A stretch of 46,950 bases of DNA from the NCBI GenBank assembly GCA_025964615.1, contig JAOPYM010000570.1:1-46950 (forward strand). The letters are read 5' to 3'. This stretch comes from Actinomycetes bacterium. Its GTDB lineage: Bacteria; Actinomycetota; Actinomycetes; Streptosporangiales; Streptosporangiaceae. Within the stretch, counting starts at the first letter, position 1, and the number at the start of each line of letters is the position of its first letter. The notes under the pieces are model-generated. The model made no database searches and had not been told where the DNA came from. It was given only the letters and a program-made list of their open reading frames with translations. Both the position numbers and the translations under genes were made by a program. This document shows positions 1-46,950 of the stretch, piece after piece.

Positions 1-2
1 TC

Positions 3-965
3 ACCCTGATGCTCAAGCTCGCCCCGGCTCTCATCGCCGGCTGCACCGTCGTGGTCAAGCCCGCTCCCGAGACACCACTGGACACCTATCTGCTGGCCGA
101 GTGGATCATCGAGGCCGGCCTCCCGGCAGGGGTGGTCAACATCGTGGCCGCGGGCCGCGAGGTCGGCGAACACCTGGTCCGCCACCCGGGCATCAACAAG
201 GTGTCGTTCACCGGATCCACCGCGGCCGGACGCAAGATCGGCGCGATCTGCGGCGAGCAGCTCAAGCGGTGCACCCTGGAGCTCGGCGGCAAGTCCGCCG
301 CGATCATCCTTGAGGACGCCGACCTGGCGAGCACCATCGAGGGCTTCAAGATGGCCTCGCTGATGAACAACGGCCAGGCCTGCGCCGCCCAGACCCGGAT
401 CCTGGCCCCGCGCAGCCGCTACGACGAGGTGGCCGACGCGCTGGCCGCCATGGTCGGCGGCCTGGCCGTGGGCGACCCGGCGGACTACGCCACCGAGATC
501 GGCCCGCTGGTCGCCAAGCGCCAGCAGGACCGGGTCGAGGGCTACATCAAGATCGGCCAGGACGAGGGCGCCAAGCTCCTCGCGGGCGGTCTCGACCGGC
601 CCTACGGCCAGGGCTGGTACGTCGCGCCGACCGTGTTCGGCAACGTCACCAATGACATGCGGATCGCCCAGGAGGAGATCTTCGGCCCGGTGCTCGCCCT
701 CATCTCCTACGAGGACGAGGCCGACGCCATCAAGATCGCCAACGACAGCCAGTACGGTCTGGGCGGCTCGGTGTGGAGCGCCGACGTCGCGCATGGCATC
801 GAGGTCGCCAAGCAGATCCGTACCGGCAGCTGCGGCGTGAACCTCTACACCCTGGACGTCAACACCCCGTTCGGCGGTTACAAGAGCTCCGGCCTCGGCC
901 GCGAACTCGGCCCCGAGGGCCTCGAGGCCTACCTCGAGCACAAGTCCATCCCCCGCCCCGCCTGA
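3..965 (+). CDS. Aldehyde dehydrogenase family protein (5'-partial)
   Basis: C-terminal two thirds of an NAD(P)-dependent aldehyde dehydrogenase, which oxidises an aldehyde to the carboxylate in the cytoplasm. The reading frame is open back to the window edge, so the ATG at 9 is internal and about 160 N-terminal residues are missing. Visible hallmarks are SFTGST in the cofactor-binding region, the general-base Glu in LELGGKS, the nucleophilic Cys in NNGQACAAQTR, and EEIFGPVL towards the C-terminus. The substrate cannot be told from this fragment. It ends just before a strong hairpin shared with the convergent reductase gene. Family is certain; substrate unknown. Confidence 0.93.
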   Translation, partial: TLMLKLAPALIAGCTVVVKPAPETPLDTYLLAEWIIEAGLPAGVVNIVAAGREVGEHLVRHPGINKVSFTGSTAAGRKIGAICGEQLKRCTLELGGKSAAIILEDADLASTIEGFKMASLMNNGQACAAQTRILAPRSRYDEVADALAAMVGGLAVGDPADYATEIGPLVAKRQQDRVEGYIKIGQDEGAKLLAGGLDRPYGQGWYVAPTVFGNVTNDMRIAQEEIFGPVLALISYEDEADAIKIANDSQYGLGGSVWSADVAHGIEVAKQIRTGSCGVNLYTLDVNTPFGGYKSSGLGRELGPEGLEAYLEHKSIPRPA

Positions 966-976
966 CCGGCCGGCGA

Positions 977-1011
977 CCCGTGGAGCCCTCAGTGACCGGG
1001 GGCTCCACGGG
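977..1011. terminator. Bidirectional intrinsic terminator hairpin
   Basis: Perfect 12-bp inverted repeat CCCGTGGAGCCC / GGGCTCCACGGG with an 11-nt loop, placed between two convergent genes (aldehyde dehydrogenase and the DHFR-like reductase). No T-tract, which is usual for actinomycete terminators. Confidence 0.8.
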
Positions 1012-1018
1012 CCGGCAC

Positions 1019-1579
1019 CTAGCCGGCCACGGGCCGGTAGTAGATGAGCACGGTGCCGGACTTGAACGTCCGGGTCTTCAGGTGTTCCAGGCCGATCCGC
1101 TCGTCCGCGGTCCTGAAGACGGACTTGCCCGCGCCGAGGATCACCGGGTTCACGATGATCCGAAGTTCGTCGATCAGTCCCATCTTCAGCAGGCTCACCG
1201 TCAGATCGGAGCTGCCGAAGATCACGATGTCCCGGCCGGGCAGCTGCTTGAACCTGGTGAGCTCCCCGGCGACGTCGCCGGTGATCAGGCGGCGGTTGGC
1301 CCACTCGACCTTGTCGAGGGTCCGGGAGACCACGAGCTTGGCGATGCTGTTCATCCGGCCCGCGACCATCGGATCGGTCTGCTCCGCCTCCGGGGTCGGC
1401 CAGTACGCGGCCATCGTCTCGTACGTGCGCCGCCCGAACAGCAGCGTGTCGACCTCGCCGAGCTGTTCCACGGCGAACTCGTTGAACTCCTCGTCGACGT
1501 TCGGCCAGTCGAACTCCTGGTCCGGGCCCTCGTAGTACCCGTCCGCGGTCATCATCATGAAGTTGAAGATCTTCCTCAT
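1019..1579 (-). CDS. Dihydrofolate reductase / RibD C-terminal family protein
   Basis: A 186-aa cytoplasmic reductase of the RibD_C/DHFR fold, a family that uses NADPH on pterin- or pyrimidine-like substrates. Members near regulators are usually of unknown substrate. Visible are the N-terminal strand MRKIFNFMMMTADGYYEG, LLFGRRTYETMA, and the nucleotide-binding stretch DIVIFGSSDLTVSLLKMGLIDEL typical of the family. The ORF track starts at 1657, but I place the start at the internal ATG at 1579 because AGGGAG lies five bases upstream and the family begins there. It is the last gene of a minus-strand run that begins with the LuxR-type regulator. Reduction chemistry is inferred from fold only. 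Confidence 0.85.
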   Translation of the reverse strand: MRKIFNFMMMTADGYYEGPDQEFDWPNVDEEFNEFAVEQLGEVDTLLFGRRTYETMAAYWPTPEAEQTDPMVAGRMNSIAKLVVSRTLDKVEWANRRLITGDVAGELTRFKQLPGRDIVIFGSSDLTVSLLKMGLIDELRIIVNPVILGAGKSVFRTADERIGLEHLKTRTFKSGTVLIYYRPVAG

Positions 1580-1664
1580 CGGAACTCCCTGTGCTCGCCG
1601 GCCCGGCCCGAAGGCGCCTTTGCAGGGACGTCGGAGCCGCTCGGGGGGTTTCGACATGTGCCCG

Positions 1665-2606
1665 TCAGCGGAGCAGCTGAACCGTGCAGCCGTGGCGCAG
1701 ACGGCATGTCTGGGCGACCTCGGAGGCGGCCCGGCTGGTCAGCAGCAGGCGAAGACCTTCAAGTCCTCCGTCTGCGACGTGGTCGAACGCCAGGGCGCGC
1801 AGGGTCCCCGGCGGGAGTACGACGACGTTCGCGCCGTACGCCGAGACCGCTTCGAGGAGCGGTTCGAGGCCCGGTTCGGTGACCGCGACGAACGTGGTCC
1901 CGGTGGTCAGGGCCACGTCGATGAGCCCGATCCAGGTGGCCGACGGGCAGCCGGCACGCGCGGCCACCACCGGCTCGGACACGGCCAGCGCGGCCGAGCC
2001 GGCGAGCCGGTACAGGTCGGCCAGCCTGTCTCCGTGAGTGAAGACCTCGGGCGGGTCGTAGGTCATCAGCGCCAGATCGCGCAGCGGATCCAGCTCCACC
2101 TGGTACGTTCCCGGTGCGAGCAGCCCGGCGAAGGGCGTGGTGCCCGGCACGTCCCCGAAGGCGAAGACCTCCCGGACGTAGGATCGTTCGGCGGCTGCCA
2201 GCACCAGGGACGCGCTCGCTGCGGCGGTCACAGCGAACCGGGCGTCACCGCAGGTGAGCAGGGTGCCCAGCTCTTCGTCGGTGGCGAAGGGCGGCAACAG
2301 CGCCGGCACCGCGCCCGCCGCTGTGATCGCGTGTACGGCGAGCGCGAAGTCACGGGCCCCCGCCACGTGTACCGCCCCCACGTCGCCCACCCGGACGCCG
2401 CGGCGGACCAGACCGGCCGCCGCCGCGCGCACCAGACCGGCGAAATCGGTATGCGTGTGTCCCGCCGCCTCCCCGGCGTCGAGGAGGACGGGAGCGTCCC
2501 CCGCCTCCGCGCCGAGTACCAGCTCGGTCACCGTGAGACCATCCAGAGCGGGTGCGAATGCCTCTGCCATGCGGCGAAGGTAGTCCCCGGGGCGGGGCCG
2601 CGGCAT
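1665..2606 (-). CDS. Truncated AMP-binding (acyl-CoA synthetase-like) paralogue
   Basis: A 313-aa protein that aligns by eye with the N-terminal subdomain of its upstream neighbour (shared VTE.VLG start, VHA..AAGA, FGxxPxxxPFAxLL, LDPxRDLAL). It stops near the A5 region, so it has no C-terminal lid domain. Where the phosphate-binding loop should be (YTSGTTGxPKG in active enzymes; YTRGTTGPPRA next door) it reads MTYDPPEVFTHGDRL, so the loop is gone. It therefore should not adenylate a substrate by itself. It may be a partner subunit, a carrier-binding remnant or a decaying duplicate. It starts 28 nt after the neighbour's stop, so the two are probably co-transcribed. Start could also be the ATG at 2570. 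No frameshift is visible, which suggests the reading frame is still maintained. Confidence 0.7.
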   Translation of the reverse strand: MPRPRPGDYLRRMAEAFAPALDGLTVTELVLGAEAGDAPVLLDAGEAAGHTHTDFAGLVRAAAAGLVRRGVRVGDVGAVHVAGARDFALAVHAITAAGAVPALLPPFATDEELGTLLTCGDARFAVTAAASASLVLAAAERSYVREVFAFGDVPGTTPFAGLLAPGTYQVELDPLRDLALMTYDPPEVFTHGDRLADLYRLAGSAALAVSEPVVAARAGCPSATWIGLIDVALTTGTTFVAVTEPGLEPLLEAVSAYGANVVVLPPGTLRALAFDHVADGGLEGLRLLLTSRAASEVAQTCRLRHGCTVQLLR

Positions 2607-2634
2607 CCGCAGATCTGTGTAGCCGGATGTGTAC

Positions 2635-4095
2635 TCACAGCCGGGCCCGCTCGATCAGCGCCCGGCGGAGCACCTGCCCACTGGGCGACCTGGGGATGGC
2701 CTCGGTGAAGTGCACGGCCCGTACATGCTGGTAAGGCGGCAGGTGCCCGTTGACGTAGGCGAGCAGGTCAGGCGCGGACACCGGTTCCCTGAGCACGACG
2801 AAGGCGTGCGGGACCAGGCCCAGCTCACGGTCGGGAATCGAGGCCACCGCCGCGTCTGCCACCGCCGGATGGGCCGCGAGGACCGCCTCCGGCTCGGTCG
2901 GTGGTTCCGGCCCCGCCGAGGTCATCCGGCCCATGATGAAGACCCTGCCGTGCTCGTCGGCGAACGCCGCGTCGCCGGTCGACAGCCACTCATGCGCGCT
3001 CAGCGAGACGCTGGGGCCCTTCAGCCGCAGCTCTCCCGCCTGGTAGGAGGCCTGGTCGGTACCGGTGGCCGGGTCGATGATCCGCCAGCTCACCCCTGGC
3101 AGGCCCCGGCCCACCGAGTCGAGCGTGCCCTCCTCGGCGGCCCGCAGGTTCAGGTGGGTCAGGCCGGACGCCTCGGCCAGCCCGTACGCCTGCCGCACCG
3201 GGCAGCGCATCCGGACCGAGCAGGACCTGGCGATCTCCGGTCGCAACGGTCCGGACGTGGAGATTATCGAGCGCAGCGCACGCAGGTCGTGCCGGCCGAC
3301 CGATTGCTCGAAGGCCAGTACCTCCACCTCGGCGGGCGTGAGCAACGCGACGGTGACCCGGTGGTCCTGCAGCGCACGCAGCAGGTCGTGCCGTCCTGTG
3401 CCGGACCGGGTCACCAGCATCGCCCCGGCCCGCAGCGCCGGGCCGAGCGCCCCGGCGAACCCGAGCACGTCGGCGAACGGGATCGCGGACAGAACCGTGT
3501 CTGCCGCACTGAAGATCCCCGATGCCTGCTCGAAGCCCGCGACGACGTTCCGGTGGGTGAGCCGGACCGCCCTGGGGGGCCCGGTCGTGCCGCGGGTGTA
3601 GGGGATCAGCGCCACGTCGCGGGCGGGGTCGAGGCGGGGCCGCACCGCCGGGCTGCCGGACAGCAGCGTGGCGAAGGGTTCGACATCGGGTTCGGAGCCG
3701 AAGCAGAAGACCCGCTCGACCTCGGTCGCCTCCGCCGCCTTCAGGGCGATGTCCACCAGTACCGGCCAGCTGATGACGGCACGGGCCCCGGTCTCGGTGA
3801 GCTGCCGGGCCATCGCCTCGGCGGTGACCGTGGGCCGTATCAGGGTGAGGGTCGCGCCTGCTGCCAGCACCGCGTGCGCGGCGATCACGAACTCCGGGGT
3901 GTCGGGCAGGTGCAGCGCCACCACGGCGCCCGGGCCCAGTCCCTGCCTGACCAGGCCGGCCGCCGCCGGCCAGACGGCCGCCGCGAGTTCCGCGTACGAG
4001 ACCGTACGGCCCGAGGTGGCGTCCACCAGGGCGGCGCGGCCGCCGCGTGGCCGGTCACCGAAGACAGCCTGAGTGACCGTTACGTCGGGGATCAT
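2635..4095 (-). CDS. AMP-dependent synthetase/ligase (4-coumarate/acyl-CoA ligase-like), catalytic lysines replaced
   Basis: A 486-aa member of the adenylate-forming superfamily, which normally activates a carboxylic acid as acyl-AMP and transfers it to CoA or a carrier. Motifs visible: P-loop YTRGTTGPPRAVRLTH, A5-like QAYGLAEASGLTHLN, GELRLKGP, STGDAAF, and the C-terminal A10 region SPSGQVLRRAL. Two usually invariant lysines are changed: PKG to PRA in the P-loop and SGK to SGQ in A10, where the Lys contacts the adenylate. The A8 hinge (normally GRxKDxIK) is GRMTSAGPEPPTEPE. Family membership is clear but adenylation may be weak or lost. The track extends to 4221; I use the ATG at 4095 (MIPDVTVTQAVFG), where homology begins. 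No Shine-Dalgarno is seen there. Co-oriented downstream of the LuxR-type regulator. Confidence 0.85.
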   Translation of the reverse strand: MIPDVTVTQAVFGDRPRGGRAALVDATSGRTVSYAELAAAVWPAAAGLVRQGLGPGAVVALHLPDTPEFVIAAHAVLAAGATLTLIRPTVTAEAMARQLTETGARAVISWPVLVDIALKAAEATEVERVFCFGSEPDVEPFATLLSGSPAVRPRLDPARDVALIPYTRGTTGPPRAVRLTHRNVVAGFEQASGIFSAADTVLSAIPFADVLGFAGALGPALRAGAMLVTRSGTGRHDLLRALQDHRVTVALLTPAEVEVLAFEQSVGRHDLRALRSIISTSGPLRPEIARSCSVRMRCPVRQAYGLAEASGLTHLNLRAAEEGTLDSVGRGLPGVSWRIIDPATGTDQASYQAGELRLKGPSVSLSAHEWLSTGDAAFADEHGRVFIMGRMTSAGPEPPTEPEAVLAAHPAVADAAVASIPDRELGLVPHAFVVLREPVSAPDLLAYVNGHLPPYQHVRAVHFTEAIPRSPSGQVLRRALIERARL

Positions 4096-4173
4096 GTCGT
4101 GACAGTAGGCGTAGGAGCGCGGGCGGCACATGCGCCGACCTGTGCACTTTCCCTTGTAGCTTCCCCGGCACCG

Positions 4174-4215
4174 GCACCGATGGCTTCCCCGCGCCGACGG
4201 TGTACACATCGGTGC
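4174..4215 (-). terminator. Hairpin downstream of the LuxR-type regulator
   Basis: Inverted repeat GCACCGATG / CATCGGTGC (9 bp, 24-nt loop) about 57 nt past the stop of the minus-strand regulator and upstream of the ligase gene. Could be a terminator, or an operator for the ligase gene. Confidence 0.4.
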
Positions 4216-4271
4216 GGCCACCTATGTATGGCGCTCGCTCCGCTCGTGTTCGGCCTTCCCGATCCAGGCAT

Positions 4272-6716
4272 TCAGGTGCTTGCGCTGTTCTCGGACACCC
4301 AGGCGGCGATCTGCGCGCGGGAGGTGAAACCCAGCTTGGTGAGGATGTTGGTGACATGCCGGGCCGCCGTGGCAGGACTGATCACCAACTCGTCCGCGAC
4401 GCCCTTGTTGCTGAGGCCGCGCGCGATCATGCGGGCGACCTCCTGCTCTCTGGGGGTGAGGGTGCTCGGCGGGCTGACCGCCGGGACCGGCACCCGGTGA
4501 ACTGTGAGGTCAGCGGGGTCCGCCGTCTCCAGGGCGGAGGCGACCGCGTCGTCGGCGGACATCGCCCGGCCCTCCCCCCAGAGCTGGGCGACGGCCGGTT
4601 CACCGAGCCGCTGCCTGATCGGCTCGAGGGTCCGCTCCAGGCGGGCCCCGGTCGTGGGCCGCTGGCCGGCCGCGTCGCGCAGCGTGGCCGCGGCACCCGC
4701 CAGCCGGACGGCCCGGACGGCGTCGCCCTCCAGCGCGGTGAGGGCGGCGAACGCCTCCAGGCCCCGGGCGACCCCGAGCCGCATCCCGATGGACCGGCTC
4801 AGCGCCAGGCTCTCGGTGAAGCCGGCGCGGGCGGCCTCCAGATCGCCCTGGTCGAGGGCGACGCGGCCGATCCCGGCCAGGCAGCGGGAGATCTCCGGCA
4901 GGGCGCCGACCTCACGCAGGATGGTGAGCGCCTCCGCGAAGCGGGACCGGGCCGCCCCCGGATCACCTCGCCCGGCCGCCACCTGACCAAGACCGATCAG
5001 CGCCCGGGCCACCCCCCAGAGCTGCCGGATCCCGGCCAGCACCGCCAGGCCCGCCTCGTAATGCTGCTGGGCCTCGCGCAGCCTGCCCTGCCGGGCGTGC
5101 AGCGAGCCGCAGGTGATCAGGGCCATCCCCTCGTTCCACCGGTCCCCTTCCGCGCGGGTGACGGTGAGCTCCTCATCGAGCCGCTGTGCCGCCTGCTCGT
5201 ACCGCCCGGCGTGGATGTCGGCCTGGGCGAGGACGTCCAGGCCCGGTGCGAGCATGTAGTCGTCCTCGGCGGCCCTGCTGAGGGCCGTGCTCATGGTGGC
5301 GTGCACCTCGGCCCCCGCGAAGTCCCGCTGCTCGATGGCGAGCTGGGCCTGGCAGACCAGCGCCGCGGCCCGTACCCCTGCCGAGACCTCACCGGAGTGC
5401 CGCAGGAAGCCCGTGGTCCAGTCGGTCAGCTCGGCGTAATGGCCGCGCGGCACCAAGTACGGCCGCAGGGCCGTGCAGAGCCGCAGCCCCTCCTCGAACT
5501 CCCCGGCCCGCATCGACCAGGCCAGAGCGGCGCGGACGTCGTCGAGCTCATGGTCGTACTTGACGAACAGATCGACCCTGACCTGCCAGGACGCGGGCCG
5601 GTCACCGAACGAGACCTCGGCGTCGTACTCGAGCCGCTCGAGGATCTGGTCACGGTGGCGGCGGCGCAGCTCCGCCTCCTCGCCCGCCTCGGTGAGGCGT
5701 TCGAGTGCGTACTGCCGGACGCTCTCCGGCAGCCGGAACCGGGTCTCGCCCGCCCATTCCCGGTCGACGACGACCAGGGACTTGTCGACCAGCGCGGTGA
5801 GCAGGTCGAGCACGTCGTCCTCGGGGAGGTCCTCGGCCCGGCACACCTGTTCGGCCTGGCCGAGCGTCCAGCCGGTGAAGACCGCGAGCCGCCGCAGCAG
5901 CCTTCGCTCCGGTTCCTCGAGCAGATCATGGCTCCAGTCGATGGCGGCGCGCAGCGTCCGCTGCCGGGGCGGGGCGGTCCGATCGCCCGCGCTGAGCAGC
6001 TGGAACCGGTCGGCGAGCCGCGCGGCGAGCTCCGCCACCGACAGCACCCGCATCCTGGCCGCCGCCAGCTCGATGGCCAGCGGCACCCCGTCCAGCGAAC
6101 GGCACACCTCGGCGACCGCGGCGGCGTTGCCGGAGGTGACCTCGAAGCCGGGCCGGACCTCCCTGGCCCGTTCCACGAGGAGGCGGACCGCCTCGTGGTC
6201 CAGCACTTCCGGGACGGTGAGTACGCCGGTGGCCGGGCTCGCCAGCGGCGGGACCCGCCACACGTTCTCCCCCGGCATCCGCAACGGCTCCCTGCTGGTC
6301 GCCAGCAGGCGCAGCCCAGGACAGGACGCGAGCAGCAGCTTGCAGAGCCGGGCACAGTCGTCGACGAGATGCTCGCAGTTGTCCAGCACGAGGAGCACCC
6401 GCCGGGCCCGCAACGCGTCCACGATGATCTCGTCTAGCGGCCTGCCGGGCTCCCCGGCTAGCCCGAGCGCGAGTGCGAGCCTGCGGGCCACCGGGTCCGG
6501 GGAGGCCGTGACCTCGCCGAGCTCGACGAGCAGTGCCCCGTCGGGGCTCTCGGCCACCAGGGCGCGGGCCACCCGCAACGCGAGGCGGGTCTTGCCGATG
6601 CCTCCCGGCCCGCAGAGGGTCACGGCCCTGGTCGCATCGACCAAGCGGCACAGGTCGCCGACATCCCGCTCACGGCCGACGAAGCCGTTGGGTTCGGCAG
6701 GAAGACTGTTTCTCAT
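4272..6716 (-). CDS. LuxR-family STAND regulator (NB-ARC-like ATPase, TPR, C-terminal HTH)
   Basis: An 814-aa transcription regulator of the large ATP-binding LuxR type. From the N-terminus: NGFVGRERD entry motif, Walker A GPGGIGKT (about residues 36-43), Walker B LVLDNCEHL, RxTSREPL sensor region, a winged-helix linker (RTLRAAIDWSHDLL), a long helical TPR-like middle, and a C-terminal LuxR HTH (TPREQEVARMIARGLSNKGV..PATAARHVTNILTKLG). Such proteins act as nucleotide-controlled switches that bind promoter DNA as oligomers. The track begins at a GTG at 6755. I prefer the ATG at 6716 because it gives the usual MxxxLPAEPNGFVGRE start, though neither has a good ribosome site. It is upstream of, and co-oriented with, the ligase pair, which it may control. 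Confidence 0.9.
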   Translation of the reverse strand: MRNSLPAEPNGFVGRERDVGDLCRLVDATRAVTLCGPGGIGKTRLALRVARALVAESPDGALLVELGEVTASPDPVARRLALALGLAGEPGRPLDEIIVDALRARRVLLVLDNCEHLVDDCARLCKLLLASCPGLRLLATSREPLRMPGENVWRVPPLASPATGVLTVPEVLDHEAVRLLVERAREVRPGFEVTSGNAAAVAEVCRSLDGVPLAIELAAARMRVLSVAELAARLADRFQLLSAGDRTAPPRQRTLRAAIDWSHDLLEEPERRLLRRLAVFTGWTLGQAEQVCRAEDLPEDDVLDLLTALVDKSLVVVDREWAGETRFRLPESVRQYALERLTEAGEEAELRRRHRDQILERLEYDAEVSFGDRPASWQVRVDLFVKYDHELDDVRAALAWSMRAGEFEEGLRLCTALRPYLVPRGHYAELTDWTTGFLRHSGEVSAGVRAAALVCQAQLAIEQRDFAGAEVHATMSTALSRAAEDDYMLAPGLDVLAQADIHAGRYEQAAQRLDEELTVTRAEGDRWNEGMALITCGSLHARQGRLREAQQHYEAGLAVLAGIRQLWGVARALIGLGQVAAGRGDPGAARSRFAEALTILREVGALPEISRCLAGIGRVALDQGDLEAARAGFTESLALSRSIGMRLGVARGLEAFAALTALEGDAVRAVRLAGAAATLRDAAGQRPTTGARLERTLEPIRQRLGEPAVAQLWGEGRAMSADDAVASALETADPADLTVHRVPVPAVSPPSTLTPREQEVARMIARGLSNKGVADELVISPATAARHVTNILTKLGFTSRAQIAAWVSENSAST

Positions 6717-6903
6717 ACACCCAGACTTCGGTCCGTTGACCTCCCATACGGTCACTGCGAGTCTGGCACCGGTGACCTCCCGGCGTCATTGGAATCCAGA
6801 CGTTGGGCGGCGCTCCGATTTTGCCCCGGATCCCATGGCGTGCCCGGTCCCACCGGCCTCGACGACGAGCACACCGACCGGGTCCGCGCGTCGGCGCAGT
6901 GGG

Positions 6904-7845
6904 TCAGCGATTCGCGTCCAGCAGCCGGGTGACCTCGGCGGCGGTGGGCATCGCGCCGGAGCACTCCCGCCTCGCGGCGACGTAGGCTCCGGCCGCCGCG
7001 GCGAACCGCAGGGCCCTCGGAGTGTCCCAGCCGGCGAGCAGGCCGTGACAGAGCGCACCGCCGAACGCGTCCCCGGTGCCCAGCGCGTTGACCACGTCCA
7101 CCTTGAGCGCGGGCACCTCGATGGTCCCCGCGGTGTGCGCAGCGAACAGGCCCACGGCGCCCAGCTTGACGACGGCCAGCTCGACGCCCCTGGCGAGGAG
7201 CGCCTTCGCGGCCCGGGCCGGTTCCCGCTCGCCCACCGCGATCTCGCACTCGTCGACCGTGCCGATCGCGATCGTGGCGTGCTTCAGCGCCTCACCGACC
7301 CAGCGGGTGGCGTTCTCGGGCGAGGACCAGAACTGCGCACGGTAGTCCAGGTCCAGGATGGTGATCTCCTGCCTGGAACGGGCCTGCAGCGCCGCGAGCG
7401 TCGCATGCCTGCTCGGTTCGCGGCAGAGCCCGGTCACCGTCGCCCAGAACGCCCTCGCCTGCCGGATCTCCGCAAGGTCCAGCTCGTAGTCGTGGATCTC
7501 CAGATCGGGAGAGCGCAGGAAGCGGTAGAAGTAGATCGGGAAGTGATCGGGTGGGAAGATCTCGCAGAAGGTGACCGGGGTCTTCAGCCCGGGCACCTCG
7601 GTGACGAACCGGTCGTCGACGCCGTACTCTCGCAGTGCGGCGTGCACGAACCGGCCGAAGGGGTCGAGCCCGGTGCGGCTGATCACCGCCGTGCTCCGGC
7701 CGTACCTCGCAGTGGCGACCGCCACGTTCGTGGGGCTGCCACCGAGGTGCTTGGTGAACGTCTCAACGTCCTCCAGGCCCACGCCGACCTGGAGCGGGTA
7801 CATGTCGACGCCCACCCGCCCCATGGTGATCACGTCATAGGTCAC
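6904..7845 (-). CDS. iolC: 5-dehydro-2-deoxygluconokinase, PfkB family (IolC)
   Basis: A 313-aa ribokinase/PfkB-family sugar kinase that best fits IolC of myo-inositol catabolism, which phosphorylates 5-dehydro-2-deoxy-D-gluconate with ATP. Evidence is the family-specific N-terminus MGRVGVDMYPLQVGVGLEDV, FTKHLGGSPTNVAVA, TPVTFCEIFPPDHFPIYFYR, and the PfkB signature near the C-terminus ALGTGDAFGGALCHGLL with the catalytic Asp. Starts at a GTG with no clear ribosome site, so translation may be leaderless. No other iol gene lies in the window except possibly the aldehyde dehydrogenase fragment, whose type is unknown, so the pathway cannot be confirmed here. Shares a short intergenic region, with a palindromic operator, with the divergent epimerase gene. 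Confidence 0.88.
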   Translation of the reverse strand: MTYDVITMGRVGVDMYPLQVGVGLEDVETFTKHLGGSPTNVAVATARYGRSTAVISRTGLDPFGRFVHAALREYGVDDRFVTEVPGLKTPVTFCEIFPPDHFPIYFYRFLRSPDLEIHDYELDLAEIRQARAFWATVTGLCREPSRHATLAALQARSRQEITILDLDYRAQFWSSPENATRWVGEALKHATIAIGTVDECEIAVGEREPARAAKALLARGVELAVVKLGAVGLFAAHTAGTIEVPALKVDVVNALGTGDAFGGALCHGLLAGWDTPRALRFAAAAGAYVAARRECSGAMPTAAEVTRLLDANR

Positions 7846-7871
7846 CCAATCATCTTACGTACCCGCTTTCC

Positions 7872-7887
7872 TATGCGACGACGCATA
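7872..7887. promoter_or_regulatory. Palindromic operator candidate in the iolC/epimerase divergent promoter
   Basis: TATGCG-ACGA-CGCATA, a perfect 6+6 inverted repeat 26 nt from the iolC start and 21 nt from the epimerase start. Its position between two divergent starts fits a repressor site controlling one or both genes. Confidence 0.55.
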
Positions 7888-7908
7888 CCAAGCGCTAGTT
7901 TGTTTACC

Positions 7909-8925
7909 ATGCGCGTCATGCTGACCGGAGCGTCCGGTTTCGTCGGGTCGTTCACCGTCGGCGCCCTGCTCGAGGTGGGCCATCAGCCACGAGTCCTGGT
8001 CCGCGATCCCGGCAAGGCCACCAAGGTCCTCGCGGCGCTCGGTGTTCCCGCCGACGCGGTCGACTTCGTACCCGGCGACATACTCGACCAGGCCTCCGTG
8101 GACCAGGCCTTGGAGGGCTGCGACGCGGCGATCCATGCCGCCGCCGCAATCGGCATCACCGGTGCGGCGGGCGACCTCATCGAGACCAACGTGACGGGCA
8201 CCCGGAACGTGGTGGGCGGCGCGGTAGCCCGCGGGCTCGACCCGGTGATCCATATTTCCACGGTCTCGGTCTTCATGCCGCCCGGCGGGCCGGTGATCAG
8301 CTCCGCCGACCCGCTGGCCTCGCCGCGCACGGACTACGGGCGCTCCAAGGTCGCGGCGGAACAGTACGTGCGAGGCCTCCAGGACGAGGGGGCGCCGGTC
8401 ACGATCATCTACCCCGGCGGGGTATGCGGCCCGGACCAGCCGGTGCTGGACGCGCTCAACGAGGGCCTGGTCGGCGGTCTGCGGCAGGGCTGGCCGATGC
8501 CACGCGGCGGGATCGGCGTCGTGGACGTACGCGACCTGGCCTGTGCGCTGGCCCGCTCGGTGACGCCGGGCGCGGGCGCGCGCCGCTGGGTGCTCGGCGG
8601 CCATTTCCTCACCTGGCCGCAACTCGCCGACCAGTGCGACGAGCTGACCGGCGTGAAGTGCAGGCGCCTCAACGTGCCTGCCTGGGTGCTGCTCGCCATG
8701 GGTTCCACGCTGGACGCCGTGAAGAAGATCCGGAACTTCGACTACCCGCTCACCCGCGACGCCGCTGAGATCATGATCTCCATGGTCCCGACCGACGACC
8801 GTCCCCTGCTCGACGCCCTCGGCCTCCAGCTCCGCCCCGTCTCCGAGACGCTCTCCGACGCCCTCCGCTGGCTGGTCTCCGCCGGCCACCTAGACCCCGC
8901 CAAAGCCGGCCACCTCTCCCGTTGA
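7909..8925 (+). CDS. NAD-dependent epimerase/dehydratase (extended SDR)
   Basis: A 338-aa extended short-chain dehydrogenase with the Rossmann motif TGASGFVGSF at the very N-terminus, the acidic-loop/NAD region LVRD, DILD, AAIHAAAAIG, the active-site pair YGRSK (YxxxK), and the substrate-side PGGVCGPDQPV. It probably oxidises or epimerises an NDP-sugar or a steroid/flavonoid-type alcohol; the substrate is not evident. The six-frame track merges it into an ORF from 5473, but everything upstream of 7909 is the shadow of minus-strand genes. An in-frame ATG at 7873 lies inside the operator palindrome, so 7909 (GTTTACC-ATG) is favoured. The TGA stop sits inside the left end of palindromic repeat copy 1. 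Confidence 0.88.
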   Translation: MRVMLTGASGFVGSFTVGALLEVGHQPRVLVRDPGKATKVLAALGVPADAVDFVPGDILDQASVDQALEGCDAAIHAAAAIGITGAAGDLIETNVTGTRNVVGGAVARGLDPVIHISTVSVFMPPGGPVISSADPLASPRTDYGRSKVAAEQYVRGLQDEGAPVTIIYPGGVCGPDQPVLDALNEGLVGGLRQGWPMPRGGIGVVDVRDLACALARSVTPGAGARRWVLGGHFLTWPQLADQCDELTGVKCRRLNVPAWVLLAMGSTLDAVKKIRNFDYPLTRDAAEIMISMVPTDDRPLLDALGLQLRPVSETLSDALRWLVSAGHLDPAKAGHLSR

Positions 8926-8983
8926 CCCGTGGCGTTTCCCGCACCTCTTCTTCGAACAGTGCGGGAAACGCCACGACTCAACG
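8920..8983. repeat. Stop-codon palindromic repeat, copy 1 (also terminator)
   Basis: Perfect 16-bp stem GTGGCGTTTCCCGCAC / GTGCGGGAAACGCCAC with a 14-nt loop, flanked by CGTTGA at the left and CTCAACG at the right. The TGA of the left CGTTGA is the stop codon of the epimerase. Same family as the elements at 9503 and 30243. Confidence 0.9.
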
Positions 8984-9010
8984 AAAAGTTCATCCTAGGA
9001 GTGACCGAAA

Positions 9011-9508
9011 ATGACTGAATCGCGGACGCTGATGCAGCGGACGATGGGCCCGCTGTTCCAGAAGATCTCCGGGGCGTCCTGGTTCGCCAAGGTGGGACCC
9101 AAGATCGTGCCGCCGCTGGACCGTGCCCTGCACAAGCTCTCCGGTGGGCGGTTCCTGATGGGCCAGTCGCTCGTGCCGAGCATGCTGCTGACGACGACCG
9201 GCGCTCTCAGCGGCGAACCCCGGCAGGCGCCACTGGCCTGCATGCCCGAGGCCGACGGCGGCTGGATCGTGGTGGGCAGCAACTTCGGCAGGGAGAAGCA
9301 CCCCGCCTGGACCGCCAACCTGATCAAGAACCCGCAGGCGCAGGTCAGCTTCCGCGGCAAGAGCATCCCCGTGACCGCGCACCTCCTCGAAGGCAGTGAC
9401 CGCGAGGAGATCTGGCCCCAGCTCATGAAGGTCTGGCCGGTCTACGACAAGTACGTGGAGCGCTCCGGCCGCGAGCTTCGCGTCTTCCGCCTCACCCCCG
9501 AACGTTGA
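9011..9508 (+). CDS. DDN-like nitroreductase/quinone reductase family protein (deazaflavin-dependent)
   Basis: A 165-aa split-beta-barrel protein of the actinobacterial F420H2-dependent reductase family (relatives of mycobacterial Ddn), which transfers hydride from reduced F420 to quinones or nitro compounds at the membrane. Visible are LTTTGALSGEPRQAPLACMP, the cofactor-binding GGWIVVGSNFGREKHPAWTANLI, and KNPQAQVSFRGKSIPV. The ATG at 9011 follows AGGAG nine bases upstream. It lies between two copies of the palindromic repeat; its own stop TGA is inside copy 2. F420 dependence is inferred from the family. Confidence 0.87.
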   Translation: MTESRTLMQRTMGPLFQKISGASWFAKVGPKIVPPLDRALHKLSGGRFLMGQSLVPSMLLTTTGALSGEPRQAPLACMPEADGGWIVVGSNFGREKHPAWTANLIKNPQAQVSFRGKSIPVTAHLLEGSDREEIWPQLMKVWPVYDKYVERSGRELRVFRLTPER

Positions 9509-9578
9509 GTCGTGGCGTTTCCCGCACCTTTTCTTCAAACGGTGCGGGAAACGCCAGCTTCTGTTGGACGAGTCAACG
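9503..9578. repeat. Stop-codon palindromic repeat, copy 2 (bidirectional terminator)
   Basis: Stem GTGGCGTTTCCCGCAC / GTGCGGGAAACGCCA with a 14-nt loop, beginning with CGTTGAGTC and ending, after an apparent insertion of about 11 nt in the right arm (GCTTCTGTTGG), with GAGTCAACG. Its left CGTTGA contains the stop of the DDN-like gene, and it separates that gene from convergent lon. Confidence 0.88.
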
Positions 9579-9584
9579 GAGTGG

Positions 9585-11957
9585 TCAGGCGGCGTAGGCG
9601 GCGCTGGTGGCGGGTTCGAGGGCCAGTTCGAGGACCTCGCGGACATCCGTGACCGCGAAGACGGTGAGCTGTGCCAGGACGTCGGCGGGCACGTCATCCA
9701 GGTCCGGCTCATTACGCTTCGGGATGATCACCGTGGTGATCCCCGCCCTGGAGGCCGCCAGCAGCTTCTGCTTGAGACCGCCGATGGGCAGCACCCGCCC
9801 GGTCAGCGACACCTCACCGGTCATCGCCACGTCGGCCCGGACCGGCCGGCCCGACAGCAGCGAGGCCAGTGCGGTCGTCATGGTGATACCGGCGGAGGGC
9901 CCGTCCTTGGGCACCGCCCCGGCCGGCACGTGGATGTGGACCCCCCGGTTCGACAGGTCCCCCACGGGCAGTTCCAGTTCGGCGCCCCGCGACCGCAGGT
10001 AGGACAGTGCGATCCGGGCCGACTCCTTCATGACGTCGCCGAGCTGGCCGGTCAGCGTCACCCCGGTGTCACCGGTCTCCGGATCGGCCAGCGACGCCTC
10101 GATGTAGAGCACGTCCCCGCCTGCACCGGTGACCGCGAGCCCGGTCGCCACGCCCGGTACCGCCGTGCGCCGCTCGGACTGGATCAGCGAGATCTCCGGC
10201 GTGTGCCGTGGCCGGCCGAGGTAGTCCTTCAACGAGGTCACGCCCACCACCACGGGCAGGACCGTCTTCGACAGGGCCACCCCCGCCGTGATCTTGCGCA
10301 GCACCTTGGCGATCGACCGCTCCAGGGACCGGACGCCCGCCTCCCGGGTGTACTCCCCGGCGATCAGCCGCAGCGCCTCGTCCTCGAAGCCGGCCTCCTC
10401 GGCCGTGAGCCCGGCCTTGGACAGCTGCCGGGGCAGCAGGTGGTCACGGGCGATGACGACCTTCTCGTCCTCGGTGTAGCCGTCGAGCTGAACCAGTTCC
10501 ATCCGGTCGAGCAGCGGCCCGGGGATGCTGTCGAGCGCGTTGGCGGTCCCGATGAACAGCACGTCGGACAGATCGAGCTCCACCTCCAGGTAGTGGTCGA
10601 CGAACCGGTGGTTCTGCGCCGGGTCGAGCACTTCGAGCAGGGCGGCGGTCGGGTCGCCCCGATAGTCCGCGCCGACCTTGTCGATCTCGTCGAGCAGCAC
10701 GACCGGGTTCATCGAGCCCGCCTCGCGAATGGCCCGCACGATCCGGCCGGGCAGCGCGCCGACGTAGGTGCGCCGGTGGCCGCGGATCTCCGCCTCGTCC
10801 CGTACGCCGCCCAGCGCGACCCGGACGAACGAGCGGCCCATGGCACGCGCCACCGACTCCCCCAGCGAGGTCTTGCCGACCCCGGGCGGGCCGACGAGGG
10901 CCAGTACGGCGCCCGACCGGCGGCCGCCCACGACCCCGAGACCCTGATCCGCGCGCCGCTTGCGCACGGCCAGGTACTCGATGATGCGGTCCTTGACGTC
11001 GGACAGGCCGGCGTGGTCCTCGTCGAGGATCACCCGCGCGCCCGCGATGTCGTAGGAGTCCTCGGTGCGCTCGTTCCACGGGATGTCCAGGACGGTGTCC
11101 AGCCAGGTACGGATCCAGCCGCCCTCGGGTGAGGCGTCCGAGGACCGCTCCAGCTTCTCGACCTCCTTGAGCGCCGCCTCCCGCACCTTCTCCGGAAGAG
11201 AAGCGGCCTCCAGGCGGGCCCGGTAGTCGTCCTCCTCGTCGGCCGGGTCGCCGTTCAGGTCGGCCAGTTCCTTGCGTACGGCAGCCAGCTGCTGGCGGAG
11301 CAGGAACTCGCGCTGCTGCTTCTCCATGCCCTCCTCGACGTCCTTGCGGATGGTCTCCGCGACGTCGAGTTCGGCGAGGTGGTCGCGCGCCCAGCCGATC
11401 GCCAGGGTGAGCCGCTCGACCACGTCGGCGGTCTCCAGGAGCTGCACCTTCTGACCGGTGGTGAGGTACGGCGCATACCCGGCGTTGTCGGCCAGCGTGG
11501 ACGGGTCGGCGATCTGCCGGACGACGTCCACCACCTGCCAGGCGCCGCGCTTCTGCAGGATGGCGCTGACCAGGCCCTTGAACTCCTTGGCCAGTTCCTC
11601 GGCCCGGGGGCCTCCGTCGGGAACGTCGATCTCGACGGCCTCGACCCAGAGTGCCGCTCCCGGCCCGGTCGTGCCCGTCCCGATCCGCACCCGGGCCGCC
11701 CCGCGCACCACCGCGCCGGGGCCGCCGCCGGGCAGCCGTCCCTCCTGCTCGATGACGGCGATCGTGCCGATCGCCGTGTACCGGCCGTCGATGCGGGGCA
11801 CCAGCAGCACCCGCGGCTTGCCCGGAGCGCCGCCGGCCCTGGCCGCCTCGACCGCCGCGCGGACCTCACCGTCGGACAGGTCGAGGGGTACGACCATCCC
11901 CGGCAGCACGACCTCGTCGTCCAGGGGAAGTACCGGCAGCGTGACGTTCTCGCTCAT
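9585..11957 (-). CDS. lon: ATP-dependent Lon protease
   Basis: A 790-aa LonA-type protease, a cytoplasmic hexamer that unfolds and degrades damaged and regulatory proteins. Domains in order: N-terminal substrate domain (residues about 5-200), coiled coil ([21 protein letters not shown], about 211-231), AAA module with Walker A GPPGVGKT (356-363) and Walker B LLDEIDK (421-427), and the protease domain with the catalytic Ser in PKDGPSAG (S688) and Lys in GGLKQK (K729). Full length and apparently intact. The ATG follows AAGGAG five bases upstream. A HAIR-type inverted repeat about 34 nt upstream indicates repression by HspR and heat-shock induction, as known for lon in Streptomyces. It ends against repeat copy 2. 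Confidence 0.97.
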
Positions 11958-11990
11958 TCCAGCTCCTTGCTCGAGGACTCCAACGGGGGA

Positions 11991-12011
11991 GTTGAGTCAC
12001 CTACACTCAAG
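11991..12011 (-). promoter_or_regulatory. HAIR element (HspR operator) upstream of lon
   Basis: gTTGAGT-N7-ACTCAAG, matching the HspR-associated inverted repeat CTTGAGT-N7-ACTCAAG at 13 of 14 positions. On the minus strand it overlaps a possible promoter: TTCAAG, 17 nt, TAGGTG, leading to lon. HspR binding is inferred from the consensus; hspR itself is not in the window. Confidence 0.8.
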
Positions 12012-12193
12012 AAAACGGAGCTTGAATCTATTTCGTCCGCACCGTTCGCTCTGAGCGATCAAGTTGCGAACTGTCCCGCAAGGAGAACCGCCCTCCGGAG
12101 TTCCGCGACTGAGGCTGAGGCAACGATGGCCCAGTGTGCTCGGGTGGGCATTGGCCCTTCTGGGCCGGTGTCCGGGGCCGTACGCTCAGGAAC

Positions 12194-13000
12194 ATGACCT
12201 TGAACGAACGGGCCCGCAGGCTGCGCGCTCTCCATGACGATCTGCTCGTACTGCCGAACGTGTGGGACGCCGCCAGCGCCCAGGTGGTCGCCGACGCGGG
12301 CGCGACCGCCATCGCGACCGGCAGCGCCGGAGTCGCCTGGTCGCTGGGGCTGCCCGATGGACAGAAGATCAGCCGCAGCGCCATGGCCGAGGCGGTCGCG
12401 CGGATCACCGCTGTGGTGGACCTCCCGGTCACCGCCGACATCGAGGGCGGGTACGGCCCGGCACCCGACGACGTCGCCGCCACGGTCACCGAGATCATCC
12501 GGGCGGGTGCGGTCGGCATCAACCTTGAGGACGGCCCCGCCCCGCTCTTCGATGTCGAGGCTCAGGCGGCGCGGATCCGCGCGGCGAGGGACGCCGCGGA
12601 CGCTGCAGGCGTACCGGACTTCTTCATCAACGCGCGGACCGACGTCCACCTGTACCAGGTGGGGGATCTCGCCGGACGGCCCGCCGAGGTGCTGGCCCGC
12701 GCGCGGGTCTACGCGGCCGCCGGCGGCGACTGCCTGTTCGTCCCCGGGCTGCTCGACCTGGCGGCGCTGGAAACCCTCGTCGCGGCTTCGCCCCTGCCGG
12801 TCAACGTCCTGGCGAAGCCGGATGGACCGACCGTCAAGGAGCTCGCGACGGTCGGTGTACGGCGCATGAGCCTCGGCGGGAGCCTCATGCTCGCGACGTA
12901 CGCCGCCGCCCACCGTGCCGCCAAGGAGCTGCTCGCGAACGGCACCTACGACGCCTTCCCGGACGACTCCGCTGCGAGGGCCGTGCTCGCCCGATTCTGA
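12194..13000 (+). CDS. Isocitrate lyase / PEP mutase family protein
   Basis: A 268-aa (beta/alpha)8 enzyme of the PEP mutase/isocitrate lyase superfamily, which makes or breaks C-C or C-P bonds next to an oxo-acid using Mg2+. Signature segments are LPNVWDAASAQVVADAGATAIATGSAGVA, the metal-binding PVTADIEGGYG, GINLEDG, and FFINARTDV. It lacks the KKCGH catalytic loop of true isocitrate lyase, so it belongs to the broad group annotated as isocitrate lyase/phosphoenolpyruvate mutase family, with no assigned substrate. The track start at 12134 adds unrelated residues; ATG 12194 starts the family homology, with AGGA only two bases before it. A strong hairpin follows the stop. Confidence 0.88.
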   Translation: MTLNERARRLRALHDDLLVLPNVWDAASAQVVADAGATAIATGSAGVAWSLGLPDGQKISRSAMAEAVARITAVVDLPVTADIEGGYGPAPDDVAATVTEIIRAGAVGINLEDGPAPLFDVEAQAARIRAARDAADAAGVPDFFINARTDVHLYQVGDLAGRPAEVLARARVYAAAGGDCLFVPGLLDLAALETLVAASPLPVNVLAKPDGPTVKELATVGVRRMSLGGSLMLATYAAAHRAAKELLANGTYDAFPDDSAARAVLARF

Positions 13001-13038
13001 GGCTCAGTTCGGACGGCGCCCCAGCAGCAGCGTTCTCC

Positions 13039-13086
13039 GATCCACTTTGCGTCCACGTATCAACGTACGGGGACGCACAGTGGATC
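13039..13086. terminator. Long hairpin after the PEP-mutase-like gene
   Basis: GATCCACTTTGCGTCC / GGACGCACAGTGGATC, 15 of 16 paired, 16-nt loop, 38 nt after the stop. Probably a terminator; it also lies upstream of the LLM gene and could be a regulatory structure. The remaining intergenic bases up to 13208 show only a ribosome site. Confidence 0.6.
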
Positions 13087-13208
13087 AGCATCGATCTCGC
13101 GAAGAACAATCTTCAAGTTCACTGCTTTGCTGGGGGGGACTGGAGGCTGCCGCGCGGGCGTGGCAGGCTCGGGGGAGTGCCGCCGATCTAAGCTGAAGGA
13201 GCGCAACG

Positions 13209-14072
13209 ATGAAATTGGGTCTGCACATCTCGGACTTCACCTGGCCCAGTGGTCCGGCGCGGCTGGGCCGCGAGCTCGCCGACGTGGCCCGTACGGCCGA
13301 CGAGGCCGGGTTCGACCGGCTCAGCGTCATGGACCACGTCTGGCAGATCGGCCATATCGGCCCGCCTGAGCACGAGATGCTCGAGGCGTACACGGCGCTC
13401 GGCTATCTCGCCGCGCACACCTCGAACGTCAAGCTGCTCACCCTGGTCACCGGGGTCACCTACCGTGATCCGGGACTGCTCGCCAAGGCCGTGACCACAC
13501 TGGACGTGCTGTCCGGCGGACGGGCCATGCTGGGTATCGGGGCGGCCTGGAACGAGGAGGAGTCGCTCGGGCTCGGCCTGTTCTTCCCTCCGCTGGCGGA
13601 GCGGTTCGAACGCCTGGAGGAGACGTTGCAGATCTTCCTGCAGATGTGGGGTTCGAGCGACGGGCCCTACGACGGAACCCATTACGCGCTGGCCCGCACC
13701 CTCAACTCTCCGCAGGCCCTGTCGCGTCCGCACCCGCCGATCCTGATCGGCGGGTCGGGTGAGAAGAAGACGCTGCGGCTGGTCGCGAAGTACGCCCAGG
13801 CCTGCAACCTGTTCCCGGGCCCGGACTTGGAGCACAAGCTGGAGGTGCTCAGGGGGCACTGTGAAAGCGAGGGCACGGACTACGACGCGATCGAGAAGAC
13901 CGTGCTCTACAACTTCGACCTGGGCGAGAAGGGGGAGAATGCCCAGAAGGTCATCGACGATCTGGGGCGGCTCGCCGGGTACGGCTTCACGCTCGCGCAC
14001 GGCAGCGTCAAGGACGTCTCCTCCATCACGCCCCTGGAGGTGCTGGGCGACCAGGTGATCCCGGTCATCTAG
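13209..14072 (+). CDS. LLM-class F420-dependent oxidoreductase
   Basis: A 287-aa luciferase-like monooxygenase-fold oxidoreductase that probably uses F420 rather than FMN, as in the actinobacterial group starting MKLGLHISDFTWP. Supporting segments are RTADEAGFDRLSVMDHVWQ, LGYLAAHTSNVKLLTLVTGVTYRDPGLLAKAVTTLDVLSGGRA (conserved barrel core), GIGAAWNEEE, and PPILIGGSGEKKTLRLVAKYA. Cytoplasmic; substrate unknown. ATG with AAGGAG seven bases upstream. The upstream hairpin separates it from the PEP-mutase-like gene, so it likely has its own promoter. Confidence 0.9.
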   Translation: MKLGLHISDFTWPSGPARLGRELADVARTADEAGFDRLSVMDHVWQIGHIGPPEHEMLEAYTALGYLAAHTSNVKLLTLVTGVTYRDPGLLAKAVTTLDVLSGGRAMLGIGAAWNEEESLGLGLFFPPLAERFERLEETLQIFLQMWGSSDGPYDGTHYALARTLNSPQALSRPHPPILIGGSGEKKTLRLVAKYAQACNLFPGPDLEHKLEVLRGHCESEGTDYDAIEKTVLYNFDLGEKGENAQKVIDDLGRLAGYGFTLAHGSVKDVSSITPLEVLGDQVIPVI

Positions 14073-14117
14073 AACGGCGTACTAGAATCCCGCTCGGGCT
14101 CAGTGAAGGGCGGGATC

Positions 14118-14177
14118 GTGGCCGAAGACAAAGACCTGGGGGCGTTCTTCCGGGTGCAGGCTGTCCTGTCCGCGTGA
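14118..14177 (+). pseudogene. Possible 5' remnant of a lost gene
   Basis: GTG ORF of 19 codons (VAEDKDLGAFFRVQAVLSA) with codon usage typical of real genes here, ending in TGA inside the left part of a 12-bp inverted repeat. Not assignable to a family. It may be a truncated gene start or chance. Confidence 0.25.
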
Positions 14178-14219
14178 ACTTGGCAGGTTCCGCACTTACA
14201 TGGCAGGGGACAGGACAGC
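14160..14219. repeat. 12-bp inverted repeat
   Basis: GCTGTCCTGTCC / GGACAGGACAGC, perfect, separated by 36 nt. Function unknown. Confidence 0.5.
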
Positions 14220-14484
14220 GTGCGGACCTAGCCGGCAGGGAGGCCGGACAGGCGGGCCCGCGCCCGGATATCTGAGGGCGGAACCGCCCCGGCCACTGCC
14301 GCCAGCGAACTTTTTCTCGCGGGCCACCACGACGCGGAAACCCTTGGCAGGCAGGGCCTGTCACCGTCTCCGGCCCGGACGCGTTCCCCAACGATTCGTT
14401 GACCTGGGTTTACTCCCGCATAACCAAGGGGTATTCAACGTCGCGAGATCGTTACACAGAGTTAGCAGCGGAGGGGGGGCCGAC

Positions 14485-14541
14485 GTGGTGCGGCAGGGCG
14501 GACCCGCGGGGAGACGGCTCACATCCGGCCTGCCGCACCAC
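14485..14541. repeat. 13-bp inverted repeat following a purine-rich ribosome-site-like run
   Basis: GTGGTGCGGCAGG / CCTGCCGCACCAC, perfect, 31-nt spacer, directly after GGAGGGGGGG. Candidate structured RNA or attenuator; no gene follows on the plus strand. Confidence 0.45.
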
Positions 14542-14792
14542 CTCCCGTTCGTCACGCTCAGTGCCATCGCCAGGATGGCCGATCTCCCGCGAACCCAGGC
14601 CCGTACGGCCGAGGACATTCCCGCCACGCCCGCACCTGGTCGTCGCCTCTGGCGGCGCATCCGGTGCACGGCGACTGCCGGCGAAACACCTCGGGTCCTC
14701 GGCCGTACCGGGCCTCCACCAGCGGCCCGCGCACGCCGCCGGCCACCGGATGCCGGTGCAGCATGCCCCCACAGCACCGGCGTCCATCACAG

Positions 14793-14833
14793 CCGGACCG
14801 GCGGTGTCCTCGTGCAACACCGCCGGTCCGGCC
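14793..14833. terminator. Terminator hairpin of the glycosyltransferase operon
   Basis: Perfect 16-bp stem GCCGGACCGGCGGTGT / ACACCGCCGGTCCGGC with a 9-nt loop, 18 nt past the stop of the last minus-strand gene of the operon. Confidence 0.8.
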
Positions 14834-14851
14834 CCTTCCGGTCCCCATGCT

Positions 14852-15157
14852 TCAGGCCGGGGAGAGTTCGCGCGCCTCGCGGACGACCTTGCGCTCGACG
14901 ACGAAGGTCATGAAGGGCACGACGCCCGCCAGCACCATGATCACCATCTTGGCCGGGGGCCAGCCGGTCCGCCGCCACATGTCGAAGGCGAGTACGAGAT
15001 AGATCATGTAGAGGGCCCCGTGGATCGGTGCGACGGTATTGGCCATCAGCGGCCAGCCGATCGGGGTGTACTTGAGCACCATGCCCACGGCGAGCAGCAC
15101 CAGGGCCACCCCGACCACGTTGGCCATGACGCGGTACCGGTTCAGGGCGGCTTCCAC
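14852..15157 (-). CDS. DUF3817 integral membrane protein
   Basis: A roughly 101-aa protein with three predicted membrane helices (ANVVGVALVLLAVGMVL, PIHGALYMIYLVLAFDM, KMVIMVLAGVVPFMTFVVE). HGxLY in the second helix and the ending VVPFMTFVVERKV are typical of DUF3817, an actinobacterial family of unknown function. The track uses GTG 15166. I prefer the in-frame GTG at 15157 because AAGGTG lies eight bases upstream of it. Last gene of the five-gene minus-strand operon, 27 nt after the previous stop, followed by a strong terminator. Confidence 0.82.
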   Translation of the reverse strand: MEAALNRYRVMANVVGVALVLLAVGMVLKYTPIGWPLMANTVAPIHGALYMIYLVLAFDMWRRTGWPPAKMVIMVLAGVVPFMTFVVERKVVREARELSPA

Positions 15158-15184
15158 AGTGATCACACCTTGTCGTTCTCGGGC

Positions 15185-15544
15185 TCAGCGCTTCGTCTCA
15201 GTGCCGAGCCGGGTCAGGTAACGGTTGTAGGCGGCCAGTTCCGGGTCGTTCTGCTCGTCCCGCTCGATGACCTGCGCGGCGGTGACGATCCCCGCGGCGT
15301 CGGCGGCCTTGGCCTTCTCGATGGCCACCTTGTCCCCAGGATGCAGCTCGTCGTACATCATCTTGACCCACATCACGATCACGAAGACCGCGAAGACCGG
15401 CCACTCGAAGGTGTAGCCCCAGCTGCGCATGTTGCCGCCCACGGCGCGGTGGAACTGCCACCAGCCGAAGCCCACGAACGAGCCGAACAGAGCTGCTGCC
15501 AGCGCATGGAGTCCCAGCCAGCCGGGGGTGAAGAACCTTCGCAC
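15185..15544 (-). CDS. Small membrane protein of unknown function
   Basis: A 119-aa protein with two predicted membrane helices (LGLHALAAALFGSFVGFGWWQF and WPVFAVFVIVMWVKMMYDEL) joined by a short GGNMRSWGYTFE loop, and a charged cytoplasmic tail with alternating Lys/Ala and Glu/Asp. I do not recognise a named family. It starts at a GTG without a Shine-Dalgarno, only 21 nt after the stop of the upstream glycosyltransferase, so expression depends on the operon. It sits directly before the DUF3817 gene, and the two may form a membrane pair. Confidence 0.75.
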   Translation of the reverse strand: MRRFFTPGWLGLHALAAALFGSFVGFGWWQFHRAVGGNMRSWGYTFEWPVFAVFVIVMWVKMMYDELHPGDKVAIEKAKAADAAGIVTAAQVIERDEQNDPELAAYNRYLTRLGTETKR

Positions 15545-15565
15545 GTCAATGAGGTTACCGCCGCC

Positions 15566-16672
15566 TCAGCGGACCCGGACACCACCCCCGGTGTGGACCG
15601 CGAGCATGCCGGCGATGCTGGCCGACCAGGGATAGCACTCGGCGCGGCCGCGGGCGGCCCGGCGGCGCCAGGATGACGGCCAGCCGAGGAGCTCGGTCAC
15701 CGCGTCCGCGAAGCCCTCCCCGGTGGGCCGGGCGACCAGCCCGGCGCCCCTGACCAGGAGCTCGCCGGCGGCCCCCAGGTCCGCGGCCACCACCGGCGTA
15801 CCGCAGGCGAGCGCTTCGAGCACGGCGAGGCCGAACGACTCGACCGGGCAGGGGGCCAGGGCCGCGTCGGCGCTCGCGAGCAGGCGGGCCACATCGGCGC
15901 GGGATCCCACATGCCCGTGGAAGGTCACGGGGAGCCGCGCGGCGGCCTTGCGGAGAGAGGGGCCGAGCGGCCCTTCGCCGAGGACGTCGAGCCTGACCGG
16001 AACACCGCGGCGGTGGAGTTCGGCGACCGCAGCCAGGGCCAGTCCGGGCCGCTTCTCGGCCGACAGCCTGCCCAGATGTACGAGCCGTACCTCGTCCGAC
16101 TCTGACGAGGAGGGCGCGGCCGGGAGCGGCCGGAACGTGTCCAGGTCGACCCCGAGCGGGACCCGGTGCAGGGCTGGGGCGCCGACCCTGGCGAACTCGG
16201 CGGCGCCGAAGGAGGAGGTGACCACGACCGCGTCGAAGATCGACACGAGACGCCGGTTCCAGCAGTCGGCGGCCTGGCTCAGGGGGAACGGCCCCGGCAC
16301 CCGGTGGGCCAGTATCGCGTCAAGCCGCTCGTGCGAGAACAGCACGGACCGTACGCCATGCCGCCCGGCCCAGCGGGCCGCCACCGCCAGTGTCGCCTTG
16401 TCCGAGACCTCGATCACATCGGGGCGCAGCCGTTCGAGGACCCGCAGCACAGGCCGGGGATCGAGTACGAACCGGTAGCCGGGCGCCACGGAGGGCCCGG
16501 GCACGGTCACCACGAGACCCGCGTCGGTCTCCCGCCGGGCGAACACCTTGCCGGGCACCACCAGGACCCGTTCGTGACCGGCCTCGGCATAGCCCCTGCC
16601 GAGCGCGTCCACGGCCGTCCGCAGACCCCCGGAAACCGGACTATAGAGGTTCGCCAGTTGCACAATCCTCAT
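15566..16672 (-). CDS. Glycosyltransferase family 4
   Basis: A 368-aa GT-B fold retaining glycosyltransferase. The N-terminus MRIVQLANLYSPVSGGLRTAV gives the acceptor-side Gly-rich loop. The donor domain has VRLVHLGRLSAEKRPGLALAAV and the EX7E pair in CPVESFGLAVLEALACGTPVV. Likely transfers mannose or a related sugar from a nucleotide donor at the inner face of the membrane; donor and acceptor are unknown. The track extends to 17152, but ATG 16672 overlaps the stop of the DUF2334 gene by four bases (ATGA), which shows translational coupling and settles the start. Confidence 0.93.
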   Translation of the reverse strand: MRIVQLANLYSPVSGGLRTAVDALGRGYAEAGHERVLVVPGKVFARRETDAGLVVTVPGPSVAPGYRFVLDPRPVLRVLERLRPDVIEVSDKATLAVAARWAGRHGVRSVLFSHERLDAILAHRVPGPFPLSQAADCWNRRLVSIFDAVVVTSSFGAAEFARVGAPALHRVPLGVDLDTFRPLPAAPSSSESDEVRLVHLGRLSAEKRPGLALAAVAELHRRGVPVRLDVLGEGPLGPSLRKAAARLPVTFHGHVGSRADVARLLASADAALAPCPVESFGLAVLEALACGTPVVAADLGAAGELLVRGAGLVARPTGEGFADAVTELLGWPSSWRRRAARGRAECYPWSASIAGMLAVHTGGGVRVR

Positions 16673-17406
16673 GAGCAGGAGACCAGGGTCTCGTACGTCA
16701 TCGGGTGGCCGCCCTCGGCCACAGCCACCTCGATCGCGGCGAACGCCGCCTCGCGCAGACCGGGGCGGTCCAGGTCCGCCGGGTGCAGGGCGATCCGGAA
16801 CGGGCGGCCCCGCCGGGCCAGGGATCGCGCCGCGGCGACCATCAGCTGCGCCCCGGCCCGCTCCCCCGCTCCGCCCGGACGGTGCGAGAGTGCGGGCATC
16901 CGGCGGGCGGATCCGCAGGTCAGATCGTGTACGGCAAGGTGGCTGGTCCAGTAGCGGAAGCCCAGTCCGGCGAGCGCCCGCCGGGCCCCGGGCGAGGCCA
17001 GCCAGCCCGGCGGGGTGAAGCCGGTCACGCCGATGTCGACGTCCGCGAGTACCTCCAGACCGGCCCTGAGCAGCTCGCCCGCCTGGTCCTCGGTGAGCGA
17101 CCAGAACTCCCCCGCCCCCCTCGCGAGGACCTGGTTGACGGCCCGGCGCCACTGCGGGCCGCCGGGCACCCCCGCGTGCCGGAATCCATGCAGCGCCAGC
17201 TCGTGCCCCCGCCCGACCGCGTTGTGCAGGTACGCGACCAGACCGGGGTCGTCGCGGAGCCCGGGTCCGTCACCGTAGGGGCCCGGGATGACCAGCAGCG
17301 TCGCGGGCACGCTGCGGGCGTCGAGATCGGACACCCACCGCCGGGTGGCCGCCGCGGTGGCGGGTGCCACGTCGTGCACCGACACCACGAAGGGGAACCC
17401 CGTCAT
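16669..17406 (-). CDS. DUF2334 polysaccharide-deacetylase-like protein
   Basis: A 245-aa protein of the DUF2334 branch of the NodB/polysaccharide deacetylase fold. The metal-site motifs are seen as SVHDVAPA at the N-terminus and ELALHGFRHAG, with a late FRIALHPADL. Such enzymes remove N-acetyl groups from glycans or glycolipid intermediates with a divalent metal. No signal peptide, so it probably acts in the cytoplasm or on a lipid-linked intermediate. ATGA overlaps at both ends (with the MgtA-like gene upstream and the GT4 gene downstream) imply one transcript with coupled translation of all three. The context suggests deacetylation of a sugar placed by one of the flanking glycosyltransferases. 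Confidence 0.88.
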   Translation of the reverse strand: MTGFPFVVSVHDVAPATAAATRRWVSDLDARSVPATLLVIPGPYGDGPGLRDDPGLVAYLHNAVGRGHELALHGFRHAGVPGGPQWRRAVNQVLARGAGEFWSLTEDQAGELLRAGLEVLADVDIGVTGFTPPGWLASPGARRALAGLGFRYWTSHLAVHDLTCGSARRMPALSHRPGGAGERAGAQLMVAAARSLARRGRPFRIALHPADLDRPGLREAAFAAIEVAVAEGGHPMTYETLVSCS

Positions 17407-18521
17407 GCGGCCTGCTCGGCGACGGCCCCGTAGGCGGCCTCCAGGTAGTGGCCGATGAGGGCGTCGCAGACCGCCTGCCAGGTGCGCCCCCGCACCGATC
17501 TGAACGCCTGGCCGCCCATCCGGGTCCGCTCGTCCCCGTCGGCCACGAGGGTGGCCACGGCCGCCCGCAGCGCCGCACCGTCGTCGGGCGGGTAGAGCAG
17601 CCCGTTGTCGCCGGGACGGACCAGGTCGAGAGGTCCGCCGGCGGCGGGTGCGACGACGGGCACCCCGGCAGCGAGGGCCTCCTGAACCGCCTGACAGAAG
17701 GTCTCATTGGCGCCGGTATGGACGAACACGTCCAGCGAGGCGACCAGTTCGGAGAGCTCCGTACCGCAGCGGAAGCCGGTGAACACCGCATTCGGGAGCT
17801 GCCGCCTGAGCCGCCGTTCCTCCGGTCCGTCGCCGACCACCACGAGCCGTACACCCGGCAGGTCGTGCAGCAGGGCCAGCAGGTGCGGGCGCTTCTCCGC
17901 CGCGAGCCTGCCCACATAACCGACGAGCACCTCACCGCCGGAGGCCAGCTCGCGGCGCAGGGCCGCGGACCTGTGCCGGGGGTGGAATCGTTCCTGGTCG
18001 ACCCCCCGGCCCCACAGCGCGAGTCGGGGAATCCCCCATCTCTCCAGTTCGCGCAGCGTCGGCGTGGACGGGGCGAGGGTACGGGCCGTCTGGTCGTGGA
18101 TGTGCCGTAGCCAGGACCAGATGACGTGGTCGGTGCCCCGCAGGCCGTACCTGCGCGCGAACCCCGCCACGTCGGTCTGGAAGACGGCCACTGCGGGGAT
18201 GTCGAGCCGGCGTGCGGCGGCGGCCCCGGAGGCGCCGAGCACCAGTGGCGAGGCCAGGTGCACCACGTCCGGTGCGAAGTCGCGCAGGGCGTCCTCCACC
18301 CTCCGGCTGGGCAGCCCGACGACGAAGGAACGGTAGAAGGGCAGGGCGGCGCCCGAGACGAGCCGTACCGGAAACCCGGTGTAGCTGTCCGGGCCGGGTG
18401 CGGGCGCGACGACGAGTGCGTCGTGGCCGCGAGCGGCGAGGTGGTCCAAGACCCGGCAGACCGAGTTGGTCACCCCGTTGACCCGGGGCAGGAACGACTC
18501 GGCCACGATGGCGACCTTCAC
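17403..18521 (-). CDS. mgtA: GDP-mannose-dependent alpha-mannosyltransferase-like GT4 (MgtA-like)
   Basis: A 372-aa GT4 enzyme closely resembling actinobacterial MgtA/PimB-type mannosyltransferases: MKVAIVAESFLPRVNGVTNSVCRVLDHL, VHLASPLVLGASGAAAARRL, FQTDVAGFARRYGL, LALWGRGVDQERFHP, VGYVGRLAAEKRPHLLA, and EX7E in GANETFCQAVQEALAAGVPVV. Known relatives add mannose from GDP-mannose to glycolipid anchors at the cytoplasmic membrane face. Full length. First gene of the operon, with about 200 nt to the next gene upstream. The gene symbol is by resemblance to Mycobacterium and Corynebacterium; the exact acceptor is not determinable. Confidence 0.9.
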   Translation of the reverse strand: MKVAIVAESFLPRVNGVTNSVCRVLDHLAARGHDALVVAPAPGPDSYTGFPVRLVSGAALPFYRSFVVGLPSRRVEDALRDFAPDVVHLASPLVLGASGAAAARRLDIPAVAVFQTDVAGFARRYGLRGTDHVIWSWLRHIHDQTARTLAPSTPTLRELERWGIPRLALWGRGVDQERFHPRHRSAALRRELASGGEVLVGYVGRLAAEKRPHLLALLHDLPGVRLVVVGDGPEERRLRRQLPNAVFTGFRCGTELSELVASLDVFVHTGANETFCQAVQEALAAGVPVVAPAAGGPLDLVRPGDNGLLYPPDDGAALRAAVATLVADGDERTRMGGQAFRSVRGRTWQAVCDALIGHYLEAAYGAVAEQAA

Positions 18522-18604
18522 GCTGGTGAGGTTGTCCGGGCGGGACGACCTGTGTGCCGCTGCCGGACGCCCGCCAGGGGAACTTCTCGTTACGCGTGGG
18601 GTGC

Positions 18605-18669
18605 GGCCCCGCCGTCCAGGGCCTCTCCGATCCGCTGACGAACGGCGGAGCGGCCCTGGGCGGGGTGCC
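18605..18669 (-). terminator. Imperfect hairpin downstream of the XRE gene
   Basis: GGCCCCGCC-GT-CCAGGGCC pairs with GGCCCTGG-GC-GGGGTGCC, 54 nt past the stop of the minus-strand HTH gene and upstream of the MgtA-like gene. The rest of 18522-18722 shows no gene. Confidence 0.5.
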
Positions 18670-18722
18670 GCCTGCTGGTGGTGGTACCGATGGCGGTGGT
18701 CTTGCCGTCGGCCGCCGGGTGG

Positions 18723-18971
18723 TCATGAGTCCTGGCCCTCGCACCCTTCTTCCGGCTCGGTCAGCAGGTCCTCGACCTCGATGCCGAGTGCCCTGGCGAA
18801 GGCGACCAGGATCTGCGGCTGGGGCCGGTTACGCCCGGTCTCCGCGCGGATCACCTGGAACCTTGACACGGGGGTGCCCTGTTCGGTACAACGGCGAGCT
18901 AGGTCCGCCTGAAGATAACCGCGACGTTCCCGCCAGAGCCGGAGCAGCCGGGGGCTGAAGGGGAGCAGCAT
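18723..18971 (-). CDS. XRE-family helix-turn-helix protein
   Basis: An 82-aa single-domain DNA-binding protein. The HTH is seen in LLRLWRERRGYLQADLARRCTEQGTPVSRFQVIRAETGRNRPQPQILVAFARALGIEVEDLL, which is the classical Cro/C1 layout with the recognition helix around VSRFQVIRAE and a C-terminal packing helix. An acidic tail follows. Start could be GTG 18986 (87 aa); the ATG at 18971 has GGAAAA six bases upstream. Divergent from a second HTH protein 160 nt away, so it may autoregulate the shared region. Regulatory target unknown. Confidence 0.8.
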   Translation of the reverse strand: MLLPFSPRLLRLWRERRGYLQADLARRCTEQGTPVSRFQVIRAETGRNRPQPQILVAFARALGIEVEDLLTEPEEGCEGQDS

Positions 18972-19132
18972 ACGTTTTCCAGTCACGAGCGCAGATTAGC
19001 GCTCTTATCCGTGAAGCGCCAGTCGAATGCTGAAGTTTCCGTGTGGATCTATGCCAAATCCAGGAACCGCCGCACATGTGCACGGCACCGGCGCTAATGT
19101 TCGCTCTGATAGCCTTACGGAAGGAAGTGTCG

Positions 19133-19498
19133 ATGACCAACCGCCTGTCCATCGTCCTGAACAGACGCCGGGTGGAACTGGGCATGTCGTGGAACGAGGT
19201 CTCCGACAAGAGCCGGATCTCGATCGCCCACCTGCGCCGGGTCCGTGCCGGGAAGTCACCCGTCACCGAACTGGTGGCCCGGGGCCTGGAGACCACGCTC
19301 AGCTGGACTCCGGGCAGTATCTCGAAGATCCTCGAAGGCGGCGATCCAGAGGAGGTACAGGCACCGTCCGACCTGCCGAGCGACGTCAGCTGGAACGACC
19401 TCTCGGACGCCGCTCAGCACCTGTGGCGCACTCCCGGAGTGGACGTGACCCTGCGCAGGGCACTGGTCACCGTGCTCGAGGAGAGTGAGCGCCACTGA
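19133..19498 (+). CDS. XRE-like helix-turn-helix protein
   Basis: A 121-aa protein starting MTNRLSIVLNRRRVELGMSWNEVSDKSRISIAHLRRVRAGKSPVTELVARGLETTLSWTPGSI, which is an HTH with the helix pair SWNEVSDKSRISIAHLRRV followed by the usual RGLETTLSWTPGSI segment of actinobacterial XRE regulators. The C-terminal half (DVSWNDLSDAAQHLWRTPGVDV) is not recognised. The track starts at 19043; the ATG at 19133 has AAGGAAG upstream and matches the family start. Divergent from the other HTH gene. It may bind the shared 160-nt region, in which GCTCT-n-ATc is seen twice. Confidence 0.78.
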   Translation: MTNRLSIVLNRRRVELGMSWNEVSDKSRISIAHLRRVRAGKSPVTELVARGLETTLSWTPGSISKILEGGDPEEVQAPSDLPSDVSWNDLSDAAQHLWRTPGVDVTLRRALVTVLEESERH

Positions 19499-19506
19499 CT
19501 GGCCGC

Positions 19507-20307
19507 TCAGGCCCGGCAGCGCGCCGACAGTCTCACGAAGTCCGCAACGGGCAGTGGGACACGGTGGCGCTGCCGGTCCCGCGCCAGCAGCGGCAGGGCG
19601 GCGAGTAGCGCCGTGACGATGGCGATGATGTGCTCTCGGCCCGCCATGTTGGGCAGCACGACCAGCTCCCCCACCATCACGATGATCGTCGCGGTCAGGC
19701 CGAGCCAGGCACCTTGGCGCAGGCAGACGTAGACCATCAGGGCGACCACCGCAGACGACGGGCCCGTGTCGAGCAGCAGGGAGGCCTGGTACGGCAGGCC
19801 GAGGAGATGGTGCGGGCCGAGTTCGCACATGAGCCGGCCGCCCAGCGAGCTGAGAGCGGTCGCCAGGAGGGAGATCCCGAGCGTCCTGCCGGCGCCCAGC
19901 CAGGCCTCCGCGAGCCCGAAGACCAGCAGTACCTGGGCGAGCGAGCCCCAGACCGGCAGATTGGGCGCGGGCGCGAACATGGACCCGGGAAACCTGGCCA
20001 CCGCCACATCGATGGGCAGCCGGGCTGAGACGCCGCCGATCCACACGACGGCCGAGCTCCCGGCGGTCGTCATCTGACCCAGCCACATCACCATGACCAG
20101 CGCGGTCGAGCCGAGTGTCAGCGGGAAGGCGCGTGGGCCGAGCCGCAGGCGCAGCCCGGGTAGCACGGTGAGCTTGTGCCACTCCTCGACGAGGACTCCG
20201 GTGACCGCGCGGCCCAAGACCCGGAACGGCCTGATCACCGGGGGGGCGGACTGCGGCGTCGCAGTGATCATAGGTTCTACCGTTTCATCGGATGGCAGGA
20301 CAGTCAT
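19507..20307 (-). CDS. Polytopic membrane protein, rhomboid-like
   Basis: A 266-aa protein with about six predicted membrane helices after a 45-residue cytoplasmic N-terminus. The fourth/fifth-helix segment LLDTGPSSAVVALMVYV resembles the GxSx active-site helix of rhomboids, and a His in NMAGREHIIAI of the last helix is in the place of the second catalytic residue. The preceding loop (WLGAGRTLGISLLAT) also resembles actinobacterial rhomboid-like proteins. If so it is an intramembrane serine protease or an inactive relative; the resemblance is weak. It ends 8 nt from the convergent HTH gene. An alternative start is ATG 20271. Confidence 0.6.
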   Translation of the reverse strand: MTVLPSDETVEPMITATPQSAPPVIRPFRVLGRAVTGVLVEEWHKLTVLPGLRLRLGPRAFPLTLGSTALVMVMWLGQMTTAGSSAVVWIGGVSARLPIDVAVARFPGSMFAPAPNLPVWGSLAQVLLVFGLAEAWLGAGRTLGISLLATALSSLGGRLMCELGPHHLLGLPYQASLLLDTGPSSAVVALMVYVCLRQGAWLGLTATIIVMVGELVVLPNMAGREHIIAIVTALLAALPLLARDRQRHRVPLPVADFVRLSARCRA

Positions 20308-20378
20308 CCGGCTTTCAGGCGATATTCAGCTAGTCCTCTGGCGTGAGGTCCTCCTTCCTGAGGCGGAGACGGAAATGA

Positions 20379-20414
20379 CGAACCGCCCCTGCCGAGACGC
20401 TCGGGGGCGGTTCG
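20379..20414 (-). terminator. Terminator of the glutathione peroxidase gene
   Basis: CGAACCGCCCC / GGGGCGGTTCG, perfect 11-bp stem with 14-nt loop, 22 nt past the minus-strand stop. Confidence 0.75.
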
Positions 20415-20435
20415 CTGCGCGGTTGCCGGCGCTGG

Positions 20436-20924
20436 TCAGGAGGCGGGCAGGGCCTTCTCGATCGCGGTGACGATCTCGTCGGTGTCGGGCTCGGTCTGCG
20501 GCGAGAACCGGGTGATCGCGCCGTCCGAGCCGACCAGGAACTTCTCGAAGTTCCAGCGGATGTCACCGGTATGACCCGACTCGTCGGGGGTGTCGACGAG
20601 CTCGGCGTAGAGCGGGTGCCGCCCCTCGCCGTTCACCTCGACTTTCTCGGTCAGCGGGAAGCTGACGCCGTAGGTCGCCGAGCAGAACTCCGCGATCTCC
20701 TCGGTGGTACCCGGTTCCTGGCCGCCGAACTGGTTGCAGGGCACACCGAGCACGCTGAACCCGCGTCCCGCGAAGCGCCGCTGAAGGCCCTCAAGCCCTG
20801 TGTACTGAGGGGTGAGGCCGCACTTGGAGGCCACGTTGACCACCAACACGGCCTTGCCCCGATACTGTGCGAGGTCCGCAGAGCCACCCTGCAGGCCACT
20901 GATCTCCACGTCATAGACAGACAT
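20436..20924 (-). CDS. Glutathione peroxidase family thiol peroxidase
   Basis: A 162-aa peroxidase of the GPx family that reduces hydroperoxides with thiols. In actinomycetes, which lack glutathione, the reductant is likely thioredoxin or mycothiol. The catalytic tetrad is visible: Cys in NVASKCGLTPQY, Gln in NQFGGQEPG, Trp and Asn in IRWNFEKFLV. A second Cys in GVPCNQFGG suits the thioredoxin-dependent, non-seleno type. Cytoplasmic, no signal peptide. ATG with AGGA eight bases upstream. Single-gene unit with its own terminator. Confidence 0.95.
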   Translation of the reverse strand: MSVYDVEISGLQGGSADLAQYRGKAVLVVNVASKCGLTPQYTGLEGLQRRFAGRGFSVLGVPCNQFGGQEPGTTEEIAEFCSATYGVSFPLTEKVEVNGEGRHPLYAELVDTPDESGHTGDIRWNFEKFLVGSDGAITRFSPQTEPDTDEIVTAIEKALPAS

Positions 20925-21015
20925 GATGCCGATCCTAACGACGTGGCGCCGTCAAGCTAACCCGATGGGCCGGTATGACGAAAAAACCGGATTCGGCCCC
21001 CGATGCCCGACCTGC

Positions 21016-21171
21016 TCACTTGCCCAGCTGGTTGACGAACTTCGCCACCGAGTCACCGGCGCCCGCGAGCTGGTGGAACGCGCCGTTCACCACGTTGGCG
21101 GCGTTCGTGGGCTGACTGAACAGGTAGAACAACACGAAGGCGATGGCCACATAGCGGAGGTTCTTCTTCAT
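21016..21171 (-). CDS. 51-aa membrane peptide, paralogue 1 (not in ORF track)
   Basis: Below the 60-aa track cutoff. Reads MKKNLRYVAIAFVLFYLFSQP, then a segment with AANVVNGAFHQLAGAG, ending DSVAKFVNQLGK. One N-terminal membrane helix followed by a short amphipathic helix. It matches the 50-aa protein 200 bases upstream in spacing: MKKxL, FVxxYL, P, AAxVVxG, LAxA, S, FV. AGAGGGA lies about nine bases before the ATG. Downstream on the minus strand an AT run (TTTTTT) follows a short GC-rich stretch at 20981-20996. Function unknown; probably membrane associated. Proximity to an LCP protein suggests a cell-wall role, which is inference. Confidence 0.7.
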   Translation of the reverse strand: MKKNLRYVAIAFVLFYLFSQPTNAANVVNGAFHQLAGAGDSVAKFVNQLGK

Positions 21172-21327
21172 CGGTCGCCGTCCCTCTTGTTACGCAGTGA
21201 CACACTGACCCTATTCAGTTGTGCCCAACTGTCCCTGACCTCAAAGAGAGTTTCATGTAGCGGCCTGCGGATGTATGTGATTGAGGTCACCTCCAACTGT
21301 CACACACCGTTACTTTGACGCACAGAA

Positions 21328-21353
21328 GCCCCGTGCCCGGACAGGCACGGGGC
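21328..21353 (-). terminator. Terminator between the two membrane-peptide genes
   Basis: GCCCCGTGCC / GGCACGGGGC, perfect 10-bp stem with a 6-nt loop, 17 nt after the stop of paralogue 2. Confidence 0.75.
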
Positions 21354-21370
21354 CGGCGACCTCCCACGGT

Positions 21371-21523
21371 CTACGGCATCGAGCTCACGAACTGGCCGAG
21401 CGAGTTCGCCGCTGCCGCGAGCCCGTTGATCATGCCGTGGACCACGCTGGCCGCTTGGTGAGGCTTGGCGACCAAGTACCAGACCACGAAGCCGATTCCG
21501 CCCCATTTCAGATACTTCTTCAT
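21371..21523 (-). CDS. 50-aa membrane peptide, paralogue 2
   Basis: Reads MKKYLKWGGIGFVVWYLVAKP followed by QAASVVHGMINGLAAAANSL and a QFVSSMP end. The ATG-track entry (21371..21661) adds unrelated residues; the real start at 21523 is set by similarity to paralogue 1. One membrane helix plus a C-terminal amphipathic helix. It lies 88 nt downstream of the LCP gene on the same strand and has its own terminator, so it is a separately ended transcript or the end of an LCP operon. Function unknown. Confidence 0.7.
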   Translation of the reverse strand: MKKYLKWGGIGFVVWYLVAKPHQAASVVHGMINGLAAAANSLGQFVSSMP

Positions 21524-21611
21524 GGTGCGCTCACTTTCCGTAGACGAAGTCTTACTGAGAGTAATTCCCGGATCTACGTCGATACGATGGCACTGAGCCG
21601 CAAAGAGAAGG

Positions 21612-22604
21612 TCAGGTCTTCGGGACTTTTGTATCGGTTCGCAACGCCTGGAACAGCGCATGGGATCGAACCCGGTCCCAGGTCAGGTAGGAACCGACTC
21701 CCGGCGCCGAGCCGAAACCGCCCACCGGCACGGTCGTCGTCGTACCTCCGCCCGATCCCATCCCGCGCATCGACCACAGCAGGCTCATCAGGTCCGTGAG
21801 GTTGTCACCGCTGGACACCGAGAAGTTGTCGGTGGCACCCAGTGCGAGCGGAACGCTCTGGAAGGGGTTCAGCAGGACACCGGCGCTGGTCGTCTTGTGG
21901 ATCAGTGCCGAGAAGAACTCCCGCTGGTGCTTCACCCGCTCCAGATCCGCGCTGGCGAACTTCCTGGTGCGCACGTAGCCCAGCGCCTGCGTGCCGTTCA
22001 AGGTCTGGCAGCCCGCCTTCAGGTTGAGGCCCGCCTTGGGGTCCTTGAGCGGCGTCGCGATGCACATGTCCACTCCCCCGACCGCGTCGACGACCCCGAC
22101 GAACCCGCCGAACCCGATCTCCGCATAGCGGTGGATCCGGATGCCGGTGGCGGCCTCGACCGTCCGGACCAGCAGCTTCGGCCCGCCGAACGCGAACGCG
22201 GCGTTGAGCTTGTTGGAGCCGTGCCCGGGGATCGGGACGTACGAGTCGCGGGGCAGGCTGACCAGCGAGGTCCCGCCCGCCCCGGTGTGCAGGAGCATCA
22301 TCGAGTCGGTCCGGCTGCCCACGGCCTGCCCGGTCGCGTACTGCCTGCGCTGCGCGGCGGTCAGCCCGACCCGGCTGTCCGTGCCGACGATCAGCCAGTT
22401 CGTGCCCGGGGTGTCGGCCACCCGCCCCGGGTAGTCGCCGAGCACGTCGGTGCGGTGCAGACGCGAGTCCAGGTAGAAGTAGCCGCCGGCACCGACGACG
22501 GCCATCGCGAGCACCACGGCCAGCAGCACCCTCGGCCACCGCCGCCGCCGTCGCCGTACGGGAACCTGCGGTGCGGGCGGGCCTTGCGGCCATATGTCGC
22601 TCAT
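21612..22604 (-). CDS. LytR-CpsA-Psr (LCP) family cell-wall ligase
   Basis: A 330-aa LCP protein: proline/arginine-rich cytoplasmic start, one signal-anchor helix (VLLAVVLAMAVVGAGGYFYL, about residues 26-45), then an extracytoplasmic LCP domain with LIVGTDSR, RTDSMMLLH, SLPRDSYVPIP, and KLNAAFAFGG. These carry the Asp/Arg residues that bind the polyprenyl pyrophosphate and metal. LCP enzymes transfer glycopolymers (teichoic acid- or arabinogalactan-type) from the lipid carrier to peptidoglycan. Start taken at ATG 22604 (MSDIWPQG) rather than the track start at 22652. Divergent from the ABC exporter. Confidence 0.93.
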   Translation of the reverse strand: MSDIWPQGPPAPQVPVRRRRRRWPRVLLAVVLAMAVVGAGGYFYLDSRLHRTDVLGDYPGRVADTPGTNWLIVGTDSRVGLTAAQRRQYATGQAVGSRTDSMMLLHTGAGGTSLVSLPRDSYVPIPGHGSNKLNAAFAFGGPKLLVRTVEAATGIRIHRYAEIGFGGFVGVVDAVGGVDMCIATPLKDPKAGLNLKAGCQTLNGTQALGYVRTRKFASADLERVKHQREFFSALIHKTTSAGVLLNPFQSVPLALGATDNFSVSSGDNLTDLMSLLWSMRGMGSGGGTTTTVPVGGFGSAPGVGSYLTWDRVRSHALFQALRTDTKVPKT

Positions 22605-22730
22605 CCCGCCACAGTAGGCAACCCGCGGGGGCCCCGCGTCCCTCTCCAGCATGGAGTCAAGACCCTCAGGTCACCCTGTTGTGTGAGATTTGGCCTGGGC
22701 GGCGTCCGTCCTGCGATGCACACTGCTGGG

Positions 22731-24644
22731 ATGGGGCAGCTACCGGGTTTCCTGCGATTCCTCCGGAAACGGGCAAGGGTCCGGCCTGAACCGCCCGACG
22801 GAGTGCGGATGGCCACCCTCAAGTGGTATGAGCACACGGAGGAGATGGCGGGGACGGGGATGGCGGCGATCGCCAGGAAGCTGCCCGCGCTGATCTCCCA
22901 GGCGATCAGGCTGGCCTGGACGGCAAGCCGGATCGACACGGCGGCCTCGATCGGGCTCAACCTCATCGCCGGGATCTTCACCGCGTTCGGGCTGCTGGCC
23001 ACGACCGGTGTGCTCAGCGCGCTGTTCGCCGCCGGGCCCACCCCGGGCAGGGTCAAGGCCGCCCTCCCGTCCTTGGTACTCGTCGGGATCGCGACCGGGC
23101 TTCGCGCCGGGCTGCAGGCCGTCGCCGGGCTCTCCGAGGCCCGCCTGGACCCGCAGGTGGACCGGCTGGTCCGGACCCGCCTCTTCGAGATCACCACGCG
23201 GGTGGAACTGGCCGCCCTGGACGACTCCGACTTCCACGACGCCATGCAGCGGGCCGGGATCCGCGGCACGATCGCGGCCTCCGCCGTGGTGCAGACCACC
23301 ATCGACGTCATCACCGGCGCGGTCGGTCTCGCCGCCGCCGCGAGCGTGCTCGGTGTGCTCCACCCGCTCCTGCTGCCGCTGCTCGTGCTGACGGCGCTGC
23401 CGGACGGCTGGGCGTCGGTGCGCGCGGCCCGGATGCGTTACCTCATGACGCTGACCCTGATCCCGACCAGCCGCCGCACGTGGATGCTGTCGGACCTGAT
23501 GGTGGACCGGAAGGCCGCCGCCGAGATCCGGTCGTTCGCGATGCCGGACTTCCTGCTCGGCGAGTACGGGAAGCTCTCCCGCTACGCGCAGCTGATCGAG
23601 CTCGACATCGCCCGGCAGCAGATGGTCGCCAGGATGACGGGCGACGCGCTGAAGGGCGTCGCGCTCGCCGTGGTCTACCTGGCGCTCGGCCTGCTGCTGT
23701 GGGCCGGGGACGTGCCGCTCGCGGTGGCCGGCACGGCGGTACTGGCCATCCGCACCGGTCAGTCCTCGCTGGGCAACCTGGTGTACGCGGTGAACCGGAC
23801 CTACGAACAGGGCCTGTACTTCCGCGACTACCTCGACTTCTGCGCGGCCGGGGACAAGCGCATCCCGCAGCGCGGCATCGAACGCAGCCGGCCCTTCGAG
23901 CGGATCGTCGCCGATGACATCGTCTTCACCTACCCGGGCGGCGGGACCAGGTCGCTGGACGGGGTCACGGTCGAGCTGCGGCGCGGGGAGGTGGTCGCGC
24001 TGGTCGGCGAGAACGGATCGGGCAAGTCGACGCTGGCCAAGATCCTCGCCGGCCTGTACGACCCCGACTCGGGCGACGTCCGCTGGGACGGGGTGTCGCT
24101 GCGCGACATCGACCCCGACCGGCTGCGCGAGCACATCGCGGTCATCGCACAGGAGTACACGCACTGGCCGATGACCGCCCGGGTCAACATCACCATGGGC
24201 CGCGACGAGGGCAGGCTGGACGCGGCGGCGCAGGCCTCCGGCGCCGATCAGGTGATCGAGGAACTGCCCCAGGGGTACGAGACCCTGCTCGACCGGCGCT
24301 TCGAGGACGGCGCCGAGCTGTCGGGCGGGCAGTGGCAGCGGATGGCGGTGGCCCGCGGTTTCTACCGGGACGCGCCGCTGCTGATCTGCGACGAGCCGAC
24401 GGCCGCCCTGGACGCGCGGGCCGAGCACGCGCTGTTCGAGCGGATCCGGGCGCACGCCGACGGGCGGACCGTGCTGCTGATCACCCACCGCCTGGCCAGC
24501 GTCCGGTACGCGGACCGCATCTACGTGCTCGACCACGGGCGGGTGATCGAGCAGGGCGACCACGACACCCTGGTGGGCGACGGCGGTCTCTATGCCGAGC
24601 TCTACACCCTGCAAGCCTCCGCCTACCAGACCGCAGAACCTTAG
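22731..24644 (+). CDS. ABC exporter, fused permease and ATPase
   Basis: A 637-aa half-transporter: N-terminal membrane domain with about six helices (ASIGLNLIAGIFTAFGLLATTGVL; IDVITGAVGLAAAASVLGVL; ALAVVYLALGLLLWAG) and a C-terminal ATPase with Walker A GENGSGKST, Q-loop IAQEYTHW, signature ELSGGQWQRMAVAR, Walker B LLICDEPTAALDA and H-loop ITHR. It probably works as a homodimer exporting a lipid, peptide or small natural product. No partner exporter gene is adjacent. The track start at 21660 is a shadow of the LCP gene. The in-frame ATG at 22731 is chosen; 22716 is possible. Ends at a repeat shared with another convergent gene pair. Confidence 0.92.
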   Translation: MGQLPGFLRFLRKRARVRPEPPDGVRMATLKWYEHTEEMAGTGMAAIARKLPALISQAIRLAWTASRIDTAASIGLNLIAGIFTAFGLLATTGVLSALFAAGPTPGRVKAALPSLVLVGIATGLRAGLQAVAGLSEARLDPQVDRLVRTRLFEITTRVELAALDDSDFHDAMQRAGIRGTIAASAVVQTTIDVITGAVGLAAAASVLGVLHPLLLPLLVLTALPDGWASVRAARMRYLMTLTLIPTSRRTWMLSDLMVDRKAAAEIRSFAMPDFLLGEYGKLSRYAQLIELDIARQQMVARMTGDALKGVALAVVYLALGLLLWAGDVPLAVAGTAVLAIRTGQSSLGNLVYAVNRTYEQGLYFRDYLDFCAAGDKRIPQRGIERSRPFERIVADDIVFTYPGGGTRSLDGVTVELRRGEVVALVGENGSGKSTLAKILAGLYDPDSGDVRWDGVSLRDIDPDRLREHIAVIAQEYTHWPMTARVNITMGRDEGRLDAAAQASGADQVIEELPQGYETLLDRRFEDGAELSGGQWQRMAVARGFYRDAPLLICDEPTAALDARAEHALFERIRAHADGRTVLLITHRLASVRYADRIYVLDHGRVIEQGDHDTLVGDGGLYAELYTLQASAYQTAEP

Positions 24645-24655
24645 GACGAGGGCGA

Positions 24656-24695
24656 GTGCTCGGGCCGCGTGGCCTGGACCGAGGAGCGAGGGAGC
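24656..24695. repeat. Convergent-gene repeat, copy A
   Basis: GTGCTCGGGCCGCGT..GAGGAGCGAGGGAGC; 36 of 40 bases match copy B at 29316. Lies between the convergent exporter and AAA genes. The right-hand arm is degenerate here. Confidence 0.75.
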
Positions 24696-24734
24696 CCGTG
24701 CCGAAGGCGCGGCCATGAACACAGCGAGTGCCGT

Positions 24735-27700
24735 TTACAGGTACTGGCCCAGGCCGGAGTCGGCGATGGGCCTGGGGGTGCCGTTGGGCAGGTCGGCGGG
24801 GCGCAGCAGCCGTACCTCGTCGCCGTTGACCGCCTCGGCCGCCGAGGTGATGCGGTGGGCCTGCAGCGAGATCGCGCGGTCCAGCAGGTTGCGCATCACC
24901 CGGGCGTTGCCGAAGGACGTGCCGCGCGGCTCACCCCGTACCGTCTCCCTGACCGCCTCGATGACCCCGTCGGCGAGAACGAACCCGGCCTCCGCGGCCA
25001 TCAGCTCGAAAATGGCGACCAGCTCGTCGTCGGTGTAGTCCGGGAAGTGAATGACCGTCGGGAAGCGGGAGGCGAGACCAGGGTTGAACTCCCTGAACCG
25101 CTGCATCTCCCCCTCGTATCCGGCCACGATGACGACCAGGTCGGCCCGCTGCTCCTCCATCAGCCGCAGCAGTTCGGCGACCGCCTCGTGACCGTAGTCG
25201 CGGGCCGAGTCGGCCGGAGTGAGCGCGTACGCCTCGTCGACGAACAGCACCCCGCCGAGCGCCCGGTCCACCGCGGCGCGCACCTTCGGGGCGGTCTGGC
25301 CGACGTACTCCCCCACCAGGTCGGCCCGGCCGACCTCGACCAGATGCCCGGAGGACAGCAGCCCGAGCTGCGCGTAGACGGCGGCGACCAACCGGGCGAT
25401 GGTGGTCTTGGCCGTGCCCGGCGACCCGGTGAAGACCATGTGCCTGGTGGGCGCGGCGATCGGCACCCCGTGCTCCCTGCGGAGCTGCTCGGCCTTCACC
25501 TCGGCGACCAGCAGCCGTACCTCCCGCTTCACGTCCTCCAGGCCGATCAGCCGGTCGATCTCGGCCAGCGGATCACCGGGCAGCTCGATCCGGCCCGACG
25601 CCGCGAGCGAGTCGGGGATGTCCACCACGAACAGCTCGTCGAGGGACTCGGTCTCGTCGACGATGCCGTCCTCGAGCACCCTGCGGCCCTGCATCGCGAC
25701 GGCGCGGTCCAGCAGGTTGACCATGAGCCGGGCGTTGGCGAAGGCCCCGCCGCGCGGCGCCGCGTGCACCAGGGCACCTACCTTGGCCAGCACGCCGTCG
25801 TGCAGCGCGAACCCGGCGTCGGCGGCCTTGCCCGCGAACACCTCGACCAGTTCGTCCTCTGCGAGGTCGGCGAAGCGGACCACCCTGGGGAACAGCGCGG
25901 CCAGCTCCTGCTCCCGCTTGAGCAGCCCGTTGATCTCGCCGTCCGGGCCGGACAGCACCACCACCAGATCCTCGGGATAGTCCTGCACGGCCGCGAGCAG
26001 CACGTCGATGGCCTCCCGGTCGCGTGGCGACTCGGCGGCGTTCAGCATGTGCGCCTCGTCGATCACCAGCACACCGCCCGCGGCCCGTTCGACCGCACGG
26101 CGCACCTTCGGGCCGCTCTCGCTGGTGTACTCGCCGACCAGATCGGCCCGGTCCACCTCGATCAGGTGCCCGGAGGACAGGACACCGAGGTCGGCGAAGA
26201 TACGGCCGAGGATGCGTGCGATCTTGGTCTTGCCGGTTCCCCGGTTCCCGGTGAAGACCAGCTGACGCGGGCGGGATGCGGCCGGCATGCCCGCCGCGCG
26301 GCGCAGCCTGGCGGCCTTCGCCTCCGCGACGAGCAGGTCCACCTCACGCTTGACCCCGGCGATGCCCGCCACGGCGGCCAGCTCGGCGGCAGGATCCAGG
26401 TCGCTGCCGCCGGTGATCAGCCGCTGCGGCAGGTCCGCCGCGATGACCTCCGGAGCGGGCGTACGGCCCGTACGCCCGCGTGCGGCGGCCACGCCCTGTT
26501 CGGCCAGGTAGTCGGCGAGGCGGGCGTTGCGCAGGTTGAGCAGCGGCGGGGTACGGGCCAGCAGTACGCCGGCGGTCCTGACCACGTCCTTGGCGACCAG
26601 CGCGCCTCTGCCGGTGACCGCCCGGCGGAACAGCTCGGTGTAGTCGTCCTCGCCGAACTCCCGGGTCCTGACCACCCGGAAGTACTGCACCAGGGCCGGG
26701 TTGGCGGCGAACAACCGGTCGTCGCCGCCCCTACGGCACAGCACCACGACGTGCAGCCGCCGGTTCCTGGCGACCAGCCGGCGCAGCTCCTCGACGACGA
26801 TCACCCCGCACCGGTCGTACCCGGCCAGTTTGTCGAGGTCGTCGACGACCAGCAGGAGCCGTCCCTCGACGCACTCGCGGACCCGGTTCTGCAGCCACAT
26901 GACGGCGTCGCTGCCATTGAAGTTCGGGAACACCTGGTCGGAGATCCAGGAGGAGTCGCGGATGGCGCCACGGTCGATCAGCGCCCGCTCGATCGCCGCC
27001 ACGGCGGTGCCCTTGCCGGTGCCCTCGGGGCCGGCGACAAGGAGCCGTACGGGCCGGTCGGTGGCGCCGAGAACCTCGCGGAGGGCCTCGCTCAGGTCCG
27101 GCTGGCCGACGAGCTCGCCGGCAGGCTCCGCGACCGTCTCCGCGACCTCGGCGGCGCTGTCCGGCGGCGGCCCCGCGAAGGTTGCGGCCAGGGGGTTGAC
27201 GATGGCGCGGGGTTCGAAGAGGCGCCGCAGGTCCTGCTGGAAGGCCCGTACCGGGACCCGGCACTTGGGACTGGTCGCGGTCTCGGGCAGGCCCTGCACG
27301 GCACCTGTCACCCGTACCGCCATGTCCAGCCAGGCGCGGCAGGCGTCGGCCTCGCCGGCCACCAGTGCGCGCGACAACCAGGACCGTACGTCGCTCTGCC
27401 AGCTCTCGACCACGTAGCCCTCGCGGAGCGTCCTGAACCGTTCCCCCACCGCGTCGCCGAGCGCGCCGCCGCTGAGGGCGACGGTGACCTCGGCGGGGAC
27501 GACGGTGGCCTCGGCCTGCAGCAGCAACCGGGCCACCGCCATGTCGGGCGGGTCCCCGTCGTGGAGCGCGCCGAGCAGATGCCGGTGGGCCGAGGTGAAC
27601 CCGCCCAGCGCCCACTCCAGGTAGCCGATCGGGCCGTGCAGCTCGGGCAGCGCTGCCAGGATCGAGGCGTCGGCGCTCGCCGCCCAGAGCCCCTCCAGCG

Positions 27701-28274
27701 CACCGAGCGGCGCGGTCAGGTCCTGCTCGCGCAGCACCGGGTCCGCGGCCCGCAGTTCGTGCAGCCGGATGAGGGCCTGCCTGCGTTCCTCCACCGGTTC
27801 AAGGCCTTCGAACACGTCCAGGCAGTCGCGGGCGACCGCGTACATCAGGGTCCGCCGGTCACGGTCGTCACCTGCCGCCTCCGGCAGCCAGAGGCCGGGA
27901 GGGCGGAATCTGGCCCCCTGCGTGAGCCAGGCCAGCGGGTCGCGGACCGGCGGCTCGGGCTTGGCGAGCAGCTCGGCGAGCAGCTCGTAGTCGACGTCCC
28001 CGCGTGAACCCGACCTGATCGCCGAGACGCCGAGGAGCCAGGTCAGCAGGGACCACAGCTCCGCCCCGATCACCGAGGTCGACTCTGCGTAGAAGGCGCT
28101 GGTCGTGCGGGCCAGCGTCGCCCCGCGCCCGTCCCTGCCGAACTCGACGGCCCGGTCCCGCAACGACTCGTACAGCCCGTCGGGAACCCGCCAGGGGCCG
28201 TACGCGTAGAGGTCGAGGACGGGCTCTTCGGTCAGCAGCACTTCGAGGTGTTCCGGCAGCCGGGGGGAGCTCAC
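24735..28274 (-). CDS. 1179-aa protein with three AAA ATPase domains (CbbX-like tandem)
   Basis: N-terminal region of about 390 residues (helical, no recognised domain), then three P-loop modules. Module 1: Walker A GPEGTGKG (415-422), Walker B LLVVDDLD (about 474-481), STAND- or DnaA-like. Modules 2 and 3 are CbbX/SpoVK-type AAA+: GNRGTGKT (676-683) with VIDEAH, and GSPGTAKT (950-957) with FVDEAY, each followed by DLVGEY (pore-loop region). Module 3 keeps the arginine-bearing NPGLASRFP; module 2 has LAALFPR instead, so its arginine finger is probably lost. The CbbX fold is shared with RuBisCO activase and type VII secretion EccA. The role here is likely protein remodelling; no cbb or ESX gene is in the window. 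Starts at GTG with AGGG eight bases upstream. Confidence 0.88.
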   Translation of the reverse strand: MSSPRLPEHLEVLLTEEPVLDLYAYGPWRVPDGLYESLRDRAVEFGRDGRGATLARTTSAFYAESTSVIGAELWSLLTWLLGVSAIRSGSRGDVDYELLAELLAKPEPPVRDPLAWLTQGARFRPPGLWLPEAAGDDRDRRTLMYAVARDCLDVFEGLEPVEERRQALIRLHELRAADPVLREQDLTAPLGALEGLWAASADASILAALPELHGPIGYLEWALGGFTSAHRHLLGALHDGDPPDMAVARLLLQAEATVVPAEVTVALSGGALGDAVGERFRTLREGYVVESWQSDVRSWLSRALVAGEADACRAWLDMAVRVTGAVQGLPETATSPKCRVPVRAFQQDLRRLFEPRAIVNPLAATFAGPPPDSAAEVAETVAEPAGELVGQPDLSEALREVLGATDRPVRLLVAGPEGTGKGTAVAAIERALIDRGAIRDSSWISDQVFPNFNGSDAVMWLQNRVRECVEGRLLLVVDDLDKLAGYDRCGVIVVEELRRLVARNRRLHVVVLCRRGGDDRLFAANPALVQYFRVVRTREFGEDDYTELFRRAVTGRGALVAKDVVRTAGVLLARTPPLLNLRNARLADYLAEQGVAAARGRTGRTPAPEVIAADLPQRLITGGSDLDPAAELAAVAGIAGVKREVDLLVAEAKAARLRRAAGMPAASRPRQLVFTGNRGTGKTKIARILGRIFADLGVLSSGHLIEVDRADLVGEYTSESGPKVRRAVERAAGGVLVIDEAHMLNAAESPRDREAIDVLLAAVQDYPEDLVVVLSGPDGEINGLLKREQELAALFPRVVRFADLAEDELVEVFAGKAADAGFALHDGVLAKVGALVHAAPRGGAFANARLMVNLLDRAVAMQGRRVLEDGIVDETESLDELFVVDIPDSLAASGRIELPGDPLAEIDRLIGLEDVKREVRLLVAEVKAEQLRREHGVPIAAPTRHMVFTGSPGTAKTTIARLVAAVYAQLGLLSSGHLVEVGRADLVGEYVGQTAPKVRAAVDRALGGVLFVDEAYALTPADSARDYGHEAVAELLRLMEEQRADLVVIVAGYEGEMQRFREFNPGLASRFPTVIHFPDYTDDELVAIFELMAAEAGFVLADGVIEAVRETVRGEPRGTSFGNARVMRNLLDRAISLQAHRITSAAEAVNGDEVRLLRPADLPNGTPRPIADSGLGQYL

Positions 28275-28382
28275 CTGACCTACCCTTCACGTGTCGGGAG
28301 TATCCGATTATCCGGGAAAACTGTAACTCTCGCCGGAAAACGTCCAGCGGTCTATTGTCGCCGTGAGGTGATTGACCAGCCC

Positions 28383-29315
28383 ATGACCCCGCCCATGACC
28401 TTCAGGCACCAGGCCCTGCCGTACGGCTCCAACGCGGAGCTGGCCGCCGGGGTGCTGCCGTTCGTCACCGATGGCCTCACGGCGGGTGACGCGGTGATCG
28501 TCGTCACCACCCCGGCCAATGCCGCCCTCCTTCGCGACGCACTCGGCGAGCTGCGCGACGAGGTCGACTTCGTTGACTCCCAGGACGTCTACGATGCGCC
28601 GGCCCGTACGCTCGCCACCTTCTACGAGCGGGTGGCCGACCATCCGGGGCCCGGCCGGGCGCGCGTCGTCGGCGAGCCGCTGTGGGCCGGGCTGACACCC
28701 TTCGAGACGCTGGAATGGACCCGGTACGAGTCGCTGGTCAATGTCGTCTTCGCCGCGACGACCGGCTGGCTGCTCTGCCCGCACGACACGAGGGAACTTC
28801 CCGCGTCGGTACTGCAGGCCGCCGCCAGGACCCATCCCGAGGTGCTCGCCGCGGACCGCCCGGCGGACTACGTCGAGCCCCGCGACTTCTACGCCGAGTG
28901 CAACGGCACCGCACTGCCGCCGGCCCCGTCGCACGCTGACCAGCTTCGCTTCGGTGGCGGCGAGCTCCGCTCCACCCGCCGGTTCGCCAGGTGGGCGGCG
29001 GAACGGGCGGGGGTACGCGGCGAACAGGCCGCCGGGTTCGTCATCGCCGTCAACGAGGTGGCGACGAACGTGCTGCAGTACGGCGGCGGGCACGGCTCGA
29101 TCGCGGCGTGGACCGAGCCCGGCCGGCTGCTGTGCGACGTCATCGACTCGGGACCGGGCGTCGACGACCATTTCCTCGGCCACGTACCGCCCGTCCCCGA
29201 CCGGGACCGCGGCGCCGGGCTGTGGGTGGCCCGGCAGCTGTGCGACCTGATCGAGATCCGGTCCGGCCGGGACGGCACCCTGGTCCGCCTGCATCTGCGC
29301 CTCGCCCGGGTCTAG
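28383..29315 (+). CDS. MEDS domain plus RsbW-like HATPase signalling protein
   Basis: A 310-aa protein with an N-terminal MEDS-type sensory domain (FRHQALPYGSNAELAAGVLPFVTDGLTAGDAVIVVTTPANAALL and, later, ARVVGEPLWAGL) and a C-terminal HATPase of the anti-sigma/serine-kinase type with N-box INEVATNVLQYGGG, DSGPGV and GAGLWVARQL. Such proteins in actinomycetes act as switch kinases or anti-sigma factors that bind sigma factors or anti-anti-sigma partners; no partner gene is adjacent. Divergent from the AAA gene with 108 nt between starts. ATG 28383 chosen; GTG 28368 is possible (GAGGTG precedes). Its 3' end adjoins repeat copy B. Confidence 0.9.
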   Translation: MTPPMTFRHQALPYGSNAELAAGVLPFVTDGLTAGDAVIVVTTPANAALLRDALGELRDEVDFVDSQDVYDAPARTLATFYERVADHPGPGRARVVGEPLWAGLTPFETLEWTRYESLVNVVFAATTGWLLCPHDTRELPASVLQAAARTHPEVLAADRPADYVEPRDFYAECNGTALPPAPSHADQLRFGGGELRSTRRFARWAAERAGVRGEQAAGFVIAVNEVATNVLQYGGGHGSIAAWTEPGRLLCDVIDSGPGVDDHFLGHVPPVPDRDRGAGLWVARQLCDLIEIRSGRDGTLVRLHLRLARV

Positions 29316-29402
29316 GTGCTTGGGCCGCGTCGTCTGGACTGAGGAGCGAGGGAGCGTAGCGACTGAGTGACGAGGGAAGACGGCGCGTCAAGGCCCAAGC
29401 AC
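29316..29402. repeat. Convergent-gene repeat, copy B (bidirectional terminator)
   Basis: Long imperfect hairpin: GTGCTTGGGCC / GGCCCAAGCAC at the ends (11 bp perfect), then CGCGTCGTCT / AGACGGCGCG (9 of 10), between convergent genes. The left 40 nt match copy A at 24656. Confidence 0.8.
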
Positions 29403-29429
29403 CGCGCGAGCGGAGCGAGCGCCAGCAGA

Positions 29430-30209
29430 TTAGAGCGGCAGCAGGTCCGGGCGTTTGGGGTCGCGTCCGTCACCGGAGGACCGGCCCTGCACCCGCCGCT
29501 GGATCCAGGGCAGCAGGTAGGCCCTGGCCCAGTGCAGGTCGTCGCGGCGCAAGGTCAGCCAGTCCGGTTCGGGCATCGGCGGCCACGGTTCCCGCCAGTC
29601 GCCGTCCACCGGCACCCCGAGGGTCTCGCAGACCCGCAGCGCCATCCGCCGGTGCCCCTCCGGGGACAGGTGCAGCCGATCCTCATCCCAGGCCTGCGGG
29701 TCGTGCAGCACACTCATCGGCCACAGGTCCACCACCCGTGCACCGTGCTGGTCGGCGATGGCGCGCAGGTGCATGTTGAAGGTGGCCGCCCGGCCCCGGA
29801 ACCGGCCCATCATGCCGCGCAGCCCGCGCGGATCGAGGCCGGTGAAGATGAGGACCTCCGAACCGGTGGCGCGCAGATCCCGCACCGCTCCGTCGAAGAT
29901 CGGCGCCAGCGTGTCCGGGTCGCCGCTGGGCCTGATCAGGTCGTTGCCGCCGCCGCAGAGGGTGACCACGTCGGGATTCAGCTCGATCGCCCGCGGCACC
30001 TGGTCCTCGACGATCTGGCGAAGCAGCTTGCCGCGGACGGCCAGGTTCGCATATCGCAGGCCGGGCCGTTGCACGGCCAGGTGCTCGGCCACCCGGTCCG
30101 CCCAGCCCCGGTAGAGGTCGCCATCGGGATATGGGTCGTACATGCCCTCTGTGAAACTGTCCCCAAGTGCCACAAAGGTATTGATCTCATTCACCACGCC
30201 CCCAATCAT
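29430..30209 (-). CDS. SGNH/GDSL-family hydrolase
   Basis: A 259-aa SGNH esterase/lipase. All four blocks are visible: ALGDSFTEG (nucleophile Ser), NLAVRGK, CGGGNDLI, and DEDRLHLSPEGHRRMA (Asp-x-x-His). No signal peptide is seen, so it is probably cytoplasmic; the natural substrate (acyl ester or acetylated sugar) is unknown. ATG 30209 follows GAGGGA about five bases upstream. It lies beyond the palindromic repeat copy 3 that ends the cvn operon, so it is probably a separate transcript. The 3' end faces repeat copy B. Confidence 0.93.
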   Translation of the reverse strand: MIGGVVNEINTFVALGDSFTEGMYDPYPDGDLYRGWADRVAEHLAVQRPGLRYANLAVRGKLLRQIVEDQVPRAIELNPDVVTLCGGGNDLIRPSGDPDTLAPIFDGAVRDLRATGSEVLIFTGLDPRGLRGMMGRFRGRAATFNMHLRAIADQHGARVVDLWPMSVLHDPQAWDEDRLHLSPEGHRRMALRVCETLGVPVDGDWREPWPPMPEPDWLTLRRDDLHWARAYLLPWIQRRVQGRSSGDGRDPKRPDLLPL

Positions 30210-30242
30210 GCAATCCCTCAGCGTCCCTACGCGACCGTAGGT

Positions 30243-30306
30243 CGTTGAGTCGTGGGGTTTCCCGCACCGTTCCCGGAATCGGTGCGGTAAACGCCACGAG
30301 TCAACG
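30243..30306. repeat. Stop-codon palindromic repeat, copy 3
   Basis: On the minus strand: CGTTGACTCGTGG.. to ..CCACGACTCAACG; stem GTGGGGTTTCCCGCAC / GTGCGGTAAACGCCAC has two mismatches relative to the perfect copies. Its right-end TCAACG contains, on the minus strand, the CGT-TGA ending cvnD. Confidence 0.88.
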
Positions 30307-30876
30307 GGTTACGGCGGCGAGGGCGTGCTCGGCGAGGGTGACCAGGGTGGCCTTGGTCGACTCCCTGCTCCTGGCGTCGCACTGGACGATGGGGATCTGC
30401 GGGCGTACCGCGAGCGCCTCCCGCACGTCCTCCACCGCGAAGAGGAACTCCCCGTGGAAACCGTTGACGGCGATGACGAACGGGATGCGGGCCTCCTCGA
30501 AGTAGTCGATGGCCGCGAAGGAGTCCTCCAGGCGCCGGGTGTCGACCAGGACCACCGCTCCGATCGCGCCGCGGACCAGGTCGTCCCACATGAACCAGAA
30601 CCGCTGCTGCCCGGGGGTACCGAACAGATAGAGGACCAGGTCGGTCTCCAGGGTGAGCCTGCCGAAGTCCATGGCGACCGTGGTCGTCGTCTTCCCCGGT
30701 GTAGCGGAGAGGTCGTCGACGCCGGTGCTCGCGGCGGTCATCACAGCTTCGGTCCGCAACGGCATGATCTCCGACACCGCCCCCACGAAGGTCGTCTTGC
30801 CGACACCGAAACCCCCGCCGATAATGATCTTGACCGACATCAGAGTCGGACCGGCGTCAGATCTTGCGAAGTCCAC
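30301..30876 (-). CDS. cvnD: Conservon GTPase-like protein CvnD
   Basis: A 191-aa small Ras/MglA-like GTPase of conservons: Walker A GGGFGVGKTT, switch region ATPGKTTTTVAMDFGR, LYLFGTPGQQRFWFMWDDLVRGAIGAVVLVDTRRLEDSF, and NGFHGE in place of NKxD. It works with CvnA-C at the membrane as a G-protein-like switch affecting development and metabolism. The start at GTG 30876 (VDFARSDAG) is preferred because conservon CvnDs begin at this position, AAAGGG lies six bases upstream, and it overlaps the end of cvnC, as in other conservons. The track's TTG 30891 and the ATG at 30840 are less likely. Stop codon is inside palindromic repeat copy 3. Confidence 0.94.
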   Translation of the reverse strand: MDFARSDAGPTLMSVKIIIGGGFGVGKTTFVGAVSEIMPLRTEAVMTAASTGVDDLSATPGKTTTTVAMDFGRLTLETDLVLYLFGTPGQQRFWFMWDDLVRGAIGAVVLVDTRRLEDSFAAIDYFEEARIPFVIAVNGFHGEFLFAVEDVREALAVRPQIPIVQCDARSRESTKATLVTLAEHALAAVTR

Positions 30877-31210
30877 TGAGAACCCTTTCAAGGAGCCGGC
30901 GGTCCGGCTGTTCGTCTGCGGAGTTGGACTGATGCAGCCGCAGCAGCCCCTCGTATGCCATGTCGGCGACCAGTACCCGGGTCACCCCGAGCGGCAGCCG
31001 CAACAGCGCCGAGATCTCCGCCACCGAACGCCACTCCCGGCAAAGGCCGATGATCGCCCGGTGCTCCGGGGTGAGCGTGGTGATGTCATGCGGCGGGTAC
31101 GGCACCGACGTGACGATGGTCTCGATCGCCACGTCGGATCGGGGCCTGGTCCGGCCGCCGGTCATCGTGTACGGGCGTACCAGGAAATTCGGGTCCCCCT
31201 GTTCCACCAC
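30857..31210 (-). CDS. cvnC: Conservon DUF742 protein CvnC
   Basis: A 117-aa DUF742 protein: VRPYTMTGGRTRP, DITTLTPEHRAIIGLCREWRSVAEISALLRLPLGVTRVLVADMAYEGLLRLH, ending RRLLERVLSGLRKI. DUF742 has a winged-helix-like fold and is the third member of the cvn unit. Starts at GTG with GGAGA six bases upstream, 30 nt after cvnB; its last 20 bases overlap cvnD. Confidence 0.95.
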   Translation of the reverse strand: MVEQGDPNFLVRPYTMTGGRTRPRSDVAIETIVTSVPYPPHDITTLTPEHRAIIGLCREWRSVAEISALLRLPLGVTRVLVADMAYEGLLRLHQSNSADEQPDRRLLERVLSGLRKI

Positions 31211-31240
31211 CGGTGTCTCCGTTCCCAGGGCTGCGGCCGC

Positions 31241-31699
31241 TTAACGCGACGGACCGGTACCCAGTTCCGTGATCGGGGACGGTCCCCCGAAGGAGGGCTG
31301 GACGTCGACGCCGCGCAGCGCCGGGGTCAGTACCCGGCCCACCCGCTCGACCAGGAGGGTCATCTCGTACGCGACAAGCCCCAGGTCACAGTCGGGAGAG
31401 GCGAGCACCGCGAACACCGACCCGTTGCGGATCGCCATGACCAGCAGCAGGCCCCGGTCCATCTCGACCACGGTCTGGTTGACGCCGCCCGCGTCGAAGA
31501 TGGACGCGGCGCCCTGGGTGAGGCTGGTCAGCCCGGAGGCGATCGCGGACAGCTGGTCGGCGCGGTCGTGCGGAAACCCCTTCGAGTACGCCATCGGGAG
31601 TCCGTCGGACGAGACCACCACCGCGTGCGCGACCTCCGGCACCCGTTCTACGAAGTTCGTCGCCAGCCAGCCGAGGTCCTGCCAGTTCGGCTCGTTCAT
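31241..31699 (-). CDS. cvnB: Conservon roadblock/LC7 protein CvnB
   Basis: A 152-aa roadblock/LC7-domain protein (LGWLATNFVERVPEVAHAVVVSSDGLPMAYSKGF, DQLSAIASGLTSLTQGAASIFD, GGVNQTVVEMDRGLLLVMAIRNGSVFAVLA). In other MglA-type modules the roadblock protein is the GTPase regulator, so it probably controls CvnD. Its ATG overlaps the cvnA stop by four bases (ATGA), so the two are translationally coupled. The track ORF 31241..32284 extends into cvnA antisense space and is not the true start. Confidence 0.95.
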   Translation of the reverse strand: MNEPNWQDLGWLATNFVERVPEVAHAVVVSSDGLPMAYSKGFPHDRADQLSAIASGLTSLTQGAASIFDAGGVNQTVVEMDRGLLLVMAIRNGSVFAVLASPDCDLGLVAYEMTLLVERVGRVLTPALRGVDVQPSFGGPSPITELGTGPSR

Positions 31700-34308
31700 T
31701 GGGTGTCTCCTGTCTCGCTGTACTGCGCGCGGGCCTCGGCCCGGCCCCGATTGACTCCTTGCTGCAGGCCGCTGAAGCGGTTGCGGACGGCCTCCGCCAC
31801 GGCCGGCACGGGCGGCGGGAGCGGCGGCGGCGCAGGTGGCACCGGCGCAGCTGCCATCAGCGGGTGTGCGGTCGCCTGCCGTCCTGCGGTCTGCTGCGGA
31901 ACCGCCCCGGCGAGCCGGTTCTGGCCCGGCACCCGCTGCGGCAGCCCGGCGGCGGTACGGCCCTTCGCCGTGGGGGTCTGGACGACATCGGCGGCGGCCT
32001 GCCAGTCCGCGTCCGCCGGAGAGTGCCAGGCGCCCGGGTCGCCGGGCAGGTCGCGGCGCTGGAACCACTCCGACTCCATCGCCTCGAAGATGGGCGAGCG
32101 CTCGACCCGCCGGTTGGTCCAGTGCGCGCCCGCCGTCGCCACCGGGGTGGGCTGGAGTACGGGTCGTTCCGCCCACGGATCGGGCTTGGGTACGGGCTGG
32201 AACACCGACCGTACGGGCCGTAGCTGCGGCTGGAGCTGGGGCGGCGGGCGCAGCTGTGGTTCCGGCTGCACCTGCGACCGCCACGACTCGACCGGCGGGT
32301 CGAGCCTGCGCAGCGGCACCAACGGCACCTCGGCCAAGGCGATCAGCTGGGCCGGCAGCAGCCCGAAGGCCGTGAGCCCGCCCGTGGGCGAGGCGCGCAG
32401 CTCCACCCGGATGCCGTGCCGGCCCGCGAGCCTGCCCACCACGAACAGGCCCATCCGCCGGGCCACCGAAACGTCGATCTCCGGCTGGTGACCGAGCCGC
32501 CAGTTGGCCTCGTCCAGTTCCTCTTCCGACATGCCGACGCCTCCGTCAGTGATCTGCAGCATGGCCCCGCCGCCGCTGAGCAGATGACCTGTGATCTCGA
32601 CCTTGGTGTGCTCGGGGGAGAACGTGATGGCGTTCTCGACGAGTTCGGCGATCAGGTGGATCAGGTCGTTGACGACCGACCCGACGACCGACACCTCACC
32701 CTGGATGCGCAGGGAGACCCGCTCGTACTGCTCGACCTCCGACAGCGAGGCGCGGATCACGTCGAGGAGCGGTACGGGCTGGTTCCACTTGCGCACCTGG
32801 TCCTGACCGCCGAGCACGAGGAGGTTCTCGCAGTTGCGGCGCATACGCGTGGCCAGGTGGTCGAGCCGGAACAGGCTGGCGAGGCGTTCGTCGTCACGCT
32901 CCCCCTGCTCCAGGTCGTCGATGATGCGCAGCTGACGCTCGATCAGGGACTGGCTGCGCCGGGACAGGTTGACGAACATGGCGTTGATGTTGCCGCGCAG
33001 CACCGCCTCGTTGGCGGCGAGCCGGACGGCCTCGCGGTGCACCTCGTCGAAGGCCCTGGCCACCTGACCGATCTCATCGGTGGAGTCGACGTCGACCGGC
33101 TCGATCTCGATGCTTCCGGAGATCGCGGCAGGGTCGCGCAACCGCTCCACCAGCCCGGGCAGCCGGTTGCCCGCCACGTCGAGCGCCGAGTTGCGCAGCC
33201 TGCGGAGCGGCCGGACCAGGGAGCCCGCCATCACCAGCGTGGCGACCAGCACCAGCACCAGCAGCGCGGCGGCCGCGCCCCCGTCGATGAAGGCGGAGCG
33301 TTGGGCGGCGCTCTGCCGGCTCCGGGTCTGGGCGAGGATGTCGCCCGCGAGGCCCTGCTCGACGACGCGCATCTTGTCGATGGTGGCCGTCATGGTCCCC
33401 TGCCACACGAGGGCGCCGGTCCCCGAGGTGATCTGCGTGGGAAGCCTGCCGGAGACGGCCGCCGAGGTGAACGCCTGCTGGCGGATCACGCTTGCCCGGT
33501 CGACGTCAGGGCCGATCACGGTGTCGTCATAGCGCTGCCGCTGGCTCTGGGTCGCGGCGATCCGGAAGGACAGGAGCTCGCTGTCCTCCCTGGCCCTGGC
33601 GTCGCGCAGTGCGGACAGCTCGTCGGGATCGAGGCGTTGGACGATCATGCCGGCGAGCAGTAGCCCGCGTTGCAGCGAGGCCTGCTCCTTTGCCCTGGCC
33701 AGCGTGGCCAGGGCCCGTCCGTCCTGGGCGAGGGCTGCGTCGCTGCCGCCCTGCGTGATGCCGTCCAGGAAGCCGAGGATCTCGTCGATGGACGCGGAGT
33801 ACTTCTCGATGACGGTGATGGCCGGTACGGCGGAGCCGGTGGAGATGTTGCGCAGCGGCGTGATGCCGTCCAGGCGGTCGACCACGATGGTGATCGCGGC
33901 GACGGCGGCGGACCCGTAGGAGGAGTCGATCCGGGCGGCGAGGGCGCGGACCTGGCCCGCCGCGGCGTCGACCTTGGCGTACTGATGGAGCAGCCCGGCC
34001 TTCTGGCTCGGGTCACGCCCCGCTGCGACGTACGCGGCGCTCTGGTCCCGTTCGGCGGCGAACTCGTGGGTGAAGACCGTCACGGCACTGCCCAGGCCGG
34101 CCAGCTGCTCGACCCTGGCGTAGGAGGCCGCGTTGCCGGCGGACGCCGCGATGCGCAGGCTGCCAAGTGTGACCGCGAAGATCGTGGGGATCAGCACCAG
34201 CGCGATGAGCCGCTGGGACACGCGCCAGTTTCGCAGGCTCAGCCTGCGGGCCAGGCCGGGCCGTTCCGTCGTTGCCGATAGGGGACGAGCCTCGCCGTTG
34301 GGCTGCAT
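31696..34308 (-). CDS. cvnA: Conservon sensor histidine-kinase-like protein CvnA
   Basis: An 870-aa membrane sensor: first helix (RLIALVLIPTIFAVTLGSL), long extracytoplasmic nitrate-sensor-like helical region (THEFAAERDQSAAYVAAGRDP), second helix (GGAAAALLVLVLVATLVMAGSLV), HAMP, then a kinase-like core. The phosphoacceptor-like helix MFVNLSRRSQSLIERQLRIID and RMRRNCENLLVLGG precede HATPase motifs ELVENAITFSPEHT and DGGVGMS. The C-terminal about 230 residues are proline-rich and disordered, typical of CvnA. It detects an unknown outside signal and feeds CvnB-D. Start ATG 34308 has AGAGGTG nine bases upstream; GTG 34320 is an alternative. First gene of the operon. Confidence 0.94.
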   Translation of the reverse strand: MQPNGEARPLSATTERPGLARRLSLRNWRVSQRLIALVLIPTIFAVTLGSLRIAASAGNAASYARVEQLAGLGSAVTVFTHEFAAERDQSAAYVAAGRDPSQKAGLLHQYAKVDAAAGQVRALAARIDSSYGSAAVAAITIVVDRLDGITPLRNISTGSAVPAITVIEKYSASIDEILGFLDGITQGGSDAALAQDGRALATLARAKEQASLQRGLLLAGMIVQRLDPDELSALRDARAREDSELLSFRIAATQSQRQRYDDTVIGPDVDRASVIRQQAFTSAAVSGRLPTQITSGTGALVWQGTMTATIDKMRVVEQGLAGDILAQTRSRQSAAQRSAFIDGGAAAALLVLVLVATLVMAGSLVRPLRRLRNSALDVAGNRLPGLVERLRDPAAISGSIEIEPVDVDSTDEIGQVARAFDEVHREAVRLAANEAVLRGNINAMFVNLSRRSQSLIERQLRIIDDLEQGERDDERLASLFRLDHLATRMRRNCENLLVLGGQDQVRKWNQPVPLLDVIRASLSEVEQYERVSLRIQGEVSVVGSVVNDLIHLIAELVENAITFSPEHTKVEITGHLLSGGGAMLQITDGGVGMSEEELDEANWRLGHQPEIDVSVARRMGLFVVGRLAGRHGIRVELRASPTGGLTAFGLLPAQLIALAEVPLVPLRRLDPPVESWRSQVQPEPQLRPPPQLQPQLRPVRSVFQPVPKPDPWAERPVLQPTPVATAGAHWTNRRVERSPIFEAMESEWFQRRDLPGDPGAWHSPADADWQAAADVVQTPTAKGRTAAGLPQRVPGQNRLAGAVPQQTAGRQATAHPLMAAAPVPPAPPPLPPPVPAVAEAVRNRFSGLQQGVNRGRAEARAQYSETGDTQ

Positions 34309-34320
34309 CCGGCGTCGCAC

Positions 34321-34779
34321 CTCTCACTCACCGTGTTCGGTTGGCCCCCCTCTGGCCTCTGTCTCGCCGACGGAAACGCGTCCCTGATGAGGGGAACCGG
34401 GTTTCCTCACCGGCGATGACCGACATTTCAGCACATGCCATGGAGTAACCGCAAAGTTCGCTTGAAAAAAACACCCCAAACCAGGATTTATCGGATTCTC
34501 GGGATGTTCTGCGGCAGTCCGGGCCTCATGCAGGTCGGGGCTTCTTGGAACGTGCCATTTGATAGGGACCACGATGGCGCATATCTCACTACCATTCCGG
34601 ACTTTTCCTCAAAATGAGCATTTAGATCTAATGTGGGGGCTTGGGGCGAATGGCTGCGGTACTGCGATAGTCTCCGGCTGCCCGTGATCATCCGGCCGCA
34701 ATGCGAGTCGCCGGTGGCCTCGCTCCGTGACCACCGAGAACTCCGCCCGGCCGGATTCCCCCCGCCTGATAGGAGTGCC
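34321..34779. other. Divergent intergenic region between cvnA and the ABC importer
   Basis: About 460 bases, locally AT-rich (34430-34660), with no ORF I support. It must hold the promoters of cvnA and of the importer. No TPP or cobalamin riboswitch motif was found; the usual TPP CTGAGA...ACC core is absent. Confidence 0.5.
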
Positions 34780-35775
34780 ATGCGGCAATCCAGATCAAGA
34801 TCTGCCCTGGTCATCGCCACCGCGCTGCTCGCCTCGTTCGTGACCGGCTGCAGCAGTTCGAGCAAGCCCGCCGCCGCTGGCGGCAGCGCCGGCAAGGGCT
34901 TGGAGAAGACCACCCTCAAGGTCGCCTCGCTCCCCCTGGTCGATGGTGCGGCCCTGCACATCGCCATCAAGGAGGGCTATTTCAAGGCCGAGGGCCTCAC
35001 CGTCCAGGTCGAGCCCGTGCAGCAGAGCATCCAGGCGCTGCCCGCGCTGATCAAGGGCGACGTCGACGTCATCGCCGGCGCGGACTACGTCACGTTCCTG
35101 ATGGCCAACGAGAAGGGCACGCTGAAGCTGCGTGTCCTCGCCGAGGGTGCGACCCTCAAGGCGAACATGATGGACGTCCTCGCGCTGCCGAAGTCGAACA
35201 TCAAGACCGCCAAGGACCTGGAGGGCAAGAAGGTCGCGGTCAACATCCTCAACAACATCCAGAGCCTGACCCTCAACCAGATCGTCAAGGCGAACAACGT
35301 CGACCCCACCAAGGTCAAGTACGTGGCGGTCCCGTTCCCGCAGATGGCGGCGGCCCTGCAGTCCGGACAGGTCGACGCGATCCACGCGGTCGAGCCGTTC
35401 CTCTCGGACGCCCAGAAGAAGCTCGGCGCCAAGGTCGTCGTGGACGGCGGCAGCGACCCGGTGGCCGACATGCCCATCAGCGGGTACGTGGGCACCGCGG
35501 ACTTCACCACCAAGTACCCCAAGACGGCCGCGGCGTTCCAGCGGGCGATCATCAAGGCCCAGCAGCTGGCCGCCACGGACCGCAAGGTCGTCGAGCAGGT
35601 ACTGCCCGGCTACACCAAGATCGACGCCCAGACCGCGGCGATCATCACGCTCCCGGGCTTCCCGACCTCGCTGAACGCGACCCGCATGCAGCGGCTGGCC
35701 GACCTGATGACCAACTCGGGCATGCTGCAGAGCAAGGTGGACCTCAGCTCGATCCTGTTCACCCCGTCCTCATGA
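34780..35775 (+). CDS. ABC-type substrate-binding lipoprotein (NMT1/SsuA-like)
   Basis: A 331-aa periplasmic-type binding lipoprotein. Signal peptide of about 22 residues with lipobox LASFVTGC. Mature part has the NMT1/THI5/SsuA fold: LKVASLPLVDGAALHIAIKEGYFKAEGLTVQV, ALIKGDVDVIAGADYVTFLMANEKG, DLEGKKVAVNILNNIQSLTL, ALQSGQVDAIHAVEPFL. This family binds sulfonates, aromatic acids, nitrate or thiamine precursors; the ligand cannot be read. ATG with AGGAG five bases upstream. Leads an operon of permease, second permease, TPP enzyme and ATPase, the last three of which are damaged. Confidence 0.92.
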   Translation: MRQSRSRSALVIATALLASFVTGCSSSSKPAAAGGSAGKGLEKTTLKVASLPLVDGAALHIAIKEGYFKAEGLTVQVEPVQQSIQALPALIKGDVDVIAGADYVTFLMANEKGTLKLRVLAEGATLKANMMDVLALPKSNIKTAKDLEGKKVAVNILNNIQSLTLNQIVKANNVDPTKVKYVAVPFPQMAAALQSGQVDAIHAVEPFLSDAQKKLGAKVVVDGGSDPVADMPISGYVGTADFTTKYPKTAAAFQRAIIKAQQLAATDRKVVEQVLPGYTKIDAQTAAIITLPGFPTSLNATRMQRLADLMTNSGMLQSKVDLSSILFTPSS

Positions 35776-35788
35776 CGACGGTGTCCTG

Positions 35789-36577
35789 ATGGGTGTTCCC
35801 GCTTCGCCCCGGCCTCTCTCGCGCACCGGCAGGTGGCTGCGGGGGACGGCCGGGGTGGCGGTCCTGTTCGCGGTGAGCGAGGCGTTCACCAGAGCAGGGC
35901 TGGTGGACCGTTCCTATCTGCCCCCGGCCTCCAGCGTGGTGGCGCGGGCGGCAGCACTGCTCGGCGACGGTGACTTCCTGCGGCAGGTCCAGCACACCAT
36001 GATCGCCTGGGGCCTCGGCCTGGCCATCGCGGTGGCGGTGGCCGTGCCCCTGGGGCTGCTGCTCGGCAGCGTCCCGGTGCTGAACACCGGGTCCCGGGCG
36101 ATCGTCGAGTTCCTGCGGCCGATCCCGTCGGTGGCGATGATCCCGCTGGCGGAACTGCTGCTCGGCTCGGGACTGGGGATGGAGGTTCCACTGGTCGTGT
36201 TCGCCTCGGTCTGGCCGATCCTCTTCAACACGATGTACGGCCTGCAAGACGTCGATCCGGTCGCCAAGGAGACCCTCCGCTCGTTCGGCTTCGGGCCCGT
36301 CCCGGTGCTGATCCGGGTCTCGCTGCCGTCCGCCGGGCCCTTCATCGCGACCGGAGTACGGCTCGCCGCCGCGGTGGCGCTCATCGTGGCGGTCAGCTCG
36401 GAGTTCCTCGCCGGCTTCGGCGACGGGCTTGGGATCTTCATCTCCCAGGCGCAGAGCGTCCCCGGCGGAGCCCTCGACGTCCTGGCGGGCACGGTCTGGG
36501 CGGGAACCCTCGGCCTGATCATCGCCACCCTGCTCGGGCGTGCGGAGCGGCTGCTCTTCAGCTGGAACCGATCATGA
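35789..36577 (+). CDS. ABC transporter permease (SsuC/TauC-like)
   Basis: A 262-aa inner-membrane permease with about six helices (GVAVLFAVSEAFTRAGLV; GLGLAIAVAVAVPLGLLLG; GAVxLIVAVSSEFLAGFG) and the ATPase-coupling EAA loop in KETLRSFGFGPVPVLIRVSLPSAGPF. It pairs with the second permease downstream, with ATGA overlap at its 3' end. Intact, but with a broken partner and ATPase the importer is probably not functional. Confidence 0.92.
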   Translation: MGVPASPRPLSRTGRWLRGTAGVAVLFAVSEAFTRAGLVDRSYLPPASSVVARAAALLGDGDFLRQVQHTMIAWGLGLAIAVAVAVPLGLLLGSVPVLNTGSRAIVEFLRPIPSVAMIPLAELLLGSGLGMEVPLVVFASVWPILFNTMYGLQDVDPVAKETLRSFGFGPVPVLIRVSLPSAGPFIATGVRLAAAVALIVAVSSEFLAGFGDGLGIFISQAQSVPGGALDVLAGTVWAGTLGLIIATLLGRAERLLFSWNRS

Positions 36578-37361
36578 CCGGCCTGCTGCGGCGCTGGCTG
36601 CCGTTCGCCGTGCTGGTCGTGGCCTGGGAGGCCACCACCCGCTCCGCGCACAGCGGCTTCTTCCCGCCGCCGTCGGCGATCGTCGCGCGGATGCACACCC
36701 TCTGGTTCTCCGGTCCGGCCGGTCACCTGTTCCTTACCGGAGCGGCGACCGGGAACATCGTGCCGAGCCTGACCCGGCTGGCCGTCGCGCTCGCCGCCTC
36801 TGCGGTCCTCGGGGTGACCGTCGGCCTCGCGGTCGGCAGGTCGGAGCGGGTGTACGCCTATCTCGACCCGGTGCTGCAGTTCTCCCGGGCCATCCCGCCG
36901 CCAACGATCGTCCCCGTCTTCATCGTGCTCTTCACGTTCGGCACGCAGATGCAGCTCGCCTCGATCGTCTTCAGTGCGGTCTGGCCCATCCTGCTCAACA
37001 CCGCCGACGGCGCCCCTCCGTCGATCCGCTGCAGCTCGCCACTGCCGAGGTGTTCCGGCTCTCACCGGCCGACCGGATCCGGCTGATCGTCATTCCGTCC
37101 GCGCTGCCCAAGGTCTTCGCCGGATTCCGCCTCGCCCTGTCCCTTTCGCTCATCCTCATGGTCTTCTCGGAACTGCTCCCCGGCACCGAGAACGGAATCG
37201 GCTTCGAACTGACCGACGCCCAGAGCCGATCCGATCTGCCCACACTGTGGTCTGCGATCATGCTCCTCGGAATCCTCGGTTACCTCTTCAACTCGATACT
37301 CCTGGCAGTGGAACGGCGGGTGCTGGCCTGGCACCACGCGTCCAGAAAGGTAACGGTATGA
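36574..37361 (+). pseudogene. Second ABC permease, frameshifted
   Basis: Reads as a SsuC-type permease (MTGLLRRWLPFAVLVVAWEATTR..SAVWPILLNTADGA) until about 37005-37020, then the frame is lost. The continuation DPLQLATAEVFRLSPADRIRLIVIPSALPKVFAGFR with the EAA loop is found in the next frame, through VERRVLAWHHASRKV. The length from ATG to final stop is 788 bases, one short of the 789 of its sister permease, so a single-base deletion in the CCCCTCCG region explains it. A sequencing error is possible, but neighbouring genes are also broken. Confidence 0.85.
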
Positions 37362-37646
37362 CCACCGTCCGCGACGCGTTCTTCGACTTCTGCCGGCGGT
37401 CCGGCATGACGACCATGTTCGGCAATCCGGGGTCCACCGAATTGAACATGTTGCGCGACTTCCCCGACGACTTCCGCTACATACTGGGCCTTCAGGAGAC
37501 CGTCGCGGTCGCCGCGGCGGCCCGGCCGTACCGTCACCGCGGCTGCGGAGCTGGACGCGGCGCTGACCGCGGCGCTCGACCATGACGGCCCCTATCTACT
37601 CGATGTACGGGTGCGTGCCGACGAGTCCGCGATGTACCGGACATGA
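37358..37646 (+). pseudogene. Thiamine-diphosphate enzyme remnant with large internal deletion
   Basis: Begins as a benzoylformate-decarboxylase/acetolactate-synthase-type TPP enzyme: MTTVRDAFFDFCRRSGMTTMFGNPGSTELNML..YILGLQETVAVAAA, including the catalytic-Glu region. After about 54 residues the next recognisable part, in another frame, is the C-terminal end AELDAALTAALDHDGPYLLDVRVRADESAM before a TGA at 37644. Around 430 residues of a usual 530 are absent. The ATG overlaps the permease stop (ATGA), as expected for an operon gene. Clearly a remnant; the encoded substrate of the lost enzyme, and hence of the importer, may have been an aromatic alpha-keto acid (inference). Confidence 0.85.
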
Positions 37647-37713
37647 GCAGCGCCCGCCCGTCCTGACGTACCGACCACCCCCGGGAGCGATGACATGACG
37701 GCTGGTCGGCATC

Positions 37714-38388
37714 GTGGGCCCGTCCGGATGCGGCAAGTCCACCCTGCTGCGCTGCCTGGCCGGGCTGCTGGAACCTTCTTCGGGCCAGGTGGTGGCCAAC
37801 GGGTCGCCCGTTTCGGGCGTACCGGACGGCCTCGCGGTGGTGTTCCAGGACTACAGCCGCTCGCTCCTGCCGTGGCTGACCGTCCGCGACAACGTCGCGC
37901 TGCCGCTGCGCCGCCGCGGTCTGGACCGTACGGCTCGCCGGGCCGCCGCCGCCCTCGCACTCGACGAGGTGGGTCTTGCGGACGCCGCGGGCAAGCACCC
38001 CTGGCAGCTGTCGGGGGGCATGCAGCAGCGGGTGGCGATCGCCCGGGCCCTGGCCTTCCGGCCGTCACTGCTGCTGATGGACGAACCCTTCGGCTCGGTG
38101 GACGCGCAGACCCGCGAGGACCTGGAGGACCTGGTGCTCACGGTACGGCGGGACCACGAGATGACGATCCTGCTCGTCACCCACGACATCGACGAGAGCG
38201 TCTACGTCGGCGACCGGGTCGTGGTCCTGTCCCAGTCCCCCGGCACCGTCAGTGCCTCGCTGGCCGTCGACCTGCCTTCCCCTCGCGACCAGATCGCGAC
38301 CCGCGAGCACCCCGATTTCGTACGCCTGCGCGCCGAGGTCGGCCGCCTCGTCCGCAACCGCCTCGAACCGACCCCGGCCATCGACTGA
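37714..38388 (+). pseudogene. ABC importer ATPase, N-terminally truncated
   Basis: A SsuB/TauB-like ATPase that begins at Walker A itself: GTG 37714 gives VGPSGCGKSTLL. The usual 35-40 upstream residues (the first strands, including the A-loop) are missing, and an in-frame TGA lies six codons upstream, just after the ATG of what looks like the original start (GGGAGCG-ATG-ACA-TGA). The rest is intact: VFQDYSRS (Q-loop), LSGGMQQRVAIARAL, LLLMDEPFGSVDA, THD. Without the A-loop strand it may not bind ATP normally. Third consecutive damaged gene of the importer operon. It might still be expressed as a short ATPase. Confidence 0.7.
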
Positions 38389-38490
38389 CAAGACCGGCTG
38401 GGGCACGGGGCGGGGCGGATAGTCCCATGTAGCCGTGTACGTGACCCGTAGTGACCATCTCAGTGGATATTGCTGTCAAACATGGTGCAA

Positions 38491-38506
38491 ATCACATCGA
38501 TGTGAT
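38491..38506. promoter_or_regulatory. 16-bp perfect palindrome before the Rpn-type gene
   Basis: ATCACATCGATGTGAT, 13 nt before the start codon, within a locally AT-rich stretch. A candidate operator. Confidence 0.55.
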
Positions 38507-38519
38507 TAATATTCACCCC

Positions 38520-39386
38520 ATGCCATCAACCGAACACAAAGGGCTGGTCCTGCTGGTTCGCAACCGCCCGCAGCTCGCGGCCGAGTTATTGCGGGACGCG
38601 CTGCACATCGCCCTCCCCGACTACGGAGACGTAGAGCTCTACTCCGAGGACGCCACCGAGGTCATGCCCGCGGTGAAGAGCGCGGACGCCGTCGTGGTGC
38701 TCTACTCCACCGGCCGAGTCCGCCGTCGGGTCCTGGCCATCATCGTGGAGGTGCAACGCGGCCGGGACGGCAAAAAGCGGAAGTCATGGCCCGTCTATCT
38801 GACCAGCACATGGTCGCGGCTGGGCTGCCCGGCCATCCTGCTGGTGATCTGCCCCAGGACCGACCTCGCCGGCTGGTGCCGTCGGCCCATCGATCTCGGC
38901 CATCCGGGATGGGCGCTCACCCCGCTGGTCGCTGAGCTGCCGATGATCCCGGTCATCGTCGATGACAAGGAGGCCGTCCGGTCACCCGAACTCGCGGTCC
39001 TCTCTGCGATCGCGCACGGCTCGGACCCACAGGGGTCGGATGTTCTGCATGCCCTGCTTACCGCGATCAGGGGCATCGACCCCGCGCGGGCGAGCCAGTA
39101 CGCTGATGTTGTGCTGGCGCTGCTCCAGGGAGCCGCCAAGCACGAATGGGAGGACCTCTTGAAGACCGGAACCTACGAATACCAGAGCGACTTCGCCCGT
39201 CGCTACGTGGCGGAGGGCAAGGCAGAGGGGTTGGCCGAGGCCATCCTCGACGTGCTGGCCGCCCGCGGTTTCGAGGTCCCCAGTGACGTGCGCGCACGGA
39301 TCGAAGTGTGTACCGATGTGGCACAGCTCGGAACCTGGATCAAGCAGGCCGTCACCTGCGGCTCGGTCCGCGACCTGTTCGACTGA
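38520..39386 (+). CDS. Rpn/PD-(D/E)XK nuclease-like protein (putative transposase family of Streptosporangiaceae)
   Basis: A 288-aa protein starting MPSTEHKGLVLLVRNRPQLAAELLRDAL, with a nuclease-like core (ADAVVVLYSTGRVRRRVLAIIVEVQRGRDGKKRKSWPVY; the IVEVQ motif stands for the ExK/ExQ active site), PELAVLSAIAHG, and the tail KTGTYEYQSDFARRYVAEGKAEG..VLAARGFEVPSDVRARI. In related proteins the KAEGxAEG segment is repeated several times; here only one and a half units remain. The family is multicopy in these genomes and linked to recombination-promoting nucleases; its biological role is not settled. The track start at 38451 precedes the palindrome; ATG 38520 is the homology start. Confidence 0.8.
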   Translation: MPSTEHKGLVLLVRNRPQLAAELLRDALHIALPDYGDVELYSEDATEVMPAVKSADAVVVLYSTGRVRRRVLAIIVEVQRGRDGKKRKSWPVYLTSTWSRLGCPAILLVICPRTDLAGWCRRPIDLGHPGWALTPLVAELPMIPVIVDDKEAVRSPELAVLSAIAHGSDPQGSDVLHALLTAIRGIDPARASQYADVVLALLQGAAKHEWEDLLKTGTYEYQSDFARRYVAEGKAEGLAEAILDVLAARGFEVPSDVRARIEVCTDVAQLGTWIKQAVTCGSVRDLFD

Positions 39387-39390
39387 CGGA

Positions 39391-39425
39391 CGCCCGGCGA
39401 GGGGGCGCAGCCCCCTCGCCGGGCG
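39391..39425 (+). terminator. Terminator of the Rpn-type gene
   Basis: Perfect 15-bp stem CGCCCGGCGAGGGGG / CCCCCTCGCCGGGCG with a 5-nt loop, five bases after the stop. Confidence 0.88.
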
Positions 39426-39479
39426 GCGACTCACTCTGACCTGGGCGTAATCATCAGGACTTGAGTACGACCGCCGAGA

Positions 39480-39512
39480 CCGCCCCCGGCCCGGTTCACG
39501 GGACGGGGGCGG
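39480..39512 (-). terminator. Terminator of the 37-aa membrane ORF
   Basis: CCGCCCCCG / CGGGGGCGG, 9-bp stem, 15-nt loop, 8 nt after the stop of the small minus-strand ORF. Confidence 0.6.
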
Positions 39513-39519
39513 TGCGGGT

Positions 39520-39633
39520 TCAATGACCGGCGAGGGTGACAAGGACCGACGAGGCCGCCGACATGACCCCGAGCAGGACCGAGACGGGTAGCGCGTACCG
39601 CCACCGTTCGGTGGGCACGGATCCGCTGTTCAT
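39520..39633 (-). CDS. 37-aa single-helix membrane peptide (not in ORF track)
   Basis: ATG 39633 reads [22 protein letters not shown] followed by a hydrophobic [14 protein letters not shown] end. AGGTCAGGG lies before the ATG and a terminator hairpin just after the stop, both supporting a real gene. One membrane helix, no recognised family. It sits immediately after the truncated IS5 transposase. It may alternatively be the remnant of a larger membrane protein. Confidence 0.4.
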
Positions 39634-39683
39634 GGTCCCTGACCTGTTCGCGGGTCCGCTCGTGGGCGGCGAGCATCCCGTCG

Positions 39684-39835
39684 GTAGCGGACGGCGAGCT
39701 TGTCGTATCTGGTCGCGACCGCCCGGTTGCGCTTGAGCCGGTTGATCGCGCACTCCACGGCGTGGCGTTCGCGGTAGTCGGTGGCGTCGAACTTGGGGGG
39801 CCGACCGCCCCGCGAACCCCGCTTGGGGTCCCAGC
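39684..39835 (-). pseudogene. IS5-family transposase, C-terminal fragment
   Basis: The minus strand reads [47 protein letters not shown]. This is the C-terminal part of an IS5-type DDE transposase including the catalytic Glu (VECAINRLK). Upstream, the frame runs into an inverted-repeat arm at 39843; downstream the expected C-terminal continuation is missing. No intact insertion sequence is left. Confidence 0.75.
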
Positions 39836-39842
39836 AGTCCGG

Positions 39843-40166
39843 TCGAAGGATCCAACGGATTTGCCGCTGACCTGCGGGGAAGTGGGGCACCCAATGGCTG
39901 GTTCTCAGAAACCAGCCATTCCCGGACCAAGATCCACGAGTGGATCGGAAGATCGTTAAGGCCCCAGATCACTCTCAGAACCCGTTCTCGCGCACTTGGT
40001 GGGCGCGACCGGTTCTGAGGAGTGTTTGTGACACGGTCAACGAGGGCTGCGTCGCACTCGTACGCCGCGCCGCAGCAAACCGGACAGAGTGCGTCAAACG
40101 CACCCACGGCGACCAAGAGTTGTCCTCTATTTCCGCAGGTCAGCGCAAATCCGTTGGATCCTTCGA
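39843..40166. repeat. Long inverted repeat, arms of about 34 bp
   Basis: Left arm (39843-39877) TCGAAGGATCCAACGGATTT.. is matched in inverse orientation at 40133-40166 with two or three indels; spacer 255 nt. Within the spacer lie a perfect 11-bp hairpin at 39893-39920 and a 9-bp repeat CTCAGAACC / GGTTCTGAG at 39974-40019. Looks like the remains of a short non-autonomous mobile element or of nested insertions. Confidence 0.7.
39893..39920. repeat. Perfect 11-bp hairpin inside the long inverted repeat
   Basis: AATGGCTGGTT / AACCAGCCATT with loop CTCAGA. Confidence 0.7.
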
Positions 40167-40197
40167 GCAGACTACGGAGACCCCTTAAAGTCCCAGA

Positions 40198-40275
40198 GTT
40201 CCGGATGAACCCAAGGGTCGACGCTGGACCGTTGGGGTGGTCTGGATAGTTATGCACCCTTGGGTTCGCCGGAAC
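40198..40275. repeat. Hairpin with CCCAAGGG core
   Basis: GTTCCGG-ATGA-ACCCAAGGGT pairs with ACCCTTGGGT-TCG-CCGGAAC, 38-nt loop. The right arm carries GGGTGCATAACTATCC on the minus strand, which resembles an IS end. Together with the IS5 fragment it may mark the 5' end of the lost insertion sequence. Confidence 0.55.
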
Positions 40276-40598
40276 CCGGTACCACGTGCGGCCAGCCGGG
40301 ATCCTGCCGCGGATGCCGGATGAGGCGCCACCGGACGAGTCGGCCCGTCCGGTGCCGGGGCGCCGAGCTCGCACACGGAGCCGACCACGCGATGTCGGCA
40401 CAGCCATCATCCGGATGCCACCGCCGTCATCTCATAACAGCTGACCCCGCCGCGATTCCCAGCCGTCTCAGCGTCAGCGGCCACGCGCCCGCAGCCGCGG
40501 TGGCATCGCTCGCAGGAACCGACAGTGACGGTTTGGGTGCCGATGCCGCAGGGTGGTGTGGGTTTGCTCCGTTCCGGAAGCCTTCACTCGCGAATCGG
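40276..40598. other. Intergenic region without a supported gene
   Basis: About 320 bases between the hairpin field and the PolA-like gene. ORFs here are low-complexity shadows; I see no promoter, RNA gene or repeat that I can defend. Confidence 0.4.
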
Positions 40599-42287
40599 CT
40601 ACTTGGCGTCGGCGTAGGAGTCGACGGTGGCGATCTGCATGGGGAAGACGACCGGGGTGCGGCCGAACATCAGGTGACCGGCCTCCTCGGCCGACTCGCG
40701 GATGGCGGTGGCGACGGCCTCGGCCTGCTTCTCGGGGGTGTGCACGACGACCTCGTCGTGCTGGAAGAAGACCAGATGGGCGCCTTCCGAACCGTACGCC
40801 CCCGAAAGGCCGGCGAGGCGGCGGCGCAGTGAGGCGAGCAGGACCAGGGCCCAGTCGGCGGCCGTGGCCTGGACGACGAAGTTGCGGGTGAAGCGGCCAC
40901 GGCTGCGGGCGGCGCCGCCGCCCGACTCCTCGCCTGCGACCTCCCGCCACGCTTCGGAGGGCGGCGGGCAGGTACGGCCCAGACGGGACCGCACGAGCCT
41001 GCCCCGCTCACCCTCGCGGGCGGCGTTCTCCACGTACTCGTACGCCTCGGGGAACCGGCTGCGCAGTACGCCGAGCAACTGGACGCCCTCACCCGTACCG
41101 CCGCCGTACATCGCCGAGAGCAGCGCGATCTTGGCCTTGTCCCGCGCGCTCGGCTTGTCCTTGGCGGCGGCCACGCCTGATGCGGTACGAGTCGTACCGG
41201 CCGTCTCGAAGACATGGGCAAGGGCGGCGTAGAGGTCGCCCTGAGCGGCGGCGGCGGCGAAGGCCCGGTCGCCGGCGAGGGCGGCGAGCACGCGAGGTTC
41301 GAGCTGGGCGGCGTCGGCGACCACGAGCTTCCAGCCGGGGTCCGCGACGGCCGCCTGGCGCAGCACCTTCGGGATCTGCAGGGCGCCACCGCCGCGGGTG
41401 GCCCAGCGGCCCGACACCACACCGCCGACCACGTACTCCGGACGGAACCGCCCGTCGTGTACCCAGGCGTCCAGCCAGGTCCAGCCGTGCGCGGTCCACA
41501 GCCGGGCCAGTTCCTTGTACTCCAGGACGATCGGCACCGCCGGGTGGTCGATCTGCTTGAGCACGTGCGCCCGGGTGGAGGGCACCGGGAACCCGGCGTC
41601 CTTGAAGGCCTTGACCACCTGGGCCGGGGAGTCGGGGTTCACGACGTGCCCGAACGCCTCGGCGACCTGGTCGGCGAGGGCCTGGAGCTTGCGGGGCCGC
41701 ATGCCCAGAGACGGCCGGGGGCCGAGCAGCTCGGTGTAGAGGGCGTCGTGCAGATCGGCCCGCCAGGGCAGACCGTCGTGACCCATCTCGGCGGCGATCA
41801 GCCCGCCCGCCGACTCGGCCGCCGCCAGCAGGGACAACCCCGCCGAGCCGGCGGCGATCCGGGCCAGCTGGCCGGCGTGCACCGCGGCGATCATCTCGAC
41901 ATCCTCGTCGGGCCCGGATTCGTCGAACAGCGACGGCTGCCGGCCGGCGTCCTCGAGCGGCTCGTCGGCCGGGACCGGCTCGTCCCGCGACCTGGCCCAG
42001 GCGGCCCGTACCGAACGGGGCTCCCCGTACCGCCCCGCGTGGCCCAGCAGCAGCGACTCGGTCAGTTCGACGTCATGGCAGCGGGCGACCCGTACCCCCG
42101 CGGCCAGCAACGGCGGGTAGACCACCCGGCTCGCCGACCACACCCACCGTGGGCCGAGCCGTTCCCGCTCGGCGACCGCGGCGGCCAGGTCATCGACGCG
42201 CTCGACCGCGCCCACGGGAGTGCCGTCGTCGGCGAGCGGCAGCAGCGCCGCCCCGCCGTCCGACCTCACCCCCACCGCGATCCGCAC
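40599..42287 (-). CDS. Bifunctional 3'-5' exonuclease/DNA polymerase, PolA-like
   Basis: A 562-aa family A polymerase of the actinobacterial short type. The N-terminal third is exonuclease-like and degenerate; the polymerase part shows motif A VVADAAQLEPRVLAALAGDRAF, motif B RDKAKIALLSAMYGG, and motif C FFQHDEVVVHT. It extends a primer on DNA and is a second PolA-like enzyme besides the main polymerase I; its role (repair or gap filling) is inference. GTG start with no good ribosome site. It ends without a visible terminator hairpin before the intergenic region. Confidence 0.9.
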   Translation of the reverse strand: MRIAVGVRSDGGAALLPLADDGTPVGAVERVDDLAAAVAERERLGPRWVWSASRVVYPPLLAAGVRVARCHDVELTESLLLGHAGRYGEPRSVRAAWARSRDEPVPADEPLEDAGRQPSLFDESGPDEDVEMIAAVHAGQLARIAAGSAGLSLLAAAESAGGLIAAEMGHDGLPWRADLHDALYTELLGPRPSLGMRPRKLQALADQVAEAFGHVVNPDSPAQVVKAFKDAGFPVPSTRAHVLKQIDHPAVPIVLEYKELARLWTAHGWTWLDAWVHDGRFRPEYVVGGVVSGRWATRGGGALQIPKVLRQAAVADPGWKLVVADAAQLEPRVLAALAGDRAFAAAAAQGDLYAALAHVFETAGTTRTASGVAAAKDKPSARDKAKIALLSAMYGGGTGEGVQLLGVLRSRFPEAYEYVENAAREGERGRLVRSRLGRTCPPPSEAWREVAGEESGGGAARSRGRFTRNFVVQATAADWALVLLASLRRRLAGLSGAYGSEGAHLVFFQHDEVVVHTPEKQAEAVATAIRESAEEAGHLMFGRTPVVFPMQIATVDSYADAK

Positions 42288-42320
42288 ATCCCGATTGTCC
42301 GCCCCGCCACTGACAGAAAG

Positions 42321-43814
42321 TTAGGAGGTCAGCGGGATCAGCAGCTCCTGTTCGAGGGGCGGGTCGAGTTCGTGTTCCCGGCAGCCGGTGGCCGCGTAGG
42401 CGCGGATGCGCAGCTCGTGCGGAGCCACGTCGATGCGGAGGAAGTTCTTGAACAGCGGCGGGCTGCTGGAGTTCGAGGACGGGGAGAACAACCGGTCGTA
42501 CACCCGGCGGACCGGCAGCCGGAGGAACTTCGTGCTCATCCCGCTCCGGCCCGGCACGCCGAGCAGGTAGGCGACCCACCGGGCTCGCAGAGAGGGTGAC
42601 ACCCCCTTGTTGTCCTGGCGGGTGACCGCGATCCCGAGCCGCCGGGACACCGCCGCGGCCGCCTGTTCCGGCGACAGTTCGAGGAACTTCAGGTGCAGCC
42701 GGCGGGCGTACACCCGGCTGTAGAAGGCCAGCGAGTCGCCGCGCAGCGGGTAGCACAGGAAGTCGGCCTCGTCGATGATCGTGGTCTTGGGGATCGTGTG
42801 GGTGGCGTGCATGAACGCCCCGCCCCCGCCGGAGACGACGTACTCGATCCGCCGTCCGGCGGCCGTGGTGATCGGGTAGTGCTGGTAGTTGTGGATGTCA
42901 CCGCCGATCGCGGCCACGTAGTTGTTCGCCGGGTCGGCGACGATGTCGTCCACATACCCGCCGCCCTCGATCACGCCGGGATGGTGCTCGTTGTCGACGT
43001 ACAGCGGCTTGCCGGTGACGAGCAGCTTGGGCTTCGGCCCGGCCGACACCCGGCGCAGCCACTGCCCCTGGTCACGGTCGATGTCGCCCTTGATGCCGGT
43101 GTCGATGCCGATGATCCGCAGCGACGGGGTGTCGATCGCCCAGTAGGGACCGGGCTGGGCCGCCTGCTGCGCGAGCGCCGACCGCAGCTTCGCGCCCTCC
43201 TCGAAAGCCACCTCGTCGATCCGCTGAGGCTTCTTCCACAGCAGCCCGGCCAGCGGGCCGAAGATCCCCTTCCAGGAACCGGCCTGCAGCGGCTCGGACG
43301 CACCGCAGAAGACCCTCATGAACCCGTAGTTCAGGTCGTACCAGTCGTGGTTGCCGGGGATCGCGTAGATCGGCCGCTGGTAGTCCTGGTACGGCCGGAA
43401 GAACTTCTCCGGATAGTCGTCCGCCACCCCGATCGGATAGATCACGTCACTGGCGATCAGCATGAAGTCGGTTCCCTGACCGATCTTCAACGCTCCCGGT
43501 ACGACGGCGTACTGCGGTTCGTCGCCCTGGCCGGTGTCGCCGAGCAGCAGGAACGAGTAGCCGGGATCGTCCCTGGTCATGGTGAACTCGGGGTCGGCAC
43601 CGGCCTCGACGAGCCGTGCGATCCAGCGGCGGCGGACGTCGTCCACCGGATCGCCGAACCAGCGGGCGATCACGTCGTTGCGGGCACCCCACAGGACGGA
43701 GGGGCTGAGCCAGGACAGATGCGGGACACGCGCCGGCATGAGGTTGCGGAAGTCACCGGGTTCCTGGCACTGCCAGCCGGCAGCGGAGGCGGATTCACGC
43801 GAAGAGGTGGGCAC
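42321..43814 (-). CDS. Metallophosphoesterase (calcineurin-like)
   Basis: A 497-aa metallophosphoesterase: FLLLGDTGQGDEPQY (first metal site, Asp without the usual DxH), FMLIASDVIYPIG, IPGNHDWYDLNYGF (GNHD), and GGDIHNYQHYPI (GxxH site). The N-terminal 60 and C-terminal 130 residues are extra regions seen in large actinobacterial members; the C-terminal part is beta-rich. Probably a cytoplasmic phosphodi- or monoesterase of unknown substrate. Start is uncertain: GTG 43814 is used here, ATG 43739 is possible, and the best ribosome site points to ATG 43821, which is in the wrong frame and closes after eight codons. Co-oriented and nearly overlapping with the small gene upstream. Confidence 0.85.
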   Translation of the reverse strand: MPTSSRESASAAGWQCQEPGDFRNLMPARVPHLSWLSPSVLWGARNDVIARWFGDPVDDVRRRWIARLVEAGADPEFTMTRDDPGYSFLLLGDTGQGDEPQYAVVPGALKIGQGTDFMLIASDVIYPIGVADDYPEKFFRPYQDYQRPIYAIPGNHDWYDLNYGFMRVFCGASEPLQAGSWKGIFGPLAGLLWKKPQRIDEVAFEEGAKLRSALAQQAAQPGPYWAIDTPSLRIIGIDTGIKGDIDRDQGQWLRRVSAGPKPKLLVTGKPLYVDNEHHPGVIEGGGYVDDIVADPANNYVAAIGGDIHNYQHYPITTAAGRRIEYVVSGGGGAFMHATHTIPKTTIIDEADFLCYPLRGDSLAFYSRVYARRLHLKFLELSPEQAAAAVSRRLGIAVTRQDNKGVSPSLRARWVAYLLGVPGRSGMSTKFLRLPVRRVYDRLFSPSSNSSSPPLFKNFLRIDVAPHELRIRAYAATGCREHELDPPLEQELLIPLTS

Positions 43815-43817
43815 GCT

Positions 43818-44228
43818 TCATGACGATCCCCCATATCCCACCGGCCGTGCAACGGCTTGGCCCGATTCGGTGCCGTAGTCCGGTGGGAGCGGGAACGGCG
43901 GCGGGGCCTGGGTCCGGTACTCGCCGGTCATTGGGAACGACGGCGGCGGGGGTATGGCGGGTTCCGGCACGGGTACGGCGGCGGGTGCCTCACCCGCATG
44001 GCGGCGGCCCCGCTGCGGCGCGACCTCGATCGCGTGCGCGAGCGTCTCCAGCATGGCCGGGACATCGCCCGCGGCCAGCCGGAAGGTTCCCGTGCACACG
44101 CCGCTGTTCCACATGCTGAGGACCATCACCCCGGCGTCCGGATGCCAGCTGAGGCGGAGCGCGCGGTCTCCTCCCCGGTCGTCGAAGAAGACCTCACCCA
44201 CCCGGGGCAATGGGTTCGCGTCAGACAT
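43818..44228 (-). CDS. Conserved protein of unknown function, upstream partner of the metallophosphoesterase
   Basis: A 136-aa protein. N-terminal half (residues about 10-75) looks like a folded beta domain: VGEVFFDDRGGDRALRLSWHPDAGVMVLSMWNSGVCTGTFRLAAGDVPAMLETL. The C-terminal half is proline-rich and disordered (PVPEPAIPPPPSFP). I recall no named family. Its stop overlaps an ATG (ATGA) and the phosphoesterase starts within a few bases, so the two are co-translated and may work together. ATG 44228 is preferred over 44237. Confidence 0.75.
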   Translation of the reverse strand: MSDANPLPRVGEVFFDDRGGDRALRLSWHPDAGVMVLSMWNSGVCTGTFRLAAGDVPAMLETLAHAIEVAPQRGRRHAGEAPAAVPVPEPAIPPPPSFPMTGEYRTQAPPPFPLPPDYGTESGQAVARPVGYGGSS

Positions 44229-44415
44229 GCCGACCATACTGGCGCTGGTCAGAGCCGTTGTCCAGGCAAGCCCGGTGGATCATACGGCGACCACGGGGGA
44301 CCGGGCAGGTTCCGTCTGCACCTTCGGCAGAGCAGCGCAGTTTTGGCCACTCCGACCCGAACTCCCCTGGTCACCTCGCGATCACCACGGGTCCACCTCT
44401 ACTCGAGGCCTCGGC

Positions 44416-44817
44416 TCAGGGTCCTCCGAACTTCTTGTCCGTGGACACGACCTCTCGGCCCAGCGGCATCAGGGAGATCGGAATCATCTTCAGGTTCGCC
44501 CATCCGAACGGGATCCCAATGATGGAGATGAAGAGCGGAATGCTGGTCACGATGTGACCGATCGCCAGCCACAGGCCTGCGACCAGGAACCAGATCACGT
44601 TGCCCACACACGACGGCGCACCCGCGCCCGGCTTCTCCACGGTCGTTCGCCCGAATGGCCACAGGACGTAGCCGGCGATTCGAAACGAGGCAATACCAAA
44701 TGGTATAGTCACAATCAGGATACAACAGATGACACCGGCTATGGCGTAGCCGATTGCCATCCATATCCCACAGAAGATCAGCCAGAGGGCGTTGAGTACA
44801 AACTCGATCACCTTCAT
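44416..44817 (-). CDS. yccF: YccF-domain inner membrane protein
   Basis: A 133-aa membrane protein with two tandem YccF repeats: ALWLIFCGIWMAIGYAIAGVICCILIVTIPFGIASFRIAGYVLWPFGR and VIWFLVAGLWLAIGHIVTSIPLFISIIGIPFGWANLKMIPISLMPLGR. The repeated IPFGxAxxK/R and PFGR/PLGR turns are diagnostic. Function unknown; small polytopic membrane protein. ATG 44817 with a weak ribosome site. The stretch 44238-44415 before the next gene is non-coding. Confidence 0.93.
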   Translation of the reverse strand: MKVIEFVLNALWLIFCGIWMAIGYAIAGVICCILIVTIPFGIASFRIAGYVLWPFGRTTVEKPGAGAPSCVGNVIWFLVAGLWLAIGHIVTSIPLFISIIGIPFGWANLKMIPISLMPLGREVVSTDKKFGGP

Positions 44818-44904
44818 GAGGCCAGACTCTCACAGACACTGCCGAGAATCGTTTCCGCCCCCCACATCCAACGCATCGCCGAGCAGCCGAGTCCAGGAGC
44901 CGCC

Positions 44905-46824
44905 ATGGCCAACCCGAGCGGAGCCGACCGCCGCCCGATCAATCTCGCACCGCACGCTCTTCCGAATCACGCCATCCGGGCGGTGGACTATCTTCGGATC
45001 AGCACGGAGGAACAGAAGCTCGGCTACGGCATCGCCAGTCAGGGCCGGAAGAACGCACGCTACATCGAGCTTCGGGGATGGACCCACGTCGGCACCTACA
45101 AGGACGAAGGTGTGTCCGGCTCCAAGGAGATGGGCGAGCGACTGGACTTCGGCCGCCTCATGGAGAGCGCCCGGCACGGTGAGTTCGATCTCGTCGTGGT
45201 GGAGAGTGGCGATCGCATCGGCCGTGTAGGCCGGGCTTTCTGGCGCTGGGTCTGGGCGCTGGAAGACATCGGGATCTTCGTCGCTATCGTCAACCAGCAC
45301 ATCGACAGCACCACGCCTGAGGGCCGCTCGCAGATGCGGCGCCTGGCGGACTACGCCGAGAACGAGTGGGAGACCATCCGCTCCCGGACCCAAGGCGGAC
45401 TTCAAGAGAAAGCCCAGGAGGAAGGCTCGCCGCACATTGGCGGGAAGCCCCCGTTCGGCTATCGCATCGAGGGCAAAGGAACAAGAGACTCGTACCTCGT
45501 AATCGACGAGAGCGAGGCGAGGATCGTTCGCCGCGTTTACGACATGGCTGTGGCCGGCGGACTCAACCTTCGGCAGATCGCTGTCCGGCTCAACAGCGAG
45601 GGAATCACGTCCCGATCAGGGCGGCCCTGGTCACCGGCCAACCTTCGGGATCGGATCATGTCCCGCGCCGTTCTCGACGGACAACTGATCTTCCGCGGCG
45701 AGCACGCCGCGACCGACGCCGACGGCGAGCCGCTATGGGGTGAGTCAGTCACGATCGTACTCCCCCGGGTCTTAACGGAGGAGGAGGCTGCGACCCTCCG
45801 GCGGAGGATCTCCCCGAGGGCGAAGAACAGCAACCGCAAACAAGCGTGCTACCCGCTCAGTGGACGCTTGATAGGACTCTGCAATGCGAAGTACGTCGGG
45901 ATCAGCCGCGAGTCCGTCGCGTATGGGCGCCGGAGCTACCGCTGCAGTGGCAAAAACGATGCAGTCGTCTGTACCTGCTCATATGTGGATGCCCAGACCG
46001 TGGAGAGCCATGTCTGGTCCGAGGTCGTCAGGCTGCTCGACGGCTTCGGGAGCCTGCAGCAGCTTGCAGCGGAGTCGGCCAGCATGCCTGAGGGCGACCC
46101 GTCAGCGCACGAAGAGCGGATCGCCCGACTCGACCGGCAGATCGAGGATATGAATGCCTCGATAGCTGCCGTACTCGTGGCGTCGGCCGAACAGCGGCAG
46201 TCACCGGACGCCATCGCGGCAGCAACGAAGGTTCTCAACGACGAGCTGCAGCAGCTGGAAGAGATGCGGACCGAGGCCGCGGCCTGGCTGGCGGAGATCG
46301 AGGAGGCCGGCCGTCGCGCCGATGCCATCACAATTCTCGGGGAGATGGCTCGACATCAGCTGGTGGACATGTCGCCCATCGAGCAGGGCCAAGTGTTCGC
46401 TCTGCTCGATGTGAAGGTGTTCATCGAGGGCCCAGTACCTCCACGGCGGCGTGGGGTGGCCTGCACAGTCCGGGACTGGTACCGGTCCGCTGACCTTGAG
46501 GTCCCTGCCAGAGATCTCTCGGACGAGCAGTGGGACCTGATCGCCGCGCTGCTCCCAGAGGGCCGCCGCGGAAGAGCTCGCCGATCAGTGGAAGCCATCT
46601 TCGCCAAGGCGCGCACCGGAGCCGCCTGGTCTGGGCTACGAGATGAGTACGGCTCGACCAGCACGGCTTCGAAGTACTTCACGAAGTGGGTGGCAGACGG
46701 TACTTGGGCGCGGGTCAACGCGGTGCTCTCGGACGTGGAGCGATGCCCGCTCCCCATGCTAGATCTCGTACTCCCGCTGCGAATCGAAGGTCGGCTGGAC
46801 CCACGCGTGACGCTGATCCCGTAA
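44905..46824 (+). CDS. Large serine recombinase with a DUF4096-like C-terminal domain
   Basis: A 639-aa site-specific recombinase. Resolvase catalytic domain (about residues 24-165) with nucleophile Ser33 in VDYLRISTEEQ, and ESGDRIGRVGRAFWRW; recombinase domain (about 185-290, GGKPPFGYRI..NLRQIAVRLNSEG); a zinc ribbon whose first CxxC is reduced to GLCNAKY (four Cys remain: 326, 347, 356, 358); a coiled coil (about 400-480). The last 100 residues read DLSDEQWDLIAALLPEGRRGRARR..ARTGAAWSGLRDEYGSTSTASKYFTKWVADGTWARVNAVL, which matches the N-terminal domain of IS5-type transposases (DUF4096). ATG with AGGAG five bases upstream; the track start at 43954 is a shadow. Could act as an integrase or mobilise an element; no phage genes or attachment site are visible. 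Confidence 0.92.
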   Translation: MANPSGADRRPINLAPHALPNHAIRAVDYLRISTEEQKLGYGIASQGRKNARYIELRGWTHVGTYKDEGVSGSKEMGERLDFGRLMESARHGEFDLVVVESGDRIGRVGRAFWRWVWALEDIGIFVAIVNQHIDSTTPEGRSQMRRLADYAENEWETIRSRTQGGLQEKAQEEGSPHIGGKPPFGYRIEGKGTRDSYLVIDESEARIVRRVYDMAVAGGLNLRQIAVRLNSEGITSRSGRPWSPANLRDRIMSRAVLDGQLIFRGEHAATDADGEPLWGESVTIVLPRVLTEEEAATLRRRISPRAKNSNRKQACYPLSGRLIGLCNAKYVGISRESVAYGRRSYRCSGKNDAVVCTCSYVDAQTVESHVWSEVVRLLDGFGSLQQLAAESASMPEGDPSAHEERIARLDRQIEDMNASIAAVLVASAEQRQSPDAIAAATKVLNDELQQLEEMRTEAAAWLAEIEEAGRRADAITILGEMARHQLVDMSPIEQGQVFALLDVKVFIEGPVPPRRRGVACTVRDWYRSADLEVPARDLSDEQWDLIAALLPEGRRGRARRSVEAIFAKARTGAAWSGLRDEYGSTSTASKYFTKWVADGTWARVNAVLSDVERCPLPMLDLVLPLRIEGRLDPRVTLIP

Positions 46825-46828
46825 AAAG

Positions 46829-46875
46829 GCCGCTGGGGTCACGTCCGACCCCCGTACGGACGTGCCCCCAGCGGC
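46829..46875 (+). terminator. Terminator of the recombinase gene
   Basis: GCCGCTGGGGTCACGTCCG pairs with CGGACGTGCCCCCAGCGGC (18 of 19), 9-nt loop, five A before and TTG after; 5 nt past the stop. Confidence 0.85.
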
Positions 46876-46910
46876 TTGTGGCCGGCATGATCTGCCAGAC
46901 CATTTGGGAA

Positions 46911-46944
46911 GACTGGAGCGCTCCCCCCCGAAAGCGCTCCAGTC
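46911..46944. repeat. Perfect 12-bp hairpin at the window edge
   Basis: GACTGGAGCGCT / AGCGCTCCAGTC with a 10-nt C-rich loop. A second terminator or part of an attachment region; the window ends six bases later. Confidence 0.6.
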
Positions 46945-46950
46945 AGGCTT

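Follow-up and report, generated by a model that had tools for sequence, protein, structure and literature searches.

A conserved pair of predicted non-catalytic acyl-CoA ligase relatives associated with a STAND-LuxR regulator in Streptosporangiaceae

The window analyzed here, a stretch of 46,950 nt from an actinobacterial contig, carries two adjacent genes on its minus strand that a first-pass annotation had described as tandem adenylate-forming paralogues, and both open frames are present at the positions it gave. The upstream gene, P0001 (2635-4095), encodes a full-length predicted ANL pseudoenzyme of 486 aa, and the downstream gene, P0002 (1665-2570), encodes a truncated one of 301 aa that was assigned by sequence motifs, Pfam, and Foldseek. 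Upstream of both, on the same strand, lies the gene for a STAND-family LuxR-type regulator of 814 aa (4272-6716; the longest ORF begins at 6755), which combines a NOD ATPase, a TPR sensor, and a C-terminal GerE/LuxR HTH domain (Pfam GerE, TPR_12, AAA_22, and NB-ARC). Promoter scans and alignments located two predicted -10 boxes: TACTGT (4102-4107, minus strand), 6 nt before the ATG of P0001, a leaderless-type start, and TACCTT (2577-2582, minus strand), with the same spacing to the ATG of P0002 at 2570. Each is preceded by an operator-like element on the minus strand: the A-type element TACAAG-N6-TGCACA-N6-CGCATGTG (4127-4158) upstream of P0001, and the B-type element TACACA-N6-TACACA-N6-CGGATG (2604-2633) in the intergenic gap past the P0001 stop codon. 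Elsewhere in the window, a frame of ~613 aa at its edge (44983-46824) resembles a large serine recombinase, and 21016-21523 holds a tandem pair of similar 50-51 aa frames with hydrophobic N-termini.

Both proteins belong to the ANL superfamily, as indicated by PF00501 AMP-binding profile scores of 221 bits for P0001 and 46 bits for P0002 (cut-off 29.9), and P0001 aligns over nearly its full length with 4-coumarate-CoA ligase (4CL; 3a9u, E 1.6e-53). The two substitutions reported by the first-pass annotation were confirmed: Arg stands at the position of the P-loop Lys (R175; YTRGTTGPPRAV vs YSSGTTGLPKGV in 4CL) and Gln at that of the A10 Lys (Q474; PSGQVLRR vs PSGKILRK in 4CL). The A8 segment (KELIKYKG in 4CL) is missing from P0001 as well, a point absent from that annotation; A5, A7 Asp375, and Arg390 are retained. 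We aligned 31 P0001 orthologues, from 30 related genomes plus the window, 29 of which could be scored at A10. The P-loop Lys is present in one (L081) and the A10 Lys in none of the 29, with Arg found instead at the P-loop position in 27/31 and at A10 in 23/29; L094, outside this alignment, has the P-loop Lys and an Arg at A10. Intact lysines in orthologues, which the first-pass annotation had named as refuting its reading, are therefore limited to the P-loops of L081 and L094. The aligned orthologues share the A8 deletion, some have a scrambled P-loop (VVWGRGEQGRAGDVV), and L065 and L067 stop before A10. The adenine/ribose motifs are kept: the A5 Tyr/Gly in 31/31, the A5 Glu in 30/31, and A7 Asp375 and Arg390 in 31/31. 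P0001 and P0002 are predicted from these sequence features to be non-catalytic relatives of acyl-CoA ligases. Many such proteins are probably annotated as acyl-CoA synthetases in databases, a label that is probably wrong.

P0002 had been described as an N-terminal subdomain without a P-loop. The loss of the P-loop stands, whereas the extent required revision: P0002 aligns with P0001 over residues 21-310 with 33% identity, ends just before A5, and therefore spans both α/β subdomains of the large domain. Everything from A5 on, including the C-terminal domain, is missing, and the Pfam match is limited to residues 35-139. The start is likely the ATG at 2570 (301 aa) rather than that at 2606; the former sits 6 nt past the TACCTT box and the latter falls inside the operator-like element. 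The family shares a block S-x-V-R-Q-V-x-A-F-G, which reads S-Y-V-R-E-V-F-A-F-G in the window. A structure model built from five sequences had a mean pLDDT of 57, with residues 231-300 mostly near 90, and the Foldseek matches listed for it were all ANL proteins (E about 1e-8 to 1e-7, TM at most about 0.39). Because the model is of low confidence, the case for a kept fold is drawn mainly from the sequence; these results support the fold family but not the packing. NCBIfam TIGR03089, which we take to describe short actinobacterial AMP-binding relatives, was absent from the full match lists of P0002, L082, L083, and L086 and from the best 25 matches for L084 and L085, in a release that may not include the model.

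Among 343 genomes searched in the window's family, about 31 carry the pair in this order with the same STAND-LuxR gene upstream, which excludes a chance arrangement. The named genomes among the carriers are Actinomadura, and the window's genus is sampled by the window's own genome only. Selection was estimated for close pairs by the NG86 method, giving ω values, approximate because of GC-rich codon bias, of 0.11-0.60 for P0001 and 0.03-0.64 for P0002, and of 0.17-0.26 for a flanking aldehyde dehydrogenase. The dN/dS check proposed in the first pass hence gave no pseudogene signal: all tested pairs lay well below 1 and none approached it, which, together with the conserved family, bears out its view that open frames of this kind do not reflect simple decay. 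In most pairs, ω for P0001 and P0002 exceeds that of the aldehyde dehydrogenase or of cluster-3 genes, so the constraint is relaxed. The two genes also occur singly with the regulator adjoining: L073, L074, and most genera have P0002 alone, and L118 has P0001 alone. We therefore rejected an obligate P0001-P0002 complex as a requirement, and the earlier suggestion that the pair forms a complex is unsupported as stated: since the single-member genomes keep the regulator, the proteins need not act together.

Truncated proteins resembling P0002, of ~210-350 aa as called, occur in many other genera. Within the window's family, a profile built from 23 of them matched 184/343 genomes, in 36/68 genera, at E<=1e-50; full-length P0001-like copies, which reach this level too, may account for a few of the matches. 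No score above 200 bits was obtained outside the window's family in a class sample of 395 genomes, where the best match, a full-length frame, reached 148 bits. In a phylogenetic tree that included six enzymes, all truncated ANL proteins form one clade (bootstrap 100), which groups with the P0001-like proteins (bootstrap 98) to the exclusion of those enzymes. A distant version of the pair is present in one genus (L100). We found no description of this ANL family, or of ANL/acyl-CoA-ligase pseudoenzymes with regulators, in the open-licence literature.

The surroundings of the truncated genes were also recorded. Tandem arrays in which STAND-LuxR genes alternate with truncated ANL genes were seen in L098, L113, and L120, the latter two adjoining a gene that resembles typA. 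In several genera, a sugar-type ABC transporter lies 3' of the truncated gene on the same strand, as in L083 (SBP_bac_1 and BPD_transp_1), L088, L091, L102, L105, L107, L110, and L125-L127, and a MalK-like ATPase and an Lrp/AsnC regulator adjoin it in L089-L090. These sugar transporter and MalK-like neighbors suggest a link to carbohydrates, as for MalT.

Gene neighbors vary between lineages and the regulator is constant. Of 78 module loci, picked by similarity to P0002, 68 have a homologue of the window's STAND-LuxR gene at most two genes away, versus none of 19 ordinary ANL genes in the window's genome, a control from a single fragmented assembly; the association with a LuxR-type regulator postulated in the first pass thus extends across genera. 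The 10 loci without the regulator are mostly cut by contig ends, and L094 is a true exception. The regulator matches the MalT-type STAND-LuxR plan, with NOD, TPR sensor, C-terminal LuxR HTH, and a Walker A motif kept in the aligned orthologues, and its HTH is 67% identical across genera versus 37% for the sensor region. As a separate matter, an anti-phage system was considered and rejected: PADLOC returned no match for the ANL proteins and just TPR/HTH fragments for the regulator.

Leaderless actinobacterial promoters carry a TANNNT -10 box 6-7 nt before the ATG. A scan of upstream regions found such a box, at this distance, for most module ANL genes; it was not seen for the genes of some genera, e.g. 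L084-L086, L103, and L104, so the promoter pattern is not universal. A three-block element stands at a fixed distance 5' of the -10 box, reading TACACA-N6-TACAYA-N6-CGGATG at P0002-type genes and, in a related form, TAC...TGCRCA...GCATGTG at P0001. The A-type element is conserved at a fixed distance from the -10 box in the 26 aligned P0001-type promoters. For the three-block element in general, the bases that separate it from the -10 box are poorly conserved, hence its conservation does not reflect mere relatedness.

In the 6.07-Mb genome of the window, the A-type element has its sole match at up to 2 mismatches (control 0) and the B-type element its sole match at up to 3 mismatches. Across the family, the B-type element occurs exactly once in each of 95/343 genomes (reversed control 0), and 85 of these 95 matches lie 7-246 nt upstream of a matched truncated ANL gene on the same strand. 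Three of the other ten (G086, G137, and G342) are at a truncated ANL gene or its remnant, five (G045, G046, G180, G332, and G339) have no adjoining ANL gene, and those of G170 and G341 were left unclassed. The pattern was derived from these same genes, and the informative part is therefore the absence of other sites rather than the presence of sites there. Where the element adjoins the regulator without an ANL gene (G045, G046, and G339), it may also serve the regulator itself; conversely, in L166 the element stays with the ANL gene even though this gene is convergent to the regulator.

Further sites were noted in the same regions. Element-like sites occur where the ANL gene is missing in L159, L160, L163, L164, and L167, three of them adjoining the STAND-LuxR gene and pointing away. 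L074, which has no P0001, shows a second, A-type-like site at ~8616 between the regulator and P0002, possibly a relic of a lost P0001. A second candidate operator, the palindrome TGTGTACAC (4200-4208, no strand assigned), lies upstream of P0001; this palindrome (TGTGTACACA) recurs 5' of the P0001 orthologues L048-L072 at a variable distance, in contrast to the fixed spacing of the element, and is possibly the site of a second regulator.

The ANL genes, the STAND-LuxR gene, and a dedicated promoter element form one module. A selected, old family that travels with one MalT-like factor and has its own control site probably consists of regulatory proteins rather than enzymes, and we give an even chance to the more specific reading, suggested by gene and motif comparisons, that P0001 and P0002 feed back on the upstream regulator. 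We infer that the regulator binds the element and activates, that the ANL proteins contact the regulator, and that a ligand is involved. The activated regulator would bind the operator-like elements overlapping the -35 region of the leaderless P0001 and P0002 promoters and thereby switch both on, and the ANL proteins would then tune the regulator by binding its resting or active form, in the way that MalY and Aes act on MalT. P0001, with its adenine/ribose pocket kept and its catalytic lysines lost, may report a nucleotide, acyl-adenylate, or CoA-type ligand, while protein contact would be the main mode of action of P0002, which is the core partner in most genera. The first-pass annotation had left a scaffold, a regulatory sensor, and a CoA or carrier-handling role side by side; the regulatory or sensor options are favored by the dedicated operator-like element and by an association with STAND-LuxR genes that spans genera, and no evidence points to CoA or carrier handling. 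More tentatively, and with somewhat less than even confidence, we suggest that an undescribed ANL pseudoenzyme family was recruited once, early in the Streptosporangiaceae-type lineage, as a dedicated ligand-sensing or inhibitory STAND-LuxR partner, with a private operator putting each pseudoenzyme gene under control of that factor and making up a self-contained acyl/adenylate-sensing switch.

The same observations could be read differently. The ANL proteins might be the output of the STAND-LuxR regulator, its main target, and act elsewhere, for instance by pairing with an active acyl-CoA ligase and inhibiting it, or by sequestering a ligand of acyl or nucleotide type. Genomes with the element have a single copy of it, at the ANL gene, and the regulator may therefore have no other target of this type. 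Ordinary ANL paralogues are abundant, with 45 AMP-binding profile matches in the genome. However, a sole, non-enzyme target beside the regulator's own gene is more economically explained as a feedback loop, and neighbors vary between lineages while the regulator stays, making this reading rather unlikely in our view. It is improbable, to a greater degree, that P0001 is an enzyme of altered chemistry, for example performing a thioesterification half-reaction or using Arg at the P-loop and A10 positions, with P0002 as an accessory subunit. The frequent Arg at both positions is a charge-keeping change and A5 and A7 are nearly invariant; nevertheless, the A8 loop is deleted, two orthologues end before A10, some P-loops are scrambled, and genomes with P0002 alone offer no catalytic partner at the locus.

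Decay to pseudogenes would account for the missing catalytic residues, for the lack of a P0001 gene in L073 and L074, and for the few elements that persist where the ANL gene is missing (G180 and G332), but it has very little probability. The frames are open with ω below 1 in every pair, the truncated clade is monophyletic across 36 genera, and the promoter element is strongly constrained; at the family level, conservation, ω, and the tree refute it. We retain feedback on the regulator as the preferred reading.

The closest parallel is MalT of E. coli, which has the same plan of NOD, TPR-like sensor, and LuxR HTH as the window regulator and is a STAND-LuxR factor inhibited by the enzyme-derived proteins MalY and Aes (PMC10427625, PMC4381067). 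MalY blocks one oligomerization surface of resting MalT, and what MalY and Aes contribute physiologically to MalT control has been described as unclear (PMC10427625). Control by proteins derived from metabolic enzymes is common to both cases, although here it is proposed from gene linkage and a shared promoter element. MalY and Aes are still enzymes, with other folds (PLP-dependent and esterase, respectively), whereas the partner here is a predicted ANL pseudoenzyme that, unlike them, is encoded next to the regulator and carries a dedicated promoter element. By gene order, this private element, and conservation over tens of genera, the module ties a seemingly dead ligase to a STAND factor, so that the question of why a STAND regulator has an enzyme-like partner becomes testable. 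With 4CL and FadD (PF00501 and PF13193; 3a9u and 3g7s), P0001 has the fold, A5, and A7 in common; unlike them, it lacks the P-loop Lys, the A8 loop, and the A10 Lys, and in P0002 the losses extend to the P-loop, the remainder of the large domain, and the C-terminal domain. As far as two reports describe actinobacterial leaderless promoters (PMC3898074, PMC3160421), these share with the module genes the TAnnnT box 6-7 nt before the ATG, and differ from them in that a conserved three-block element lies over the -35 region here and is specific to these genes.

Follow-up and report, generated by a model that had tools for sequence, protein, structure and literature searches.

The stretch of DNA analysed here (46,950 nt, hereafter the window) contains an intact open reading frame for a protein of 639 aa (44905-46824, + strand), with a ribosome-binding-like AGGAG just upstream of its start. 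The protein matched the integrase family phrog_95 (E 2e-84), and a Foldseek search with its structural model returned the Bxb1 and SPbeta integrases (E below 1e-15). It is a large serine recombinase (LSR): the Resolvase domain with its active-site serine, the Recombinase domain, the zinc ribbon and the coiled coil are all present. Ser33 lies in an R-x-S-T motif, of which R31 and S33 are invariant among family members, and recombination of attP with attB by standard serine-recombinase chemistry (Ser33, 2-bp crossover) is predicted from family membership. The features of the locus, with the evidence for each in brackets, are as follows.

42321-43814, - strand: metallophosphoesterase gene, host flank (locus comparison)
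43818-44237, - strand: small conserved host gene, left chromosomal flank, in the same order as in integrase-less relatives (locus comparison)
44416-44817, - strand: element-type yccF; it and the integrase gene stand head to head (identity to element copies)
44905-46824, + strand: LSR of 639 aa with inserted DUF4096 module (ORF call, Pfam, PHROG match)
44980-45423, + strand: Resolvase catalytic domain, residues 26-173 (Pfam, E 5e-27)
45511-45792, + strand: Recombinase domain, residues 203-296 (Pfam)
45853-46026, + strand: zinc-ribbon domain (Zn_ribbon_recom), residues 317-374, with Cys 326, 347, 356 and 358 (Pfam)
46099-46368, + strand: coiled-coil helices, residues 399-429 and 434-488 (AlphaFold2 model)
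46414-46425, + strand: residues 504-507, equivalent to strand beta13 in the zinc domain of LSRs (AlphaFold2 and LI integrase structure)
46438-46776, + strand: all-helical module inserted between beta13 and beta14, residues 512-624 (alignment and AlphaFold2)
46516-46716, + strand: DUF4096 (PF13340) match, residues 538-604 (Pfam)
46777-46800, + strand: strand corresponding to beta14, residues 625-632, where the usual recombinase end resumes (alignment and AlphaFold2)
46815-46821, + strand: GATCCCG, att half-site remnant at the 3' end of the gene (comparison with mobile relatives)
46816-46888, + strand: terminator-like hairpin at and beyond the stop codon (sequence)

The DUF4096 match of the window protein (E 6e-18) scored 65.3 bits against a Pfam gathering cut-off of 34.3, and residues 536-610 matched the NCBIfam model for IS5-family transposases (NF033580, E 1e-15). 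A first-pass annotation, made from the letters alone, had read the protein as a serine recombinase with the N-terminal DUF4096 domain of IS5-type transposases joined to its end. The peptides it quoted lie where it placed them and the fusion is genuine and conserved in relatives, but the domain is not a C-terminal tail: the module sits within the terminal hairpin of the zinc-ribbon domain, between strands beta13 and beta14, and the protein still closes with its usual final strand. No Pfam match to a DDE catalytic domain was found in the window protein, in which DUF4096 is followed by the integrase's own final strand; with DUF4096 but no DDE domain after it, the protein is not an IS5-family transposase.

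The position of the insert is apparent from the alignment, in which a module-less sister (L054) reads LLDVRVTVLDNTDAP-RLRIEGIVP and the window protein reads LLDVKVFIEGPVP-(module, about 105 aa)-LRIEGRLDPR. In four further integrases (L085, L087-L089), which share 42% identity with a module-bearing query outside the module, the same two strands are linked by a loop of ~12 residues and the module is missing. The solved structure of LI integrase shows beta13 and beta14 as a hairpin that closes the zinc domain and enlarges its sheet (PMC3783163); together with the alignment, this places the module in the turn of that hairpin. AlphaFold2 (24 sequences) predicted helices at residues 521-529, 540-547, 555-571, 575-582, 585-598 and 600-607, flanked by the strands 504-507 and 625-632. 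Modelled alone, the module reached a pLDDT of 87 and a pTM of 0.80, whereas the full-length model had a pTM of only 0.38, so that the placement of domains, including the orientation of the module relative to DNA, is uncertain. Across 22 modules W525, P534, D540, W543, K568, W595 and G599 are invariant and R559, R570, W575 and G583 nearly so. The module also matched positions 307-397 of phrog_6657, an uncharacterised phage family of 463 positions; DUF4096 may thus occur in further phage proteins.

Distribution and evolutionary history of the module

The search for the same fusion in other genomes, which the first-pass annotation had proposed, found it in Actinocorallia populi, in Streptomyces-type genomes, in viral contigs and in phages. 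The A. populi protein (L002, genome G411) has the same architecture and shares 67% identity over residues 23-637; four other family members (G556, G483, G401, G478) and the Streptomyces-type genome G194 encode the same protein at about 37-60% identity. DUF4096 scored above the gathering cut-off in all of these as well as in the window, and at E<=0.01 in 22 of the 24 members of set A5. Because the fusion proteins were too diverse to be scanned for with a single profile, three subsets were used. At E<1e-30, 35 of 296 Streptomyces-type genomes matched, most of them across the module, the architecture being conserved in about a tenth of the genomes of this type searched, and the viral contigs yielded many further module-bearing matches. 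More than 80% of the query was covered in 24 annotated phage records, every one from a Streptomyces phage, with phiHau3 and Haizum among them; the homologues are annotated merely as serine integrase or similar. None of the plasmid records reached 80% coverage. Altogether, the module is present in 79 of the 114 sufficiently complete related integrases collected.

Several family members deviate from the common plan. The integrase at L152 1348-3132 has apparently lost the coiled coil (about 110 residues) and retains the module. Three module-bearing proteins (L052, L033, L053) carry ~110 additional residues beyond the final strand, which look winged-helix-like by eye and have no confident Pfam match. 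In L070 (G413:C1:632083-635238) an insertion of ~1.3 kb breaks the integrase near residue 471, with the module on the far side, and at L066 1-345 (G556) a TnpB-like coding end, recognized by eye, abuts the integrase 3' end at the expected position of an att arm.

On a tree of 71 integrases, calculated with the module columns left out, module presence requires two changes, one gain and one loss. The gain maps to the base of the clade containing the phages, where branch support is only moderate (81), so that its exact position is less certain than the count of changes; the loss falls on the L085/L087 branch. This distribution points to a single origin with wide retention. L085 and L087 lack the module yet look intact, so the module has been dispensable at least once. 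Between the window and A. populi, dN was 0.23 and dS 1.0 for the whole protein and 0.29 and 0.94 for the module, that is, dN/dS of about 0.23 and about 0.3, which indicates purifying selection, as estimated by simple counting with synonymous sites near saturation.

The window locus and its mobile relatives

Three Streptomyces-type genomes (G924, G798, G994) encode integrases with 56-58% identity to the window protein, whose 3' ends adjoin the 5' portion of yccF. The remaining 3' portion of that gene is found on a different contig, beside an additional yccF that is complete and divergent (G924:C48:5342-5737, G994:C148:35311-35706, G798:C50:183-578), which could substitute for the interrupted host gene. 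The first-pass annotation had also proposed mapping the attachment sites. Junction comparison in these three elements yielded attP as ACGATCCCG-TT-CGGGATCGT and placed attB inside the yccF codons for IPFGIA; the sites consist of 9-bp inverted arms around a TT centre in the three close relatives and are broken in the window copy. RepSA lies beside the integrase in G924 and G994, and G924 has an FtsK/TraB-like gene as well. The closest mobile relatives are AICE-like elements inserted in yccF; a literature search on yccF as an integration target and on phiHau3 gave nothing relevant. In the integrated Streptomyces-type copies and in A. populi, the last codons and the stop of the integrase come from the host yccF (L191 9459-9489, L192 5409-5439, L193 9327-9363, L065 10080-10089), so the C-terminus of the integrase should differ between the integrated and the circular form.

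In the window's genome, only a remnant of such an element appears to be left. The integrase gene stops 126 bases short of the contig end, and these 126 bases are identical to one end of contig C558, on which dagK and agpS lie; this joins the integrase to dagK and puts host genes on both sides. Integrase-less relatives (G625, G669) have the order agpS-dagK-yccF-phosphoesterase-polA, with or without the small gene, and the A. populi integrase has dagK on one side and yccF on the other. The window yccF is closer to element copies (73-75% identity) than to host copies (about 58-69%) and shares the longer N-terminus of the former, while A. populi has kept a shortened host yccF 5' end beside dagK. 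No phage or conjugation genes were found between the host flanks of the window integrase and yccF. A prophage in the window was rejected on account of the host genes on both sides and the exact join to C558, and the locus is not an AICE, its integrase and yccF being bordered by host genes alone. Of the attachment site just GATCCCG is left, the other half being gone and the outer spacing altered; the element is therefore probably immobile, with neither cargo nor usable att sites left. Integrase and element-type yccF stand head to head in the window and in A. populi but share one direction in the Streptomyces-type elements, so plain deletion of cargo does not fully account for the remnant.

Elsewhere in the window, inspection by eye revealed a C-terminal scrap of an IS5-type transposase in a frame with stops (39650-39850, - strand) and a piece resembling the start of a thiamine-diphosphate decarboxylase (MTTVRDAFFDFCRRSGMTTMFGNPGSTELN; 37360-37650, + strand) whose apparent end lies in another frame; the latter is either a pseudogene or an assembly join.

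Possible roles of the module

Both attP arms of all three elements carry a mirrored GCG[CT]GAT block 25-31 bp from the crossover, which is absent from attB of the same elements. One of these arms lies in coding sequence. Mirror scores were 6, 7 and 6 of 7, and among random 122-mers from the same loci, in the range of 12-45 bp, at least 6 of 7 positions were mirrored in 4% and 7 of 7 in 0.3%; as the three attP sites are related, these chance rates leave the outer motif suggestive only. The published attP half-site of the LI integrase is 25 bp (PMC3783163), hence the block falls just beyond the usual LSR footprint. A scan of other integrase loci for symmetric attP sites with an outer block gave nothing above background near module-bearing integrases.

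We propose that an LSR ancestor in an actinobacterial phage/AICE lineage gained a helical, helix-turn-helix-like DUF4096 domain of ~75 residues, nested in the turn of the last zinc-ribbon beta-hairpin. Catalysis would remain standard serine-recombinase chemistry, with Ser33 and a 2-bp crossover, and the module would serve as an accessory DNA-binding element: on attP half-sites it would extend the contact of each subunit outward, to some 25-31 bp from the crossover, and raise specificity or affinity for attP. In the window's genome, cargo and usable att sites would have been lost, with the integrase and the element-type yccF persisting as a chromosomal remnant. Of this scenario, the sequences themselves show the architecture, where the module is inserted, a single gain followed by broad retention, and the yccF attachment site of the closest mobile relatives. 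For the scenario as a whole, a captured domain acting as accessory attP-binding element with the window copy as remnant, we see about even chances. A more specific reading, that the module reads the additional ~7-bp GCG[CT]GAT on attP and not on attB, and that the two sites are thus partly distinguished by the added domain, is a rather unlikely, tentative suggestion. Matches to HTH_28 and HTH_23, weak, below the Pfam cut-off and in one module only, would fit the predicted DNA-binding domain; the net charge of the modules, which is near neutral (-2 to +4), and the searches against the PDB, in which the module model gave no significant Foldseek match and the module sequence no phmmer match, do not help.

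A serious rival, possible although we would not expect it, is a part in protein-protein interaction or regulation: the module might, for instance, dock a recombination directionality factor or help synapsis, having kept the DUF4096 fold but lost DNA binding. The module projects from the zinc domain, the bearer of the synapsis-controlling coiled coil (PMC3783163), and both its near-neutral charge and its persistence in L152, where the coiled coil itself is apparently gone, are consistent with such a role. On the other hand, W543, R559, K568, R570, W575, W595 and G599, all invariant or nearly so in the 22 modules, fall inside the DUF4096 match, and a mirrored outer motif does exist in attP. It seems improbable that the insertion is functionally neutral and simply tolerated: one clean loss (L085/L087-L089) with no other obvious damage and the divergence of the phage modules below the Pfam cut-off would agree with it, but the module has persisted throughout a deep clade, its core residues are invariant and it is under purifying selection.

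The first-pass annotation had further noticed the loss of one Cys of the first zinc-ribbon pair and suggested that the new domain may have taken over DNA recognition, the module then compensating for a damaged zinc ribbon. The loss itself is confirmed, as only C326 remains of the CxxC pair and position 323 is Ile, and the module does resemble a transposase DNA-binding domain. However, the first Cys is absent from all 63 module-bearing integrases, from 3/3 module-less sisters and from 2/2 secondarily module-less integrases, and present in 21 of 23 distant ones. Since the module-less sisters also lack it, the module is not its replacement, and we rejected the link between the two; the Cys seems to have been lost before the module was gained, and independently of it. 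A downstream CxC, seen in 33/63 module-bearing integrases and 4/5 module-less close relatives, could provide the fourth zinc ligand. The Recombinase and zinc-ribbon domains are kept and still match Pfam, which argues further against a takeover of DNA recognition and makes this idea very improbable. Finally, read-through of the gene into an IS remnant, which the late DUF4096 match and the IS5-like scrap elsewhere in the window might have suggested, can be dismissed: most of the related integrases collected carry the module, contrary to an ending before residue 530, the full-length architecture is conserved in another genus at 67% identity, in Streptomyces-type genomes and in phages, and the usual terminal strand comes after the module.

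For phage integration and for genome-engineering tools, it is a central question how serine integrases discriminate attP from attB and how their specificity changes over evolution. An insertion of apparently single origin in a known hairpin, combined with close relatives that lack it and with mapped att sites, makes the contribution of the added domain directly testable, and the clade may offer integrases with longer recognition sites. The parts are known and the proteins public, but no description of the nested domain was found in the open-access literature searched, in which two papers mention DUF4096, neither of them together with serine integrases.

Comparison with known systems

The Listeria LI/A118 integrase, whose C-terminal domain has been solved, shares with the window protein the Recombinase domain, the zinc ribbon, the coiled coil and the beta13-beta14 hairpin (PMC3783163), but its hairpin has no insertion and all four zinc Cys, the CxxC pair among them, are present. 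LSRs with DUF4368 form a multi-targeting clade (PMC10083194) and likewise have an additional Pfam domain, whose function is not known, as their hallmark; they differ in the domain concerned, and the nearest mobile members of the present clade look site-specific for yccF. IS5-family transposases (NF033580) have DUF4096 in common with the window protein, which in contrast uses serine-recombinase chemistry in place of a DDE domain.

The integrases of the Streptomyces phages Haizum, Tefunt, Hank144 and phiHau3 (Arquatrovirinae) share the domain order of the window protein, nested module included, at 27-29% identity over about 95% of the protein. These are phage-borne, and their modules have diverged, with DUF4096 matches below the cut-off (E 2e-5 in Haizum, 4e-3 in phiHau3). 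The G924 and G994 elements resemble AICEs of the pSAM2 type, as RepSA and an FtsK-type transfer gene flank the G924 integrase and RepSA occurs in G994. The integrase of pSAM2 is a tyrosine integrase, whereas these elements have a serine integrase, are inserted in yccF and carry a spare yccF copy.
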